A stretch of DNA of 64,000 nt from Sphingomonas sp. HMP6 (GTDB lineage: Bacteria > Pseudomonadota > Alphaproteobacteria > Sphingomonadales > Sphingomonadaceae), in assembly GCF_013374095.1 (NCBI RefSeq), contig NZ_AP022672.1, forward strand, positions 2,931,501-2,995,500. The letters run 5' to 3'. A model generated the notes under the pieces. The model ran no database searches. It saw only the letters and a program-made list of their open reading frames with translations, and was not told the DNA's origin. The position numbers were made by a program, and so were the translations under genes. Each line of letters starts with the position of its first letter. Positions within the stretch are counted from its first letter, which is position 1. Positions 1 to 64,000 of the stretch are shown one piece after another.

Positions 1-119
1 TCGCGGTGGAAAGCCCGTACAGCTACTGGTTCGCGTGCCGCCCGCGCGCGCTGGCGACGCGCCCGGTCAAGCTGTTCCATGATTGGCTGATCGCGACTAT
101 CGCCGAGCCGGGCGTCTAA
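1..119 (+). CDS. LysR-family transcriptional regulator, C-terminal fragment
   Basis: Only the last 38 or so codons lie in the window; the 5' part is upstream of base 1 and the frame starts at base 3. The peptide contains SYWFACRP and ends WLIATIAEPGV before TAA at 117-119. The string SYWFACPP followed by a short amphipathic tail ending in WL is typical of the end of the effector-binding domain of GcvA-like LysR regulators, cytoplasmic DNA-binding proteins that usually control a divergent neighbour. The DNA-binding domain cannot be seen, so target and ligand are unknown. The LysR assignment rests on this one motif. Confidence 0.65.
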   Translation, partial: AVESPYSYWFACRPRALATRPVKLFHDWLIATIAEPGV

Positions 120-459
120 CGCCTGTTTTATCCCGGAATCTTGGGCCATTGGTCCCGCTGGGCTGGCCGCGAGGCGAGATTGGAGCGGTGGGTGATGTGG
201 TCGGGCGGCGCGGCATTGGTCGCGCAATGCGGTGGTTCGCCTCGGTCTGCGGCCAGTGGAAGCCTAAATCGGACCTGACGCTGCGGATCGATCTCGGCAA
301 TCTCGTTAACGGCAGCAGCGCGACGTTGCGCGATGTCTAGGTCGGCCGGCGCGAGGTGGCACCGCTGGCGTGCCGCGAGGAGCGCGCGACGTGGAGCGGC
401 CGCTCTGCCAATCTTCAGGTACGCAAGGTTTTGTAAGGCCGCCGAACCCTTACGCGGCC
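120..459. other. 340-bp gap without a recognisable gene
   Basis: This stretch lies between the LysR stop and the convergent baseplate-V stop. Several short open frames cross it on both strands, but none has a ribosome-binding site or a recognisable motif. On the plus strand an open frame ending at 340 can be continued in another frame to a stop near 437, which would fit a decayed gene remnant, but I cannot name a parent. No terminator hairpin with a T-tract is obvious. Confidence 0.4.
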
Positions 460-1041
460 TCAAGCGGGATCGGTGTGCGGGGCCGGGATCGTCACCACCG
501 AATCATCGACCGTCACAGAGACGCCTTGCCCGCTCACTGCGAGCACGGTTTTCGTCACCGACAAGCGAACGCCCATGCCGTCCAGCGTGATCGACGAGTC
601 GCCGCACGTCAGGCTGATGCCGCCCGAATCGAGCGTGATCGACAGGGGCTGCTCGACCGCCGGGGTATCGACCCGCAGCGTAATGCCGCCCAATTCCGGC
701 GTGTCGTCGAGCGTTAGCCTGGCATAGTCGGACTGGAACAGTTTGGCATTGGGTCCGCCTGATACGTCGGCCGGCAGCGCGTCCGCCGCGCTCCAGAAAC
801 AACCGGTCCAGATCGGAAAGGTGGGATCGCCGGCCTCGAACTCGACCCATACGTGCGCGCCGATCGGTGGGATCGCGTAGAAACCGACGTTCGGTCCGGC
901 ATAGGGCACGCACGGCAACGCCCAGTTGAGCAGAGCGCCGGGGATTTGCGGCACGTCCACAAGAACCCGCCCGAGCAACAGCGGGTCCAGATTGTCGATC
1001 ACGCGCCCGCGATATTTCCCGAAGAACGTCGCATTGCCCAT
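460..1041 (-). CDS. Phage baseplate assembly protein V / spike-like (gp5 OB-fold)
   Basis: A 193-residue protein. Residues 6-100 look like the OB-fold of gpV/gp5/VgrG spike proteins: an N-terminal GKYRGRVIDN segment, then GRVLVDVP, then IPPIGAHVWVEFEAGDP and WTGCFW. The C-terminal half is a run of short valine/threonine/glycine beta strands (ITLRVDT, SITLDS, ISLTCGDSSI, GVSVTVDDSV), consistent with a beta-prism spike. In phages and contractile injection systems the family forms the membrane-puncturing hub tip. The ATG at 1041 was chosen because homology begins there; the open frame runs further upstream through the ppiB terminator and into ppiB. No other tail or baseplate gene is in the window, so it appears orphaned and its role is uncertain. 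Confidence 0.7.
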   Translation of the reverse strand: MGNATFFGKYRGRVIDNLDPLLLGRVLVDVPQIPGALLNWALPCVPYAGPNVGFYAIPPIGAHVWVEFEAGDPTFPIWTGCFWSAADALPADVSGGPNAKLFQSDYARLTLDDTPELGGITLRVDTPAVEQPLSITLDSGGISLTCGDSSITLDGMGVRLSVTKTVLAVSGQGVSVTVDDSVVTIPAPHTDPA

Positions 1042-1083
1042 CGCGCAACATCCCAGGCCTTGCGCGATGCGGGATCGCTTGCA

Positions 1084-1114
1084 GAAAAAAAGCCAGCCCG
1101 TCTCCGGGCTGGCT
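1084..1114 (-). terminator. Rho-independent terminator of the cyclophilin gene
   Basis: A 10-bp perfect stem (AGCCAGCCCG at 1091-1100 with CGGGCTGGCT at 1105-1114) closes a 4-nt loop. Read on the minus strand it is followed by a run of seven or more T residues (A-tract at 1084-1091). It starts 7 nt past the cyclophilin stop codon and separates that gene from the baseplate-V gene further along the same strand. Confidence 0.9.
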
Positions 1115-1121
1115 CGGTCGA

Positions 1122-1580
1122 TCAGGCGGCGCTTGCCTTGACGATCTTGCCCGGGGTGCGCGGCGGCTCGCCCTTGGGCAGCGCATCGACATGTTCCATG
1201 CCCGACGTCACTTCGCCCCACACGGTATATTGCCCGTCGAGGAAGCGCGCATCGTCGAGGCAGATGAAGAACTGGCTGTTGGCCGAATTCGGGCTCTGCG
1301 CGCGCGCCATCGAGGCGACGCCGCGAACATGCGGCTCCTTCGAGAATTCCTGCTCGAGATTGGGCTTGTCCGACCCGTGCATCCCGGTGCCGGTCGGATC
1401 ACCGCCCTGCGCCATGAAGCCGGCGATCACGCGGTGGAACACGACGCCGTCGTAAAAGCCGTCGTTCGCCAGCTCGGCGATGCGCGCAACGTGGTTTGGG
1501 GCGAGATCGCCGCGCAGCTTGATCACGACATCGCCGCCGCTGTCGAGGGAGAGGGTCAGGGTTTCGGGTAGATCGGCCAT
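1122..1580 (-). CDS. ppiB: Peptidyl-prolyl cis-trans isomerase, cyclophilin type
   Basis: A 152-residue single-domain cyclophilin that isomerises prolyl peptide bonds. The signature VVFHRVIAGFMAQGGDPTGTG holds the catalytic arginine of the FHRVI motif, and further family motifs are ANSQFFICL and the GQYTVWGEVTSGM loop. There is no signal peptide, so it is probably cytoplasmic (PpiB type). The ATG at 1580 has an AGGAG ribosome site about 7 nt upstream and gives the usual length; the longer frame upstream runs into a repeat and mgtE. A strong terminator follows. It is divergent from mgtE. Confidence 0.93.
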   Translation of the reverse strand: MADLPETLTLSLDSGGDVVIKLRGDLAPNHVARIAELANDGFYDGVVFHRVIAGFMAQGGDPTGTGMHGSDKPNLEQEFSKEPHVRGVASMARAQSPNSANSQFFICLDDARFLDGQYTVWGEVTSGMEHVDALPKGEPPRTPGKIVKASAA

Positions 1581-1678
1581 CGTGGCACTCCTGGGAAAGG
1601 GGACGTGCAGCCCTAGCGAGACGGCGCGCGACTGGCAAATCGCGTGGGGCAGAAGCGAACGCGGCCGACCCCACCGCG

Positions 1679-1753
1679 CCGTTCGTTTCGAGCGAAGTCG
1701 AGAAACCTTGCACGCGGGCGCTATGGTTTCTCGACTTCGCTCGAAACGAACGG
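1679..1753. repeat. Inverted intergenic repeat, type B copy 1
   Basis: Two 29-nt arms (1679-1707 and 1725-1753) are exact reverse complements around a 17-nt spacer. Each arm has the form CCGTTCG, TTTC, a 12-nt GAGC...GTCGA core, GAAA, C, so an arm can also fold on itself through TTTC/GAAA. The element sits between the divergent ppiB and mgtE genes. A second copy lies at 16229-16307 and a single arm at 54718-54746. Confidence 0.92.
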
Positions 1754-1809
1754 CTAGAAGGACCGCACGCTTCGACAGCGGGCGTGCGTCACGGGCAAGG
1801 AGGTCCACC

Positions 1810-3222
1810 ATGAGCGAGACCGAACTTCCCGAAACCGAGGTCGAGACCAACCAGCTCGGCAACCAATTGGATGGGGACGACCGGCTGAAGCCCGAATTCG
1901 TCCGCGCGGTGCTCGATGCGGTGTATGACGGCGTGCCCGAAAGCGCGCGCGCGCTGGTCGAGCCGCTGCACCCCGCCGACATCGCGGATCTGTTCGAACT
2001 GCTGCCCGCCGAGGCGCGCACCGAGCTCGCCAAGTCGATCACCGATCTGCTCGACGGTGACGTTTTCGCCGAGATGAACGATTATGTCCGCGAGGAACTG
2101 ATCGATTCGCTGTCGGCGAGCGAAGTCGCGGATATCGCGTCCGAACTCGACACCGACGATGCCGTCGCGATCATCGAGGATATGGAGCCCGCCGATCAGC
2201 GCGAGGTTCTCCGCGCGCTCGACCCCGACGATCGTGCTGCGATCGAAGAGGCGCTGAGCTATCCCGAGGAATCAGCTGGGCGCCTGATGCAGCGCGAGCT
2301 GATCGCGGTGCCCGAACATTGGTCGGTCGGCGACGTGCTCGATTATTTGCGCGGCCATGATGAGCTGACCACCGATTTTTGGGAAATTTTCGTGGTCGAT
2401 CCGGCACATAAGCCGGTCGGCACGGTCGCTTTGTCGTGGGTGCTGCGCACGCCGCGCAGCATCGCCATCGCCGATGTGATGCAGCGCGAACAGACGCTGA
2501 TCCCGGTCGATATGGACCAGGAAGAGGTGGCGCTGCGTTTCCAGAAATACGCGCTGATCTCGGCCGCCGTGGTCGACACCGGCGGGCGGCTGGTCGGCAT
2601 GATCACGGTCGACGACGTCGTCCACATCATTTCCGAGGAAGCCGGCGAGGATATCCTGAAGCTCTCGGGCGCGGGCGAAGGCGACATCAACGAACCGATC
2701 CGCCTGACGGTGCGCACCCGCATCACCTGGCTGGTGGTCAATCTCGGCACCGCGATGCTCGCGGCGTCGGTGGTCGGCGCGTTTCAGGGCGAGATTGCGC
2801 GCTTCGCTTTGCTTGCGGTGCTGATGCCGATCGTATCAGGCATGGGCGGCAATGCGGGGACACAGACGCTCGCCGTCGTCGTGCGCGCGCTCGCCACCAA
2901 TCAGCTTACCAGTTCGAACACGCAGCGCATGATCGCGCGCGAATTCACCATTGCCGCGGCGAACGGGACGATGTTGGGGGTGCTTATCGGCTTCGGCACA
3001 TGGCTGTTCTTCGGCAATATTGACCTTGCGATCGTGATCGCGATGTCGATGGTGATCAATAATTTGATCGCCGGGCTGTCGGGCGTGCTGATCCCGGTGA
3101 CGCTCGACCGGCTCGATATCGATCCCGCGGTATCCTCGGCGGTGTTCGTCACGATGATGACCGATGTGATGGGCTTCTTCTCGTTCCTGGGGTTGGCCAC
3201 ACTGTTCGGGCTTGGCGCTTAG
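1810..3222 (+). CDS. mgtE: Magnesium transporter MgtE
   Basis: A 470-residue protein with the full MgtE layout. Residues about 30-150 form the acidic helical N domain. A CBS pair follows at about 155-285, starting at YPEESAGRLMQRE. The membrane domain of about five helices starts near residue 300 and carries GMGGNAGTQTLAVVVRALA, the conserved Mg2+-pore region. The protein is a dimeric Mg2+ channel in the inner membrane, gated by Mg2+ bound to the cytosolic N and CBS domains. The start at 1810 is set by a strong AAGGAGGT site at about 1799-1806. The N-terminal 20 residues (TELPETEVETNQ) are acidic and probably disordered. Confidence 0.95.
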   Translation: MSETELPETEVETNQLGNQLDGDDRLKPEFVRAVLDAVYDGVPESARALVEPLHPADIADLFELLPAEARTELAKSITDLLDGDVFAEMNDYVREELIDSLSASEVADIASELDTDDAVAIIEDMEPADQREVLRALDPDDRAAIEEALSYPEESAGRLMQRELIAVPEHWSVGDVLDYLRGHDELTTDFWEIFVVDPAHKPVGTVALSWVLRTPRSIAIADVMQREQTLIPVDMDQEEVALRFQKYALISAAVVDTGGRLVGMITVDDVVHIISEEAGEDILKLSGAGEGDINEPIRLTVRTRITWLVVNLGTAMLAASVVGAFQGEIARFALLAVLMPIVSGMGGNAGTQTLAVVVRALATNQLTSSNTQRMIAREFTIAAANGTMLGVLIGFGTWLFFGNIDLAIVIAMSMVINNLIAGLSGVLIPVTLDRLDIDPAVSSAVFVTMMTDVMGFFSFLGLATLFGLGA

Positions 3223-3246
3223 CGCGCCTGCCCCCATGTCGCCGCT

Positions 3247-3651
3247 ATGCCGTTACACCTGACAAAAGTCGCGTTCGGCGCGACCAGCCTCGATCATCTT
3301 GCCGAACGTTTGCGACAGCGCGGAGAAGAGGGGCCGGTGTTCCTGACGACGCGCTATCTGCCCAAGCGGCATGAAGAGATCATCGGTGGCGGCTCGCTCT
3401 ACTGGATCATCAAGCACACATTGGTGGCGCGTTCCCCGATCCTGCAGTTCGGCGAGGCCGAGGGCGGGCGTATTGCGATCCATATCGATCCGGCGTTGGT
3501 GCTGACCGAAGGCCGCCCCAAGCGCGCGCATCAGGGCTGGCGCTATCTCGAGGCCGCTGACGCGCCTGCCGATCTTGGTGTCGGCATGCTGGCGGGCGAT
3601 GCGATGCCCGCGGGTTTGATCGGAAAACTGTCCGCGCTTGGGATTATTTGA
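3247..3651 (+). CDS. DUF1489 family protein
   Basis: A 134-residue soluble protein whose sequence fits DUF1489, a small family of unknown function common in alphaproteobacteria: MPLHLTKVAFGA at the start, FLTTRYLPKRHEEI, GGSLYWIIKHTLVARSPIL and an HQGWRYLE motif near residue 98. It has no signal peptide or membrane segment. It begins 24 nt after mgtE on the same strand and may share its transcript. Its 3' end overlaps the convergent GIN-domain gene by 8 nt. No function can be derived from sequence. Confidence 0.85.
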   Translation: MPLHLTKVAFGATSLDHLAERLRQRGEEGPVFLTTRYLPKRHEEIIGGGSLYWIIKHTLVARSPILQFGEAEGGRIAIHIDPALVLTEGRPKRAHQGWRYLEAADAPADLGVGMLAGDAMPAGLIGKLSALGII

Positions 3652-4381
3652 CGGGTGCCGCCGCGATCTCGCCACACCGGATCGGTCCGCCCGCCGCCGC
3701 CTTCACCCGGCACGCCGGCTTGCCGTAGATCGTGATCGCGCCGATCCCGGTGCTGATCGCGTCTGCCGTATAGCGCGCAGTCGCCTGGATCGCGCCCGCC
3801 CCTTCCAGCCGCACCGTCACGTCATCGCCGCGCACAGCGCCCGCGTCGATCCGGCCCGGCCCGCTGCTGATCAGCCGGACGCGCGCGCCGCGCCCGCCCA
3901 GCGTCATCGTGCCGGGTCCCAGCACGGTGGCATTGAGTTGATCGGCATCGAGTGCGCCAATGGCGAGCCCGCCGCTCCCGGTGACTTGCAGGTCGATCCG
4001 CTGTCCGCGCAACGGCCCGTCGATCCGCACCTGCCCGCCGCCGATGACGGTCGCGCTGCGCAGCGTCAGCGTGCCGAGATAGACCACCGGCGCGCTTGGC
4101 TGGCCGATCACGGGCACTTCGTCCCACCCTCTGGGACCGGCGCTGACGATCAGCGTCGTCCCCTCGACGCGCACCGAAACCGCGTCCGAGGCGCGGATCG
4201 TGCCTTCGACGCGCGCCGACGGGGGACGCCGCGTCGCCACACGCACCTCGAACGGCCCGTCCACGCGCAAGCGATCGAAGCTGGTGACGACGAAGCTGCG
4301 CTCCGCCGCGTGCACCGGGGCGGCAAAGATCAGGGCGATCGGTAGGAGAACGAGCGGCGCGCGGGTCATGCGCGCAGGCAT
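3644..4381 (-). CDS. Exported GIN-domain (DUF2807) protein
   Basis: A protein of about 245 residues. An N-terminal signal peptide (hydrophobic stretch APLVLLPIALIFAAPVHA) is followed by a GIN domain: FDRLRVDGPFEVRVATRRPPSARVEG, then repeated beta-helix-like rungs with GSGGLAIG, LGPGTMTLGG, GPGRIDAG and GAGAIQA. GIN domains form beta-solenoids in head-GIN or putative autotransporter-adhesin families; the biochemical role is unknown. The ATG at 4381 was preferred to the TTG at 4405 because TTG is rare and leaves a poor signal peptide; 4369 is also possible. It follows the second GIN gene closely on the same strand, so the two are probably co-transcribed and may act together in the periplasm. 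Confidence 0.8.
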   Translation of the reverse strand: MPARMTRAPLVLLPIALIFAAPVHAAERSFVVTSFDRLRVDGPFEVRVATRRPPSARVEGTIRASDAVSVRVEGTTLIVSAGPRGWDEVPVIGQPSAPVVYLGTLTLRSATVIGGGQVRIDGPLRGQRIDLQVTGSGGLAIGALDADQLNATVLGPGTMTLGGRGARVRLISSGPGRIDAGAVRGDDVTVRLEGAGAIQATARYTADAISTGIGAITIYGKPACRVKAAAGGPIRCGEIAAAPVK

Positions 4382-4408
4382 CCACCCGTTCGCCGTGTCA
4401 GGCAAGCC

Positions 4409-5137
4409 TCAGCTGCCGCATTTGACTTGGCCCGATCCCATCTTGCTGATCGTGCATTGGGCACCCTTGCCCAGATCGACGTCGCCCGACCCCATCATCG
4501 ACACGCTTGCCGGCCCGGTCACGTCGGCGCGTACGTTGCCCGATCCGAGGACGTTCACCGCCGCGCCGGTCGCCTTTACGCCGGCTGCATCCACGTCGCC
4601 CGAACCGGCGATGTCCACGCTCAAGCGGTCGGCGCTGCCCTTCAGCGTGATGGTGCCGGACCCCGCCATCGACAGTTTTGCCTCGCGCACGGCGAGCATC
4701 GCGACGTTGAGGCTGCCCGATCCGGCGGCATCGACGGTAAAGCGCTGTCCTTCGACCCGGTCGACCGTCATGTCGCCCGATCCCGCAATCGTCGCGGCGA
4801 TGATCCGTGGCATGGTGACATAGACTTTGACGCCCTCGCTGCTGCCGCCCCAGTCGAACCCGCTGCGGTTTTTGCGCCCGATCCGCAGCGTATCGCCGAC
4901 GCGCTCGATCTTGATCCGGTCGAGCTCCTTGCTCGTTCCCTCGGCACGGACCGAAAAACCGGTGCCGACGCGGACATCGACATCATCCCATCCGCGCAGC
5001 GCCAGGCCTGTGAAATCCGTCACCGCATACGTCCGCGTTGTGCCGCTGCCCGATCCGGCGACGCCCGGCCCCGCCGTGTCCGCCCCAACCGAGCAGGCCG
5101 CAAGGGGGACGATGAGAAGCAGCGAGAGAGCGTTCAT
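4409..5137 (-). CDS. GIN-domain (DUF2807) lipoprotein
   Basis: A 242-residue protein. The N-terminus MNALSLLLIVPLAAC ends in a lipobox with Cys15, so it is predicted to be a lipoprotein. The mature part is a GIN domain: VTDFTGLALRGWDDVDVRVG, then about eight short rungs built on a GSG pattern (IAGSGDMTV, AAGSGSLNV, MAGSGTITL, IAGSGDVDA, VLGSGNVRA, MMGSGDVDL, KMGSGQVKC), a regular beta-solenoid. A strong AGGAGGT precedes ATG 5137. It is the first gene of a pair with the exported GIN protein 27 nt or more downstream. Two cysteines near the C-terminus (QCTIS, VKCGS) could form a disulfide. Function is unknown; an envelope or surface role is inferred. Confidence 0.85.
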   Translation of the reverse strand: MNALSLLLIVPLAACSVGADTAGPGVAGSGSGTTRTYAVTDFTGLALRGWDDVDVRVGTGFSVRAEGTSKELDRIKIERVGDTLRIGRKNRSGFDWGGSSEGVKVYVTMPRIIAATIAGSGDMTVDRVEGQRFTVDAAGSGSLNVAMLAVREAKLSMAGSGTITLKGSADRLSVDIAGSGDVDAAGVKATGAAVNVLGSGNVRADVTGPASVSMMGSGDVDLGKGAQCTISKMGSGQVKCGS

Positions 5138-5148
5138 GGGGACCTCCT

Positions 5149-5170
5149 GTGTGTTGCTATTACAATACAC
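5149..5170. promoter_or_regulatory. Operator-like dyad at the GIN lipoprotein promoter
   Basis: On the minus strand GTGTATTG, six bases, CAACACAC form an imperfect palindrome with 16 of 22 positions symmetric. It overlaps the predicted -10 box (5162-5167) and the expected transcription start, where a repressor would act. No regulator gene is adjacent. The GTGTA...ACAC type of symmetry resembles sites of some GntR-family repressors, but that link is inference. Confidence 0.4.
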
Positions 5171-5189
5171 CAAAAGACGCTTCATGCAA
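5162..5189 (-). promoter_or_regulatory. Predicted sigma-70-like promoter of the GIN gene pair
   Basis: On the minus strand TTGCAT (5189-5184), a 16-nt spacer and TATTGT (5167-5162) fit a housekeeping promoter. Initiation would fall near 5155, leaving an untranslated leader of under 20 nt that contains the AGGAGGT site of the lipoprotein gene. A very similar TTGCAT-17-TAATAC arrangement precedes the PBP1A gene. Confidence 0.5.
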
Positions 5190-5220
5190 GCGGCGTGCGC
5201 GCAACGCCCGGATGCGCGCC

Positions 5221-6528
5221 TTATGCGACGCCCTGCGCCACGAACCACAGGAACAGCGCGGAGGCGGCGATCATCACTACGGTGGCGGCCCAGCCGAACA
5301 GCAATTGCCCGCGCCCCACCGTCAGCCGCCCCATCGCGCGTGGATTGCGCACGATCAGCATCATCACCACCATCAACGGCCCGGCCAGCACGCCATTCAC
5401 CACCGCCGCCCAATATAGCGCGCGTGCCGGATCGATGCCGACTGCATTGAGCGAAGAGCCGGCGAGCGTGGTCGCCGCGATCGTCCCATAAAATAACCGC
5501 GCAGAGAGCGGCTTTGCGTCGAGACTGCCCGCCACCCCGGCCATTTCGGTGACGGCATAGGCGGCCGAACCCGCCAACACCGGCACCGCCAGCAACCCCG
5601 TGCCGATCACCCCGGCGGCAAACATCACGAAGGCGAATTGCCCGGCGATCGGGCGCAGCGCCTCGGCCGCCTGCGCCGATGTCGTGATGTCGCGCACGCC
5701 GCTTGCGTGCAGCGTCGCCGCCGTCGCGAACACGATCGCCAGCGAGATCAGCGTGCTGAACGCCATGCCGGTGAGCGTGTCGATCCGGATCCGCCGGAGC
5801 TCGGGCCCGGCGGTCTTGGCGGTCAGGCACAGCGGCTTGGCGTGGTGGCGATGCTGCTCCTCGATTTCCTGGCCCGCTTGCCAGAAGAACAAATACGGGC
5901 TGATCGTCGTGCCGAGGATCGCGACGAACGCGGTCGCATAGGCCATGTTGAACTGCAGCTCGGGCACGACCAGCGAGCGCAGTGCGTGCGCCCACGGCAC
6001 ATGCGCCACCGCCACCACCGCGACATAGGTTAAGAGCGACAGCGTCGTCCATTTGAGGATCGAGGAATAGCGCGCGTAACTGAGCCCCACTTCCAGCACG
6101 ATGCACAGAATGCCGAACAGCAGCGTGTAAAGCGCGGCGTTGCCGCCGATGAGCAGCGTCAACGCCGCCCCCATCGCACTCAGATCGGCCCCCAGATTGA
6201 CGATGTTCGCAATCAGCAGCAGCGTGACCATGCCCCATAGGATCGGGCGCGGGTAATGCCGCCTGAGGTTGCGGGCGATGCCGGCACCCGTGACGCGACC
6301 AATTTCTGCGGCGATTTGCTGAATCGCCACCATCAGCGGGAAGCTGAGGACGAAAGTCCAGGCCAGACCATAGCCGAATTCCGCGCCGACCTGGCTGTGC
6401 GTGCCGATGCCGCTGGGGTCGTCATCTGCCGCGCCGGTAATCAGGCCAGGCCCCAGCGACTTCAGAAACGCCCGAAACCCGCGAATGGATTCTGCATCGG
6501 GCGCTGTGGACTCTGCGGGTTCGGCCAT
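5221..6528 (-). CDS. Nramp-family (SLC11-like) divalent metal transporter
   Basis: A 435-residue integral membrane protein with about 11 hydrophobic segments and the LeuT-like Nramp pattern. The TM1 region reads GPGLITGAADDDPSGIGTHSQ, and the TM6 region ILGTTISPYLFFWQAGQEI. Canonical Nramp Mn/Fe transporters have DPGN in TM1 and a methionine in TM6 as metal ligands; here these are DPSG and TISP, as in the divergent bacterial clade usually annotated only as divalent metal cation transporter. Substrate is therefore uncertain. The ATG at 6528 starts a soluble N-terminus (MAEPAEST); the frame extends to a GTG at 6579. It lies upstream of the GIN pair on the same strand, 83 nt away, but that pair has its own promoter. 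Confidence 0.85.
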   Translation of the reverse strand: MAEPAESTAPDAESIRGFRAFLKSLGPGLITGAADDDPSGIGTHSQVGAEFGYGLAWTFVLSFPLMVAIQQIAAEIGRVTGAGIARNLRRHYPRPILWGMVTLLLIANIVNLGADLSAMGAALTLLIGGNAALYTLLFGILCIVLEVGLSYARYSSILKWTTLSLLTYVAVVAVAHVPWAHALRSLVVPELQFNMAYATAFVAILGTTISPYLFFWQAGQEIEEQHRHHAKPLCLTAKTAGPELRRIRIDTLTGMAFSTLISLAIVFATAATLHASGVRDITTSAQAAEALRPIAGQFAFVMFAAGVIGTGLLAVPVLAGSAAYAVTEMAGVAGSLDAKPLSARLFYGTIAATTLAGSSLNAVGIDPARALYWAAVVNGVLAGPLMVVMMLIVRNPRAMGRLTVGRGQLLFGWAATVVMIAASALFLWFVAQGVA

Positions 6529-6605
6529 GTCGCGATAGTCGCATGCAGCGCGTCGCGTAGCAACGCGCGATCCTGGCACACCCGGGCGATCTCACCCCGC
6601 ACAAT

Positions 6606-6640
6606 CGAAAAAGGGCGACTGTCGCCAGCCGCCCCTTTAC
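6606..6640 (-). terminator. Rho-independent terminator of carD
   Basis: On the minus strand AAGGGGCG and CGCCCTTTTT form a stem with one imperfection around a roughly 12-nt loop, ending in a T-run (A-tract at 6608-6612). It begins about 25 nt past the carD stop and separates carD from the Nramp-like gene. Confidence 0.75.
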
Positions 6641-6663
6641 GATCGGATAGTCCGCAAACCGGG

Positions 6664-7197
6664 TCAGGCTGCGGCCTTGTCCTTGTTATGGATCGCCGCC
6701 GCCTTGCGCAGGATGTCGAGGATCTTTTCCTGTGCGGTCGGCTCGTCGACTTGTTCCATCGCGGCGAGTTCGCGGGCCAACCGGCTGGTTGCGCCTTCGA
6801 AGATCTGCCGTTCGGAATAGCTCTGCTCGGGCTGGTCCTCGGCGCGGAACAGGTCGCGGACCACCTCGGCGATCGACACGAGGTCGCCCGAATTGATCTT
6901 CGCTTCATATTCCTGCGCGCGGCGCGACCACATCGTGCGCTTCACACGCGGCTTGCCGGTCAGCGTTTCAAGCGCCTCGCGCAGCGTCTTGTCGCTGCTG
7001 AGCTTGCGCATCCCGACGCTTTCGGCCTTGTTGGTCGGAACGCGCAGCGTCATGCGTTCTTTTTCAAAGCGCAAAACATAGAGTTCGAGTTGCATCCCGG
7101 CGATTTCCTGCCGTTGCAGTTCGATCACACGGCCGACGCCGTGCTTGGGGTAAACGACATAATCGCCGACGTCGAAGGACAGCGCCTTGGCAGCCAT
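6664..7197 (-). CDS. carD: CarD family transcriptional regulator (RNA polymerase-binding)
   Basis: A 177-residue protein. The N-terminal RNA-polymerase-interacting Tudor-like domain is clear: FDVGDYVVYPKHGVGRVIEL, then YVLRFEKERMTLRVPTNKA. It is followed by the basic helical domain with W in RTMWSRRAQEYEAKINSGDL. CarD/CdnL proteins bind the beta subunit and stabilise the open promoter complex, especially at rRNA promoters. Length is at the usual 160-180. The ATG at 7197 starts the family's conserved N-terminus and has AGAAAGGT upstream. A terminator follows. It is downstream of fdxA on the same strand after a 365-nt gap, so it probably has its own promoter. Confidence 0.93.
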   Translation of the reverse strand: MAAKALSFDVGDYVVYPKHGVGRVIELQRQEIAGMQLELYVLRFEKERMTLRVPTNKAESVGMRKLSSDKTLREALETLTGKPRVKRTMWSRRAQEYEAKINSGDLVSIAEVVRDLFRAEDQPEQSYSERQIFEGATSRLARELAAMEQVDEPTAQEKILDILRKAAAIHNKDKAAA

Positions 7198-7562
7198 TCC
7201 GTAAGACCTTTCTGTGGACCGGATATACCGGGGGCAACGCACCGGCGGCAGCAAGGCTGCATCAGCGCGCGCAGGGTGTGGGTTGTGAACGTCTCCGTGC
7301 CGGAAAACGCGCATGGGATGCGCTTCCGTCGGACGCTGTTTAACACAGTCGTAATAAAATTACCACCCTCACAGCGGCCCATGCGCAGCGTTAACGCTGA
7401 AATGCGTCTGATTTGTTGCTGGGCGGTGGCCTGAAACGGGATTCGGGTACGGGCGGTGCCGTTGGCAAAGCCGTCGACCAGGTTCGGCGCTGCCGACCCG
7501 CCGGCCGTGCCGGACGCTGCGGCGTTGCCGCATCGGCGCGGGCGTTGCCGCGCCTGCGCCCG
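7198..7562. other. Non-coding gap between carD and fdxA
   Basis: A 365-bp interval upstream of carD. The half next to carD should hold the carD promoter; it includes a less GC-rich stretch (around 7335-7372) and a perfect 14-nt palindrome CAGCGTTAACGCTG at 7386-7399. The half next to fdxA is very GC-rich and consists of GCGTTGCCG-type repeats. Short open frames run through it on both strands but have no ribosome site or recognisable motif, so I see no gene here. Confidence 0.5.
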
Positions 7563-7904
7563 TCAATCCCCCTTGCCGGGTTCTGCCGAGAAGAACTTGT
7601 CGAACTTGCCCTCGACGCCCTTGAACGCATCGGCATCCGCTGGCGTCTGGCCCGCGTTGCGCGTCACGTTGGGCCATTCGGCGGAATACGCGGTGTTGAT
7701 CTCGAGCCATTGCTCAAGCCCGCTTTCGGTATCGGGCAGGATCGCTTCGGCCGGGCATTCGGGTTCGCACACGCCGCAATCGATGCACTCGCTGGGGTTG
7801 ATCACCAGCATGTTCTCGCCTTCATAGAAGCAATCGACCGGGCACACCTCGACGCAGTCCATATACTTGCACTTGATGCAGGCGTCGGTGACGACGTAGG
7901 TCAT
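7563..7904 (-). CDS. fdxA: Ferredoxin FdxA (7Fe, 3Fe-4S/4Fe-4S)
   Basis: A 113-residue ferredoxin. The N-terminus [25 protein letters not shown] carries one cluster-binding set, and [16 protein letters not shown] carries the second 4Fe-4S motif (CxxCxxCxxxCP). The C-terminal extension of about 45 residues ([16 protein letters not shown]) is typical of the alphaproteobacterial FdxA type. It is a cytoplasmic electron carrier. The ATG at 7904 is preceded by GGGAG. It lies 34 nt downstream of the S4-domain gene on the same strand, in a helicase-S4-fdxA-carD order that recurs in sphingomonads. Confidence 0.95.
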
Positions 7905-7938
7905 TGAAACACTCCCGGAGCAACGAACAGCGATGCTG

Positions 7939-8241
7939 CTATGCGCGAGCGCTGGCGGCGTCAACGCTTGGGGCAGGTGCGCGCGCATTTTCGATCAGCT
8001 CATCATAACAGGCACGCGCCTCCTCACTGGGGCCGCGGCGGACCGGTAGTGCGGCGATGCGCAGCGCGCGGACGTATCCGCCGGGGGTCGCGAAGGCGAT
8101 GACGCAGCCGATCCGTACCGGCGTCGCCGCCTTGTTCACCGCGCGCCCGTCGATCCGCACATGCCCGCTTTCCGCCATGTCCTGCGCTTGCCCACGCGTC
8201 TTCACGATCCGCGCACAGCACAAAAAGCGGTCGAGCCGCAT
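7939..8241 (-). CDS. S4-domain RNA-binding protein (HSP15/HslR-like)
   Basis: A 100-residue protein. Residues 1-60 are an S4 RNA-binding domain: [35 protein letters not shown], then [14 protein letters not shown]. The arrangement matches Hsp15/HslR, which binds stalled 50S subunits carrying nascent chains, although the C-terminal basic tail of E. coli Hsp15 is shorter here. The ATG at 8241 begins the domain exactly; the frame extends upstream into the helicase gene. It starts 13 nt after the helicase stop codon, so the two are almost certainly co-transcribed. Confidence 0.85.
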
Positions 8242-8254
8242 CGAGTCTGCGGCG

Positions 8255-10783
<2,529 letters not shown>

Positions 10784-11047
10784 GACACAGCGAACATCGC
10801 GTGCCCGAGGCGCACGTGCAACCGCTTAAGGGGAAATACGCTCTGCCTGCCTGCATTAACCCTGTGTAAACAGGGTGCTTAGGGCTGGTTCCAACACCTC
10901 GCCGTAGCGTCGCAACGCTTCGCCGTAAGCGGGGGATTGCGGCACTGCGGTTAATTTGACTTTAGGCTTTGGCGGCCACAGTCGAAGGGCTCCACGCTGC
11001 GGGGCGGGTTGGCAGCGGTTTTGGGTTACTTCGGGGGCACAGGCGCC

Positions 11048-12514
11048 TTGTTCTTGCGTGACGATCATGGATTCGGACAAACAGGTGGCACTGCCGCCGT
11101 GTCGTTCGGTCGTGCGCTCGTGCCGGTCGCCGAAAGCACCGCATTCGACAAGCTGCGCACCGCCGCGATGCGCGTCGATTGGGTGCCCGATCTCGGCTCG
11201 CGCATCGGTTCGCTCGATTGGTGGCGTGGCGCTGCGACCTGCGCCGCTTTGTGCGCGACCGCCTATGCTTTCGCCCCGCCGGTTGACAATCCGATTCTCG
11301 CCGCCGTGCCCGCGCCGCTCAGCGGCACTGCGCGCGACGATGCCCGTGCGCAGACGATCGCACCGCTCGCCTGGGGCGCCGATACCGGCCATCACATGGC
11401 CTCGAACGATCTCGTCGTGCCGCTCAACGAAGCGCCCGAGCGTCCGTTCGAGGAACGCACCGCCACGATCGGGCATGGCGACAGCCTGGGTGGCGTATTG
11501 CAGCGCGCCGGCCTGTCGACCCGCGATGCGCAGGATGCCGTCGCGCTGATTGCGGGCGCGGTGCCGCTGAGCGACCTGACACCGGGCAAGCAACTCCCGA
11601 TGACGCTCGGCCGGCGCCCGAACAAGACCGTCGCACGCCCACTCGAGGCGCTGGCGGTGCGGGCGCGCTTCGATCTCGAACTGACGTTGAAGCGCGTCGG
11701 CGACGGCTTGGTGCTCAGCCGCCAGGTCATCGCGATCGACAATACCCCGCTGCGCATCCAGGGCTTGGTCGGCGGCAGCCTGTACCGCTCGGCCCGCGCG
11801 GCGGGCATCCCGGCCAAGGTCGTCGAAACCTATATCCGCGCGATCAACAGCAAGTTCGCGATTCAGCAGATCGGTGCGGGCGACCGCTACGATTTCGTGA
11901 TCGACCGCAAACGCGCCGCCACCGGCGAGACGCAGATCGGGAATCTGCTGTTCGCCGGGCTCGACCACGGCGCGAAGAAGACGCAATTGGTGCAGTGGAA
12001 CGACGGCACCTGGTATGAAGCGAGCGGCCAGGCCGAGCGCCAGGGCACCTTCACCATGCCGGTGTCGATGGCGCGCGTCACCTCGTCCTTCGGGATGCGC
12101 TTCCACCCCCTGCTCGGCTTCTCGCGGATGCACAAGGGCATCGATATCGGCACGCCGTGGGGTACGCCGATCCACGCCCCCGCCGACGGGACGATCGTTT
12201 ATGCCGGGCGCAGCGGCGGCTATGGCAATTACATCAAGATGGCGCACGGCGGGAATATCGTGACCTGCTACGGCCATCTCAGCCGCTTTGCGGCGCGGTC
12301 GGGCCAACGCGTATCGCGCGGCGAGATCATCGGCTATTCGGGCAATAGCGGCCTGTCGACCGGCCCGCATCTGCATTGGGAAGTGTTGCGCGGCGGCGTC
12401 GCCGTCAACCCGCGCGGCTTTTCCTTCTCGAGCATCGCGACGCTCTCGGGCGATCAATTGCGCGCGTTCAAGGCGAAGGTCGCCGGGCTGCTCGCGGTGA
12501 AGCCGGGGGCGTAA
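11048..12514 (+). CDS. M23-family peptidoglycan endopeptidase with LysM/OapA-like domain
   Basis: A protein of about 488 residues. It has one N-terminal membrane segment (AATCAALCATAYAFAPP near residue 65), then a domain with IGHGDSLGGVLQRAGLSTRDA similar to LysM/OapA-like domains, then a C-terminal M23 zinc peptidase. The zinc ligands are in MRFHPLLGFSRMHKGIDIG (HxxxxxD pattern) and GPHLHWEVL, with the conserved YGHLSR segment between them. M23 enzymes cleave peptide crosslinks of peptidoglycan in the periplasm. No ATG fits. The TTG at 11048 gives LFLRDDHG, a common start in sphingomonad homologues; a TTG at 11009 is the alternative. The leader holds a 6-bp hairpin, ACCCTG/CAGGGT, at 10859-10876. 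Confidence 0.88.
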   Translation: MFLRDDHGFGQTGGTAAVSFGRALVPVAESTAFDKLRTAAMRVDWVPDLGSRIGSLDWWRGAATCAALCATAYAFAPPVDNPILAAVPAPLSGTARDDARAQTIAPLAWGADTGHHMASNDLVVPLNEAPERPFEERTATIGHGDSLGGVLQRAGLSTRDAQDAVALIAGAVPLSDLTPGKQLPMTLGRRPNKTVARPLEALAVRARFDLELTLKRVGDGLVLSRQVIAIDNTPLRIQGLVGGSLYRSARAAGIPAKVVETYIRAINSKFAIQQIGAGDRYDFVIDRKRAATGETQIGNLLFAGLDHGAKKTQLVQWNDGTWYEASGQAERQGTFTMPVSMARVTSSFGMRFHPLLGFSRMHKGIDIGTPWGTPIHAPADGTIVYAGRSGGYGNYIKMAHGGNIVTCYGHLSRFAARSGQRVSRGEIIGYSGNSGLSTGPHLHWEVLRGGVAVNPRGFSFSSIATLSGDQLRAFKAKVAGLLAVKPGA

Positions 12515-12635
12515 GGCACGACGTAGACGTCTCGGGCGCGTCGTGGCAAAGCCGCGCCGTCGGTCCTCGCGGGGCGACGCCGGCCGGGGCTCGGCTGGTC
12601 GCGATTTGGTCTACCGCTAAATCGCTGCCTCGCCC

Positions 12636-14291
12636 TTACCGCCCCTGCGAGCGCCACCGTTTCAGCGTGCGCGCGATGATGTCGGCTTCGCCGCCGGTCT
12701 CGCGCCACAATTGCGAGAAGAGCGGATCGTCCGACGCCGGGCGCTTGTCCTCGGCCAGCGCATCGAACGAGACGCGGATCGGGATTGCCACGCCCTCGCC
12801 GCAAATGATGCACTCGCGGTTGCGCAAAGCGGGAATCGCGTCGAGGAAGCCGCGCGCGCCCTCGGGCATGGCCGCGCGGACGAAGGCTTGGTCGCGATCG
12901 TTGTTGAGGCGCATCGCGATGATCGTGCCGCATTGCGACAGCACGCCCTCGGCCAGATCGGACGGGCGCTGCGTGATCAGGCCGAGCGAGACGCCATATT
13001 TGCGGCCCTCCTTGGCGATCCGGCTGAGGATCCGCCCGACGCTCGACGCGCCGCCGTCGCCGGCCGGGATGTAGCGATGCGCTTCCTCGCACACGAGCAG
13101 GATCGGGCGTTGCGGCTCGCCGCGCGACCAGATCGCGAAATCGAACACCATCCGGCTCAGCACCGCGACGACGACCGACGTGATCTCGCTCGGCACGCCC
13201 GATACGTCGATGATCGAGATCGGCTTGCCGTCGCCCGGAAGGCGGAAGATCCTCTCGAGGAACGCTGCCATCGTATCGGCAACGAGCATGCCCGAAAACA
13301 TGAAACCGTAGCGCGGATCGGCCTTGATCTCGTCGATCTTGGTCTTCAGCCGTAAATATGGCGCGGTATCGCCCGCGCGGTCCATCTTGCCCATTTCGAG
13401 CTGGATCAAATTGGTCAGGTCGCTCAGCAGATACGGGATCGGCGCATCCACCGTCAGCTTGGTGATCTCCTGCCCCAAGCGGCTCTTGCCGCGCGCCATC
13501 AACAGGCATTTGGCGAGGATGTCGGCATCGATCTGCTTTTCGGAGCCCGAGGATGTGACGAACACCTCGCAATGTTCCTCGAAATTCATCAGCCAATACG
13601 GCATTTGCAAATTGCCGACGTCGTAGATCGCGCCATTGCCCTTGAACGCGGCGGCATATTCGCCGTGCGGATCGATCATAACGATATGCCCTTGCGGGCT
13701 GAGTTCGCAAATGCGGTGCAGGATCAGCGCGGCGCTGGTCGATTTGCCGGTACCGGTCGATCCCAGTAGCGCGAAATGCTTGCCCAGCATCGCATCGACA
13801 TACAGCGCCGCACGAATGTCCTTGGTGGGATAGACCGTGCCGATCTCGATATTGGCGCGGTCGTCGGCGGCGTAGATCTGCTTCAAATCGGGGGTCGAAA
13901 CGGGATAGACCGCGCAGCCCGGCGTCGGATAGCGCGTCACGCCGCGGCGGAACTTGTACAGCTTGCCGGTCAGTTTTTCCTCGTCGCCTTCGCCAAGGAA
14001 ATCGACTTGCGCGGCGATCCTGTCGTCATGCCCGTCGACCATTTTCAGCGATCGGATATTGGCGATCAGCCAAGTCCCGCCGACGCGCATCTTGATCTGG
14101 CTGCCGACCGAACCGGCGCTTGCCACGACCGGGTCGGGATTGCCCATCGTGATATCGAGCGCCTGCGGGTCGAGCATCACCATGCTGCTCGATCCGCCAA
14201 TTTCGAAGACCATGCCGATGCAGGTTGCTGTCGCCAGCGGCGCGGCGTGCGAAAAAGCCTGGGTGCCCTGCATTTCGGTCATTCGTGGCAT
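12636..14291 (-). CDS. HerA/DUF87-family ATP-binding protein
   Basis: A 551-residue P-loop ATPase of the HerA-FtsK superfamily. The N-terminal HAS-barrel-like beta region is followed by Walker A GSTGTGKST at residues 177-185, IDPHGEY near 210, Walker B in ILLVCEEAHRYIP near 395, and a downstream arginine-finger segment SLGLITQRPSDLAEGVLSQC. HerA proteins form hexameric DNA pumps. In archaea they work with NurA and Mre11-Rad50, and in bacteria often with SIR2 or nuclease partners, but no nuclease partner is adjacent here. The ATG at 14291 has GGGGA upstream; the ATG at 14282 is nearly equivalent. The DNA substrate and pathway are not evident from context. Confidence 0.88.
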   Translation of the reverse strand: MPRMTEMQGTQAFSHAAPLATATCIGMVFEIGGSSSMVMLDPQALDITMGNPDPVVASAGSVGSQIKMRVGGTWLIANIRSLKMVDGHDDRIAAQVDFLGEGDEEKLTGKLYKFRRGVTRYPTPGCAVYPVSTPDLKQIYAADDRANIEIGTVYPTKDIRAALYVDAMLGKHFALLGSTGTGKSTSAALILHRICELSPQGHIVMIDPHGEYAAAFKGNGAIYDVGNLQMPYWLMNFEEHCEVFVTSSGSEKQIDADILAKCLLMARGKSRLGQEITKLTVDAPIPYLLSDLTNLIQLEMGKMDRAGDTAPYLRLKTKIDEIKADPRYGFMFSGMLVADTMAAFLERIFRLPGDGKPISIIDVSGVPSEITSVVVAVLSRMVFDFAIWSRGEPQRPILLVCEEAHRYIPAGDGGASSVGRILSRIAKEGRKYGVSLGLITQRPSDLAEGVLSQCGTIIAMRLNNDRDQAFVRAAMPEGARGFLDAIPALRNRECIICGEGVAIPIRVSFDALAEDKRPASDDPLFSQLWRETGGEADIIARTLKRWRSQGR

Positions 14292-14407
14292 TCCCCGCTC
14301 TTATCCAGACGGTGCTATGGCCCATGACCGGTAAAGATTGGGTATCAGAGGATTTCCACCGGGCCGGGGGAGCGGGCTGATGCCCCCCTCATCACCGGTG
14401 CGCCCAA

Positions 14408-15178
14408 TCAAAAGCGCCGGGCGATTTGCCCCGCCGCCCATCCGAACAGCACCGACAGCGCGACCGCGACCAGTCCGTACAGGATCGCATGCCGGTCGGC
14501 TGATCGCGCGACGAAACGCTCGAAGCCCGACTTGCGAATCTCGATATCGCGCGTCGCCACGGCCAGCACGCGGCCGTCGCGGATCAGAAAGGTTTCGGCG
14601 GTAAAGCGCCCGACCGGCACGCGCGCCGGGATTTGCACGCGCGCGCGGTACAGCACGTCGTCGGTAATCTCGACCGCGCCCGGCGATTCGACATACAGGC
14701 CCGATCGCGCCTTAAGGTCGACCAGACCGCGCGCGAAGCGGTCCTGCTCGGTCAGCGGCGCGTTCGATGCGGGGGAAAGCTGCAAGCTCGACACGCCAAG
14801 CTCATAAATCGCGCGGGTCCGCGCATCGAGCATCTTTGCGATCGGCTTGGACGATGCGATCGCGTAGAAACTGGGGGCGGAGCGATAGCGCAGGCGACTG
14901 GCATTGACCCAGATCAGCCCGCCCAATTTGTCCTTCTCACGCACCAGAATCGATTGCGTCGGTCCCTTCACCACCACCACGATGTCGGTCGGCTTGTCGT
15001 CGTTGGGCAAGCGCCCCTGTGGATACAGGATCGCGCCGAATAGCAGCAGGTTCGCACCGGTAAAGCTGTACTGGATCTCGATATCGCGCTGCGACACATC
15101 GGGTACCAGCACCGGCTTGGACGCGGTTTGCCCCATCAACAGCGGTGCAAGCAGCAGTGGAAGCCAGCGCTTCCTCAC
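14408..15178 (-). CDS. TIGR02186 family exported protein
   Basis: A 256-residue protein with an N-terminal signal-like segment (RKRWLPLLLAPLLMGQTASK) and one C-terminal membrane helix (AILYGLVAVALSVLFGWAAG), matching the TIGR02186 family of putative transmembrane proteins. Landmarks are LVPDVSQRDIEIQYSFTGA, VVVKGPTQSILVREKDKLGGLIW and the C-terminal arginine tail. The family almost always sits next to a TauE/SafE permease in alphaproteobacteria, as here: its GTG start overlaps the stop of the upstream permease by 4 nt (GTGA), so the two are translationally coupled. It probably assists the permease in sulfur-compound export, but no activity is known. Confidence 0.85.
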   Translation of the reverse strand: MRKRWLPLLLAPLLMGQTASKPVLVPDVSQRDIEIQYSFTGANLLLFGAILYPQGRLPNDDKPTDIVVVVKGPTQSILVREKDKLGGLIWVNASRLRYRSAPSFYAIASSKPIAKMLDARTRAIYELGVSSLQLSPASNAPLTEQDRFARGLVDLKARSGLYVESPGAVEITDDVLYRARVQIPARVPVGRFTAETFLIRDGRVLAVATRDIEIRKSGFERFVARSADRHAILYGLVAVALSVLFGWAAGQIARRF

Positions 15179-16089
15179 GACAGCTCGACCGAATAGATTT
15201 CATCGGGCCGCCACCCCAGGCCAAGCGCGATCCGCCCCGCCACCAGCAGCACGATTACCGCGAGTGCGAGACGCAGATATTCGGGCTTTACCTTGCTCGC
15301 CAGCCGCGCGCCGACTTGCGCGCCCGCGACCGACCCGAGCAGCAGCAGCGCCGCCAGCACGATATCGACCGCCTTGGTCGTCGTCGCGTGGACCATCGTC
15401 GCCATCGCGGTTACGAACAGCGTCTGGAACAGCGAGGTGCCGACCACGACTTGCGTCGTCATGCCGAGCAGATACAGCATCGCCGGCACCAGGATGAACC
15501 CACCACCGACGCCGAGCAGGATCGTCAAAATGCCCACTCCGAAGCCGAGGATCAGCGGCGCGAGTGGCGAGATATACAGGCCCGAGCGGTAGAAGCGCGT
15601 CCGAAGCGGGAGCGAGGCGACCAGCGGATGGTGGCGGCGCTTGCGCGGGCGAGGTGGCTCGCCACTGCGCTGCCGCCGGATTTCGCCCAGCGATTCGTGC
15701 GCCATCAGCCAGCCGATCGACCCGAGCAGCAGGACATAGACGATCGCGATGACGGTATCGATTTGCCCGCTCGCCTGCAGCAGCCGGAACACCCATCCGC
15801 CGAACACCGACCCGACCAGCCCGCCGGCGACCAGCACGCCGCCCATCTTGAAATCGACGCCCTTGCGCCGGACATGCGCAAACACGCCGGACACGCTTGC
15901 GCCGGTCACCTGGCTCGCGGCGGACGCAGCGGCGACGGTCGGGGGGATGCCGTAGACGATCAGCAACGGCGTGGTCAGGAAGCCACCGCCGACCCCAAAC
16001 ATCCCCGACAGCAACCCGACGCCACCCCCCAACAACACGATGACGAGCGCGTTGACCGAAAGATTGGCGATGGGCAGGTAGATGTCCAT
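15175..16089 (-). CDS. TauE/SafE-family sulfite/organosulfonate exporter permease
   Basis: A 304-residue inner-membrane protein with about eight hydrophobic segments and the duplicated TauE/SafE signature: GLLSGMFGVGGGFLTTPLLI near residue 26 and GILTILLGVGGGFILVPAM near residue 190. A basic cytoplasmic loop (RRQRSGEPPRPRKRRHH) separates the halves, and a KGVDFKMGGVL motif follows the first. The family exports sulfite, sulfoacetate or related anions. It is coupled by a 4-nt overlap to the TIGR02186 gene. A second, unrelated TauE/SafE gene is at 44820-45575 beside a sulfite-oxidase-like module. The substrate cannot be fixed from sequence. Confidence 0.88.
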   Translation of the reverse strand: MDIYLPIANLSVNALVIVLLGGGVGLLSGMFGVGGGFLTTPLLIVYGIPPTVAAASAASQVTGASVSGVFAHVRRKGVDFKMGGVLVAGGLVGSVFGGWVFRLLQASGQIDTVIAIVYVLLLGSIGWLMAHESLGEIRRQRSGEPPRPRKRRHHPLVASLPLRTRFYRSGLYISPLAPLILGFGVGILTILLGVGGGFILVPAMLYLLGMTTQVVVGTSLFQTLFVTAMATMVHATTTKAVDIVLAALLLLGSVAGAQVGARLASKVKPEYLRLALAVIVLLVAGRIALGLGWRPDEIYSVELS

Positions 16090-16228
16090 TGCGGTGCAGC
16101 GTTACCGCGTTGCGCGCGGCGGCGCAAAGCGTGGTTTGCGGTTGTCTCGCCTTTGGCACGGAAACCCGCGTGTCAGAGAACACAGGCGTTGTCGGCGCGC
16201 CTCCTTCAGATGAAAGGCACACGACCTT

Positions 16229-16307
16229 CCGTTCGTTTCGAGCGAAGTTGAGAAACCACAGCCGCGCGCGCTTGCCCAGATTTCTCGACTTCGCTCGAAA
16301 CGAACGG
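16229..16307. repeat. Inverted intergenic repeat, type B copy 2
   Basis: Arms 16229-16255 and 16281-16307 are reverse complements with one mismatch (T at 16249) around a 25-nt spacer. Sequence and arm structure are the same as in the copy at 1679-1753. It lies between the AsmA-family gene and the TauE/SafE gene, both on the minus strand. Confidence 0.9.
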
Positions 16308-16321
16308 ATAAGGGGGGACGC

Positions 16322-18462
16322 TCAGAAAATGCCCAGAAACTTCTTGCGCTGGCCGCTGCGCTCGCTGGAGGTCTTTTTGCCATCCTCGGCCTTGGCCGTC
16401 GTCCCGCGACCGACATCATCGCGCGCCTCGCCCTTGGTCGTGCGTTGCGCGGTCGCGGGCCGTGCCGCCAGTACCGGGCCGCACGCTGCCGATTTCGCAT
16501 CGCCGACATCGACAAACGCCAGCACGCCTGCAACCGGCGTCGCGAAGATCGCCAGGCCGAGGCCCAGCCCGGCGCGTTCGATCAATTGCGGACTGACCAC
16601 GTCGATCCCCGGCTTGGCGAAGCTCCCTTTCAGCCCGACCGGCGATTGCCCGGAAAAGATGCTGATGCGCTTGCCGTCGGCACGGAAGGCGAGGTCGAGC
16701 GCTTCGGTCTTGAAGCTGAACCCGCCGCGCCCGACGATCACGCTCTTTTCGGTGTCGATCAGGATCGGGTCGGCTGCGGCCACGCCATTCCGCACACTGA
16801 AGCCGATCAGCCCGCAATTGATGCGGACAGGCTCCTTCAGCCGTCCCTGGAACATCTTCTGCACGAAGGTGCCGATGTCGAGCTCGGCCAACTGGACGTT
16901 GCGCGTCCAGAACGTACCCTTGGGGATCACCAGTGCGATCCGCCCGCGCGACGTGGCGAGCGAATCGTGCAGCGTGTCGCCGACCCCCTGCAATTGCAGC
17001 CGCCCCTTGATCACGCCGCTCGTACCCGCTTCGTCGACGCCGTACCCGGCAAGCAAGCGCGCCATCGGCGTGGGGGAAAGGCGGATGTCGTACACCGCCT
17101 GGGTCGGGCGCGCGCGGGCGTTGAAGGTGATGTCGCTGGCCACCTTGCCGCGCGCCATTGCGAAGGTGAACGGCGAAAGTCTGAGCACGCTGTTGTTGAG
17201 CGACAGCGTCAGATCGACATCCGAAATCGGCACGTTACGCGATTTCACCACGCCGACGGTGTAGCGCAGATCGGCATCGAAATTCTTGAGCGCTTCGACC
17301 GGCAGTTCCGCATCGGGCAGGATGCGTGCCGGTGCTGCCCCGGTCGAGGCGGCGGCGGCGACCGCGCCCTTCGCTGCAACGATGTCGGGATTATAGCCGA
17401 TGAAGGGCGCGGCATCGATGATGTCGAGGCTCCGCGTCGTCAGCTTCGCACCGATATGGAGCCTCGGCTCCATCACCTTGACGGTGAAGCTGCCCGCCAG
17501 ATCGCTATTGCCGAAGCGCCCGGTCAGCTTGGTGAAATCATAGGTCGAGTCCGCCTTCACCATCTGCGCGCGCACCCGGTAATCGCGTGTCATCGGGATC
17601 GCCACACCGATGATGCCGAGCAATTGCGCAAGGTTGCGCCCGCGCGCGGTCACCTGCAGCGGCACGTTCTCGATATCGGCGATGCTCGGCAACGTGCCGG
17701 TCATGTCCATATGGTTGTTGGCGGCGTCGGCGGTCAGCACGAGCTTGTTCTGCCCACGCGCCACGGTCGCATCGGGGGAGAGCAGCGCGCCGCGGAGCGT
17801 GAACGGCGTATCGCGGATTTGCCCGGTCCCGGCAAAGCGCACCGATGTGCCGATCTTCGCATCGCTCGACGTGATCGTGTTGAAGGTCAGGTCGGTGCGC
17901 AGCCGCATCTGAGGATCGCCATAGCGCAGCGTCGTGCCTCTCACCGTGGCCAGGTCGATTCGCGGCAGATCGAGCGGCTTGCCGCCGGTCGTCGCGCCGA
18001 CGTCCAGCTATTCTGGGTGTGCGCCTTGTTCCATTCGAGATCGACCGCGCTGTCGACCAGATCGAGCGTGTACAAACGCCGCTTGCCGAACAGCATCGAT
18101 AAAGGCGCGATTCGCGCGTCGATCGCTTTGGCGGCGTAGAGATCGGGCTTCGACGTCCACTCGGGGTTCGACACGCGCAGTCCCTCGGCGCGGAAATGGA
18201 TCGTGATGGGATCGAAATAGAGCTGGAAATCGCCCGCGACGCTCACCGTGCGCTCGGTCTGCGCGCTCGCGACGCGCTCGAACGTGCCTTTCAGGAAGCG
18301 CCCCTTGGTGATGTACAGCACCAACCAGACCAGAAAGAGCGCGAGCACCACGCCGATCACGACGTTGCGCGCGATGCGCCACGGCCGCGACAGGCGCTTG
18401 CGGGCAGGGGGTGGGGCCAAGGGCGGGGGCGCCGCTGGCGTGACGTCGGCGGTCGTATCCAT
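16322..18462 (-). pseudogene. AsmA-family protein gene, frameshifted
   Basis: Two adjacent minus-strand frames together encode one AsmA-like protein of about 713 residues. The first (from ATG 18462) has a proline-rich cytoplasmic start, a membrane helix (NVVIGVVLALFLVWLVLYI) and the AsmA opening GTFERVASAQTERTVSVAGDFQLYF. The second carries the long beta-rich region and the C-terminal AsmA_2-like part (GVIKGRLQLQGVGDTLHDSLA). The frame is lost near 17998-18000, where the sequence reads TGG ACG TC GGC; inserting one base (TGG ACG TTC GGC) rejoins the frames through GATTGGKPLDLPRIDLATV. AsmA proteins span the periplasm and are implicated in envelope lipid transport. This is either a real inactivating deletion or a sequencing error. 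Confidence 0.82.
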
Positions 18463-18624
18463 CGGGTGGCTTAACCGATCGCTCGGCGTAACGTTCCTCG
18501 GTTGTTGCATTTGGCGTGACTCTCGCTTAAGCGGCGCGCTTCTCACGCGTGTACAGAGGAACTGCCCGGCCGGTATGGGCTGCCGAGGCCGTTCATAATC
18601 GCCCGCGATAACGAAAGGACGAAA

Positions 18625-18828
18625 ATGCCCAAACTCAAGACGAAGAGCGGCGTTAAAAAGCGCTTCAAGCTCACCGCGACTGGCCTGCTCAAGCACGGCG
18701 TCGCGGGTAAGCGCCACCGGCTGATGAGCCATAACAGCAAGTACATTCGCCAGAACCGTGGCACGAAATTGCTGTCCAAGGCCGACACGGCCACCGTTAA
18801 GGCGTGGGCGCCTTACGGTCTCGGCTGA
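18625..18828 (+). CDS. rpmI: 50S ribosomal protein L35
   Basis: A 67-residue basic protein. MPKLKTKSGVKKRFKLTATG and KRHRLMSHNSKYIRQNRGT are the diagnostic L35 sequences. AAAGGA precedes the ATG. It forms an operon with rplT 17 nt downstream; infC, the usual first gene of this operon in many bacteria, is not present. Confidence 0.97.
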   Translation: MPKLKTKSGVKKRFKLTATGLLKHGVAGKRHRLMSHNSKYIRQNRGTKLLSKADTATVKAWAPYGLG

Positions 18829-18845
18829 ATCGGAGGACTGATTAA

Positions 18846-19211
18846 ATGGCACGCGTAAAACGGGGTGTAACCACCCACGCAAAGCACAAGCGGATCCTCA
18901 ATCTGGCGAAGGGCTATTATGGCCGTCGCAAGAACACGATCCGTATCGCCCGTCAGGCCGTCGAAAAGGCCGGACAATATGCATATCGCGATCGCAAGGT
19001 CCGCAAGCGCAACTTCCGCGCTTTGTGGATTCAGCGCATCAACGCCGCTGTCCGCGCCGAGGGTCTGACCTACGGCGTGTTCATGCACGGCCTGAAGCTC
19101 GCCGGTGTCCAGCTCGACCGCAAGGTCCTGGCCGATCTGGCGATGCACGAAGCTGGCGCGTTTAGCGGCATCATCGCGCAGGCGAAGGCGGCTCTGCCCC
19201 AGGCTGCCTGA
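18846..19211 (+). CDS. rplT: 50S ribosomal protein L20
   Basis: A 121-residue ribosomal protein. The basic N-terminal arm [18 protein letters not shown] and the globular part with [21 protein letters not shown] and YGVFMHGL are characteristic L20. It binds 23S rRNA during early 50S assembly. A GGAGGA site precedes ATG 18846. A strong terminator follows at 19232-19267, separating it from pheS. Confidence 0.97.
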
Positions 19212-19231
19212 GGCGACCTGTTGTGAATTTG

Positions 19232-19267
19232 AAAAGGGGCGTCGGTGGCAACACCGGCGCCCTTTTT
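19232..19267 (+). terminator. Rho-independent terminator of rpmI-rplT
   Basis: AAAAGGGGCGTCGGTG and CACCGGCGCCCTTTTT form a long near-perfect stem around GCAA, ending in a T-run. It starts about 20 nt past the rplT stop codon. Confidence 0.93.
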
Positions 19268-19288
19268 CTTGGCCACAAACCCAAAATT

Positions 19289-19378
19289 CCGTTCGGGCTG
19301 AGCTTGTCGAAGCCCTGTTCTTCCTTCTAACCGCATCCTCGAAGCAGTACGGCGCTTCGACAAGCTCAGCGCGAACGG
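19289..19378. repeat. Inverted intergenic repeat, type A copy 1
   Basis: Arms 19289-19313 and 19354-19378 are reverse complements with one mismatch. Each reads CCGTTCG, a tetranucleotide, GAGCTTGTCGA, and the complement of that tetranucleotide: GGCT/AGCC in the left arm, CGCT/AGCG in the right. The right arm ends 8 nt before the pheS start codon. Related copies are at 39292, 49895 and 54617. Confidence 0.9.
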
Positions 19379-19385
19379 TGATTGA

Positions 19386-20462
19386 ATGTCTGACCTGGAC
19401 CAGCTGCAACGTGATTTGATGGCGGCGATCGACGCTGCCGCCAGCCTTGACGGGCTCGAATCCATCCGCGTCACCGCGCTCGGCAAGGCCGGCAGCATTA
19501 CCGCGCTCCTCAAGACCCTCGGCGGCATGTCACCCGATGCGCGGCAGGTACAAGGCCCCCGTATCCAAAGCCTGCGCGAGGCGGTGACCACTGCAATCGC
19601 CGCGCGGAAAAGCGCGCTCGACCGCGCCGAACTCGACGCCCGCCTCGCCCGCGAAACGCTCGACATGACGCTCCCCGCCGCAGCCGCGCCGCAGGGCTCG
19701 GTTCACCCGGTCAGCCAGGTGATGGACGAACTCGCCGAGATCTTCGCCGATCTCGGCTTCGCGGTCGCGACCGGTCCGGAGATCGAGGATCAGTGGCACA
19801 ATTTCACCGCGCTCAACATGCCAGAAAGCCACCCGGCGCGGGCGATGCACGACACCTTCTACTTGCAGGCCGCCGACGGCGAGGAGGCGAAGGTGCTGCG
19901 CACCCACACCTCCCCCGTCCAGATCCGCACGATGATGAGCCAGGAACCCCCAATCCGCATCATCGCGCCGGGCCGCGTCTATCGCTCGGATTGGGACGCG
20001 ACGCACACGCCCATGTTCCACCAGATCGAAGGCCTTGTGATCGACAAGGGCATCACGCTCGGCCATCTCAAATGGACGCTGGAGACGTTCCTCAAGGCGT
20101 TCTTTGAGCGCGACGACATCGTGCTCCGCCTCCGCCCAAGCTATTTCCCCTTCACCGAACCTTCGGCCGAGGTCGATGTCGGCTGGACGATGGAAAAGGG
20201 CCGCCGCACGCTCGGCGGCTCGGAGGGCTGGATGGAATTGCTCGGCTCCGGCATGGTCCACCCCAAGGTGATCGAAGCGTGCGGGCTCGATCCCAACGAA
20301 TGGCAGGGCTTCGCCTTTGGCGTCGGGGTCGATCGGCTCGCGATGCTCAAATACGGCATGGACGATCTGCGCCCCTTCTTCGAAGGCGACGCGCGCTGGC
20401 TGAAGCATTACGGCTTCTCCGGCCTCGACGTGCCCACGCTCAGCCAGGGAGTTGGCGCATGA
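19386..20462 (+). CDS. pheS: Phenylalanyl-tRNA synthetase alpha subunit
   Basis: A 358-residue class II synthetase subunit. The N-terminal coiled-coil (residues 1-85) precedes the catalytic core. Motif-like segments are [49 protein letters not shown] (motif 2) and [22 protein letters not shown] (motif 3). With PheT it charges tRNA-Phe as an alpha2beta2 enzyme. Its stop overlaps the pheT start (ATGA). The ribosome-binding region is unusual: a type A repeat arm ends at 19378, leaving only a weak GGTGA as a candidate Shine-Dalgarno. Confidence 0.97.
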
Positions 20463-22822
20463 AGACCACGCTCGGCTGGCTCAAGCAGCATATCGACACC
20501 GACGCCACGCTCGACACCATCGTCGAGACGCTGACCCGCATCGGCCTGGAGGTCGAGGGCGTCGAAAACCCCGGCGCCAAGCTCGCCGCGTTCAAGGTCG
20601 CGCGCGTGCTCAGCGCGGCACCACACCCGCAGGCGGACAAGCTGCAAGTCCTGACGGTCGATGCAGGGGACGGCCCGCTGCAAGTCGTCTGCGGCGCACC
20701 CAATGCGCGCCCAGGGATGCTCGGCGTGTTCGGCCCGGCGGGCGCGGTCGTGCCGTCGAACGGCATGGTGCTCAAGGTCGCGGCGATTCGTGGTGTCGAA
20801 TCGAACGGCATGATGTGCTCCACTCGCGAACTCGAACTCGGCGAGGATCATGACGGCATCATCGAACTGCCCGATGATGCGCCGATCGGAACGCCCTATC
20901 CCGATTACGCCGGTCTCACCGATCCGGTGATCGACATCAACGTGCTGCCCAACCGGCCCGATTGCTTCGGCGCGCGCGGCATCGCGCTCGATCTCGTCGC
21001 GGCGGGCCTCGGCACCGCCAAGCCACTTGCCTATGCCCCAGTCACCGGCACCGGCTCCGGCCCCGATGTGCGCACCAATGACCCAGACGGCTGCCCCGCC
21101 TTTTTCGCCACCAGCGTCACCGGCCTCACCAATGGGGAATCGCCCGAATGGATGCGCCGTCGCCTGCTGGCGATCGGCCAGCGCCCGATCTCCACCCTGG
21201 TCGACATCACCAATTACGTGATGTTCGATCTCGGGCGCCCGTTGCACGTCTATGACCGTGCAAAGCTCAGCGGCGGCCTCGTCGCGCGCAAGGCGAAGGA
21301 CGGCGAACAGGTGCTCGCGCTCAACGGCAAGAGCTACGCGCTGACCGAGTCGATGACCGTCATCGCTGACGCTGCCCACGTCCACGACATCGGCGGTATC
21401 ATGGGCGGCGAGGAATCGGGCGTCTCGCTCGAGACCACCGACGTGATCATCGAATGCGCCTATTTCGATCCCGAAGGCATTGCGCGGACCGGGCAGAAAT
21501 TGCTGCTCACCTCGGACGCGCGCTCGCGCTTCGAACGCGGCGTCGATCCGGCGTTCCTCGCCGACGGCCTGGCGATCGCGACACGGCTCGTGCTCGATCT
21601 GTGCGGCGGTACCGCGAGTGAACCGACCCATGCCGGCACGCCGCCGGTAACGCGCAAGCGCATCGCTTATGATCCGGCCCTCGCCGAACGCCTCGGCGGT
21701 CTCGCCGTCGCGGAGGATCGCCAGCGCGACATCCTCACTGCGCTTGGCTTTGACGTGGAAGCCGACTGGACCGTCCTCCCGCCGCCCGCGCGCCGCGATG
21801 TCGATGGCCCCGCCGATCTGGTCGAGGAGATCATCCGCATCGTCGGCATCGATTCGGTCCCGGCGACCCCGCTGCCGCGCACCCCGGGTGTCGCGAAACC
21901 AACCGCGACCCCGGCGCAGCGGCTCGAAAGCCGCGTCCGCCGCGCCGCCGCCGCGCGCGGCCTGAACGAAGCGATCACCTGGAGCTTCCTGTCCGACGCG
22001 CAAGCCAGCGCGATCGGTGGCGGCGCCTGGACTCTCGCCAACCCGATCAGCGAGGAATTGAAGGTCATGCGCCCCTCGCTGCTCCCCGGCCTGTTCGCCG
22101 CGGCCGAGCGCAACATGAAGCGCGGCGCGCCCGGCGTACGCCTGTTCGAACTCGGCCGCCGCTATCTCGCCGAGGGCGAGCGTCCGACGCTCGGCGTTGT
22201 GCTGGCGGGCGAGAACCGCGCGCGCGGCTGGCAGGACGGTAAGGCGAGCCAGTTCGATGCGTTCGACGCCAAGGCCGAGGCGCTGGCGTTGCTCGCCGCC
22301 GCCGGGGCACCGGTCGACAACCTCCAGGTGATGGGGGAGGCGGGCGACGCTTGGCACCCCGGTCAATCCGGCACGCTCCGCCTTGGGCCGAAAACGGTGC
22401 TCGCGGCGTTCGGCATGGTCCACCCGCTGACGTGCCGCGCGTTCGATCTCGACGGCCCGGTCGCGGCGGTGGAACTCTATCTCGACGCACTCCCGGCCAA
22501 GCGCACCACCGGCTTCGCCCGCGCCGCCTATGCGCCGCCCGCGCTGCAAGCGGTCCGCCGCGACTTCGCCTTCCTCGTGCCCGAAGCATTGGCGGCGGAT
22601 GCGTTGGTCCGCGCGGTCAAGGGCGCCGACAAGGCCAGCATCGTCGCCGCGCGGCTGTTCGACATGTTCACCGGCACCGGCGTCGAACCCGGCCATAAAA
22701 GCCTCGGCGTGGAAATTACGCTGCAACCGGGCGAGAAGAGCTTCACCGAAGCGGATTTGAAAGCCGTGGCCGACAAGGTCGTCGCGGCGGCGGCCAAGCT
22801 GGGGGCGAGCTTGCGGGGGTGA
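20459..22822 (+). CDS. pheT: Phenylalanyl-tRNA synthetase beta subunit
   Basis: A 787-residue protein. The N-terminal tRNA-binding (EMAP-like) domain contains [23 protein letters not shown], followed by the B3/B4 editing region with [20 protein letters not shown] and [19 protein letters not shown]. The B5 domain contains [15 protein letters not shown], and the C-terminal FDX-ACB anticodon-binding domain contains [14 protein letters not shown] near residue 700. It pairs with PheS. The ATG at 20459 overlaps the pheS stop by 4 nt. Length is normal. A palindromic repeat follows its stop. Confidence 0.97.
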
Positions 22823-22835
22823 ATATACGTTGCCG

Positions 22836-22938
22836 CCACCCCGGCGAACGCCGGGGCCCAGCAGGATAGGTTGAGGAAGCCGGGCGCAGCGCGCGCTATC
22901 TGCCGCTCGCTTCTGGGCCCCGGCGTTCGTCGGGGTGG
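22836..22938. repeat. Inverted repeat with self-complementary arms (type C)
   Basis: Arms 22836-22861 and 22913-22938 are reverse complements with one mismatch around a 51-nt spacer. Each arm is itself a hairpin: CCCCGGCG AA CGCCGGGG on the left and CCCCGGCG TT CGTCGGGG on the right. It lies 13 nt after pheT and 30 nt before the epimerase start, so it could act as terminator or transcript-end hairpin. There is no T-tract. Confidence 0.85.
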
Positions 22939-22968
22939 TTGCGACCGTTTGTTCGAGGAATGATGGAT

Positions 22969-23850
22969 ATGCCCCAACCCAAGCTCATCCACATCGCCAC
23001 CCCCCACCTCTCCGCCGCAATCAACCCGTTGGGCGCGGAACTCACCTCGCTCCGCGACGCCGACGGGCGCGAACTGATGACCAACGCCGACCCGGCCTTC
23101 TGGACTGGCCACGCGCCGCTGCTTTTCCCGATCGTCGGGCGCTTGAACGGCGATGTGCTGGGGATCGATGGCGCGGAATATCCGATGAAGCAGCACGGCT
23201 TTGCCCGCCGCACCGCCTTCACGCTGATCGAGCACAGCGACAGCAAGGCCGTGTTCCTGCTTGAGGACAGCCCAGAGACCCGCGCCGTCTATCCGCGCGC
23301 TTTCGCGCTCCGCGCGAGCTATGAAATCCACAATGCGACGCTGTCGATCACCATCGAGATCGAAAATCGCGAGACCGACCGGACGCTCCCGGCGAGCTTC
23401 GGCTTCCACCCCGCCTTTGTCTGGCCGCTGCCCTATGGCCAGGCGCGCGAAGACCACCGGATTCTGTTCGAAGCGGAAGAGGCCGAATCGATCCGCCAGG
23501 TGACCAACGGCCTCGTCGATCCGGCCCTCCGGTTGTCGCCGCTCGCCGGGCGGACGCTCGCACTCACCGATGATCTGTTCACCAACGACGCGCTGATCTG
23601 GGATCAGCTCCGCTCGCACAGCGCCCGCTATAGGGCATCGACCGGCCCCAGCTTGCGAATCGATTTCCCCGACACGCCGATGCTCGGCATCTGGACCAAG
23701 CCCGGCGCTGCCTTCGTCTGTATCGAGCCGTGGCACGGCATCGCCGACCCGCAAGGCTTCACCGGCGACATCGCTGAAAAGCCTGGTATTTTCATGCTTT
23801 CCCCCGGCACGGCGAAGACGATCACCATGGCGGTCACGCTCGAACCCTGA
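22969..23850 (+). CDS. Aldose 1-epimerase-family protein
   Basis: A protein of about 293 residues of the galactose-mutarotase-like fold, closest to the YeaD/LacX-like group. Landmarks are NPLGAELTSLRDADGRELM, HAPLLFPIVGRL, MKQHGFARRTAF (catalytic histidine region), the second histidine in SFGFHPAFVWPL and the glutamate in CIEPWHGIADPQG. The family interconverts sugar anomers or acts on hexose-6-phosphates. There is no signal peptide. Three in-frame ATGs lie close together (22960, 22963, 22969); 22969 has GAGGA at the best distance. It follows pheT after repeat type C but shares no metabolic link with it. Confidence 0.85.
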   Translation: MPQPKLIHIATPHLSAAINPLGAELTSLRDADGRELMTNADPAFWTGHAPLLFPIVGRLNGDVLGIDGAEYPMKQHGFARRTAFTLIEHSDSKAVFLLEDSPETRAVYPRAFALRASYEIHNATLSITIEIENRETDRTLPASFGFHPAFVWPLPYGQAREDHRILFEAEEAESIRQVTNGLVDPALRLSPLAGRTLALTDDLFTNDALIWDQLRSHSARYRASTGPSLRIDFPDTPMLGIWTKPGAAFVCIEPWHGIADPQGFTGDIAEKPGIFMLSPGTAKTITMAVTLEP

Positions 23851-24032
23851 CCGCGCCGCCCAAGGGCTGTCCTACCCGCCGGACTTCTGCCAAGAGCAAG
23901 CGGTGACGCCTGCGTCCGCCTTTTTCGAATGCTTACGCCGGACCGCGCAAAACAAGCGCTGATGGTGTGACTCGTGTGACTTTAGCCGACTTTCCGATCC
24001 GCATACCGACCCCGTTTGAGCAGACCCACTCC

Positions 24033-25604
24033 ATGAATCACACGTCCGACCGCCGCACCTTCGCAATCATCTCGCACCCCGACGCCGGCAAGACCACGCT
24101 GACCGAAAAGCTGCTCTATTTCGGCGGCGCGATCCATCTCGCGGGCGAAGTGAAGGCACGCGGCCAGAACCGTCGCGCGCGTTCGGACTGGATGAAGATC
24201 GAACAGCAGCGCGGCATCTCGGTCACCTCCTCGGTGATGACGTTCGAGCGCAACGGCCTGACCTTCAACCTGCTCGACACGCCGGGCCATGAGGATTTCT
24301 CCGAGGATACCTACCGTACGCTCACCGCCGTCGATTCGGCGGTCATGGTGATCGACGCCGCGCGCGGCATCGAGGCCCAGACGCGCAAACTGTTCGAGGT
24401 CTGCCGCCTGCGCTCGGTCCCGATCATCACCTTCATCAACAAGGTCGATCGCGAAGGCCGCCCGCCGTTCGAATTGCTCGACGAAGTCGCCGAAATGCTC
24501 CAGCTTGATGTCACGCCGATGAGCTGGCCGGTCGGCATGGGCACTGATTTCGAGGGGATTTACGATCTCCACGCCAACAGCCTGAGCCAGCCCGAGGGGC
24601 CGAGCCGCGAGTTTCACGGCAAGGCGACCAGTTTCACCGGCATGGACGATCCCGCGCTCGCCGCGACACTCACCCCCGCTGGCCTGAAGACGTTGCGCGA
24701 CGAGGCCGAGCTGGCGCTTGGCGGCTATGGCGCCTTCGATGTCGAAGCGTACCGCGCTGGCGACCAAACGCCCGTCTATTTCGGCTCGGCGCTCAAGGAT
24801 TTCGGTGTGGCCGAGCTGATCGACGCGCTCGGTCGCCACGCCCCGGGACCGCGTCCGCAACCCGCCGAGCCAGCCGAAGTGCGGCCCGACCGCGCCGACG
24901 TCACCGGCTTCGTGTTCAAGGTCCAGGCGAATATGGACCCCAATCACCGTGACCGCATCGCCTTCATGCGGCTATGTTCGGGCGTGTTCAAACGCGGGAT
25001 GAAGCTCACGCCTACGGGCCACGGCAAGCCGATCGCGATCCACTCGCCGATCCTGTTCTTCGCGCGCGAGCGCGAACTGGCGGATGAGGCGTTTCCGGGC
25101 GACATCATCGGCATCCCCAACCACGGCACGCTGCGCGTCGGCGATACACTCAGCGAACGCGCCGACGTGCGCTTTACCGGCCTCCCCAATTTCGCCCCCG
25201 AAATCCTCCGCCGCGTCGCGCTGAAGGACCCAACCAAGACCAAGCAATTGCGCAAGGCGCTCGATGACATGGCCGAAGAAGGCGTGACGCAAGTCTTCTA
25301 TCCCGAGATCGGCTCGAACTGGATCATCGGCGTCGTCGGGCAGTTGCAGCTCGAAGTGCTGCTATCGCGACTCGAGGCCGAGTATAAGGTCGATGCCGGG
25401 CTCGAAATGGCACCCTATGACACCGCACGCTGGGTTTCGGCGGCGGACCCGGCAGATTTGAAGGCGTTCATGGATTTGAACCGCTCGTCGATGGCCAAGG
25501 ATCGCGATGGTAACCCAGTCTATATGGCAAAGACCGCCTGGGACGTCGGCTATGTCGCGGATCGCTATCCCAAGGTCACCTTCGCCGCGACGCGCGAACG
25601 CTAG
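24033..25604 (+). CDS. prfC: Peptide chain release factor 3
   Basis: A 523-residue translational GTPase. G1 is SHPDAGKTT at residues 14-22, the switch region has QQRGISVTSSVM, G3 DTPGHEDFSED, and G4 NKVD. Domains II and III follow, with a C-terminal region containing YPEIGSNWIIGVVGQLQLEV. RF3 recycles RF1 and RF2 after termination. The ATG at 24033 fits the family start; a GTG at 23967 would add 22 unconserved residues. Its stop codon overlaps that of the convergent merR-like gene in a shared CTAG. Confidence 0.96.
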   Translation: MNHTSDRRTFAIISHPDAGKTTLTEKLLYFGGAIHLAGEVKARGQNRRARSDWMKIEQQRGISVTSSVMTFERNGLTFNLLDTPGHEDFSEDTYRTLTAVDSAVMVIDAARGIEAQTRKLFEVCRLRSVPIITFINKVDREGRPPFELLDEVAEMLQLDVTPMSWPVGMGTDFEGIYDLHANSLSQPEGPSREFHGKATSFTGMDDPALAATLTPAGLKTLRDEAELALGGYGAFDVEAYRAGDQTPVYFGSALKDFGVAELIDALGRHAPGPRPQPAEPAEVRPDRADVTGFVFKVQANMDPNHRDRIAFMRLCSGVFKRGMKLTPTGHGKPIAIHSPILFFARERELADEAFPGDIIGIPNHGTLRVGDTLSERADVRFTGLPNFAPEILRRVALKDPTKTKQLRKALDDMAEEGVTQVFYPEIGSNWIIGVVGQLQLEVLLSRLEAEYKVDAGLEMAPYDTARWVSAADPADLKAFMDLNRSSMAKDRDGNPVYMAKTAWDVGYVADRYPKVTFAATRER

Positions 25605-25966
25605 GCGCTGGCGTCCTCTGCGAGCGCCGCGACGAGCGAAGCGCGCACCTTGCGGATCGCGGCACTTGTGTCACCATCGTTGGCGCTCGGTACGGCGGGA
25701 GCCACGGTCTTACCAGCCAGCGCTTGCTGCACGCCGCGAATGGTATAGCCGTCCTGATCGAGCATCGCCGCGATGCGCTTTACCAGCGCCACGTCCTCGG
25801 GCCGATAATACCGCCTGTTTCCAGCACGTTGGAGCGGTCGCAGTTGCGGGAAGCGAGTCTCCCAATAGCGTAGGATGTGCTGTGGCAATCCGGTCTCACG
25901 CGAAAGCTCGCCGATCGTCCGATACGCGCTATCCGCCTTGTCGCGCACATCCGTCGATACCGTCAC
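25601..25966 (-). CDS. MerR-family transcriptional regulator
   Basis: A 121-residue protein with an N-terminal MerR winged helix: YRTIGELSRETGLPQHILRYWETRFPQLRPLQRAGNRRYY, followed by RPEDVALVKRIAAMLDQDGYTIRGVQQ. The C-terminal tail is alanine-rich with no metal-binding cysteines. This type is conserved directly downstream of ihfA in alphaproteobacteria, with unknown targets. The GTG at 25966 was chosen because homology begins shortly after it and the ihfA stop is 9 nt away. It is the last gene of the rpmF-plsX-fabH-ihfA-merR operon. Confidence 0.88.
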   Translation of the reverse strand: MTVSTDVRDKADSAYRTIGELSRETGLPQHILRYWETRFPQLRPLQRAGNRRYYRPEDVALVKRIAAMLDQDGYTIRGVQQALAGKTVAPAVPSANDGDTSAAIRKVRASLVAALAEDASA

Positions 25967-25974
25967 GGGGTCGC

Positions 25975-26274
25975 TCAATCGGCCTCGACAATGCGGTCGC
26001 GCATCATCTGGCTGGCGCGGAAGGTCAGCACCCGGCGCGGTGCGATCGGCACTTCGACGCCGGTCTTGGGGTTGCGCCCGACGCGCTCGCCTTTGTCGCG
26101 CAGCACGAAGGTGCCGAAGCCCGAAATTTTGACGTTCTCGCCCTTGGCAAGCGCGCCGCACATATGGCCCAGGATCTGTTCGACCAAGTTCGACGAATCG
26201 GCGCGCGACAACCCGACTTGATGATGCAGTGCCTCGGCCAGATCGGCGCGTGTTAAAGTGCCCGCAGGTTCCAT
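25975..26274 (-). CDS. ihfA: Integration host factor alpha subunit
   Basis: A 99-residue HU/IHF-family DNA-bending protein. [22 protein letters not shown], then [25 protein letters not shown] with the DNA-intercalating beta arm and [11 protein letters not shown] are clear IHF-alpha features. It dimerises with IHF-beta and bends DNA about 160 degrees. The ATG at 26274 has GGGAAGGG upstream. It lies between fabH and merR on the same strand. Confidence 0.95.
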
Positions 26275-26364
26275 CCGTCGCCCTTCCCCAAAGCCATCTG
26301 ATCTGCGTAACACACAGAAGCAGCACCCTGAAAGGGCTTAGTTACAGTAGTGGAACGAGATGTT

Positions 26365-27333
26365 TCACAACCGGACGACGGCGGCACCCCAGGTGAAGCC
26401 GCCGCCCATCGCTTCGAGCACGATCAGGTCACCCGGCTTGATCCGTCCGTCCTTCACCGCGGTATCCAGTGCAAGCGGCACCGATGCGGCGGAGGTGTTG
26501 GCGTGCTGGTCTACCGTCACGACGACCTTTTCGGGGGCGAGATGGAGCTTGCGTGCGGTCGCGTCGAGGATGCGGGCATTGGCTTGGTGGGGGACGACCC
26601 AATCGACATCGCTCGCCTCGAGACCCGCTGCCGCAAGCGTCTCGGTCATGACCGCGGCGAGGTTGACGACGGCATGTCGGAAGACCTCGCGCCCCTTCAT
26701 CCGCACCTTGCCGACGGTTCCCGTGGTCGACGGCCCACCATCGACATAGAGCAAGTCATTGTGGCGGCCATCGGCATGCAGCCGCATCGCCAGGATCCCG
26801 CGCCCTTGCGCAACGGCATCCTCTTGCGCTTCGAGCACAACGGCGCCCGCGCCGTCACCAAACAGGACACAGGTCGCTCGGTCCTCCCAGTCGAGGATAC
26901 GGCTGAACGTCTCGGCACCGATCACCAGGGCGCGGCGGGCAGCACCACTGCGCAGCATGCTGTCGGCCACTTGCAGCGCATACAGGAAGCCCGAGCACAC
27001 CGCCGCTACGTCGAACGCGACGCAATCGTTGATGCCGAGCATCGCCTGCACCTTGGTGGCGCTTGCCGGAAAGGTCTGGTCTGGGGTTGCGGTGGCTAGC
27101 ACGATCAGGTCGATCGAATCGGCGGCCAGCCCGGCCGCGCCGAGGGCCGCGCGGCATGCATCGAACGCGAGCGTCGCGGTCGTCTCGTCAGGGCCGGCGA
27201 TATGACGGAAGCGGATGCCGGTGCGCTCGACGATCCATTCGTCGGAGGTGTCGACGGTTTCGGCCAGCTCCGCGTTGGACACACGCCTGGTCGGCAGGGC
27301 CGAGCCGGTTCCAATGATGACCGAACGAATCAT
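26365..27333 (-). CDS. fabH: 3-oxoacyl-ACP synthase III
   Basis: A 322-residue thiolase-fold enzyme that condenses an acyl-CoA, usually acetyl-CoA, with malonyl-ACP to start fatty-acid synthesis. The catalytic triad is visible: Cys113 in [11 protein letters not shown], His in VPHQANARI and Asn in [14 protein letters not shown]. The GDGAGAVVL glycine loop and the C-terminal [13 protein letters not shown] are conserved. Its ATG overlaps the plsX stop by 4 nt, so it is translationally coupled to PlsX, which feeds the same membrane-lipid pathway. Confidence 0.97.
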
Positions 27334-28361
27334 GCCGCCTTCTTCTCGAAATCGCGGAGATCCTGCGCGATTCGCCGCGTCAGATCGTCACGCACCATCT
27401 TTGCCGCCGCCGCGATCGCGGTGGCGACTCCCACTTCATTCGCGCCGCCATGGCTTTTCACAACCAAACCGTTCAGCCCGAGGAAGACCGCCCCATTGTG
27501 ATTGTTGGGGTCGAGGTGATGCCGCAGCAGCTCGGTCGCCGGCTTGGAGATCAAGAAGCCGATCTTGGAGCGGACCGAGGAGCGGAACGCGCGCTTGAGC
27601 AGGTCTGCGACGAAGCGTGCTGTGCCCTCTGCCGTCTTGAGCGCGATATTGCCCGAAAAACCGTCGCACACGATGACATCGACATCGCCGCGCGAAAGTT
27701 TGTCGCCCTCGATAAAACCCGTGAAATCCAGCGGTAAATGCGATGCCGCGCGCAATGCGGTCGCCGCATCACGAATCGTCTCGGTGCCCTTCTGGTCCTC
27801 GCTGCCGATATTGAGCAGCGCGACTCGGGGACGGGCGAGGTCGAGCGTCGTGCGCGCATAGGCAGCGCCCATTACCGCGAACTGGATCAGATTGCGCGCG
27901 TCGCATTCGGTATTCGCGCCGAGATCAAGCACCACCGTGTCATTGTCGCCGAGCGTTGGCATCAACCCGGCGAGCGCAGGCCGATCGATGCCGGGGATCA
28001 TCCGCAGCGACAGCTTGGCCATCGCCATCAGCGCGCCGGTATTGCCGCCGGAGACGCAAGCGGCGGCGCGGCCCTGCTTCACCATGTCGATCGCAATGCC
28101 CATCGACGTCGTCTTGGCACGACGAATCGCCTGACTCGGCTTGTCGTTCGAGCCGACCAGTTCGGGGGCGTGCACGATCTCCGAATGCGCCGTCAGGTTC
28201 GGGTGAGACTTAAGCCCGGCCGCAATGGCCATCTCGTCGCCGACCAGAATGAAGCGCATGTCTTCGAACCGGCGACTGGCGCGGGCTACCCCTGCCAGCA
28301 TCACCGCAAGCCCTTCGTCGCCACCCATCGCATCGACGGCGATCCGGGAGCTGTTCGTCAC
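27330..28361 (-). CDS. plsX: Phosphate acyltransferase PlsX
   Basis: A protein of about 343 residues that makes acyl-phosphate from acyl-ACP for phospholipid synthesis. Conserved segments are [16 protein letters not shown] at the start, [50 protein letters not shown] and [18 protein letters not shown]. The GTG at 28361 is preferred because AGGGGAG lies about 8 nt upstream; a GTG at 28382 would add 7 residues. It follows rpmF by 43 nt and overlaps fabH. Confidence 0.96.
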
Positions 28362-28404
28362 GCTGGCCGCTCCCCTAGTCACGCTGCCGTCCGGTCGGTG
28401 CGGA

Positions 28405-28584
28405 TCAGCCTTCGACCGAAATGATCTCGCGACCGTTATAGTGGCCGCACGAAGGGCAGAGGTTGTGCGGACGCTTCAGTTCGCCGCAATTCGGGCATTC
28501 CTGGAACGATGCGACGGTCAGCGAATCGTGGCTGCGACGCATGCCGCGCTTCGACGGCGTGGTTTTTCTTTTGGGGACGGCCAT
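28405..28584 (-). CDS. rpmF: 50S ribosomal protein L32
   Basis: A 59-residue gene easily missed because of its size. It starts [20 protein letters not shown] and contains a zinc-ribbon pair, ECPNCGEL and [13 protein letters not shown], diagnostic for zinc-binding L32. The ATG at 28584 has AAGG upstream. It is the first gene of the classic rpmF-plsX-fabH-ihfA operon and is divergent from the MAPEG gene; the 199-nt gap between them should hold both promoters. Confidence 0.96.
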
Positions 28585-28783
28585 TTCGGCGAAACCTTAT
28601 ACTTGTCTGACAGATGCGATAGGCCCGAACCAGACTGCCACACAACCGACGCCGTCGGCCGCGCAAGCGGCACGTTGGCCAGACATATCGCGAAGATGGG
28701 GGCCTATAGCGATTCTGCCCGCCGTTGCAAGCGCGCGCACGCGGTGCCAAGGCGGCAAGCGTTGCACAAAGGGGAGAAATGCC

Positions 28784-29221
28784 GTGGGTTCGATCATGCT
28801 GCCGATCACATTGATGACGGCCGGGGCCGCGGCGATCCTGAATTTGTGGCTCGCCATGCGCACCGGTGCCGTCCGCACCAAGGCCAAGGTGAGCATCGGC
28901 GACGGCGGGAATGAGATGCTGATTCGCCGGATGCGCGCGCACGCCAATTTCGTCGAATATGCGCCTTTCATCATCATTCTGATCGGCCTGCTCGAATTCA
29001 CCACCGGCACGTCGCTGTGGTTGTGGGTTGCAAGCGCGCTGTTCCTGCTCGCGCGAGTCGCGCATCCGCTCGGCATGGACGGGCTGCCTGCCGGACGGAT
29101 GATCGGCACGCTGTTGACGTTCCTGCTGCTGCTCGGCCTCGGTGGCTATGCGGTGACGTTGCCGTTCCTGCCGCACAGCAGCGGTGGAACCCCGGCGGTC
29201 AGCGTGATGCCGGCTGGCTAA
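28784..29221 (+). CDS. MAPEG-family membrane protein
   Basis: A 145-residue inner-membrane protein with four hydrophobic segments. The family motif is RTGAVRTKAKVSIGDGGNEMLIRRMRAHANFVEYAPF, with the conserved RAHANFxEY, which in related enzymes contributes to glutathione binding. MAPEG proteins include microsomal glutathione S-transferases; bacterial members are poorly characterised. The start is a GTG at 28784, supported by GGGGAG 7 nt upstream; an ATG at 28796 is the alternative. Its stop codon overlaps that of the convergent MBL gene by 4 nt. Confidence 0.88.
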   Translation: MGSIMLPITLMTAGAAAILNLWLAMRTGAVRTKAKVSIGDGGNEMLIRRMRAHANFVEYAPFIIILIGLLEFTTGTSLWLWVASALFLLARVAHPLGMDGLPAGRMIGTLLTFLLLLGLGGYAVTLPFLPHSSGGTPAVSVMPAG

Positions 29222-29889
29222 GCGGCCATAGCCGCGTCGCTCACGAACATGTTGTTCCGGCGTTCGTGCGCGAAAGTGCTGGCCGGGCCGTGGCCGGGAA
29301 TGAATGTCGTGTCGTCGCCGAGTGGCCAGAGCTTGGCGACGATCGAGGCGAGCAATTGCGGGTGATTGCCGCGTGGAAAATCGGTGCGTCCGACCGACCC
29401 AGCGAACAAAACGTCGCCGACCAGCGCCAGTTTCGACGGCGCATGGTGGAAAATGACGTGGCCCGGGGTGTGGCCGGGGGTCTCGTACACGTCGAGCACC
29501 AGATTGCCGACGGTCACCGTGTCGCCTTCGACCAGCCAGCGGTCGGGCTCGAAATTCACGCCAGCGATCCCGTATTGCGCGCCGCTTTCGGACAAGGTCG
29601 AGGTGAGGAAGCGGTCCTCCTCATGCGGCCCCTCGATCGGCACGCCGAGCTGCTCGGCCAGTGGCTTGGCCTCGCCGCAATGGTCGATATGGCCGTGGGT
29701 GAGGATGATCTTCTCGACCGTCACCTTGTGCTGCGCGGCAGCCGCCATCAGCTTGGGCAGATCGCCGCCGGGATCGACAAAGGCCCCGCGCATCGTGGCG
29801 GTACACCACAGCAGCGTGCAATTCTGCTGGAGCGGGGTGACGGGGACGATCGCGGCGCGCAGCGGCGGCTGGGGGGGCTGAAGGCTCAT
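29218..29889 (-). CDS. MBL-fold metallo-hydrolase (YcbL/glyoxalase II-like)
   Basis: A 223-residue metallo-beta-lactamase-fold hydrolase. The metal-binding HxHxDH motif is in LTHGHIDHCGEA, the further ligands in TPGHTPGHVIF, VGDVLFAGSVGRTDFPRG and PGHGPAST. It resembles YcbL, a type of glyoxalase II that hydrolyses thioesters such as S-lactoylglutathione, but lacks the long C-terminal domain of classical GloB. No signal peptide. It is convergent with the MAPEG gene (also a possible glutathione-dependent protein) and divergent from pabB. Confidence 0.88.
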   Translation of the reverse strand: MSLQPPQPPLRAAIVPVTPLQQNCTLLWCTATMRGAFVDPGGDLPKLMAAAAQHKVTVEKIILTHGHIDHCGEAKPLAEQLGVPIEGPHEEDRFLTSTLSESGAQYGIAGVNFEPDRWLVEGDTVTVGNLVLDVYETPGHTPGHVIFHHAPSKLALVGDVLFAGSVGRTDFPRGNHPQLLASIVAKLWPLGDDTTFIPGHGPASTFAHERRNNMFVSDAAMAA

Positions 29890-29971
29890 GCCGACCGGGA
29901 TACGGGCCTTCTACGCGAAAACCAAGGGTTGCCCCCGGGGGTGTGGCCGGGGCATCTGGCAGGGTGACGTT

Positions 29972-33036
<3,065 letters not shown>

Positions 33037-33152
33037 CCTGGATGCATTTTGGTAACGCACGGTTGCCAGAATGTCTCTTGTGAAACGATCGCGAAAACAC
33101 GATTTGCTGCGTTGCAGCGATCGGTCTGGTGCCGACGCGAAAGGGCATCGTG

Positions 33153-33290
33153 ATGCGTAGCGTATTGAAGTCGGGTTTCCTGTGGCAGTTCTTCGGTGGA
33201 TTCGCGTTGGGCGCAATTGCGCTCGTCACGCTCCATCCGGCGGAATCCGCGCGGTCGTCGGCTACCAATCCGATCGCTGCAAACCGCTAA
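33153..33290 (+). CDS. Small single-pass membrane protein
   Basis: A 45-residue gene below the usual size cutoff. It starts MRSVLKSGFLWQFFGGF, continues with the hydrophobic ALGAIALVTLH and ends in a short polar tail SARSSATNPIAANR. An AAAGGG site lies about 8 nt before the ATG. It ends 3 nt before the convergent pepN stop. It has no recognisable family; one membrane helix with the C-terminus outside is the likely topology. The compact fit between neighbours and the ribosome site support it. Confidence 0.6.
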   Translation: MRSVLKSGFLWQFFGGFALGAIALVTLHPAESARSSATNPIAANR

Positions 33291-33293
33291 ACC

Positions 33294-35894
33294 TCACGCC
33301 TCTAAGCTGCGCGACGCCTGTTCGAGCATATCCTTCGACAATCCGGGTCCTTTTACGATCCGTTCCAGCTCGGCGCGCATCAGTGCGCTGCGAGTTGCGT
33401 CGAAGCGCTTCCAGCGGCCAAGCGGCGGGATCAGCTTGGCTGCGGTTTGCGGGTTGAGCGTATCGAGCGCGATCAACTGATCGGCGAGGAAGCGGTACCC
33501 AGATCCGTCCACCACGTTGAATGCGCGTTGGTTCACGCCGAACGCGCCGATCAGCGCACGTGCGCGGTTGGGGTTGGACAGCGTGAAGTCCCGATGCTGC
33601 AGCAATTCGCGCACCACCGCGCCGGTGTCTTCGCGCGGCGCCATCGCCTGCACTGAGAACCATTTGTCGAGCACCAGCGGATTGTCGCTGTAGCGGTTGT
33701 AGAAGATATCGAGCGCTGGTGTACGTTGTCGCGCGTCTCCCGCCACCAACGTTGTCAGCGCACTCATCCGGTCGGTCATGTTGTCGGCCGCTTCGAACTG
33801 CGCGAAGGCGAGATCGCCCGCATCTGCCGCGCCCGATGCGGCGATGTAGCCAAGTGCGACCGCGCGCATCCGCCGCAGGCCCTTGGCCTCGGGCGAATAG
33901 ACATAGCCGCCGGTTGCCTCCGTAGCGTCATAAGCGGCGCGCCATTCGCTGCTAAGCGCCCGACCGATATCGCGCCGCAGCGCCTCTCGCGCGCGGAAGA
34001 TCGCTTCGGGATCGACCACCGCCATCTGATCGCCAATGAAGCTTTCGGACGGGAGCAAAACCGCCTCTGCCGCAAACGCGCGGTCGAGCTGGGCATCGCC
34101 GATCGTGCCCGCGACCGCTGCGATCACCGCTGCATGATCGGCCTGGTTGCCGCCCGCCGCCGCCACCAGCGTATCGAGCATCAATTGCTGCAATGCTTCA
34201 TAGCGCGCGAACGGATCATCATCATGTGCACCGAGGAAGGCGAGATCGGCGGCGCTGCGGTCAGTCTCGATGATAGTCGGCGCTGAAAAGCCGCGATTGA
34301 TCGACAGGATCGGCCGTTCGGTCACGCCCTCGAAGACGATCCGCTCTTCGGCTTGGTTGAGCAGGATGACCTGCTCGGGTGCGACGGTGGCGGCGGTTTG
34401 CGCGCCGAACAGTTTCAGGCGCAGGGGCAGCACCACCGGGACCTTTTCGTCCTGCCCCGGCGTCGGCGGGGTGCGCTGCGTTAGCACCAGCTCGGCGCGG
34501 CCCGACCCCTCGTGATGCTCCAGCGACGCGGTCACGCGCGGCGTGCCTGCCTGGCCATACCAGCGGCGGAATTGCGTCAGGTCGGTGCCGCTTGCATCCT
34601 CGAGCGAGGCGACGAAATCCTCGCAGGTTGCCGCCGTCCCGTCGAACCGGTCGAAATATAGATCGGTGCCCGCGCGGAACGCCGTCGGGCCGAGGATGGT
34701 CGCGAGCATCCGGATGATCTCGGCACCCTTGTTGTAGATTGTGGCCGTGTAGAAATTGGAGATTTCCTGATAGGCGTCGGGCCGGATCGGGTGGGCGAGC
34801 GGGCCGGAATCTTCCGGAAACTGTGCCGCGCGCAAGCCCCGGACATCCTCGATCCGCTTGACCGCCGCCGAGCCCTGGTCGGCCGAGAAGCATTGGTCGC
34901 GGTAGACCGTGAAGCCTTCCTTCAGGCTCAACTGGAACCAGTCACGGCAGGTGACGCGATTGCCCGACCAATTGTGGAAATATTCGTGCGCGACGACCGC
35001 TGCGATCGCGTCATAATCATAATCGGTTGCGGTGTCGGGGTCGGCCAGGATGTAGCGCGAATTGAAGACGTTGAGCCCCTTATTCTCCATCGCGCCAAAG
35101 TTGAAATCGTCGACCGCGACGATGTTGAACACGTCGAGATCATATTCGCGGCCATAGACGCGCTCATCCCACGCCATCGACGTTTTCAACGCGTCGAGCG
35201 CGTGGTGCGTCCGTTCGAGGTCGCTCGCGCGGACCCAGATGCCGAGGTCGACCTCGCGGCCCGACATGGTAACGAAACTGCCGCGATTGACCGCGAGATC
35301 GCCCGCGACGAGCGCGAAGAGGTAGCACGGCTTGGGGAAGGGATCGCGCCACTCGGCCCAATGCCGCCCGCCTTCCAGATCGCCCGATGCGATCGGGTCG
35401 CCATTCGCGAGCAACACCGGATAGCGCTTTTTGTCCGCGCTCATCCGCACTTGATAGCGGCTCAGCACGTCGGGCCGATCGGGGAAGAAGGTGATCCGGC
35501 GGAAACCCTCCGCCTCGCACTGCGTGCACAGATTGCCACCCGATGCGTACAACCCCATCAACTGGGTATTGCGCTCAGGCGCGATCTCGACGGTGGTTTC
35601 GATCACATGGGCCGAACCGATGAGGGGTAGGATCAGCGTACCGTCTTCGATCACCCAATCGTTGACCGCTGTGCCGTCAACCGACACCGACAGCAGGGTC
35701 TGCCCGCTTCCGTCGAGCCGCAACGGGCGATCATGCACGCCGCTGCGCTGGACATGCAGCGTTGCTGTCACGCGGGTCGCGGCCGGATCGAGCGCGAAAT
35801 CGAGCGCGATGTCGGGCACTTGCCAGTCGGGCGGGGTGTAATCCGCGCGGCGGGTGACATGCGGCTGGGCGAGGCTGGTCTGGATGTCGAGCAT
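33294..35894 (-). CDS. pepN: Aminopeptidase N
   Basis: An 866-residue M1 zinc metallopeptidase. The exopeptidase motif GAMEN is at residues 267-271 and the zinc-binding HEYFHNW at 303-309, with the third ligand glutamate about 20 residues later in the LKEGFTVYRDQCF region. The DUF3458-type C-terminal domains cover the last 400 residues. PepN removes N-terminal residues from peptides in the cytoplasm. No signal peptide. It is convergent with the 45-residue membrane-protein gene and divergent from an exported M28 peptidase. Confidence 0.96.
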   Translation of the reverse strand: MLDIQTSLAQPHVTRRADYTPPDWQVPDIALDFALDPAATRVTATLHVQRSGVHDRPLRLDGSGQTLLSVSVDGTAVNDWVIEDGTLILPLIGSAHVIETTVEIAPERNTQLMGLYASGGNLCTQCEAEGFRRITFFPDRPDVLSRYQVRMSADKKRYPVLLANGDPIASGDLEGGRHWAEWRDPFPKPCYLFALVAGDLAVNRGSFVTMSGREVDLGIWVRASDLERTHHALDALKTSMAWDERVYGREYDLDVFNIVAVDDFNFGAMENKGLNVFNSRYILADPDTATDYDYDAIAAVVAHEYFHNWSGNRVTCRDWFQLSLKEGFTVYRDQCFSADQGSAAVKRIEDVRGLRAAQFPEDSGPLAHPIRPDAYQEISNFYTATIYNKGAEIIRMLATILGPTAFRAGTDLYFDRFDGTAATCEDFVASLEDASGTDLTQFRRWYGQAGTPRVTASLEHHEGSGRAELVLTQRTPPTPGQDEKVPVVLPLRLKLFGAQTAATVAPEQVILLNQAEERIVFEGVTERPILSINRGFSAPTIIETDRSAADLAFLGAHDDDPFARYEALQQLMLDTLVAAAGGNQADHAAVIAAVAGTIGDAQLDRAFAAEAVLLPSESFIGDQMAVVDPEAIFRAREALRRDIGRALSSEWRAAYDATEATGGYVYSPEAKGLRRMRAVALGYIAASGAADAGDLAFAQFEAADNMTDRMSALTTLVAGDARQRTPALDIFYNRYSDNPLVLDKWFSVQAMAPREDTGAVVRELLQHRDFTLSNPNRARALIGAFGVNQRAFNVVDGSGYRFLADQLIALDTLNPQTAAKLIPPLGRWKRFDATRSALMRAELERIVKGPGLSKDMLEQASRSLEA

Positions 35895-35999
35895 TGTCTG
35901 CGATGTAGGACGCGCAAGCGGCCCTCGCTACCGAAATCGCCGTGCTTGCGTGAGCGCGGCGCTGTGATACCGCACCTCGAAACGAAGGAGAGGGTTGGA

Positions 36000-37613
36000 A
36001 TGAAGCTCTGGGTGGCGGGCGTGGCGGCAATCGCGCTGGCGGGATCGGCAATGGCGCAGGATGTGGCCCAGGATGCGGCGCTGCCCGACGATCAGGCCGC
36101 GATGAAAGCGCATGTGCTGTTCCTCGCCTCCGACGTGCTGCGCGGGCGCGAGGCGGGCAGCCCCGAATATCGCATCGCCGCCGAATATGTCGCCGCGCAA
36201 TTCTTTGCCGCCGGGCTGAAACCGGCGGGGGATGCGGGCAGCTATATTCAGAAAGTGCCGCTGGTTACCTATCGCGCCGGTGACAAGGGCGATGTCGTGC
36301 TGACGCATAAGGGTGAGGCCCCGACGCCCCTGGTCTTTGGCGAGGATTATGTGCCGGGGACGGTCGCCACGGCAGCCCGCACCGTGATCGATGCGCCGGT
36401 GGTGTTCGTCGGCTACGGCCTGGTCGCGCCGCAATACGGCCGCGACGATTATGCCGGGGTCGATGTGCGCGGCAAGATCGTCGCCTTTTTCGGTGGCGCG
36501 CCGCTGAGTTTCCAGAGCGAGGAACGCGCGCATTTTCAGAGCGCGACGACCAAGGCGGTGATCGCCCAAGCGCATGGCGCGGTCGGCGCGATCGTACTGA
36601 CGCGCGCGGTGCTGCCCGGTAGCGGTGCCAATTTCGATCGGCCGCGCACGAGCTGGGCGCGTCCCGACGGCACGGGCGATGCCTCCGGCGTGCCGATCCT
36701 GGCGACGCTGAGCGCGACCGGTGCCGCCAAGCTGTTTGCCGGATCGAAGACACCGTGGAGCGAGATCGTCCCGCGGGTGGCGGACGGCAAGGCGGTGTTC
36801 GCGGCTGAGATGTTGCCAGCAAACGCGGCCGTGGCGCTCAAGACCAGTTTTGAGCCGGTCAGCAGCGCCAATGTCGCCGGAATGATCCCCGGCAGAGATC
36901 CCAAGCTCGGGAAGGAAGTCGTGGTGCTGTCGGCGCACCTCGACCATCTCGGCGTCGGACGTCCCGATGCGAAGGGCGATACGATTTACAATGGTGCCGA
37001 GGACAATGCGATCGGCATCGCGTCGCTGATCGAGGAAGCGAAACGCTTCCGCGCGAGCGGCAAGGCCCCGCGCCGCAGCATCCTTTTCCTCGCCGTAACG
37101 GCAGAGGAAAAGGGGCTGGTCGGCTCGGACTATTTCGCCAAGCACCCGACCGTGCCGATCGAGCGGATCGTCGCTGACGTCAATCTCGACATGCCGATCC
37201 TGACCTATCCGTTCGAGGATATGACGGTGTTCGGGGCGGATCGCTCGACGCTCGGGCCGATCGTGGCGAAGGCAGTGGGCACCTTGGGCGTGACGATGTC
37301 GCCCGATCCCGATCCGGCGCAGGGCATTTTCGTGCGCTCCGACCATTATCGCTTCGTCCAGCAGGGCGTGCCCTCGGTGTTCCTGTGGCCGGGGCAAAAG
37401 GGGCCGGGCAAGGCCGCCACCGCCGAATTCTTCAAGACGCGCTATCATCAGCCGGCCGACGATCTGGCGCAACCGATCGACTGGTCGCAGGGTATCCGTT
37501 TCATCAATGCGAACTACGCGATCGCGCGCGAGATCGCCGATGGCGATGCGCGGCCGCGCTGGAACAAGGGCGATTTCTTCGGCCTGCTCTATCACGGTTA
37601 CGGCGCGAAATAG
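36000..37613 (+). CDS. Exported M28-family metallopeptidase with PA domain
   Basis: A 537-residue protein. The signal peptide MKLWVAGVAAIALAGSAMAQ is followed by a protease-associated insert (PVVFVGYGLVAPQYGRDDYAGVDV) and an M28 zinc peptidase. Zinc ligands are in SAHLDHLGVG, GAEDNAIGIA, the catalytic glutamate in TAEEKGLVGSDYF, NLDMPI and RSDHYRF. It probably trims peptides in the periplasm or outside the cell. AAGGAGAGGG precedes ATG 36000. A paralogue is at 55749-57431, and a short 105-nt gap separates the gene from the divergent pepN. Confidence 0.9.
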   Translation: MKLWVAGVAAIALAGSAMAQDVAQDAALPDDQAAMKAHVLFLASDVLRGREAGSPEYRIAAEYVAAQFFAAGLKPAGDAGSYIQKVPLVTYRAGDKGDVVLTHKGEAPTPLVFGEDYVPGTVATAARTVIDAPVVFVGYGLVAPQYGRDDYAGVDVRGKIVAFFGGAPLSFQSEERAHFQSATTKAVIAQAHGAVGAIVLTRAVLPGSGANFDRPRTSWARPDGTGDASGVPILATLSATGAAKLFAGSKTPWSEIVPRVADGKAVFAAEMLPANAAVALKTSFEPVSSANVAGMIPGRDPKLGKEVVVLSAHLDHLGVGRPDAKGDTIYNGAEDNAIGIASLIEEAKRFRASGKAPRRSILFLAVTAEEKGLVGSDYFAKHPTVPIERIVADVNLDMPILTYPFEDMTVFGADRSTLGPIVAKAVGTLGVTMSPDPDPAQGIFVRSDHYRFVQQGVPSVFLWPGQKGPGKAATAEFFKTRYHQPADDLAQPIDWSQGIRFINANYAIAREIADGDARPRWNKGDFFGLLYHGYGAK

Positions 37614-37616
37614 CTC

Positions 37617-38456
37617 GTGGGGCGGCTGCTGATCTTCGGGCTGGGCTATACCGCGCAGGCGCTGGCTGATCAGTTGCGGGGGGCGGGGTGGCACGTCGGC
37701 GGCACGTCGCGCGACGGGCGCGACGGAACGATCCGGTTCGACGATTCGCGCGCGGTTGCGTCGGAAATTGCAGCGGCGACGCATATCCTGTCCTCGGTGC
37801 CGCCAGCCGAGGACAGCGACCCGGTGCTTTTCGCCTATGGCGCGCTCCTGGCGCGCAGTGCGGCATGGCGCGGATATCTCTCCTCTACCGGCGTTTACGG
37901 CGATGCAGGCGGCGCGTGGGTCGATGAGAGCGCCCCAACCGGCACGGGCCGCCGCAGCGCGCGCGCCGAGGCGGATGCCGCGTGGCTGGCGGCGGGCGCT
38001 TGCGTGTTTCGCTTGCCCGGCATCTATGGGCCAGGCCGTTCCCCGCTCGACCGGGTCGCCAGCGGCAGCGCGCACCGTGTCGATGCGCCGGGGCAAGTGT
38101 TCAGCCGAGTGCATGTCGAGGATATCGTTGCAGGTGTCATCGCAGGATTTTCCGCGCCACACGGGGCCTATAATCTGTCGGACGATTGCCCCGCGAGCCA
38201 GAACGACGTGATCGAGTTTGCCGCGCGCTTGCTGGGCGTGCCAGCGCCGCCGTTCGTGCCGATCGAGTCGCTATCGCCGATGGCGCGCGGATTTTATGCC
38301 GAGAATCGCCGGGTCGCGAATGGTAAGGCGAAGCGCGTGCTCGGCTGGACCCCGGCCTATCCCGACTATCGCGCCGGCCTGCGGGCGCTCAGCGCAATGA
38401 CTAGGCCTCCTAGTACCAGCGCTGCGCCACCCGCCGCCAGCCACGTCCAGACATAG
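37617..38456 (+). CDS. SDR-family NAD(P)-dependent oxidoreductase/epimerase-like
   Basis: A protein of up to 279 residues with an N-terminal Rossmann motif (LIFGLGYTAQALADQL), YLSSTGVYGDAGGAWVDE with the SDR tyrosine region, VFRLPGIYGPGRSPLDR and VHVEDIVAGVIAGF. It resembles YeeZ-like extended SDRs of unknown substrate. It starts with GTG 3 nt after the M28 stop, so it is co-transcribed with it. The last 25 or so residues (after ALSAMTR) are proline- and serine-rich and overlap the end of the convergent DMT gene by 91 nt, so the C-terminus may not be conserved. Confidence 0.8.
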   Translation: MGRLLIFGLGYTAQALADQLRGAGWHVGGTSRDGRDGTIRFDDSRAVASEIAAATHILSSVPPAEDSDPVLFAYGALLARSAAWRGYLSSTGVYGDAGGAWVDESAPTGTGRRSARAEADAAWLAAGACVFRLPGIYGPGRSPLDRVASGSAHRVDAPGQVFSRVHVEDIVAGVIAGFSAPHGAYNLSDDCPASQNDVIEFAARLLGVPAPPFVPIESLSPMARGFYAENRRVANGKAKRVLGWTPAYPDYRAGLRALSAMTRPPSTSAAPPAASHVQT

Positions 38457-39280
38457 CCTTCGAACAGTGTCGACAGCAGCATCGCGATGACCGGCACCAG
38501 CACGCTTGAATAGGCCGCCTTGGCCGGGCCGATCACGCGCAGCACGCCGTAATAGAGCGGGAAAGCGAGCGCCGAAGCGAAGATGCCGAGATACAGCACC
38601 CCCGCGATATAGCCGGGCGACGTATCGAACACCGGCGGGCCGCTGATCGTCCAGGCGATCGTCGCGTCGAGCGCGGCACCGATCAGCATCGCGACGCCGA
38701 GCATCGCCGCCATCGGATAAGCGCGCGCGGTCGGCGTGGCCTGCATGACGTTGGCGACAGAGGCGGACAGGATTGCGAGAAGCGTGAAGCCAATCCCCAG
38801 CAGCACTTGCCCCGGCCCGTGCGGATCGACTCGCGCCTCACGCACGAACAGCAGGATCACGCCTGCCATCGCCACGCCCATCCCGACGATCAATTGCTGC
38901 CCGAGCTTCTGCCCCAGAAAAAACCGGGCGAACACTGCGTTGGGCAACAGCAGCAGCGCGAACACGACCGCGACCAGCCCCGAGGTGACATAGCCCTCGG
39001 CGCGATAGACGAAGTTGAAGTTGAGGCAGAATTGGCACAGCCCGGTGACGGCGGCAAAGGCCCAGCCGCGCGCATCGAGCACGATCCGCTCACCTCGGAA
39101 CAGCGCATAGCCGAGCATGAAGGTGCCCGCGACGATGAAGCGATAAGTCACCGACCAGGTCGGCGGCACCACGCCCAATTGATGCCGGATCACCAGCCAG
39201 GTCGATCCCCAGATCAGCGTGACGATCCCGAACGGGATCAGGATCGCGAGCCTGCTCGAATTGGGCGAGGGAGAGCTCAT
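38366..39280 (-). CDS. DMT-superfamily (EamA) transporter
   Basis: A 304-residue inner-membrane protein with ten hydrophobic segments in two EamA repeats: FGIVTLIWGSTWLVIRHQLG opens the first, and FTLLAILSASVANVMQATPT opens the second. AYSSVLVPVIAMLLSTLFEG is the conserved end of repeat two. Members export amino acids or small metabolites. The ATG at 39280 is preceded by a type A repeat. The 3' end overlaps the SDR gene on the other strand. No substrate can be inferred. Confidence 0.88.
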   Translation of the reverse strand: MSSPSPNSSRLAILIPFGIVTLIWGSTWLVIRHQLGVVPPTWSVTYRFIVAGTFMLGYALFRGERIVLDARGWAFAAVTGLCQFCLNFNFVYRAEGYVTSGLVAVVFALLLLPNAVFARFFLGQKLGQQLIVGMGVAMAGVILLFVREARVDPHGPGQVLLGIGFTLLAILSASVANVMQATPTARAYPMAAMLGVAMLIGAALDATIAWTISGPPVFDTSPGYIAGVLYLGIFASALAFPLYYGVLRVIGPAKAAYSSVLVPVIAMLLSTLFEGYVWTWLAAGGAALVLGGLVIALSARRPAR

Positions 39281-39291
39281 TGCCGGTCTTT

Positions 39292-39381
39292 CCGTTCGCC
39301 CTGAGCTTGTCGAAGGGCCAGTGTAGATAGCGCGCGTATCGGTTGTTGCAGACCGTGCTTCGACAGGCTCAGCACGAACGG
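39292..39381. repeat. Inverted intergenic repeat, type A copy 2
   Basis: Arms 39292-39315 and 39358-39381 pair with a few mismatches. Left arm stem CCCT/AGGG, right arm stem TGCT/AGCA, both around GAGC(C/T)TGTCGA. The right arm lies inside the 3' end of the threonine aldolase gene and supplies its last codons and stop. Confidence 0.9.
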
Positions 39382-40385
39382 GACGGGAGATTTGCGATCG
39401 CGTCGGCGAGCGGGCGGATGTCGGCGGGCGACTGATTCCACGAGATCACCAGCCGTGCCTCGCCCGGGCCCCAGTCGTAGAAATCGAAGCCGAGCGCGCG
39501 CAACTGCGCCGCCTCGGCCGCGGTCACGCGCAGGAACACTTCGTTCGCCTCGACGGGATTGACCAGACGCGACCCTGCGGCCTGCGCCAGTAGCGCCGCC
39601 CCGGCATTGGCGTTGCGGCCGAGATCAAGCCACAAATCACCCTCCAGCATCGCGAGGAGCTGCGCCGCGAGATAGCGTCCCTTCGAGAGCAGCAGTCCGG
39701 CGCGCTTGCGGCGATAAAGAGTCGCGGCGGCGAGTTCGGGTTTGAAGAAGATCAGCGCCTCGGCGCTCATCCCGCCATTCTTGACGAAGCCGAAGCTGAG
39801 CGCATCGACTCCGCCGCGCCACGTCACGTCAGCTGGAGCACAGTCGAGATGCGCGACGGCATTGGCGAAGCGCGCGCCGTCCATGTGCAGGCCAAGGCCG
39901 CGTTGCTTCGCCAGATGCCCGATCGCGGCGACGTCATCGGGGGTGTAGACCAGCCCGTATTCGGTCGCGTTGGTGATTGAGATGGCGTGAGGCTGAACTT
40001 GGTGCACGTCGTTGCGGGTGGCATCGAGCACCGCCGCAATCGTCGCCGGCGTCAGCTTCGCGCCAGCCCCTTCGGCCAGCAACAGCTTCGCACCGTGCGT
40101 ATAGAATTCGGGCGCGCCGCCTTCGTCATTCTGGATATGCGCGTCGCGGTGACAGACGATCGCGCCGTGCGGCGGGCACATCGCCGCCAGCGCCAAGCAA
40201 TTGGCGGCGGTGCCAGAGGGAACCCACAAGGCGCGCACTTCGGTTTGGAACAGCTCGGAGAAGCGCGCGTCGAGCTGTTTGCTCCAGCCGTCGCCGTCAT
40301 AGGCGGTGTCAAGGACGTTGGCATCACCCAGCGCGGCCAGCACGGCCGGGTGGACGGGGGCGGCATTGTCGGAGAAGAAGCGCAT
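39369..40385 (-). CDS. ltaE: Low-specificity L-threonine aldolase
   Basis: A 338-residue PLP enzyme that splits L-threonine or allo-threonine into glycine and acetaldehyde. MRFFSDNAAPVHPAVLAAL at the start, ALWVPSGTAANCLAL, HMDGARFANAVAHL with the PLP aspartate, and LSFGFVKNGGMSAEA with the Schiff-base lysine are typical. The last residues SRSC and the TGA stop at 39369-39371 are encoded by the right arm of a type A repeat; without it the protein would end differently. It lies 42 nt downstream of the PBP1A gene. Confidence 0.92.
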   Translation of the reverse strand: MRFFSDNAAPVHPAVLAALGDANVLDTAYDGDGWSKQLDARFSELFQTEVRALWVPSGTAANCLALAAMCPPHGAIVCHRDAHIQNDEGGAPEFYTHGAKLLLAEGAGAKLTPATIAAVLDATRNDVHQVQPHAISITNATEYGLVYTPDDVAAIGHLAKQRGLGLHMDGARFANAVAHLDCAPADVTWRGGVDALSFGFVKNGGMSAEALIFFKPELAAATLYRRKRAGLLLSKGRYLAAQLLAMLEGDLWLDLGRNANAGAALLAQAAGSRLVNPVEANEVFLRVTAAEAAQLRALGFDFYDWGPGEARLVISWNQSPADIRPLADAIANLPSRSC

Positions 40386-40427
40386 GGCACGGCCTTGCGG
40401 CGATGCGGGGGCGGCGTCAACCGAGCT

Positions 40428-42563
40428 TTATGGCACGTCCTCCGGATCACGCGGCGGGGGTGCACGGTCGTCGAAACGGTCGCGGCGGCGGCGGTCGGGG
40501 CCGCGCTCGGGGTCATTGCTGCGGTTGGGCTCAAAATTCAGCTCGCCATTGCGCAGCCGGACGCGGCCGACCCCGGGAATCTCACCCTCCACCGTCGGAA
40601 TGTTGGCGGGATCGAGGAAGTTTTCGAGCGTTTCCTCAACGCCATTGGCCGTATCGGGATCGACTATTTCGGGCTCCGGCTCGGGCGCGACGGCGGCCCC
40701 CACACCGAGCGCGCTCTGCATGAAATCGCGCCACACGCGCGCCGGGATGCCGCCGCCCGACAGACCGGCATTGGGGGTATTGTCGTCATTGCCGACCCAC
40801 ACGCCGCACACCAGCCCGTTGGCGAAACCGATGAACAAAGCATCGCGGTTATCCTGCGTCGTGCCGGTCTTGCCATAGGTCGGCACCGACAGCGCTGCGG
40901 CGCGACCGGTGCCGGTCTCGGCCGAGGCGGAGAGGAGATCGAGCATCTGATCATGCAGATCGCCCGACAGTGCGCGCGTCCGATCCGTCAGCGTTGCCAG
41001 CACGCCGCGCTCGGGCTCTGCCTCCAACCCGCGCGGGCGCACCGGATAGCGCTCCGCCGCCACCGACGCATAAGCCGCCGTCAGTTCGAGCAGCGACATG
41101 CTCGACGTGCCGAGCGCGATCGTCGCTTCGTTCGGGATTGGCGTCGAAACACCGAGATCGCGGGCGGCTTGGATGACCTTCGCAACGCCGACTTGCTGCG
41201 TGATCCGCGCCGCCGCCACGTTGGAGGAGCGCGCGAACGCCTGACGCAGACTGATCGGCCCGAGATAGCGGCCGTCGCTATTTTTGGGCGACCATTTGGC
41301 GATCGTGATCGGTTCGTCGTCGATCACCGAATCGGGTGTCATGCCGTTGCGCAACGCGGCAAGATAGACGAACAGCTTGAACGCCGAACCCGGCTGGCGC
41401 TGGGCTTGCGTCGCGCGGTTGAACGGACTGTCGACATAAGATTTGCCGCCGACCATCGCCACGACGCGCCCGTCGGGCCGCATCGCGACCAAGGCGATCT
41501 GTGCGTCGCGTAGGCCCGCGCGCTTGGTGGCGCGTTCGGCCGCCTTTTGCAGGCGGCGGTCGAGCGTGGTCTGTACCGTCGTCTCGGTGGCGATTTCACC
41601 GGCATGGTCGCGCGCCTCGGGCAGCACCCAATCGGCGAAATAGGTGCCATTGGGCAGCGTCCGGCGCCGATCGGGCACGATCCGCGCAGGCCGCACGTCG
41701 GCGGCGTCGGCCTTGTCGAGCAACTTGGCATCGACCATCGCCGCCACGACCAGCTTCGCCCGGTCACGTGCGCCTTGCAGATTGACGGTGGGGGCGAGCT
41801 TCGACGGCGCCTTGACCAGCCCCGCCAGCATCGCCGCCTGCGCGATCGACAGATTTTCCGGTGTGCGCCCGAAATAATGGCGCGCGGCGGCGCGCAACCC
41901 ATACACATTGTCGCCGAAATACACGTTCGACAGATAGCGCGACAGGATCTGGTCCTTGCTCAGCCACGCCTCAAGCCAGAAGGCGATCATCACTTCGCGG
42001 ATCTTCCGCGCGGCGGTGCGGTCCGAATCGAGGAAGGCGTTCTTGGCGAGCTGTTGGGTGATCGTGCTGCCGCCCTGATCGCGGCCTTTCGAGGTTACAT
42101 TGTGGAAAAACGCGCGCGCGATGCCGCGCGGGTCGATTCCCCAATGCGAACGAAAGCGTCGATCCTCGATCGCCAAGAAAGCATTGGTGACGTTCTTGGG
42201 CAGCTTGGCCGCATCGACCGGCGCCTCCAGAATTGCTCCCCGCCGCGCGATCGGCGTGCCGTCGTCAGCCAGCAGGGTGATGCTGGGCGGCGTGGGCGGT
42301 TGCAGCGATTTCGACAGCGGGGCGGTGACCGCGAGCCAGCCGACCGCGAACACGAACAAAACGATCGCTGCGGCAAGCCCGCGCGTGACCCAGCGCCAGC
42401 GGCTCGCGCGCTGCACCACCGGCAGATCGGGGGCGTAGTCGTCGCCGTCCGCGCTTTGGTACTCGGCGCGCGGTGGTGGCATCCCCCCGGTGAGTTCCAG
42501 CGCGTCGTCGTCATCGCCATCGGGGCGAGCACCGCCGACCGGGCCGAAGGGATTAAAGCGCAT
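40428..42563 (-). CDS. Penicillin-binding protein 1A family, bifunctional
   Basis: A 711-residue class A PBP. A proline-rich cytoplasmic part and one membrane helix (GLAAAIVLFVFAVGWLAVTAP) precede the GT51 transglycosylase: AIEDRRFRSHWGIDPRG, QGGSTITQQLAKNAFL, LEAWLSKDQILSRYLSNVYFG. The transpeptidase follows with SxxK in PGSAFKLFVYL, SSN in FARSSNVAAA, and KTGTT. A disordered acidic and arginine-rich tail (EPEPEIVD, RGPDRRRRDRF) ends it. It polymerises and crosslinks peptidoglycan. The ATG at 42563 fits the predicted promoter at 42590-42618, with an untranslated leader of about 20 nt. Confidence 0.94.
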   Translation of the reverse strand: MRFNPFGPVGGARPDGDDDDALELTGGMPPPRAEYQSADGDDYAPDLPVVQRASRWRWVTRGLAAAIVLFVFAVGWLAVTAPLSKSLQPPTPPSITLLADDGTPIARRGAILEAPVDAAKLPKNVTNAFLAIEDRRFRSHWGIDPRGIARAFFHNVTSKGRDQGGSTITQQLAKNAFLDSDRTAARKIREVMIAFWLEAWLSKDQILSRYLSNVYFGDNVYGLRAAARHYFGRTPENLSIAQAAMLAGLVKAPSKLAPTVNLQGARDRAKLVVAAMVDAKLLDKADAADVRPARIVPDRRRTLPNGTYFADWVLPEARDHAGEIATETTVQTTLDRRLQKAAERATKRAGLRDAQIALVAMRPDGRVVAMVGGKSYVDSPFNRATQAQRQPGSAFKLFVYLAALRNGMTPDSVIDDEPITIAKWSPKNSDGRYLGPISLRQAFARSSNVAAARITQQVGVAKVIQAARDLGVSTPIPNEATIALGTSSMSLLELTAAYASVAAERYPVRPRGLEAEPERGVLATLTDRTRALSGDLHDQMLDLLSASAETGTGRAAALSVPTYGKTGTTQDNRDALFIGFANGLVCGVWVGNDDNTPNAGLSGGGIPARVWRDFMQSALGVGAAVAPEPEPEIVDPDTANGVEETLENFLDPANIPTVEGEIPGVGRVRLRNGELNFEPNRSNDPERGPDRRRRDRFDDRAPPPRDPEDVP

Positions 42564-42589
42564 CAGGCGTTTCCATACCACAAACCAGT

Positions 42590-42618
42590 GTATTACTTGC
42601 ATATGACAGATCATGCAA
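42590..42618 (-). promoter_or_regulatory. Predicted sigma-70-like promoter of the PBP1A gene
   Basis: On the minus strand TTGCAT (42618-42613), a 17-nt spacer and TAATAC (42595-42590) fit the consensus well. An inverted pair CTTGCAT/ATGCAAG (42596-42602 and 42613-42619) overlaps both boxes and could be an operator. Confidence 0.5.
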
Positions 42619-42783
42619 GCGAGGCCAGCGCATCGCGTCGCGTCTAGCAGCCGGATCATCGCGATGCGAGCAGAAGGTCGCACACACGCGATGCGTGCGA
42701 CTTGGCGATTGAGCCGCGCCGCCGCCCCGGCTATCGCACCCCGATCCGGCCGCCGTGCCACCCTTCTTTCGAAAGCCCGTGCG

Positions 42784-43374
42784 ATGGCCACGTTTTCTCC
42801 TTCCCTCCCGCTTGTCGTCGGTATCGGCGGGACGATCGGCGGCGTATCCTCGACCGAACGCGCGCTGGCGATCGCGCTCGATGCGGCGGGGCGCGAGGGG
42901 TTCCGCACGCGGATGTTCGGGGGCGCCGACATGGCGCGCCTGCCGCTCTACGATCCCAAGGCGACGACGCGCACCGCCGACGAGCGCGATTTCGTCGACA
43001 CCGTGCGGCAGGCCTCGGCGCTGATCATCGCATCGCCGGGCTATCACGGCAGCATTTCGGGCGTGGTCAAGAATGCGCTCGACCTGCTCGAGGAAACCGC
43101 GCGAGACGAGAACCGGCCGTATCTGGCGGATATGCCGGTCGGGCTGATCGCCACGGCCTACGGTTGGCAAGCGACCGGCAGCACGATCGCGGCGCTGCGC
43201 TCGATCGTCCACGCGCTGCGCGGGTGGCCGACGCCGTTTGCGGCGGCGGTCAATTCGCAGGTGACGAAGTTCGACGAGGCGGGCGGGGCGAATGATCCCG
43301 CCGTTGTTGCGCAATTGCAGATGGTCGGACAGCAAGTCGCGCGGTTTGCGCCGCTGGCGATCCAGCATGGGTGA
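42784..43374 (+). CDS. NAD(P)H-dependent FMN reductase
   Basis: A 196-residue flavodoxin-like protein of the NADPH-dependent FMN reductase family: VVGIGGTIGGVSSTERALAI opens the fold, then LPLYDP, ADALIIASPGYHGSISGVVKNALDLLEE (FMN phosphate and isoalloxazine loops). It reduces FMN or another flavin. The ATG at 42784 gives the family start. Its stop overlaps the start of the sulfite-oxidase-like gene by 8 nt, tying it to that module; reduced flavin could feed a sulfonate monooxygenase elsewhere, but that is speculation. Confidence 0.88.
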   Translation: MATFSPSLPLVVGIGGTIGGVSSTERALAIALDAAGREGFRTRMFGGADMARLPLYDPKATTRTADERDFVDTVRQASALIIASPGYHGSISGVVKNALDLLEETARDENRPYLADMPVGLIATAYGWQATGSTIAALRSIVHALRGWPTPFAAAVNSQVTKFDEAGGANDPAVVAQLQMVGQQVARFAPLAIQHG

Positions 43375-44518
43375 GGGGTTCGATCGGCGTACTGCGCTCG
43401 CGATGGGGGTGGGCGCGCTGGCGAGCACGCCGCTGTGGGCGCAACTGGGCAGGCCGGCGCTGAGCGACGCGTTTCCCGGCAAACGCGGGATGATCCTGCA
43501 GCGCACGCGTGCACCTTTGCTGGAAATGCCGATCGACGCGTTCGACGGGGCGCTGACCGATTCGCCGTTCACGCCCAACGATCGCTTCTTCGTCCGCTGG
43601 CATTATGACGACATCCCGTTGTCGGTCGATGTCGGCAGCTTCCGGCTGAAAGTCGGCGGCGCGGTAAAGCGGTCGTTGTCGCTGAGCCTCGCGGACATCC
43701 AGGCGCTGCCGCAAGTCGAGATCGCGGCGGTCAACCAATGCTCTGGGAATTCACGTGGCCTTTTCGGCCCGCGCGTGCCCGGCGCGCAATGGGGCAATGG
43801 CGCGATGGGTAATGCGTTGTGGACCGGCGTGCGGCTGCGCGACCTTATCGAGCGGGCGGGCGTCGCGCCAGGGGCGGTGCAAGTGCGCTTTTCGGGGCTC
43901 GATAATCCGCCAGGGGCCGCGCCCGATTTCGCCAAGGCGCTGAACCTCGACCGCGCGATGGCCGACGACACGATCGTTGCTTACGGGATGAACGGCACGC
44001 AGCTCCCGCTGCTCAACGGCTTCCCGCTGCGGCTGATCGTGCCGGGCTGGTTCTCAACCTATTGGGTCAAGGCGCTCGACACGATCGAGGTGCTGACCAC
44101 GCCCGACACCGGATATTGGATGGAAAAGGCGTACCGCGTGCCGACCGCGCCGCGTGCCACGGTGGTGCCGGGGGCGAAGGACTTCCCGACCGCGCCGATC
44201 GGGCGGATGATCCCGCGTGCCTTCTTTACGCGCGCCGACGCGACGGCGGTGCGCGGCGTCGCACTGGGCGGGGATGCGGGCGTTGCCAAGGTCGACTGGT
44301 CGATCGATGCAGGGAAGAGCTGGCAGGCCGCCGAGCTCGGGCCCGATCACGGCGCGTTCAGCTTCCGCCGTTGGGCCGCTACCTTGCCGGCCGGATCGCA
44401 TACCGTCGCGGTGCGCGCGACCAATGCGAAGGGCGAGACGCAAGGCACCGATCCGATCTGGAACCCCGGTGGTTACATGCGCAACACGATCGAGACGGCG
44501 AAGGTGACGGTCGCATGA
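43367..44518 (+). CDS. Molybdopterin-dependent oxidoreductase, sulfite-oxidase-like (SorA-type)
   Basis: A 383-residue exported enzyme. The N-terminus DRRTALAMGVGALASTPLWA is a twin-arginine-like signal peptide. The Oxidored_molyb domain follows with RWHYDDIPLSVDVGSFRLKV, the molybdenum-ligating Cys125 in AVNQCSGNSRGLF, and GARVPGAQWGNGAMGNALW-type cofactor loops; LIVPGWFSTYWVKAL is also conserved. A C-terminal dimerisation domain with VAKVDWSIDAGKSWQAAEL completes it. SorA-type enzymes oxidise sulfite to sulfate in the periplasm and pass electrons to a c-type cytochrome, encoded next (ATGA overlap). Confidence 0.88.
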   Translation: MGEGFDRRTALAMGVGALASTPLWAQLGRPALSDAFPGKRGMILQRTRAPLLEMPIDAFDGALTDSPFTPNDRFFVRWHYDDIPLSVDVGSFRLKVGGAVKRSLSLSLADIQALPQVEIAAVNQCSGNSRGLFGPRVPGAQWGNGAMGNALWTGVRLRDLIERAGVAPGAVQVRFSGLDNPPGAAPDFAKALNLDRAMADDTIVAYGMNGTQLPLLNGFPLRLIVPGWFSTYWVKALDTIEVLTTPDTGYWMEKAYRVPTAPRATVVPGAKDFPTAPIGRMIPRAFFTRADATAVRGVALGGDAGVAKVDWSIDAGKSWQAAELGPDHGAFSFRRWAATLPAGSHTVAVRATNAKGETQGTDPIWNPGGYMRNTIETAKVTVA

Positions 44519-44829
44519 AGACGCTTCCGATCGCCGTTCTGGTCCTGCTCGCCGCGTGCCATCCGGCGGCGGAGAGCCCTAAGAAGATCACGCTCACCTC
44601 GCAGACGATCGCGCTTCCGGTCGAGACCGCGACGCTCCCGGCGGAGATCCTGACGGTCAATTGCGCCGCGTGCCATTCGCCCGAGATGATCCTCAGCCAG
44701 CCCAAGCTCAAGCCCGAGCAATGGCAGGCCGAGGTGACCAAGATGCGCGGGGCCTATAAAGCGAGCATCGACGAGAAGGACGATGCGGCGATCGTGGCGG
44801 CGCTCCTGGATCTGCCCAATCAGAAATAG
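44515..44829 (+). CDS. Small c-type cytochrome (SorB-like)
   Basis: A 104-residue protein. MKTLPIAVLVLLAAC ends in a lipobox with Cys15, so it may be membrane-anchored as a lipoprotein. The single haem motif CAACH is at residues 50-54, and MRGAYKASID may supply the axial methionine. Its start overlaps the sulfite-oxidase-like stop (ATGA), so the two are translationally coupled as in SorAB pairs, where the cytochrome accepts electrons from the molybdenum subunit. It overlaps the convergent TauE/SafE gene by 10 nt. Confidence 0.88.
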   Translation: MKTLPIAVLVLLAACHPAAESPKKITLTSQTIALPVETATLPAEILTVNCAACHSPEMILSQPKLKPEQWQAEVTKMRGAYKASIDEKDDAAIVAALLDLPNQK

Positions 44830-45575
44830 GCGCGCCAGAAGAACACACCCGTCGTCACCGCCGTCACCAGCAAGGTCCAGCCGCGTACCAGTCCGGGCGA
44901 CAGCCGCTTGCCGATATGCGCCCCAGCCCAGCCGCCGACGATTCCGCCAGCCAGCATCGGCAGGCACGCCGCCCAGCGCACCAGACCGACCGCAATGAAG
45001 ACGAACGCGGCGGCGAGATTGGCGATCGCGAGCATCAAGGTGCGCGGCGCGAACAAAGCGCGGGGGGAAACGCCGGCGAGCAGACCGTAGATCGCGGTGG
45101 TCATCAACCCGACACCGCCGCCGAAATAGCCGCCATAGATGCCAAGGCACCCCTGCGCGACGATCAGCGTGCGCGGGCCGATCGCGACGCGCTGCTTTAA
45201 GGCATCGGCTGCGCGTTTGCCGAAGGCGATGACGATGAAGGCGAAGAGCAGCAACCACGGGATGACGAGGTCGAACACATGGCTGGGCGTCGCGGCGAGC
45301 AGCAGGCTGCCGCCCAACCCGCCGACGAAGGTGATCGCGCTGAGCAGCGGCACGCTCACCCCGCCGACCGGCCCAAGCTCATCGCGAAACGCCCAGGCAC
45401 TGGTCGCCGCTCCTGGGAGCAGCGCGACGTTCGAGGTGGCGTTGGCGGTGTTCGCGGGCAGGCCGAGTGCGATCAGCGCGGGTAACGTCGCAAAAGTGCC
45501 ACCCCCGGCGAGCGCGTTCATCGCCCCGCCGAGTACGCCTGCGGCGGCGGGGAGGAGCAGGGCGGTGGCGTTCAT
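44820..45575 (-). CDS. TauE/SafE-family sulfite exporter permease
   Basis: A 251-residue inner-membrane protein with about eight hydrophobic segments. GGAMNALAGGGTFATLPALI near residue 16 and the NATSNVALLPGAATSAWAF segment are family hallmarks, repeated weakly by CLGIYGGYFGGGVGLMTTAI. It differs clearly from the TauE/SafE permease at 15175-16089. It is convergent with the cytochrome gene, sharing its last 10 nt, and its proximity to a sulfite-oxidase pair suggests movement of sulfite or sulfonate. The 210 nt upstream show no gene. Confidence 0.87.
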   Translation of the reverse strand: MNATALLLPAAAGVLGGAMNALAGGGTFATLPALIALGLPANTANATSNVALLPGAATSAWAFRDELGPVGGVSVPLLSAITFVGGLGGSLLLAATPSHVFDLVIPWLLLFAFIVIAFGKRAADALKQRVAIGPRTLIVAQGCLGIYGGYFGGGVGLMTTAIYGLLAGVSPRALFAPRTLMLAIANLAAAFVFIAVGLVRWAACLPMLAGGIVGGWAGAHIGKRLSPGLVRGWTLLVTAVTTGVFFWRAYF

Positions 45576-45785
45576 CGCGCTGCCCTTACCTCGGTGGCGC
45601 GGCGATGGCGACGGCGTTCGCGTCCGCCCGTAAAGTCACACTGAGTCGCACCAACGCGCATCCTTCGCCGCCGGTCCGAATAATTGGTCTGCGCGAGCAC
45701 GTCAGACGCATTGAGCAGCGGATCGACGATTGGAAAGAGCCGGTCCACGATTGCACTTTCGATCGGCTGTAGGACACCGGCAAAT

Positions 45786-46406
45786 TCAGCGCATTGGCCA
45801 TGCTGCCAGCGCAGCGGTGCCGATCGACAATAGGGTGGCGCGGGATGCACCGTCGCGGGCGAGGACCGACATGCCCTGGATCACGGCCATCACCAGCCCG
45901 GCCAAGGCGGCGGGATCGGTGTCCTGAGGGAGTGCGCCGCCCGCCATGTCGCGTTCGATCCGGGCAGCGAGATGGCGCGCGATTCCGGTCCGAATGTCGG
46001 CGACGGCGCGCTGGACGGCGGCGGAATCGGGGGAGCCGCTGGCGGTGGCGCTGGCCAGCAGACAGCCTTTGGGGGTCGCGTCGCCGGTATAGGCGATGGC
46101 GGCGCCGGTCAGCAGGTCGCGCGCGGCGTCATAGGCGGTGGCCGCGCTGGCGATCCGGTCGGCCATTGCTTGCGGGTCGCCCGCGTAGCGCTGCACCGCT
46201 TCGAGGAAAAGCCGCTGCTTGTCGCCGAATGCGGTGTAGAGGCTCGGTGCGGTGACGCCCATCGCGGCGGTCAGATCGGCGATCGAGGTGGTTTCATAGC
46301 CGTGCCGCCAGAAGGCGAACATCGCTTGTTCCAGCGCGGCGTCGCGGTCGAACGAGCGCGGGCGGCCGGTCTTGCGGGGCGCGGGGGTCGTGTCGGGGGA
46401 TTTCAT
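45786..46406 (-). CDS. TetR/AcrR-family transcriptional repressor
   Basis: A 206-residue regulator. The N-terminal helix-turn-helix is TGRPRSFDRDAALEQAMFAF, GYETTSIADLTAAMGVTAPSLYTAFGDK, near residues 13-62. The C-terminal helical ligand domain (TetR_C_33-like) has MAVIQGMSVLARDGASR. It is divergent from an aldo/keto reductase gene 83 nt away, the usual repressor-target arrangement, and two matching boxes lie between them. The ligand is unknown. Confidence 0.92.
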   Translation of the reverse strand: MKSPDTTPAPRKTGRPRSFDRDAALEQAMFAFWRHGYETTSIADLTAAMGVTAPSLYTAFGDKQRLFLEAVQRYAGDPQAMADRIASAATAYDAARDLLTGAAIAYTGDATPKGCLLASATASGSPDSAAVQRAVADIRTGIARHLAARIERDMAGGALPQDTDPAALAGLVMAVIQGMSVLARDGASRATLLSIGTAALAAWPMR

Positions 46407-46410
46407 AGTG

Positions 46411-46467
46411 ATCGTTCCGAAATGCCTTGACCTGCGAACGCGGATGATAGCAGGAGTTTCGTAACGA
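46411..46467. promoter_or_regulatory. Candidate TetR operator boxes
   Basis: In the divergent TetR/aldo-keto reductase gap, TTTCGGAACGA (minus strand, 46423-46413) and TTTCGTAACGA (plus strand, 46457-46467) are inverted copies differing at one base. The second is itself nearly palindromic (TTCGTAACGAA). Their symmetric placement between the two start codons suits a repressor controlling both genes. Confidence 0.45.
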
Positions 46468-46489
46468 ACGCTAGGAAAGTCTCGTCCCC

Positions 46490-47569
46490 ATGTCGCTCAC
46501 CGATTTTCGCACGCTTGGCCGGTCGGGCCTCGTCGTCAGCCCGCTTGCGCTTGGCACGATGACCTTTGGCCCCGGCGGCTGGAACGCCGATGACGGCACG
46601 GCGCGCGCGATCTTCGATGCGTATCGCGCGGCGGGCGGGAATTTCATCGACACTGCCGACATCTATTCGGGCGGGGAGAGCGAGCGGCTGATCGGGCACT
46701 TCCTCAAGGACAGCGGGTCGCGCGACGAGATCGTGCTGTCGACCAAGTTCGGCTTCAACGGTTCGGCCAACCCGCTGAGCGCGACGCAGACCGGCGGCGG
46801 CAATCCCAATGCCGGGGGTGCGGGGGCCAAGAACATCCACCGCGCGCTCGACGCGTCGCTCAAACGGCTCGGGACCGATCATATCGATCTGTACTGGATG
46901 CATATCTGGGACGGGGTGACCCCGGCGGCGGAGATCGTCCAGACGCTCGGCGACCTCGTCCGGAGCGGCAAGATCCGCTATTATGCGCTGTCGGACATGC
47001 CCGCCTGGCTGGCGATGCAGGCCGCGACGATCGCGCGCGAGCGTGGCGTGCCGGGGCCGATCGCGCTGCAGCTCGAATATTCGCTCGTCGCGCGCGATGT
47101 CGAGGCCGAGCATTTCCCCGCAGCGCGCGAAGCCGGGATGGCGGTGGTGCCGTGGAGCCCGCTTGGCGGGGGTTTCCTGACCGGCAAATATGCGCGGGGT
47201 GACACTGCGGATAGCGGTCGGCTGAGCGGGCCGAACCCGTTCGGCGACAGCAAGTTTGTCGATCGCAATTGGGGTATCTTGGAGGTGCTGAAGGCGGTGG
47301 CGGATGAAATCGGGCGATCACCTGCCGAGGTGGCGCTCGCCTGGGTGATGGCGCGCAAGGGGGTCGACGCGACGCTGATCGGCGCGCGGACGGTGGCGCA
47401 ACTCGAGAGCAACATCGCGGCGACGACGATCGCCTTGAGCGACGATCAGATGCAGCGGCTTGATACGGTGAGCGCGCCGGTGCCGGGGTTCACTGCGTCG
47501 CTTGCGCATCCGGGCGTCCGGCGGATGGTGTTCGGCGGGCACAGCGTCGCCGGGTGGGGTGAGCGCTAA
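46490..47569 (+). CDS. Aldo/keto reductase
   Basis: A 359-residue NADPH-dependent oxidoreductase of the AKR superfamily. The catalytic tetrad is visible: Asp in NFIDTADIYSGGESE with the proton-donor tyrosine, Lys in STKFGFN, and His in YWMHIWDG. The NADP-binding C-terminus has VPWSPLGGGFLTGKY and IGARTVAQLESN. It reduces aldehydes or ketones, substrate unknown. It is divergent from the TetR gene and probably repressed by it. Confidence 0.93.
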   Translation: MSLTDFRTLGRSGLVVSPLALGTMTFGPGGWNADDGTARAIFDAYRAAGGNFIDTADIYSGGESERLIGHFLKDSGSRDEIVLSTKFGFNGSANPLSATQTGGGNPNAGGAGAKNIHRALDASLKRLGTDHIDLYWMHIWDGVTPAAEIVQTLGDLVRSGKIRYYALSDMPAWLAMQAATIARERGVPGPIALQLEYSLVARDVEAEHFPAAREAGMAVVPWSPLGGGFLTGKYARGDTADSGRLSGPNPFGDSKFVDRNWGILEVLKAVADEIGRSPAEVALAWVMARKGVDATLIGARTVAQLESNIAATTIALSDDQMQRLDTVSAPVPGFTASLAHPGVRRMVFGGHSVAGWGER

Positions 47570-47680
47570 ATCCGGACGACGTCAGCCCGCAACCTGCGCA
47601 CTGGCCTGTCCGCTTGCGCCCACTTGCGGAGGTTCGAACATGCGACCATCCTGCCTTTATGGATCGTAGAAGCCTCTTAG

Positions 47681-47702
47681 CCTGATCTATTCACCGGCAG
47701 CG
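47681..47702. repeat. IS1380-family left terminal inverted repeat
   Basis: Twenty-two bases beginning CCTGATCTATTCACC, directly after the left TTAG duplication, matching the right end at 16 of 22 positions. Confidence 0.82.
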
Positions 47703-47842
47703 TTTCTCAGCCGATGGGTCAGCGCAGGCGTCGTGTAGCCGCAGGCAGGGCGCATGGGTCCCAAGCGCCTGTCTCATCGCGGGTTCACAGTTTGGGGCGG
47801 AGTTGATGGGCGGGGTTCGTTTGGCGGCCACTGCCGCATCGA

Positions 47843-49195
47843 TCATGGTCCCGTGGTGCGCAAGTTGAGCGCGATGGATCGGAACAGCGCGGCATCGGGA
47901 CAGGCGCTTGCGAAGGCGATGCGGATGCGGCTGGTGGTTTCGACGACGCGCGCGGCGACCTTGAGCAGCCGCAGGCGGATGGTCGCGAACTCGGCGGTGC
48001 GGAGCGTGGCGGTTGCGGGCATAGCGTGCCGCACGGCCCACATCAGCCAGTAGGCGGCGGTGTGAAGGATGAGCCGCATCTGATTGGCGTTGGCCGAGCA
48101 GCAGGAGGTTCGGTCGCTCTTCAGCTGCGTTTTATGCAGCTTGATCAAGTTTTCCGCCTGGCCGCGGGCGCAGTAAAGCGTGTCATAGATCCGTTCAGCG
48201 CTGCCCTCGGCAAGCGAGGTGACAACGAGGCGGATGTCGAGGCCGAGGCTGCTCGCCTCGATGCGAGCAACGACGCGACGTTCGGTATTCCCCCAGGTTT
48301 TCGCAGCGTAGCGCGTCTCTGCGTAACGCCTTAGTTCGACCAGTCCCTGCAATGCCCGGTCGGTCGCGCAGGCATCGCCTTCCCGAACGATGACGGGATC
48401 GGCGTGGAGCGTGCGGTTGCCGGGCAGCCCGAAGATGTAGTCGATTCCGTTCGCCTCGCACCAGGCCATCGGCTCTGGCCGACCGTAATGACCATCGCCG
48501 CGCAGCGTGATCCGGGTATCGGGCCAGTGGCGACGGATACGTCGCACGAGCCGGCGAACATGGCCGGCGACTTCCTTGCCCGACGGCGTTTTGCCGGTGC
48601 GCAGCAGCATCGCAACCGGCCGCCCGGTAGCGGTGTCGTAGACATGGATCGGCAGGAAGCAGCGCTCGCCGTAGTGGCCGTTCCAGAAAGAGAGCTGCTG
48701 CGCGCCGTGTACGACGTCGACGGTATCATCGATGTCGAGCGTCACCGCCGCAGGTGGCACGGGGTAGCTCGCGCAATAAAGGTCGACCAGCGTACCGGTC
48801 AGACGGATCAACTCGCGCGTAGTCGGCGCGTTTTCCCACCGGCTCATCGTCGGCTGGCTGGCCAGCCCGAACGGATCACCCGGCAGTTTGCCGAGCGCCA
48901 GCTTGAACCCTGGATCATGCCGCAGGGCGTCGAGATCATTGGCGTCTTCATACCCACACGAGATCGCGAGCATGCGGGCGCGCAAGATGTCGGCGACCCG
49001 GTGGATCACCCGACCCTGATCGCGCGGATCAGCGATGCAGGCGGCGAGCCGATCCGCGATCCCCAACCGCCGCTCGGCCTGTGCGAGCAGTAGCACGCCG
49101 CCGTCCGACGTCAGCCGACCGCCGTCGAACGCGGCGGTGATTTTTCGACCACGAATGGCTGGGAAGGTGAAGGAGAACCCACTATCGTCGGCCAT
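47843..49195 (-). CDS. IS1380-family transposase
   Basis: A 450-residue DDE transposase. The N-terminus reads FPAIRGRKITAAFDGGRLTSDGG, typical of the family. Likely catalytic acidic residues are in TLDIDDTVDVVHG, TLRGDGHYGRPE and the region CARGQAENLIKLHKTQLKSDR. The frame is intact at the usual length of about 450, so the enzyme is probably functional. The start ATG at 49195 lies about 120 nt inside the right end of the element. Confidence 0.96.
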   Translation of the reverse strand: MADDSGFSFTFPAIRGRKITAAFDGGRLTSDGGVLLLAQAERRLGIADRLAACIADPRDQGRVIHRVADILRARMLAISCGYEDANDLDALRHDPGFKLALGKLPGDPFGLASQPTMSRWENAPTTRELIRLTGTLVDLYCASYPVPPAAVTLDIDDTVDVVHGAQQLSFWNGHYGERCFLPIHVYDTATGRPVAMLLRTGKTPSGKEVAGHVRRLVRRIRRHWPDTRITLRGDGHYGRPEPMAWCEANGIDYIFGLPGNRTLHADPVIVREGDACATDRALQGLVELRRYAETRYAAKTWGNTERRVVARIEASSLGLDIRLVVTSLAEGSAERIYDTLYCARGQAENLIKLHKTQLKSDRTSCCSANANQMRLILHTAAYWLMWAVRHAMPATATLRTAEFATIRLRLLKVAARVVETTSRIRIAFASACPDAALFRSIALNLRTTGP

Positions 49196-49295
49196 GGCGG
49201 TCGTGGCACTTTCTGTCTGGAGCAGAGGGATGGCGTAAGCACCCTTTCTCTACTCCAAACCAAAGACTTAGACCACGATCGCCACCACCGATTAT

Positions 49296-49317
49296 CGCTC
49301 CCGATGAATAATCCGGG
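49296..49317. repeat. IS1380-family right terminal inverted repeat
   Basis: Twenty-two bases that read on the minus strand CCCGGATTATTCATCGGG and onward, directly before the right TTAG duplication at 49318-49321. Confidence 0.82.
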
Positions 49318-49894
49318 TTAGGATTAGCGGCAGCTCTTACCGCAACGCCAGCGGCGGCTCGGAATTTCGCTCTCAAGTCGCCCCGCTCTTCCGGTCTGGA
49401 AAATCAGCAAGTTCAACGACTATTCGAAGCCTGGTGGCAGCGTGACGAAATCCGATTTCGCGAGATATTCTTTAAAAGACTGATGAACGACGGCTCCCCT
49501 ATGAAGCGGGATATTGCGGACGAAATTTCTCGATCTGACCCGCTACCCGCGTCCACATTCGACATCTTTTTCAAAATGTTTCTAGACGAGCGCAAAATCC
49601 GAAAAATTGTGTTGTTGGTAAACACCGATGGGGGAGTTTTTGCCGCTTGCTCCGAACACAATTTTGAGACCGATCCCAACGCAGAGACTGGTGTCCCGGA
49701 TCTTCATCTATTTTTGATCACGATGTCAGGTCTGAACGTCCGGTCGGTGATGCATCTTACAACAGTTGCGACGCCCGAACCGAGCAAGTTTGGCATCTGG
49801 TCTGGCAATTGACCGCTAAGTTCGCTTTCACCACCTTCGGAAGTTTGCCCTATGCGGAAAGCCGCTGTTTATGCGGTCACGATGCCCGCGTAAT

Positions 49895-49984
49895 CCGTTC
49901 GCCCTGAGCCTGTCGAAGGGCACCTCTCCGAACGCGATCGGCTCGCCTGCTGCGAAGCGGCTTCGACAGGTTCAGCCTCAACGG
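49895..49984. repeat. Inverted intergenic repeat, type A copy 3
   Basis: Arms 49895-49918 and 49961-49984 pair imperfectly. The left arm stem is CCCT/AGGG and the right GGCT/AGCC around GAGCCTGTCGA and GAACCTGTCGA. It lies between the IS-disrupted gene and the convergent rlmN, where it could act as a transcript-end hairpin. Confidence 0.9.
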
Positions 49985-50012
49985 CGTTGTGATCGCCGGT
50001 CCTCAAGCAACC

Positions 50013-51218
50013 TTACACCGACGCCGCCAGCTTCGCTTCCTGCCGGTCCAACTCCGCCCGTGAGACCTTCTCGCTCGCCGTCTTCAACTGCCCGCACGCC
50101 GCATCGATGTCGCGCCCGCGCGGGGTGCGGACCGGCGCTGAAATCCCGGCGTCGAACACGATGTTCGAGAAGCTCTTGATCCGCTCCGGCGTCGAACATT
50201 CGTACGGCGCGCCGGGCCAGGGGTTGAACGGGATGAGGTTCACCTTGGCGGGCAGATCGAATTTGCGCAGCAACCGCACCAGCTCGCGCGCGTCGGCGTC
50301 GCTGTCGTTCTTGTCCTTGAGCATGACATATTCGAAGGTGATGCGCCGGGCGTTGTTGGCGCCGGGATAATCGGCGCACGCCTGCAGCAATTCCTCGATG
50401 CCGTATTTCTTGTTGATCGGCACGAGCTCGTCGCGGACTTCCTTGGTCACGGCGTGGAGCGATATCGCGAGGTTGACCGAAATCTCCTCGCCCGCGCGCG
50501 CGATCAAGGGCACGATCCCGCTGGTCGACAGCGTGATGCGGCGGCGCGACAGGCCGATGCCGTCGCCATCCATCACGATCTTCATCGCATCGCGGACATT
50601 GTCGAAATTGTAGAGCGGCTCGCCCATCCCCATCAGCACGATGTTGGTGAGCATACGGCCCTCGGGCTGGCTCGGCCATTCGCCCAGCGCATCGCGCGCG
50701 AGCATCACCTGGCCGACGATTTCCGACGGCTCGAGATTGCGCACCAGCCGCATCGTGCCGGTGTGGCAGAAGCTGCAATTGAGCGTGCAGCCGACCTGGC
50801 TCGAGATGCACAGCGTGCCGCGGTCGGCATCGGGGATGAACACCATCTCATAATCATTGCCGTCATCGGTGCGCAGCAGCCATTTGCGCGTGCCGTCGGT
50901 GGAGACTTGCGCCTCGACGACTTGCGGGCGGCTGATCGTGAAGCGCTGTTCCAGCCACGGCTGCATCGTCTTCGATATATCGGTCATCAGCGCGAAATCG
51001 GTGACGCCGCGATTGTAGATCCAGTGCCAGAGCTGTTTCGCGCGCAGTTTCGCCTGTTTGGGGTCGAGCTGCGAGGTTTCGAGCGCCATGCGCAGATCGG
51101 CCTTGGTCAGGCCGAGCAGATCGATCCGCCCGTCGCTGCGCGGGGTGAGCGCGCGGGGGACGGGAACGGGGTCGATATGGCCGGGAATGGCCATGAGGGT
51201 CGTCGCGGAGTTGGGCAT
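50013..51218 (-). CDS. rlmN: Dual-specificity 23S rRNA/tRNA adenine-C2 methyltransferase RlmN
   Basis: A 401-residue radical-SAM enzyme. The cluster motif CxxxCxxC is in [25 protein letters not shown] and [14 protein letters not shown] are core SAM-binding parts, and the methyl-carrying cysteine is in [11 protein letters not shown]. It methylates A2503 of 23S rRNA and A37 of some tRNAs. Starts at 51218 and 51194 are both possible and neither has a clear ribosome site; the longer is given. It lies 48 nt downstream of the IalB-like gene on the same strand. Confidence 0.95.
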
Positions 51219-51266
51219 GAGGGTGATGTAGTCGAAATCGGCGGACTTTTCCAGACGGGCGCACGT

Positions 51267-51758
51267 CTAGCGCCCCACACACCCCAACGCCGCCGCATCG
51301 ATCGCCGTCGCCGCACCACGCAGGGCATAGACGTCTGCGAAGGGCGCGCCCGTCTTGGCCAGGGTTTCGACGCTCATGCTGCGGCTCGAGCGGATCGCGG
51401 CGACGATCGCGCTATCGGTGCGGGCGTCGGCTGCCCAGGCGTCGGCGTTCCCCGCGACCAGGTCGAAGCGCCGCTCGCCGACCGAGAGCGTGACGCGCGA
51501 CTGCGGGTTGCGTTCGCGGCTGAGGCGGATGTGGAGCTGGCCGCGCACACCCCCCACGCCTTTGCGCCCGGGCCAGGTCGAGACGCTGGCAAAGGGCCGC
51601 CAGCGCGAGGCGCCACCCGATTGCGCGGGCTGGGCGATCGCATAGCAATGCAGCGGGGCGGGATCGGTAAAGGCGCCCCAGCGATCGAAGACGCCGAGCG
51701 ATTCGCGTGCCAGCGCAGGGGTGGCGAGCAGCGCCAGGAACAGTACCGCTCCCTTCAT
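51267..51758 (-). CDS. Invasion-associated locus B (IalB)-like exported protein
   Basis: A 163-residue protein with a signal peptide (MKGAVLFLALLATPALA) and an IalB-like domain: FDRWGAFTDPAPLHCYAIAQPAQ, then short beta strands HIRLSRERNPQSRVTLSVGERRF and MSVETLAKTGAPFADVYALRG. Cysteines at HCYAI and ALGCVGR could pair. The name comes from Bartonella; in free-living alphaproteobacteria the role is unknown. Its start overlaps the stop of the phosphatase gene by 4 nt, so they are coupled. Confidence 0.8.
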   Translation of the reverse strand: MKGAVLFLALLATPALARESLGVFDRWGAFTDPAPLHCYAIAQPAQSGGASRWRPFASVSTWPGRKGVGGVRGQLHIRLSRERNPQSRVTLSVGERRFDLVAGNADAWAADARTDSAIVAAIRSSRSMSVETLAKTGAPFADVYALRGAATAIDAAALGCVGR

Positions 51759-52408
51759 GCAGGCGCGTGTCCCGTGCCGCGGTGGACGATCCGCTCGACC
51801 CCGCGCTCGATCAGCACGACCGACCCTTGCGGCAGGCCGGTCGCGGCGGGGGTACCGTAACCGGGGATATCGGGCGCGCCGGTCATCACGCCGCGCAGCA
51901 CGCGGCTGGAAATGCCGTGCATGATGACGAGCCGGTCGGTCGCGCCATGATCTGTATCCGCCAGCCAGCCGGACACGCGCGCGGCGATTTCGGGGTAGCG
52001 TTCGCCATCGGGGGCGGGGAAGAGCAGCCCGAGGTCGCGATCGATCACCTTTTCGCCCGCCTCGGCGAGCGCGGCATAATAAGCGCCACCCCAGCGCCCC
52101 ATGCCGATTTCGACCAGCCGCGAATCGGTTTGGGCGGCGTGCCAGTCGAGTTCGAGGTGTTCGGCGATGATTCCGAGCGTCTGCAACGCGCGGCCGGTGG
52201 GGGAGGCCCACAGCGTCAGCGCCGGCTTCGCCCCCAATTTTTCGCGCAAGGCCCGGCCCATCTCATCGGCCTGCGCGAAACCAGCGCGGGTGAGGGGGGT
52301 GTGAATATGGTCGCCCTGCAGCCGTCCGGCCGCATTGAAGACCGTTTCGCCATGCCGCGCGATGTAATCGCGGCCCTGGCGTGGCGGCATTGCGGCGTTG
52401 GTTTCCAT
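51755..52408 (-). CDS. Histidine phosphatase-family protein (phosphoglycerate-mutase-like)
   Basis: A 217-residue enzyme. The phosphohistidine motif RHGETVFN is near residue 13, with the second catalytic histidine in LVIMHGISSRVLRG. ASPTGRALQTLGII and the WGGAYYAAL loop are typical of the branch. The family includes broad phosphatases and mutases; the substrate is unknown. The ATG at 52408 has AAAGGCGG upstream, while the open frame extends further into the next intergenic region. It is the first gene of the pair with the IalB-like gene. Confidence 0.9.
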   Translation of the reverse strand: METNAAMPPRQGRDYIARHGETVFNAAGRLQGDHIHTPLTRAGFAQADEMGRALREKLGAKPALTLWASPTGRALQTLGIIAEHLELDWHAAQTDSRLVEIGMGRWGGAYYAALAEAGEKVIDRDLGLLFPAPDGERYPEIAARVSGWLADTDHGATDRLVIMHGISSRVLRGVMTGAPDIPGYGTPAATGLPQGSVVLIERGVERIVHRGTGHAPA

Positions 52409-52544
52409 GGCCCGCCTTTCAACCCCGTGTGGCGCAAAAGCAACGCTTTTCCTTGTTGTCTGAGGTTCATGAAACTCTCGTCCGCACCACCTATTTGAGC
52501 AGTCCCACCAGGGATCGGTGGGTTGTACCAATGGAGTTACCAGA

Positions 52545-53219
52545 ATGCGTAAGCTTACCCTCACCGCCGCAGCCACGCTCGGCCTCGCGCTTGCTGCCCC
52601 TGCCTTTGCGCAAGACGCGCCGCCGCCGTCGCGCGACGACCGCGCCTTCACCGGCCCGCGCGTCGGCGTCATCCTCGGCTATGACAAGCTGCAGCCCGGC
52701 CGTGGTCCGAATTCCGACATCAGCAGCGACCGCAAAGCAGACGGCCTGACCTATGGCGGCGACTTCGGCTATGACGTCGCGGTCAACCGCTTCGTGATCG
52801 GTGCCGAAGGCGAAGTCACCGGGTCGACCGGCGATGTCAGCAACCGTCCGGCCAGTGCTGCAGCACTCGGTTATGGCGCGGTCAAGCAGGGCCGTGATCT
52901 CTATGCCGGTGCGCGCATCGGTTATGTCGTCGCCCCCTCGACGATGATTTATGCCAAGGGCGGCTACACCAACGCCCGGCTCGATCTGACCGCGAATGAC
53001 GGCACAACCACGACCGGCCGTCACTACAATCTCGACGGCTACCGCGTCGGTGCCGGTGTCGAGCAGAAGATCGGCCGCACGACCTATGCCAAGCTCGAAT
53101 ATCGTTATTCGAACTACGGCAATGCGCGGCTTGAATATGCCAATGGCGCGAACACCAACAATTTCAGCGTCGATACCGACCGGCATCAGGTCGTCGCTGG
53201 CGTAGGCGTTCGATTCTAG
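52545..53219 (+). CDS. Outer-membrane beta-barrel protein
   Basis: A 224-residue protein. The signal peptide LGLALAAPAFAQD is followed by alternating strands (GPRVGVILGYDKLQP, ADGLTYGGDFGYDVAVNRFVIGAEGE, DLYAGARIGYVVAPSTMIYAKGGY) and a C-terminal aromatic end VVAGVGVRF, typical of Omp25/Opa-like eight-stranded barrels. It should insert into the outer membrane. A 31-nt-arm inverted repeat lies 18 nt past the stop. It is divergent from the phosphatase gene. Confidence 0.9.
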   Translation: MRKLTLTAAATLGLALAAPAFAQDAPPPSRDDRAFTGPRVGVILGYDKLQPGRGPNSDISSDRKADGLTYGGDFGYDVAVNRFVIGAEGEVTGSTGDVSNRPASAAALGYGAVKQGRDLYAGARIGYVVAPSTMIYAKGGYTNARLDLTANDGTTTTGRHYNLDGYRVGAGVEQKIGRTTYAKLEYRYSNYGNARLEYANGANTNNFSVDTDRHQVVAGVGVRF

Positions 53220-53237
53220 GACCTGACGGTCGCGCGG

Positions 53238-53312
53238 TGCCGGCCCGCTCCCCCTCCCGGCCACCCACAGCGTATCCTGAATGGGTGGTCGGGCGGGGGA
53301 GCGGGCCGGCAC
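53238..53312. repeat. Long inverted repeat (type D) downstream of the barrel gene
   Basis: Arms 53238-53268 and 53282-53312 are reverse complements at 29 of 31 positions around a 13-nt loop. The stem is extremely GC-rich (CCGGCCCGCTCCCCC), has no T-tract, and lies 160 nt before the dnaN start. Confidence 0.88.
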
Positions 53313-53471
53313 CTCGCTCAAATGGGCCAAACCTCCCGTTCGCGGGCGTAAATCGGGGGTCGGAGCGCTTGCTCCGGCCCCTTTTATGTTTAAGGAATGA
53401 GACACGGCGAATTGCCTCCGGTGCGCGTGGCGCTGCCGGAGAAACTAAGGGCGGCGGCCCGGGGGAACGAC

Positions 53472-54599
53472 ATGAAGGCGACGATCGAACGCGCGACTCT
53501 GTTGAAGGGATTGAGCCACGTCCAGTCGGTGGTCGAGCGGCGCAACACGATCCCGATCCTGTCCAACGTCCTGATCGAGGCGACGGCGGAGGGTGGCCTG
53601 AAGCTGATGGCGACCGATCTCGATCTGCAGATCAACGAGACGATCGCGGCGGCCGTCGATCAGCCCGGCGCGACGACGGTTTCGGCGCACACGCTGTTCG
53701 ACATTTGTCGCAAGCTGCCCGAGGGGAGCCAGGTCAGCCTGGCCGCCGCAGACGGCAAGATGACGATCATGGCGGGGCGCGCGAAGTTCCAGCTTGGCAC
53801 GCTGCCGCGCGATGATTTCCCGGTGATCGCCGAGGGCGAGCTGCCGGTCAGCTTCGAGCTGCCGGCCGAGACGCTGAAGCAGATCATCGACAAGACGCGC
53901 TTCGCCATCTCAACGGAAGAAACGCGATATTATCTGAACGGCATCTTCTGGCATGTGTCGGACGATGGCGGCGCGAACGGAGCGGGGCCGGTGCTCAAGG
54001 CGGCGGCCACCGACGGCCACCGTCTCGCCCGTATCACGCTGCCGCGCCCCGATGGCGCGGAGGGGATGCCTGACGTGATTATCCCGCGCAAATGCATCGC
54101 GGAATTGCGCAAATTGCTCGACGAGATCGACGGTTCGGTCGGGGTGTCGCTGTCGGCGACTAAGATCCGTTTCGATCTGGGCCAGGCGCTGCTGACCTCC
54201 AAGCTGATCGACGGCACCTTCCCCGATTACAGCCGCGTCATTCCGACCGGCAATGACAAGATCCTCAAGATCGATCCGCGCAGCTTCGAGGAAGGCGTCG
54301 ACCGCGTCTCGACGATTGCGACCGAGAAGACGCGCGCGGTGAAGATGGCGCTCGATCGTGACAAGATCATCCTGTCGGTGACCAGCCCCGAAAACGGCAC
54401 GGCGGCCGAAGAAGTGCCGGGCGAATATACCGCGCTCGGCTTCGAAATCGGCTTCAACAGCCGTTATCTGCTCGACATTCTTGGGCAATTGCACGGCGAC
54501 ACGATCGAGGTCCACCTCGCCGACGCCGCCGCGCCGACGCTGATCCGCGAGAATGACAAATCGGCGGCGCTGTACGTGCTGATGCCGATGCGGGTGTAG
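53472..54599 (+). CDS. dnaN: DNA polymerase III sliding clamp (beta subunit)
   Basis: A 375-residue clamp with three repeated domains: residues 1-125 (MKATIERATLLKGLSHVQSVVERRNTIPILSNV), 126-250 and 251-375, ending LYVLMPMRV, the conserved C-terminal hydrophobic patch region. It encircles DNA and tethers the polymerase. The ATG at 53472 has GGGGG just upstream; an upstream ATG at 53397 would add a non-conserved segment. dnaA and recF are not adjacent. Type A and B repeats follow. Confidence 0.97.
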   Translation: MKATIERATLLKGLSHVQSVVERRNTIPILSNVLIEATAEGGLKLMATDLDLQINETIAAAVDQPGATTVSAHTLFDICRKLPEGSQVSLAAADGKMTIMAGRAKFQLGTLPRDDFPVIAEGELPVSFELPAETLKQIIDKTRFAISTEETRYYLNGIFWHVSDDGGANGAGPVLKAAATDGHRLARITLPRPDGAEGMPDVIIPRKCIAELRKLLDEIDGSVGVSLSATKIRFDLGQALLTSKLIDGTFPDYSRVIPTGNDKILKIDPRSFEEGVDRVSTIATEKTRAVKMALDRDKIILSVTSPENGTAAEEVPGEYTALGFEIGFNSRYLLDILGQLHGDTIEVHLADAAAPTLIRENDKSAALYVLMPMRV

Positions 54600-54616
54600 C
54601 GCCTGCGTCCCTATCC

Positions 54617-54705
54617 CAGTTCGCCCCGAGCCTGTCGAAGGGCTGCTCTCCGTCAGAGCGCGGTGTGCTTGAGGCACGCACCCCTTCGACAGGCTCAGGG
54701 CCAAC
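54617..54705. repeat. Inverted intergenic repeat, type A copy 4
   Basis: Arms near 54619-54642 and 54683-54705 share GAGCCTGTCGA cores. The right stem is CCCT/AGGG; the left reads CCCC/AGGG, the only arm with a mismatch among eight. It lies between the convergent dnaN and agmatine-deiminase genes. Confidence 0.85.
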
Positions 54706-54717
54706 GGGAAGGGTGCT

Positions 54718-54746
54718 GGTTTCTCGACTTCGCTCGAAACGAACGG
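54718..54746. repeat. Single arm of the type B repeat
   Basis: A lone copy of the type B arm (GGTTTCTCGACTTCGCTCG and onward), identical to 1725-1753, placed 12 nt after the type A element. No partner arm is within about 100 nt. Confidence 0.85.
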
Positions 54747-54774
54747 GTTGGGGTGATGCTCTGGTCCCCGGCCC

Positions 54775-55749
54775 TTACGCCGGGATTTGCTGCGAGATGC
54801 AGTGGAAGCTGCCGCCGCCGGTGAGGATAGCGTCCGCGCGCAGGCCGACCGCAATGCGGTCCGGGAAGAGCCCCTGCACCGCCGCCACGGCCACATCGTC
54901 ATTGGGCGCGCCGTAGAGCGGGACCACCACCGCGGCATTGCCGATGTAGAAGTTCATATAGCTCGCCGGCACGATCTCCTCGTCACGCAGCACGCGGCCG
55001 GGCGAGGGGATGCGAACTACCGCGAGCCCCTCGACCGCACCGGCGGCCTGTGCGGCGCGTTGGTAAACCATCCAATTGGGGTCGTTTTCGGCCGCCTCCG
55101 GGATCGCCAGCACGCCGGGCGCGACGAAACGCGCGAGATTGTCGACATGGCCGTCGGTATGGTCGTGCATCAGCCCGTCGCCCAGCCATAGCACAGCCCC
55201 GAAGCCGAGATCGTCGTGCAGCCGCCGTTCGATCTCCGCCTTCGACAGTGCGGGATTGCGGTTTGGGTTGAGCAGACATTGCTCGGTCGTGACGACGAGG
55301 CCGGTGCCGTCGCCGTCGAGTGCGCCGCCTTCGAGAATCCAGTCGCAGCTTTCGACGTGTAGCCGTTTGCGGCGCGCTAGCCGCAGGCCGATATCGTCGT
55401 CGCCGGGCAGATCATATTTCCCGCCCCAGCCGTTGAAGCCGAAATCGCGCGCGCTGCCGTCGGACAGCAGGATCGGGCCGGTGTCGCGCAGCCAGATGTC
55501 GCCGAACGGCTCGACCACGACATCGGCGACATCGCCTGCCATGCGCTTCGCCGCTTTGGCCGCTTCCTCATCCGCGGCGACCAGAATGACGCGCTCGCCG
55601 CGCCCATCGGCGTGGACCGCGCGGGCAAACGCGGTGACTTCGTCGCGCGCCGGTTCGAGATCGTCCTCCCACAGTTCGGGATGGCTCGGGAAACCGATCC
55701 ACACTGCCTTATGCGGTGCCCATTCGGCGGGGGGGAGGGGGCGGGTCAT
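54775..55749 (-). CDS. aguA: Agmatine deiminase
   Basis: A 324-residue guanidino-group hydrolase that converts agmatine to N-carbamoylputrescine. Family motifs are PPAEWAPHKAVWIGFPSHPE, FGDIWLRDTGPIL, LEGGALDGDGTG, DHTDGHVDN with the catalytic histidine, and the nucleophile cysteine in GGGSFHCISQQ near the C-terminus. The ATG at 55749 shares one base with the upstream M28 peptidase stop (TGATG), implying translational coupling; a GTG at 55752 is less likely. Confidence 0.95.
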   Translation of the reverse strand: MTRPLPPAEWAPHKAVWIGFPSHPELWEDDLEPARDEVTAFARAVHADGRGERVILVAADEEAAKAAKRMAGDVADVVVEPFGDIWLRDTGPILLSDGSARDFGFNGWGGKYDLPGDDDIGLRLARRKRLHVESCDWILEGGALDGDGTGLVVTTEQCLLNPNRNPALSKAEIERRLHDDLGFGAVLWLGDGLMHDHTDGHVDNLARFVAPGVLAIPEAAENDPNWMVYQRAAQAAGAVEGLAVVRIPSPGRVLRDEEIVPASYMNFYIGNAAVVVPLYGAPNDDVAVAAVQGLFPDRIAVGLRADAILTGGGSFHCISQQIPA

Positions 55750-57431
55750 CACTTCGTCCTGGCGTGTGGGGTGTCGCGGTCACGAATGGCGCGGAACTCG
55801 GCAGTCTTGTACCAGTTCGGCCAGGCCAAGCCATCCGCAAGCGCGCGTCCCAGCCCGTAATAGAGCTGCAGATCCTCGACCGCGCCGGACCAATCCCACG
55901 CCGGATTATATTCGTCCTGCGGCTTATGGTAGCGATTCTCGATGTAATCGAGCGTGGCCGCATGCCCCGCAGCTTCCCCGCCGACGCGCAAATCCTCGCC
56001 CGATTCGCCGTAGAACATCGGCACGCCGAGCTTTGCGAACATGAAATGGTCCGAGCGGAAATAGCTGCCGCGTTCGGGGTTGGGCTCGGGCTTCACGACG
56101 CGGCCTTGCGCGGCGACGAGCTTCGCCATCATGTCCTCGAGCTCGGACTTGCCAGCCCCCGTCACCACGAAATCCTTCGCGCGGCCGATGGTGTTGAGCC
56201 CGTCCATGTTCACGCCGCCGACGGTGGTCGCCATTGGGTAGATCGGATGCTCCGCGTAGAAACGCGAGCCGAGTAGGCCGCATTCCTCGCACGTCACCGA
56301 CATGAACACCTGGCTGCGCCGTGCCGGTCCCGCCTTCACGTTCGCCTCGGCCAGCGCGATCAGGCCGGCGGTGCCGCTCGCATTGTCGAGCGCGCCGTTA
56401 CAAATGTCGTCGCCCTTCACCGGGGTGCAGCGACCGAGATGGTCCCAATGCGCGGTGTAGAAGACGTATTCCTTAGGCTTGGTCTTGCCCGGCAGGATGC
56501 CGATCACATTCTTCGACGCCTGGCGCTTGATCGTGTTGCTGAAGCTGACCGACGCCGTCACGCCGAGCGGTACGGCCTTGAAGCCCTTGACCTTGGCACC
56601 GGCACTCAGCGCGTCGAAATCCTGTCCGGCGCTGGCGAACAACGCCTTGGCCTTGGCAAGCTGGATCCAGCCGATCGCGTCGCTTTGATCGGCATGGTCG
56701 CCTTTCTCGTCGAGCTCGAGCTGTGGCCCGGTGTTGCTCGACTGGACCACGCCCCAGCCATAGGCCGCAGGCTCGGCATCGTGGACGATGATCGCGGCGG
56801 CCGCACCCTGCCGCGCGGCTTCCTCATATTTATAGGTCCAGCGGCCGTAATAGGTCATCGCCTTGCCCTCGAACAGGCCGGTCCGCGCAGGGCTTTGCCA
56901 GTCGGGATCGTTGACCAGGATGAGGACGGTCTTGCCCTTCACATCGACCCCGGCATAATCGTTCCAGCCGCGTTCGGGGGCATTGATGCCGTAGCCGACG
57001 AAGACGACCGGGCTGTCCTTCAGCGCGATCGTCGGCGTGACGCGGTAGCTCTTGACCACGACATCGTCGCGATACGCCAGGCTGAGCGGCGTCTTGCCGC
57101 CTGCGATCGCCATCGGCGACACGTTTTCAGCCGTCATTTCGACCAGCGGTACGTCCTGAAACCAGCCGCCGCCCGGCCCGCCTGGATTGCCGGGCTTGAG
57201 CCCCGCCGCCTTGAAGCGCTGGACGAGATATTCGGTGGTTTTCTTTTCGGCCGGGGAAACCGGCTTGCGCCCTTCATAGGCGTTGGAGGAAAGGGTCTTG
57301 GTGACGTCCTTCAAGGTCTGCACCGAAATGGCGGGGGTTGAAGCGGCGCCCTTGGCAGCGCGCGGCGGAGCGGCCTGCGCCGACGTGGCGGTCAGTACGG
57401 CGCCAAAGGCAATCATTCGGAAGATAGTCAT
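55749..57431 (-). CDS. Exported M28-family metallopeptidase with PA domain
   Basis: A 560-residue protein. The signal peptide MTIFRMIAFGAVLTATSAQA precedes a PA insert (PVVFVGYGINAPERGWNDYAG) and an M28 zinc peptidase: TAHWDHLGRC, GALDNASGTAGL, CEECGLLGSRFY with the catalytic glutamate, NMDGLN and RSDHFMFAKLG. It resembles the M28 enzyme at 36000-37613 but has an internal cysteine pair region (TPVKGDDICNG). It trims peptides outside the cytoplasm. It is coupled to aguA by TGATG, and divergent from an exported S9 peptidase 127 nt away. Confidence 0.92.
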   Translation of the reverse strand: MTIFRMIAFGAVLTATSAQAAPPRAAKGAASTPAISVQTLKDVTKTLSSNAYEGRKPVSPAEKKTTEYLVQRFKAAGLKPGNPGGPGGGWFQDVPLVEMTAENVSPMAIAGGKTPLSLAYRDDVVVKSYRVTPTIALKDSPVVFVGYGINAPERGWNDYAGVDVKGKTVLILVNDPDWQSPARTGLFEGKAMTYYGRWTYKYEEAARQGAAAAIIVHDAEPAAYGWGVVQSSNTGPQLELDEKGDHADQSDAIGWIQLAKAKALFASAGQDFDALSAGAKVKGFKAVPLGVTASVSFSNTIKRQASKNVIGILPGKTKPKEYVFYTAHWDHLGRCTPVKGDDICNGALDNASGTAGLIALAEANVKAGPARRSQVFMSVTCEECGLLGSRFYAEHPIYPMATTVGGVNMDGLNTIGRAKDFVVTGAGKSELEDMMAKLVAAQGRVVKPEPNPERGSYFRSDHFMFAKLGVPMFYGESGEDLRVGGEAAGHAATLDYIENRYHKPQDEYNPAWDWSGAVEDLQLYYGLGRALADGLAWPNWYKTAEFRAIRDRDTPHARTK

Positions 57432-57558
57432 CGGCACGCGTGCTCCCCTGAATCGCTCCGCCCGTAGTGGCAGCGGCGGGCGAGACGCGCAACGGGGTGC
57501 TGACCTTGCGGCGTGGCGCGATCCAGCTATCATCCCGGTCTTGGGGGAAAAATTCACG

Positions 57559-59544
57559 ATGAAGCACCGCTGTCTCAAAGCTGCCTTCCTGCTAGTCGCC
57601 GCCGCGCCGGTCCATGCGGCGAGCGACGCCGCAAAGCGTTTTGGCGCCCGCGAAGCGATCCAGCAGATCGGCCTGTCGCCAGACGGCAAGCGGATCGTAG
57701 TGCTGATGGCGGATTCCAAGCGCGGCGTTCAGGCTGTGATCTATACAGTCGACGCGTCGACGCCGCCGGTGAGCCTGATTTCCTCTACCGGCGAGAAGGA
57801 GCAACTCGATTATTGCCAATGGGCAAGCAACGATCGGCTGATTTGCGGTTTAAGTTTCACCCAGGGCCGCGTGCGCGACATGGTTGGATTTGACCGGCTG
57901 GTTACGATCAGCGTGGACGGCAAGAGTGCGAAGGTGTTGAGCGCGGCTCCGTCCGCCAACGCGCTCGGCGTGATGCAGGACGGCGGCCGCATCATCGATT
58001 GGCAAGGGGATGCCAGCGGCAGTGCAGTGCTGATGACGCGCCAATATGTACCGTCGGTATCGACCGGCAGCCATATCGACGGTTCGAGCGAAGGTTTGGG
58101 GGTCGAACGTGTCGACCCTGTGACGCTGCGGCGTGTCCCCGTCGAAAAGCCACGGGAGACCGCCCAGGAATATATCACCGACGGCAAAGGCCGCGTGCGC
58201 GTGATGGGGCTGCGGCCCACCACCGGCACCGGGTATAGCGGCTCGAAAATTCTCTATCAGTATCGCAAGGTCGATTCGAACACGTGGTTGCCGCTCAGCG
58301 TCGTGGGCGGCGACGCGCAGACCTCTAGCGGGTTCGACCCCTATGCCGTCGATCCCACGCTGAACGTGGCGTACGGGCTCGATGCCCAGGACGGTAGAAC
58401 CGCCTTGTTCAAGATCGCGCTCGATGGCAGCCTCAAACGTGATCTGGTTTTCGCCCGGCCCGATGTCGATGTCGCCGGTCTGATCAAGATCGGGCGGCAA
58501 AGGCGTGTGGTCGGCGTCAGTTATGTCACCGATCGTCGCCAGGCCGAATTCTTCGATCCGGAATTGAAGAAACTGGGTGCGGGCCTTGCCAAGGCGCTTC
58601 CGCAGCGCCCGCTGGTGCAATTCGTCGATGCCACTGCCGATGAATCGAAGCTGATGCTGTGGACGGGCAGCGACATCGATCCCGGCGAATATATGCTGTT
58701 CGACAAGCAGACTCGGCAGTTGGGCAGCTTGCTGCGGGTCCGCCCGCCGCTCGATGGAATGACGCTCGCGCCGGTCAAGGCGGTGACCTTCCCGGCTGCC
58801 GACGGCACCGCGATTCCCGCCTATCTTACGCTGCCGCCGGGCAAGCCGGCCGCCAATCTTCCCGCGATCGTGATGCCGCACGGCGGCCCGGGGGATCGGG
58901 ACGAATGGGGCTTCGACTGGCTCGTCCAATTCTTTGCTGCGCGTGGCTACGCCGTCCTGCAGCCCAATTATCGTGGCTCCACCGGTTACGGCGAAAGCTG
59001 GTTCAAGCAAAATGGCTTCAAATCGTGGCGCACCGCGATCGGCGACGTCAATGATGGCGGGCGCTGGCTGGTGAAGCAGGGCATCGCCGCGCCGGACACG
59101 CTGGCGATCGTCGGCTGGTCCTATGGTGGGTATGCGGCGCTGCAATCGGCCGTCCTTGATCCGAAATTGTTCAAAGCGATCGTGGCGATCGCCCCGGTGA
59201 CCGACCTCGAAGCGCTGCGCCAGGAACATGCCGACTATACCGATTTCAAACTGGTCGATGCCTTTATCGGCAAGGGGCCGCATGTCTTCCAGGGATCGCC
59301 CGCCCAAAATGCCGGGCGGATCACCGCGCCAGTATTGATGTTTCATGGAGACATGGATCAGAACGTCGGCATCGATGAATCACGCATGATGGCGAACCGT
59401 TTGCGCAATGCCGGGAAATCGGTCGAGCTGGTCGAATTCAAGGGGCTGGCGCACCAGCTCGACGATAGCGAGGCGCGCACGACGCTGCTCGATCGCAGCG
59501 ACAGCTTCCTCCGGGAGAAGATGGGCATGCCGCCGCTGCCGTGA
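57559..59544 (+). CDS. Exported S9-family prolyl oligopeptidase
   Basis: A 661-residue serine peptidase. The signal peptide KAAFLLVAAAPVHA is followed by a beta-propeller-like region (residues about 30-400) and an alpha/beta-hydrolase domain. The nucleophile is in IVGWSYGGYAAL, with the acid in MFHGDMDQNVG and the histidine in LAHQLDDSE; GGPGDRDEWGFDW forms the oxyanion region. It cleaves short peptides after proline or related residues. ATG 57559 follows GGGGGA. A clear terminator ends the unit. Confidence 0.92.
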   Translation: MKHRCLKAAFLLVAAAPVHAASDAAKRFGAREAIQQIGLSPDGKRIVVLMADSKRGVQAVIYTVDASTPPVSLISSTGEKEQLDYCQWASNDRLICGLSFTQGRVRDMVGFDRLVTISVDGKSAKVLSAAPSANALGVMQDGGRIIDWQGDASGSAVLMTRQYVPSVSTGSHIDGSSEGLGVERVDPVTLRRVPVEKPRETAQEYITDGKGRVRVMGLRPTTGTGYSGSKILYQYRKVDSNTWLPLSVVGGDAQTSSGFDPYAVDPTLNVAYGLDAQDGRTALFKIALDGSLKRDLVFARPDVDVAGLIKIGRQRRVVGVSYVTDRRQAEFFDPELKKLGAGLAKALPQRPLVQFVDATADESKLMLWTGSDIDPGEYMLFDKQTRQLGSLLRVRPPLDGMTLAPVKAVTFPAADGTAIPAYLTLPPGKPAANLPAIVMPHGGPGDRDEWGFDWLVQFFAARGYAVLQPNYRGSTGYGESWFKQNGFKSWRTAIGDVNDGGRWLVKQGIAAPDTLAIVGWSYGGYAALQSAVLDPKLFKAIVAIAPVTDLEALRQEHADYTDFKLVDAFIGKGPHVFQGSPAQNAGRITAPVLMFHGDMDQNVGIDESRMMANRLRNAGKSVELVEFKGLAHQLDDSEARTTLLDRSDSFLREKMGMPPLP

Positions 59545-59569
59545 CCCGGATGCACGATGGCGTGACACG

Positions 59570-59607
59570 AAAAGGGCGGCTCCTTGCGGGGCCGCCCTTT
59601 TGTTTTT
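59570..59607 (+). terminator. Rho-independent terminator of the S9 peptidase gene
   Basis: AAAAGGGCGGC (59570-59580) and GCCGCCCTTTT (59591-59601) form an 11-bp stem, followed by GTTTTTT. It starts 25 nt after the stop codon. Confidence 0.93.
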
Positions 59608-59681
59608 TCGGATCGGTTTGCGTCGCGGCGAAGCCGCGTCGTCGGACGGGGCGCTGCCCCGCCGGCCGCTCGCGTTGGTGT

Positions 59682-59704
59682 CCGGATTAGCGTGCGCTAA
59701 TCCG
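59682..59704. terminator. Hairpin just past rpsD
   Basis: CGGATTAGC and GCTAATCCG form a 9-bp perfect hairpin a few nt beyond the rpsD stop codon on the minus strand. It lacks a T-tract, so it may protect the 3' end rather than terminate. Confidence 0.5.
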
Positions 59705-59709
59705 CGTCA

Positions 59710-60324
59710 TCACCGCGAGTAGAATTCCACAACGAGATTCGGTTCCATCTTCACCGGATAGGGCACTTCGTCGAGCGCCGGAACGCGCGTGAAGGTGACC
59801 TTCGCGGCGCCGTCTGGCGCGACATAGTCGGGGATTTCGCGCTCGGCGAGGCTCTGCGCCTCCATCACCAGCGCCATTTCCTTGGCCTTGTCGCCCAGCG
59901 TGATCTCGTCACCGACGAAGCAGCGGCGCGAGGCGATGTTGCACTTCACGCCGTTGACGCGGACGTGGCCGTGGCTGACGAGCTGTCGCGCGGCCCATAC
60001 GGTCGGCGCGAACTTGGCGCGATAGACGATCATGTCGAGACGCTGCTCGAGCAAGCCGATCAAATTCTGGCCGGTGTCGCCCTTCATGCGCGCGGCTTCG
60101 GTGTAGCAAGCGCGGAACTGCTTCTCGGTCACGTCGCCATAATAGCCCTTGAGCTTCTGCTTGGCGCGCAGCTGAATGCCGAAATCGCTGACCTTGCCCT
60201 TGCGGCGCTGGCCGTGCTGGCCGGGGCCATATTCGCGCTTGTTGACGGGCGATTTGGGGCGGCCCCAAATGTTCTCGCCCATGCGGCGATCGAGCTTGTA
60301 CTTTGCGGATGAACGCTTCGACAT
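59710..60324 (-). CDS. rpsD: 30S ribosomal protein S4
   Basis: A 204-residue ribosomal protein. The N-terminal [21 protein letters not shown] and the S4 domain [33 protein letters not shown] are diagnostic; the end [13 protein letters not shown] is conserved. It binds 16S rRNA early in 30S assembly. It is alone, not in the alpha operon, as in many alphaproteobacteria. A hairpin follows its stop. Confidence 0.98.
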
Positions 60325-60439
60325 CAGTAATTCCTAAGGCAAATGCTTCGTGACAAGACCGCACGGCTGAAAGCCGCAGGATCGATACCCGGTATCGCTC
60401 TGTCTGAATCCGTCGAAAGATCAGGGCAGGGCCACCGCT

Positions 60440-62410
60440 TCACCGGGGTGCGGGGCCAATTGCGAAGGCGGGCGGGTAGCGGGGGCGGACCCTTGAGTCA
60501 AGATCGGGGGCGGGAAGCAACGGCCGCAGCCGCGGCATCACGATCGTGCGGACGATAAAATCGGCCCCTTCCAGTGTCGGATGCTGGGTCTGCTCTTGCA
60601 CCATCGCGCCACCGGCCAGGCGGGTGAGGCATCGATCGCCCCGACACAAGGCGTCGGCCTGGGAGATCACCGTCGCATCGACCCCGCGCATTTGCCGCTT
60701 GAGCGCGGCGTCCTGTGCGCGGAAGATCCAGTCGATCGAGCCGTCGGCGATCCAGAGCGGTCCCGCCGTCACGCCGGTCCAGTGCCGCCGGACGATCGCG
60801 CGCGGCGGTGCGCTGGTCCACATGATCGCCGGGCCCAGGATTACGACCTGAGCGACGCCCATGCGGTGGAGTCGCGCGGTGAGCGCGGGCAAATGATGCT
60901 GGTCCTGATCCTTGCGCATCACGATCAGCACGACATGCGGCCGCAGCCGCGCAATCGCAGCCAGCGCATAGGCGGTCGCGCGACCGCACAGCGGTGTACT
61001 CGGCACCGCGTCCAGCCCAGGCATGCATCCGGCCGAGGTGACGCGATCTAGCGGGATCCTCGCCGGAATGTGGGCGCGGAGCGCGGGGTAAAGCGCGCCC
61101 GCATGCGAATCGCCCCACAGGAACACGCCGCCCGACGGACCCGCGGTACACGCCGCCGGGATCGCTTCGCCGCCGGTAAGCCGCTGCTGCTCGAAACGGT
61201 CGCACACCCGCCAATAGGTGACGCGAGGCCCAAAAAACACTTCGGCATTGTGTCTGACGAAGCGGTCGCGCAGCGCCAGATCGGCAGCGCGCCCCGGCAC
61301 CATTCCGTGCAGTGCCAGGACCGCGACGGCGATCACGAGTCCAAGGAGGACTGCGGCGCCAAGGGCGGCTGGTGTTATCACCGAACGCATCAGCGCGCTG
61401 CGGAGGCGGTTTTCGAGCAGGAAATAGGAGCCGATGCTAAGCGGGATCAACGCAGCGAGCGTCACGATGCTCGGCAGGACGGTCTGCGTCTGGCCCAGGA
61501 AATAAAGCAGGGTGAGCGCGGGCCAGTGCCACATGTACAGCGAGTAGGAGATCGCGCCGATGCCCTGGACGGCGCGCCCGCGCAGCAATGGCAGCGGGCG
61601 GTTGGCGTACAGGACGGCAAGCGTGCCGAGCGTCGGCAGCAAGGCAAGCCAGCCGGGCCATTGCGCCTCCGGCTGGATCAGCACGATGCCCGCCACTATC
61701 ACCCCGTGCCCGATTACGGTGGCGGCCAGCGCCACGCGGCGCGGCAGCGTGAGCGGGTAAAGCCAGATCAGGGCACCCAGCAGCAATTCCCACAGCCGTG
61801 CCGGCAGCAGGAAGAAGGCGATGTCGGGCCGCTGAACGGACAGGACGAGCGATGCTGCGAAGCCCGCCACGAAACTGGCCAGCACGACCGCGCGGCGGTG
61901 CCGTGGCGCGCACCGCCATACGCCGAGCAGAAATAGCGGGAAGAGCAAATAGAATTGCCACTCCACCGCCAGGCTCCACGTGTGCAGCAGCCATTCGTCA
62001 TGCGCATTCGGGCTGAAATAGCCGATCCGGTGGCGCCAATAGAGCAGGTTCGAGACGAACCCCAGGCTCGCCAGGATTTCGCGTGCCAGCGTCGCATATT
62101 CGCTGGGCAACAGCACGCACCAGCCGAGCGCCAGCAGCGTTACGCACACCGCCAGCAGCACTGGCACGATCCGGGTCGCGCGCATCGCGTAGAAGCGGCG
62201 GAGCGAGAAGCGGCCTTCGTCGAGTCCGGTGACGATGATCTGCGTCATCAGGAACCCCGACAGGACGAAGAACACGTCGACCCCGACAAAACCACCGGAA
62301 ACCCAAGTCGGGAAAAAATGCCCGCCGATTACCGCACTTACCGCGATCGCGCGCAGCGCGGCGATGTCGGCGCGAAACGTGGCGCGTGCTGGTACTGCGG
62401 TATCGCTCAC
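60440..62410 (-). CDS. OafA-type acyltransferase with C-terminal SGNH domain
   Basis: A protein of about 656 residues. Residues about 15-360 form the integral acyltransferase-3 domain of roughly ten helices: RADIAALRAIAVSAVIGGHF with the catalytic histidine region, GFVGVDVFFVLSGFLMTQII, HTWSLAVEWQFYLLFPLFLL and SLYMWHWPALTLLYF. A C-terminal periplasmic SGNH-like domain follows, with the block I motif WGDSHAGALYP and a block V-like HPTLEGADF. The family O-acetylates surface polysaccharides. The GTG at 62410 has AGGGGGA upstream; a GTG at 62449 is possible. Confidence 0.9.
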   Translation of the reverse strand: MSDTAVPARATFRADIAALRAIAVSAVIGGHFFPTWVSGGFVGVDVFFVLSGFLMTQIIVTGLDEGRFSLRRFYAMRATRIVPVLLAVCVTLLALGWCVLLPSEYATLAREILASLGFVSNLLYWRHRIGYFSPNAHDEWLLHTWSLAVEWQFYLLFPLFLLGVWRCAPRHRRAVVLASFVAGFAASLVLSVQRPDIAFFLLPARLWELLLGALIWLYPLTLPRRVALAATVIGHGVIVAGIVLIQPEAQWPGWLALLPTLGTLAVLYANRPLPLLRGRAVQGIGAISYSLYMWHWPALTLLYFLGQTQTVLPSIVTLAALIPLSIGSYFLLENRLRSALMRSVITPAALGAAVLLGLVIAVAVLALHGMVPGRAADLALRDRFVRHNAEVFFGPRVTYWRVCDRFEQQRLTGGEAIPAACTAGPSGGVFLWGDSHAGALYPALRAHIPARIPLDRVTSAGCMPGLDAVPSTPLCGRATAYALAAIARLRPHVVLIVMRKDQDQHHLPALTARLHRMGVAQVVILGPAIMWTSAPPRAIVRRHWTGVTAGPLWIADGSIDWIFRAQDAALKRQMRGVDATVISQADALCRGDRCLTRLAGGAMVQEQTQHPTLEGADFIVRTIVMPRLRPLLPAPDLDSRVRPRYPPAFAIGPAPR

Positions 62411-62535
62411 GCAAAATCCCCCTGTCGGCGGATGTGCGCGGCGCAGCACGGACGAGTCAATATTGCGCAGGCGCTGCCGCGCAGCAGGCGGGCTCCGGCT
62501 GGACAGGCGCGCCGTGCGTCGCCAAGAGCGTCGTC

Positions 62536-62838
62536 ATGGACGACATTCTTCCCGGCCCCGATTGCAAGACGATGGCGGAGGTCCGCACCGGCGTCGACCA
62601 CGTCGATCGGGCGCTGATCGCGCTGCTTGCGCGGCGCTTTGCCTATATGGATGCCGCCGCGCGCATCAAGCCCGAGCGTGGCGCGGTCCGCGACGAAGCG
62701 CGCAAGGCGCAAGTCATCGCCAATGCGTGCGCCGAAGCCCGCGCGGCGGGCGTGCCGGAAGATGCAGTCGCCGAGCTGTGGGAGCGGCTGGTCGAAGCGT
62801 CGATCGCCTATGAACTGGCGGCGTTCGACCGGCGCTGA
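62536..62838 (+). CDS. Chorismate mutase (AroQ/PchB-like)
   Basis: A 100-residue all-helical protein. RTGVDHVDRALIALLARRFAYMDAAARIK, then VRDEARKAQVIANA and ERLVEASIAYELAAFDRR match the monofunctional AroQ fold; conserved arginines and the lysine in ARIKP bind the chorismate carboxylates. It converts chorismate to prephenate; related PchB acts on isochorismate, so either is possible. The ATG at 62536 was chosen by length. It is divergent from the acyltransferase gene and convergent with the methyltransferase gene. Confidence 0.85.
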   Translation: MDDILPGPDCKTMAEVRTGVDHVDRALIALLARRFAYMDAAARIKPERGAVRDEARKAQVIANACAEARAAGVPEDAVAELWERLVEASIAYELAAFDRR

Positions 62839-62851
62839 ATCTCTCCGGAGG

Positions 62852-63583
62852 CTAAGGCCGTCGCGGCTGTTTTCCTGCCAGCGCGCTCAAGACGCCGCGC
62901 ATCGTCCGCACTTCCTGCGCCGACCAGCCGGGTTTCGTCAGCAAGGTCCGCAATGTCCGCCGGGTGACAGGCGTGCGCGCGGGCGGGAAGAAGAAGTCCG
63001 ATTGGACCAGCATCGCGTCGAGCTGCGCGATCATGCCGTCAAGCTCCTCCTGCGGGGCGGGCGGAGGGAGATCGGTCTCGGGCGGTTGCGCCAGGCCCAT
63101 GCCTTTGGACCATTCGTACGCCACGAGAATCACCGCCTGCGCCAGATTGATCGAGCCGAATTCGGGGTTGATCGGCACGGTGATGATCGTGCGGGCGAGC
63201 GCGACATCGTCGGTCTCCAGCCCCGATCGCTCAGGCCCGAACAGGATGGCGGAGCGCCCCGGACCGGTGTGGATCGCGGTGGCGGCGGCGTCGGGCGTCA
63301 CGACCGGCTTGGTCACGCCGCGCTTGCGCACCGTGGTGGCATAGACATGTGCGCAATCGGCAACGGCTTCGGCCACGGTTTCAAACACTTGTGCGCGTTT
63401 GAGTACGATGTCTGCACCGGAGGCGGCAGGGCCGGCGCTCGGGTTGGGCCAGCCATCGCGCGGGGCGACAAGGCGCAGCTCGACCAGCCCGAAATTAAGC
63501 ATCGCGCGCGCCGCCTTGCCGATATTCTCGCCCAGTTGCGGGCGGACCAGGACGATGACGGGGGGTGGCGTTGCGGGGGGCAT
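62852..63583 (-). CDS. TrmJ-like RNA methyltransferase (SPOUT)
   Basis: A protein of about 243 residues with a SPOUT/TrmH-fold methyltransferase domain. VIVLVRPQLGENIGKAARAMLNFG opens it, then ILFGPERSGLETDDV and INPEFGSINLAQAVILVAYE form the SAM-binding knot. The C-terminal helical region RTLRTLLTKPGWSAQEVRTMRGVL follows. TrmJ makes the 2'-O-methyl group at tRNA position 32. The ATG at 63583 comes 2 nt after the nrdR stop; a GTG at 63589 would overlap nrdR. Confidence 0.9.
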   Translation of the reverse strand: MPPATPPPVIVLVRPQLGENIGKAARAMLNFGLVELRLVAPRDGWPNPSAGPAASGADIVLKRAQVFETVAEAVADCAHVYATTVRKRGVTKPVVTPDAAATAIHTGPGRSAILFGPERSGLETDDVALARTIITVPINPEFGSINLAQAVILVAYEWSKGMGLAQPPETDLPPPAPQEELDGMIAQLDAMLVQSDFFFPPARTPVTRRTLRTLLTKPGWSAQEVRTMRGVLSALAGKQPRRP

Positions 63584-63585
63584 AC

Positions 63586-64000
63586 TCACCCGCCGCCGAC
63601 CTCGTTGTGCGCCACCTCGCTCACCGAGCCCGCGAATTCCTCGAAATCGCGGGCTTCGGTGAAATCCTTATAAACGCTGGCGAAGCGGATATAGGCGACC
63701 GAATCGAGGCCCTTCAGCCCCTCCATCACCATTTCGCCGATCTTGCCCGATCGCACTTCGCTCTCGCCCTGCGTTTCCAATTGCCGTTGGATGCCCGAGA
63801 CGAGCTTTTCCAGCCGCACCGGATCGATCGGGCGCTTGCGCGCCGCGATCGAGACCGAGCGCAACAGCTTTTCGCGGTCGAACGCCTCGCGTTTGTCCTC
63901 GCTTTTCAGCACGGTCAGTTCGCGCAACTGGATGCGCTCGAACGTGGTGAAACGCGCGGCGCAGCCTTCGCATTGCCGCCGCCGCCGGATTGCGCCAGCA
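63586..64000 (-). CDS. nrdR: Transcriptional repressor NrdR (5' end outside window)
   Basis: The C-terminal 138 or so residues of the protein. [25 protein letters not shown] is the second half of the zinc ribbon and the linker, followed by the ATP-cone: [39 protein letters not shown] motif ([26 protein letters not shown]). NrdR represses ribonucleotide reductase genes in response to dATP/ATP. The first cysteine pair and start lie beyond base 64000. It is immediately upstream of the TrmJ-like gene. Confidence 0.95.

Follow-up and report, generated by a model that had tools for sequence, protein, structure and literature searches.

The window, the whole 64,000-nucleotide stretch analysed here (G000:C1:2931501-2995500 of a single-contig 3.64-Mb genome), contains four inverted hairpin repeats that are probably non-autonomous, REPIN-like elements served by a GIY-YIG nuclease. 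Repeats of the same kind flank GIY-YIG genes in this and related genomes, and from this association we infer mobilisation. In addition, it appears fairly likely that two GIY-YIG subfamilies are dedicated mobilisers of the CCGTTCG-tagged and the CGTC-tagged (including Neisseria dRS3) REP superfamilies, with matched enzyme and repeat types and with neither HUH nor DDE chemistry.

Anatomy of the elements

A type A arm consists of the tag CCGTTCG, a 4-bp stem and an 11-base loop. The window holds eight such arms in four elements of ~90 bp, together with arms of type B, the repeat found at other GIY-YIG genes.

19289..19378, no strand assigned: element 1, between rplT (18846-19211) and pheS (19386-20462), neighbours identified by Pfam
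19289-19314: element 1, left arm, tag CCGTTCG, stem GGCT/AGCC
19353-19378, minus strand: element 1, right arm, stem CGCT/AGCG
39292..39381, no strand assigned: element 2, with left arm at 39292-39317, stem CCCT/AGGG
39356-39381, minus strand: element 2, right arm, stem TGCT/AGCA
49895..49984, no strand assigned: element 3, with left arm at 49895-49920, stem CCCT/AGGG
49959-49984, minus strand: element 3, right arm, stem GGCT/AGCC, loop GAACCTGTCGA, tag CCGTTGA
54617..54707, no strand assigned: element 4, with left arm at 54617-54642, tag CAGTTCG, stem CCCC/AGGG (broken)
54682-54707, minus strand: element 4, right arm, tag CCGTTGG (54701-54707), stem CCCT/AGGG
1679..1753, no strand assigned: type B pair, tag CCGTTCG, loop GAGCGAAGTCGA, stem TTTC/GAAA in both arms
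16229..16307, no strand assigned: type B pair, stem TTTC/GAAA in both arms, left loop GAGCGAAGTTGA
54720..54746, minus strand: single type B arm, adjoining element 4

Reading all eight arms bears out the preliminary description of four type A inverted repeats, and the tetranucleotides match its listing. Most of its ends and loops stand as well, with two amendments. Element 4 ends at 54707, not at 54705, and the loop form GAGCYTGTCGA holds except in the right arm of element 3, which has one loop mismatch and the altered tag. No target-site duplication was seen by eye beside the four elements, and a clean empty site was likewise not found there.

The stop codon of a Beta_elim_lyase gene (window 39369-40385, minus strand) lies inside element 2, and the end of this gene differs in three element-free relatives. 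A DDE_Tnp_1_4 transposase gene (window 47843-49195, minus strand) is located near element 3. Element 4 and its adjoining type B arm lie between the gene for the DNA polymerase III beta subunit (53397-54599, plus strand) and a peptidyl-arginine deiminase family gene (54775-55752, minus strand). Between rplT and element 1 there is a separate terminator-like hairpin, read from the sequence by eye.

Stem covariation across the genome

The 11-base core GAGCYTGTCGAAG occurs 158 times (84 + 74) as an exact match in the genome, and the pattern read backwards occurs five times (2 + 3). Stretches round 138 of the 158 cores gave 144 arms with an exact core. One untagged, self-complementary arm (CCGG/CCGG) was dropped, and nearly all of the 143 arms kept carry the tag CCGTTCG. 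The two tetranucleotides are fully complementary in 123 of the 143 arms, whereas 2000 shuffles of the 3' side gave a mean of 47.1 and a maximum of 62. Counted by cell, 550 positions are Watson-Crick pairs, 5 are G-T and 17 are neither. The tetranucleotide partners therefore do change together, as had been proposed from the window; independent variation, which would contradict the proposal, was looked for and found neither in the 143 arms nor in 45 distinct arm sequences from this genome and order-level relatives.

The step from compensatory change to a selected fold stands only in part. The stems co-vary within arms, but they do so mainly as three inherited haplotypes, not as many independent compensations: CCCT/AGGG (63 arms), GGCT/AGCC (32) and TGCT/AGCA (24) account for 119 of the 143 arms. 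Thus, stem variation within the genome is mainly the inheritance of three stem types. Among the other 24 arms, four are compensated (TCCT/AGGA twice, GCCT/AGGC and CGCT/AGCG) and 20 are not fully Watson-Crick, so there is no sign of ongoing selection on each copy. Over longer times the hairpin has been kept, and the simplest explanation is that it is needed for propagation.

Among 96 tagged arms from order-level relatives, 73 pair completely; these 96 are the arms with a tag-like prefix among 150 listed, selected by visual inspection of the prefix without regard to the stem. They add the stems TGGT/ACCA (23), TCCT/AGGA (12), CGCT/AGCG (3) and others. For the 45 distinct arm sequences the covariation score is 0.555, compared with 0.165 (sd 0.032) after shuffling and at most 0.337 after sliding, although relatedness alone can raise such scores. 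Pairing cells amount to 85.6% versus 63.0% in shuffles of the same 45 sequences, and their two-sided changes, found in three pairs, are not in excess of the shuffles (2.8).

Some arms have altered loops. At ~645858 and ~1634557 of this genome, outside the window, the same longer palindrome is located inside the loops of two arms that differ in their stems (TGCT and CCCT), which looks like targeting of such loops by another element. At L114, L177, L191, L265 and ~700827 of this genome, some arms retain the tag and the TGTCGA side, and the rest of the loop is swapped for a longer hairpin, e.g. CCCGGACTTGATCCGGG. The site at ~700827 has a plain arm in one genome and an altered-loop arm in the other.

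Distribution and orthologous sites

The number of type A cores ranges from 0 to 158 across 73 genomes of the same genus. For orthologous sites, 40 site-locus pairs at 33 sites of this genome were aligned to G062 or G031, with 20 of the 26 planned stretches covered for G031. Where arms are present, the stem type is mostly kept and some differ; at four sites, one or more relatives lack a type A arm. Element 2 is without any arm at the orthologous place in G062, G031 and G022. The right arm of element 1, CGCT/AGCG here, is TGCT/AGCA in its G031 ortholog with a recognisable spacer, which makes one matched double change. Another matched change, at 2851391 against G062, has a poorly matching spacer and was not counted.

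No exact empty site was found among the orthologous sites compared. At 556624 an apparently clean empty site was set aside because the gap takes the flank too and no boundary can be drawn. About five loci seemed inverted relative to G062, but the spacers compared aligned poorly, so inversion in place explains these loci no better than independent insertion or arm turnover does.

Heterotypic dimers and predicted folding

The 143 arms include 58 inverted dimers, and these are mostly built from unlike arms. Exactly CCCT with GGCT or TGCT is joined in 47 of the 58, and CCCT with CCCT in two. When arms are classed by the presence or absence of CC at stem positions 2-3, 52 of the 58 dimers are mixed, compared with a shuffled mean of 29 and a maximum of 44. 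Stem positions match within their own arm in 96% of cases and with the other arm of the dimer in 52%.

Energy models favour a long arm-to-arm hairpin. With DNA parameters the four elements reach -22.6 to -34.5 kcal/mol, and RNA parameters agree. Whole elements have a better predicted fold than shuffles, whereas two single arms, at -3.7 and -3.0 kcal/mol, fold no better than shuffled sequence. Despite its favourable energy, the long hairpin was rejected as the conserved structure because the arm statistics given above oppose it.

A GIY-YIG gene bracketed by arms

Reading of open reading frames near unusual arm arrangements revealed a gene for a 130-aa protein at G000:C1:2303386-2303778, outside the window, which lies between era and rnc and is flanked by arms. 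On each side of the gene an inward arm lies next to it and an outer arm beyond. The product matches PF01541 (E 1.9e-17) and, by sequence, the UPF0213 structures 1zg2 and 1ywl; no NCBIfam model matched it. The motif residues Tyr, Gly, Thr, Arg, His, Glu and Lys are conserved with YhbQ and YazA or within A1. Judged by these matches, the 130-aa protein is a member of the GIY-YIG family and a predicted nuclease. Its reading frame continues through the downstream repeats, giving the tail peptides STGSGRT and VRPEPVEG. Just inside the upstream arm, at least 9 of 12 bases are shared by 13 of 139 other arms; the best value for the downstream arm is 7.

Genes of this subfamily (GIY-1) were searched in 120 genomes including this one; 84 gave a match at E<=0.001, and 30 loci, each from a different genome, were retained. 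The exact tag is found within 200 bp upstream of 22 of the 30 genes, downstream of 25 and on both sides of 20. The corresponding numbers in 298 shifted control windows are 16, 13 and 1. A test that ignores the repeat sequence, the best ungapped inverted match between 250-bp flanks with a score of at least 14, is positive at 25 of 30 GIY-1 loci versus 0 of 179 controls. Several loci without type A or type B (L283, L289 and L290) have longer hairpins whose tag is identical or nearly so. Among four GIY-1-like loci, those of S. parapaucimobilis (type B) and of two Methylobacterium have inverted flanks, and that of S. paeninsulae has none. The Methylobacterium plasmid loci L392 and L393 carry GIY-YIG genes 53-54% identical to GIY-1, flanked by an inverted repeat that begins CTCATCCTGAGGTG and ends in CTCGAAGGAG.

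GIY-1 has an in-frame stop in G031 and is split in G033, so repeat copies outlast the gene. As in the comparison of MITEs with their insertion sequence, the small elements share their ends with the GIY-YIG locus of the same genome, where arms bracket the gene, and these bracketing arms suggest that the locus itself may be mobile.

Repeat type at the gene and type amplified

On at least one side, 13 of the 30 GIY-1 loci have type A flanks, 7 have type B and 10 have neither. The type A pattern, defined without the tag, and the type B pattern, defined with it, differ in strictness. Genomes with an A-flanked gene have 21-158 A cores, B-flanked 0-25, and those with neither 0-27 plus one of 113. Type B counts are 0-106, 10-190 and 0-28 in the same order. 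Rank tests gave p 1e-5 for type A and 0.0025 for type B, values that ignore relatedness and are descriptive because the flank-type rules were written after the flanks were seen. With type B at the gene, G065 has no A and 190 B copies and G068 has 2 and 163; with type A at the gene, G044 has 139 A and 3 B and G069 has 105 and 0. Both types are abundant in G010, G062 and G066. The repeat type at the gene thus agrees with the type amplified, and this holds for most of the 30 related loci.

There are exceptions. No clear GIY-1 hit was obtained in G051 (72 A cores) or G072 (41), and in G060, with 113 A cores, the flanks of the best GIY-1 are of neither type. Within the genus, GIY-1 (E<1e-20) is present in 14 of 16 genomes with at least 30 A cores and in 29 of 57 with fewer, so about half of the genomes poor in A cores nonetheless carry the gene.

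GIY-2 and the CGTC-tagged REPs

In several relatives (L135-L141 and others), the rplT-pheS gap, the site of element 1 here, is occupied by another GIY-YIG gene, GIY-2. Hairpins such as GTCATCCCCGCGAAGGCGGGGATCC lie alongside it in the five loci inspected. A scan of GTDB contigs with an alignment headed by this gene gave at least 532 relatives, the best 80 of which form the GIY-2 set; six of these lie too near contig ends for the 250-bp flank test. Among the 74 loci left from the best 80 of 532, 54 have inverted flanks with a score of at least 14 and 20 score below it, compared with 6 of 1270 controls reaching 14. Perfect CGTC- or TGTC-tagged hairpins stand on both sides at 35 of these 74 loci versus 3 of 1216 controls. 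The 35 loci, again from the best 80 of 532, are alpha-, beta-, gamma- and deltaproteobacterial, with one labelled Anaerolineae, one Bacteroidetes and two Neisseria. GIY-2 is therefore a second GIY-YIG subfamily, mainly of Pseudomonadota, flanked by CGTC-tagged REPs.

Ten named plasmid loci of GIY-2 were chosen from 34 records. Inverted CGTC or TGTC hairpins are present at seven of the ten: A. lipoferum, S. meliloti pSymB, N. aromaticivorans pNL2, Shinella, Sphingobium, Neorhizobium and Aeromonas. PMC3733652 includes A. lipoferum and S. meliloti among the carriers of CGTC repeats. At the Rhizobium CIAT894 locus an inverted match lacking a tag adjoins an IS4-family transposase gene, the Planktothrix locus has TGTCATTCTGAG repeats, and the R. 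tumorigenes locus has no inverted flanks. On the Planktothrix plasmid (L403, 1486-1770), the GIY-YIG gene amid these repeats has an MmeI-type restriction gene on one side and DISARM drmA on the other. Five plasmid windows of 50 kb around GIY-2 genes contain 0, 0, 0, 0 and 2 copies more than 1 kb from the gene. No amplification is seen, and amplification by GIY-2 is thus not supported there. A search for GIY-2 in phages gave no match.

Flanking repeats were also looked for at ten distant UPF0213-type genes, including yhbQ and yazA, chosen from 37 records. None of the ten has inverted repeats, and the flank score is at most 11.

Search for a RAYT-type transposase

The window had also raised the question of an associated RAYT-type transposase, and this association is not borne out. 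PF01797 (Y1) has no match in this genome, while the same search matches 5 of 14 control genomes and, over the 120 genomes with this one included, 20. The flanks of the 29 Y1 loci listed in relatives are all free of tagged arms. In one pair of these loci the exact core occurs, with neither tag nor stem. Within the genus, Y1 is present in 3 of 16 genomes with at least 30 A cores and in 3 of 57 with fewer. As a candidate for an autonomous element between lone arms elsewhere in the genome, one larger inverted pair (1952402 to 1955178) was inspected and set aside; it spans several ORFs.

Proposed mechanism and alternatives

We propose that the four elements are non-autonomous, REPIN-like pairs of inverted hairpin repeats with an unpaired tag, CCGTTCG or a near copy, at their outer ends. 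Their cognate enzyme would be the small GIY-YIG endonuclease encoded elsewhere in the same genome, and the elements would relate to the nuclease locus as MITEs do to an insertion sequence. The nuclease may recognise the tag plus the hairpin, probably in single-stranded or extruded DNA, and cut near the tag, which would start the copying or insertion of elements into intergenic DNA. GIY-YIG enzymes are not known to make a covalent DNA link, so that joining would need host repair or ligation; this is the weakest step of the proposal. A foldable hairpin may be required at each propagation, which would account for old stem types differing only by matched changes while many single copies decay. The inward arms round the gene, the agreement of types and the small elements with like ends fit an autonomous/non-autonomous pair. 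For the CGTC-tagged REPs, a nuclease of this kind is probably at work too.

Alternatively, the nuclease may not mobilise the repeats but process REP hairpins, in extruded DNA or in transcripts, and the repeats at its gene would then serve autoregulation or protection. Association alone is no proof of mobilisation, the reading frame of the gene passes through the downstream repeats, and the relative YhbQ is annotated as a DNA damage response exodeoxyribonuclease. However, the arms face inward on both sides, as the ends of an element do, and mobilisation directly predicts the observed match between the repeat type at the gene and the amplified type. We regard a purely processing nuclease as unlikely, while giving it appreciable weight. 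It is far less likely that the elements are REPINs driven by a RAYT since lost from this genome. Their anatomy is REPIN-like, and RAYT losses are reported for REPtrons in the cited part of PMC3733652, but in addition to this genome, 13 of the 16 same-genus genomes with at least 30 cores are without PF01797, and the Y1 loci listed in relatives lack tagged arms.

The preliminary description had suggested a selected, folded structure of RNA or DNA. On this reading the copies would be signals such as terminators or mRNA stabilisers, each kept by the host for its fold. The intergenic sites adjoining housekeeping genes, the stem covariation and the better folding of whole elements are consistent with such a role. 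The spread in copy number within the genus, the variable presence at orthologous places and the unpaired state of most off-type arms all argue against it, as does the hairpin already present between rplT and element 1, and we consider it very improbable. The matched stem changes could also be mutational, arising by template switching in quasi-palindromes with no need for a fold, as the matched double change at one orthologous arm would allow. Such switching should also perfect the palindrome between arms, yet stem positions match their own arm far more often than the partner arm and mixed dimers prevail, and the GIY-YIG association would be left unexplained; template switching is thus hardly credible as the source.

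If mobilisation by the GIY-YIG nuclease is right, a common and little explained class of bacterial repeats gains an enzyme, the matched stem changes and the heterodimers can be put to the test, and mobilisation in bacteria is added to the roles of GIY-YIG nucleases. Hairpin elements would then spread by a route without HUH or DDE chemistry. Our data name a candidate enzyme for the CGTC REPs and for a further tagged family, with the prediction that the type at the gene is the type amplified. A large class of bacterial repeats may have its missing partner in enzymes of this kind.

Comparison with known systems

GTAG REPs and CGTC REPs were defined by Di Nocera et al. in 2013 (PMC3733652), who distinguished the families CGTC-1 to CGTC-4, with the Neisseria members corresponding to dRS3. 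In its cited part, that paper found no associated or dedicated transposase genes for CGTC repeats and no obvious explanation for the preference for heterodimers, and makes no mention of GIY-YIG. A word search of the text of the RepRanger paper of 2025 (PMC12306157) found no GIY-YIG, nuclease, RAYT or transposase in the part covered. Literature searches outside preprints and most subscription journals gave no link between GIY-YIG and REPs, which is weak evidence of absence, and a text search for the core sequence gave only papers that their listing showed to be unrelated.

In the UPF0213 group, the GIY-YIG proteins YhbQ and YazA belong to the same fold family by sequence and have the core motif residues in common with the protein described here. 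Unlike GIY-1 and GIY-2, the wider group has no inverted flanking repeats at the ten copies tested. E. coli BIMEs contain Y and Z units, two unlike arms that alternate in one element. The dimers of the window also combine unlike arms in one element, with other sequences and another enzyme.

GTAG REPs and REPINs with their RAYT (REPtrons) resemble the present system in their paired inverted hairpins, high copy number, repeats bracketing the partner gene and matched enzyme and repeat types. Their partner is an HUH tyrosine transposase, whereas the likely partner of the window elements is a GIY-YIG nuclease encoded elsewhere in the genome. The window elements share the inverted two-hairpin units and the many copies, and have neither the GTAG tag nor a RAYT. 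The CGTC REPs are alike in being short, tagged, intergenic hairpins that form inverted dimers, frequently heterodimers, with several types per genome. They differ, as described in the cited part of PMC3733652, in their tag CGTC (or TGTC/CCTC), a stem of 8-9 bp, a loop of 4-5 bases and a CCA tail, whereas types A and B have the tag CCGTTCG, a 4-bp stem and a loop of 11-12 bases. Type A departs from the definition of CGTC REPs in tag, stem and loop, and types A and B fall outside the defined families CGTC-1 to -4; they appear to form a sister class with the same way of working.
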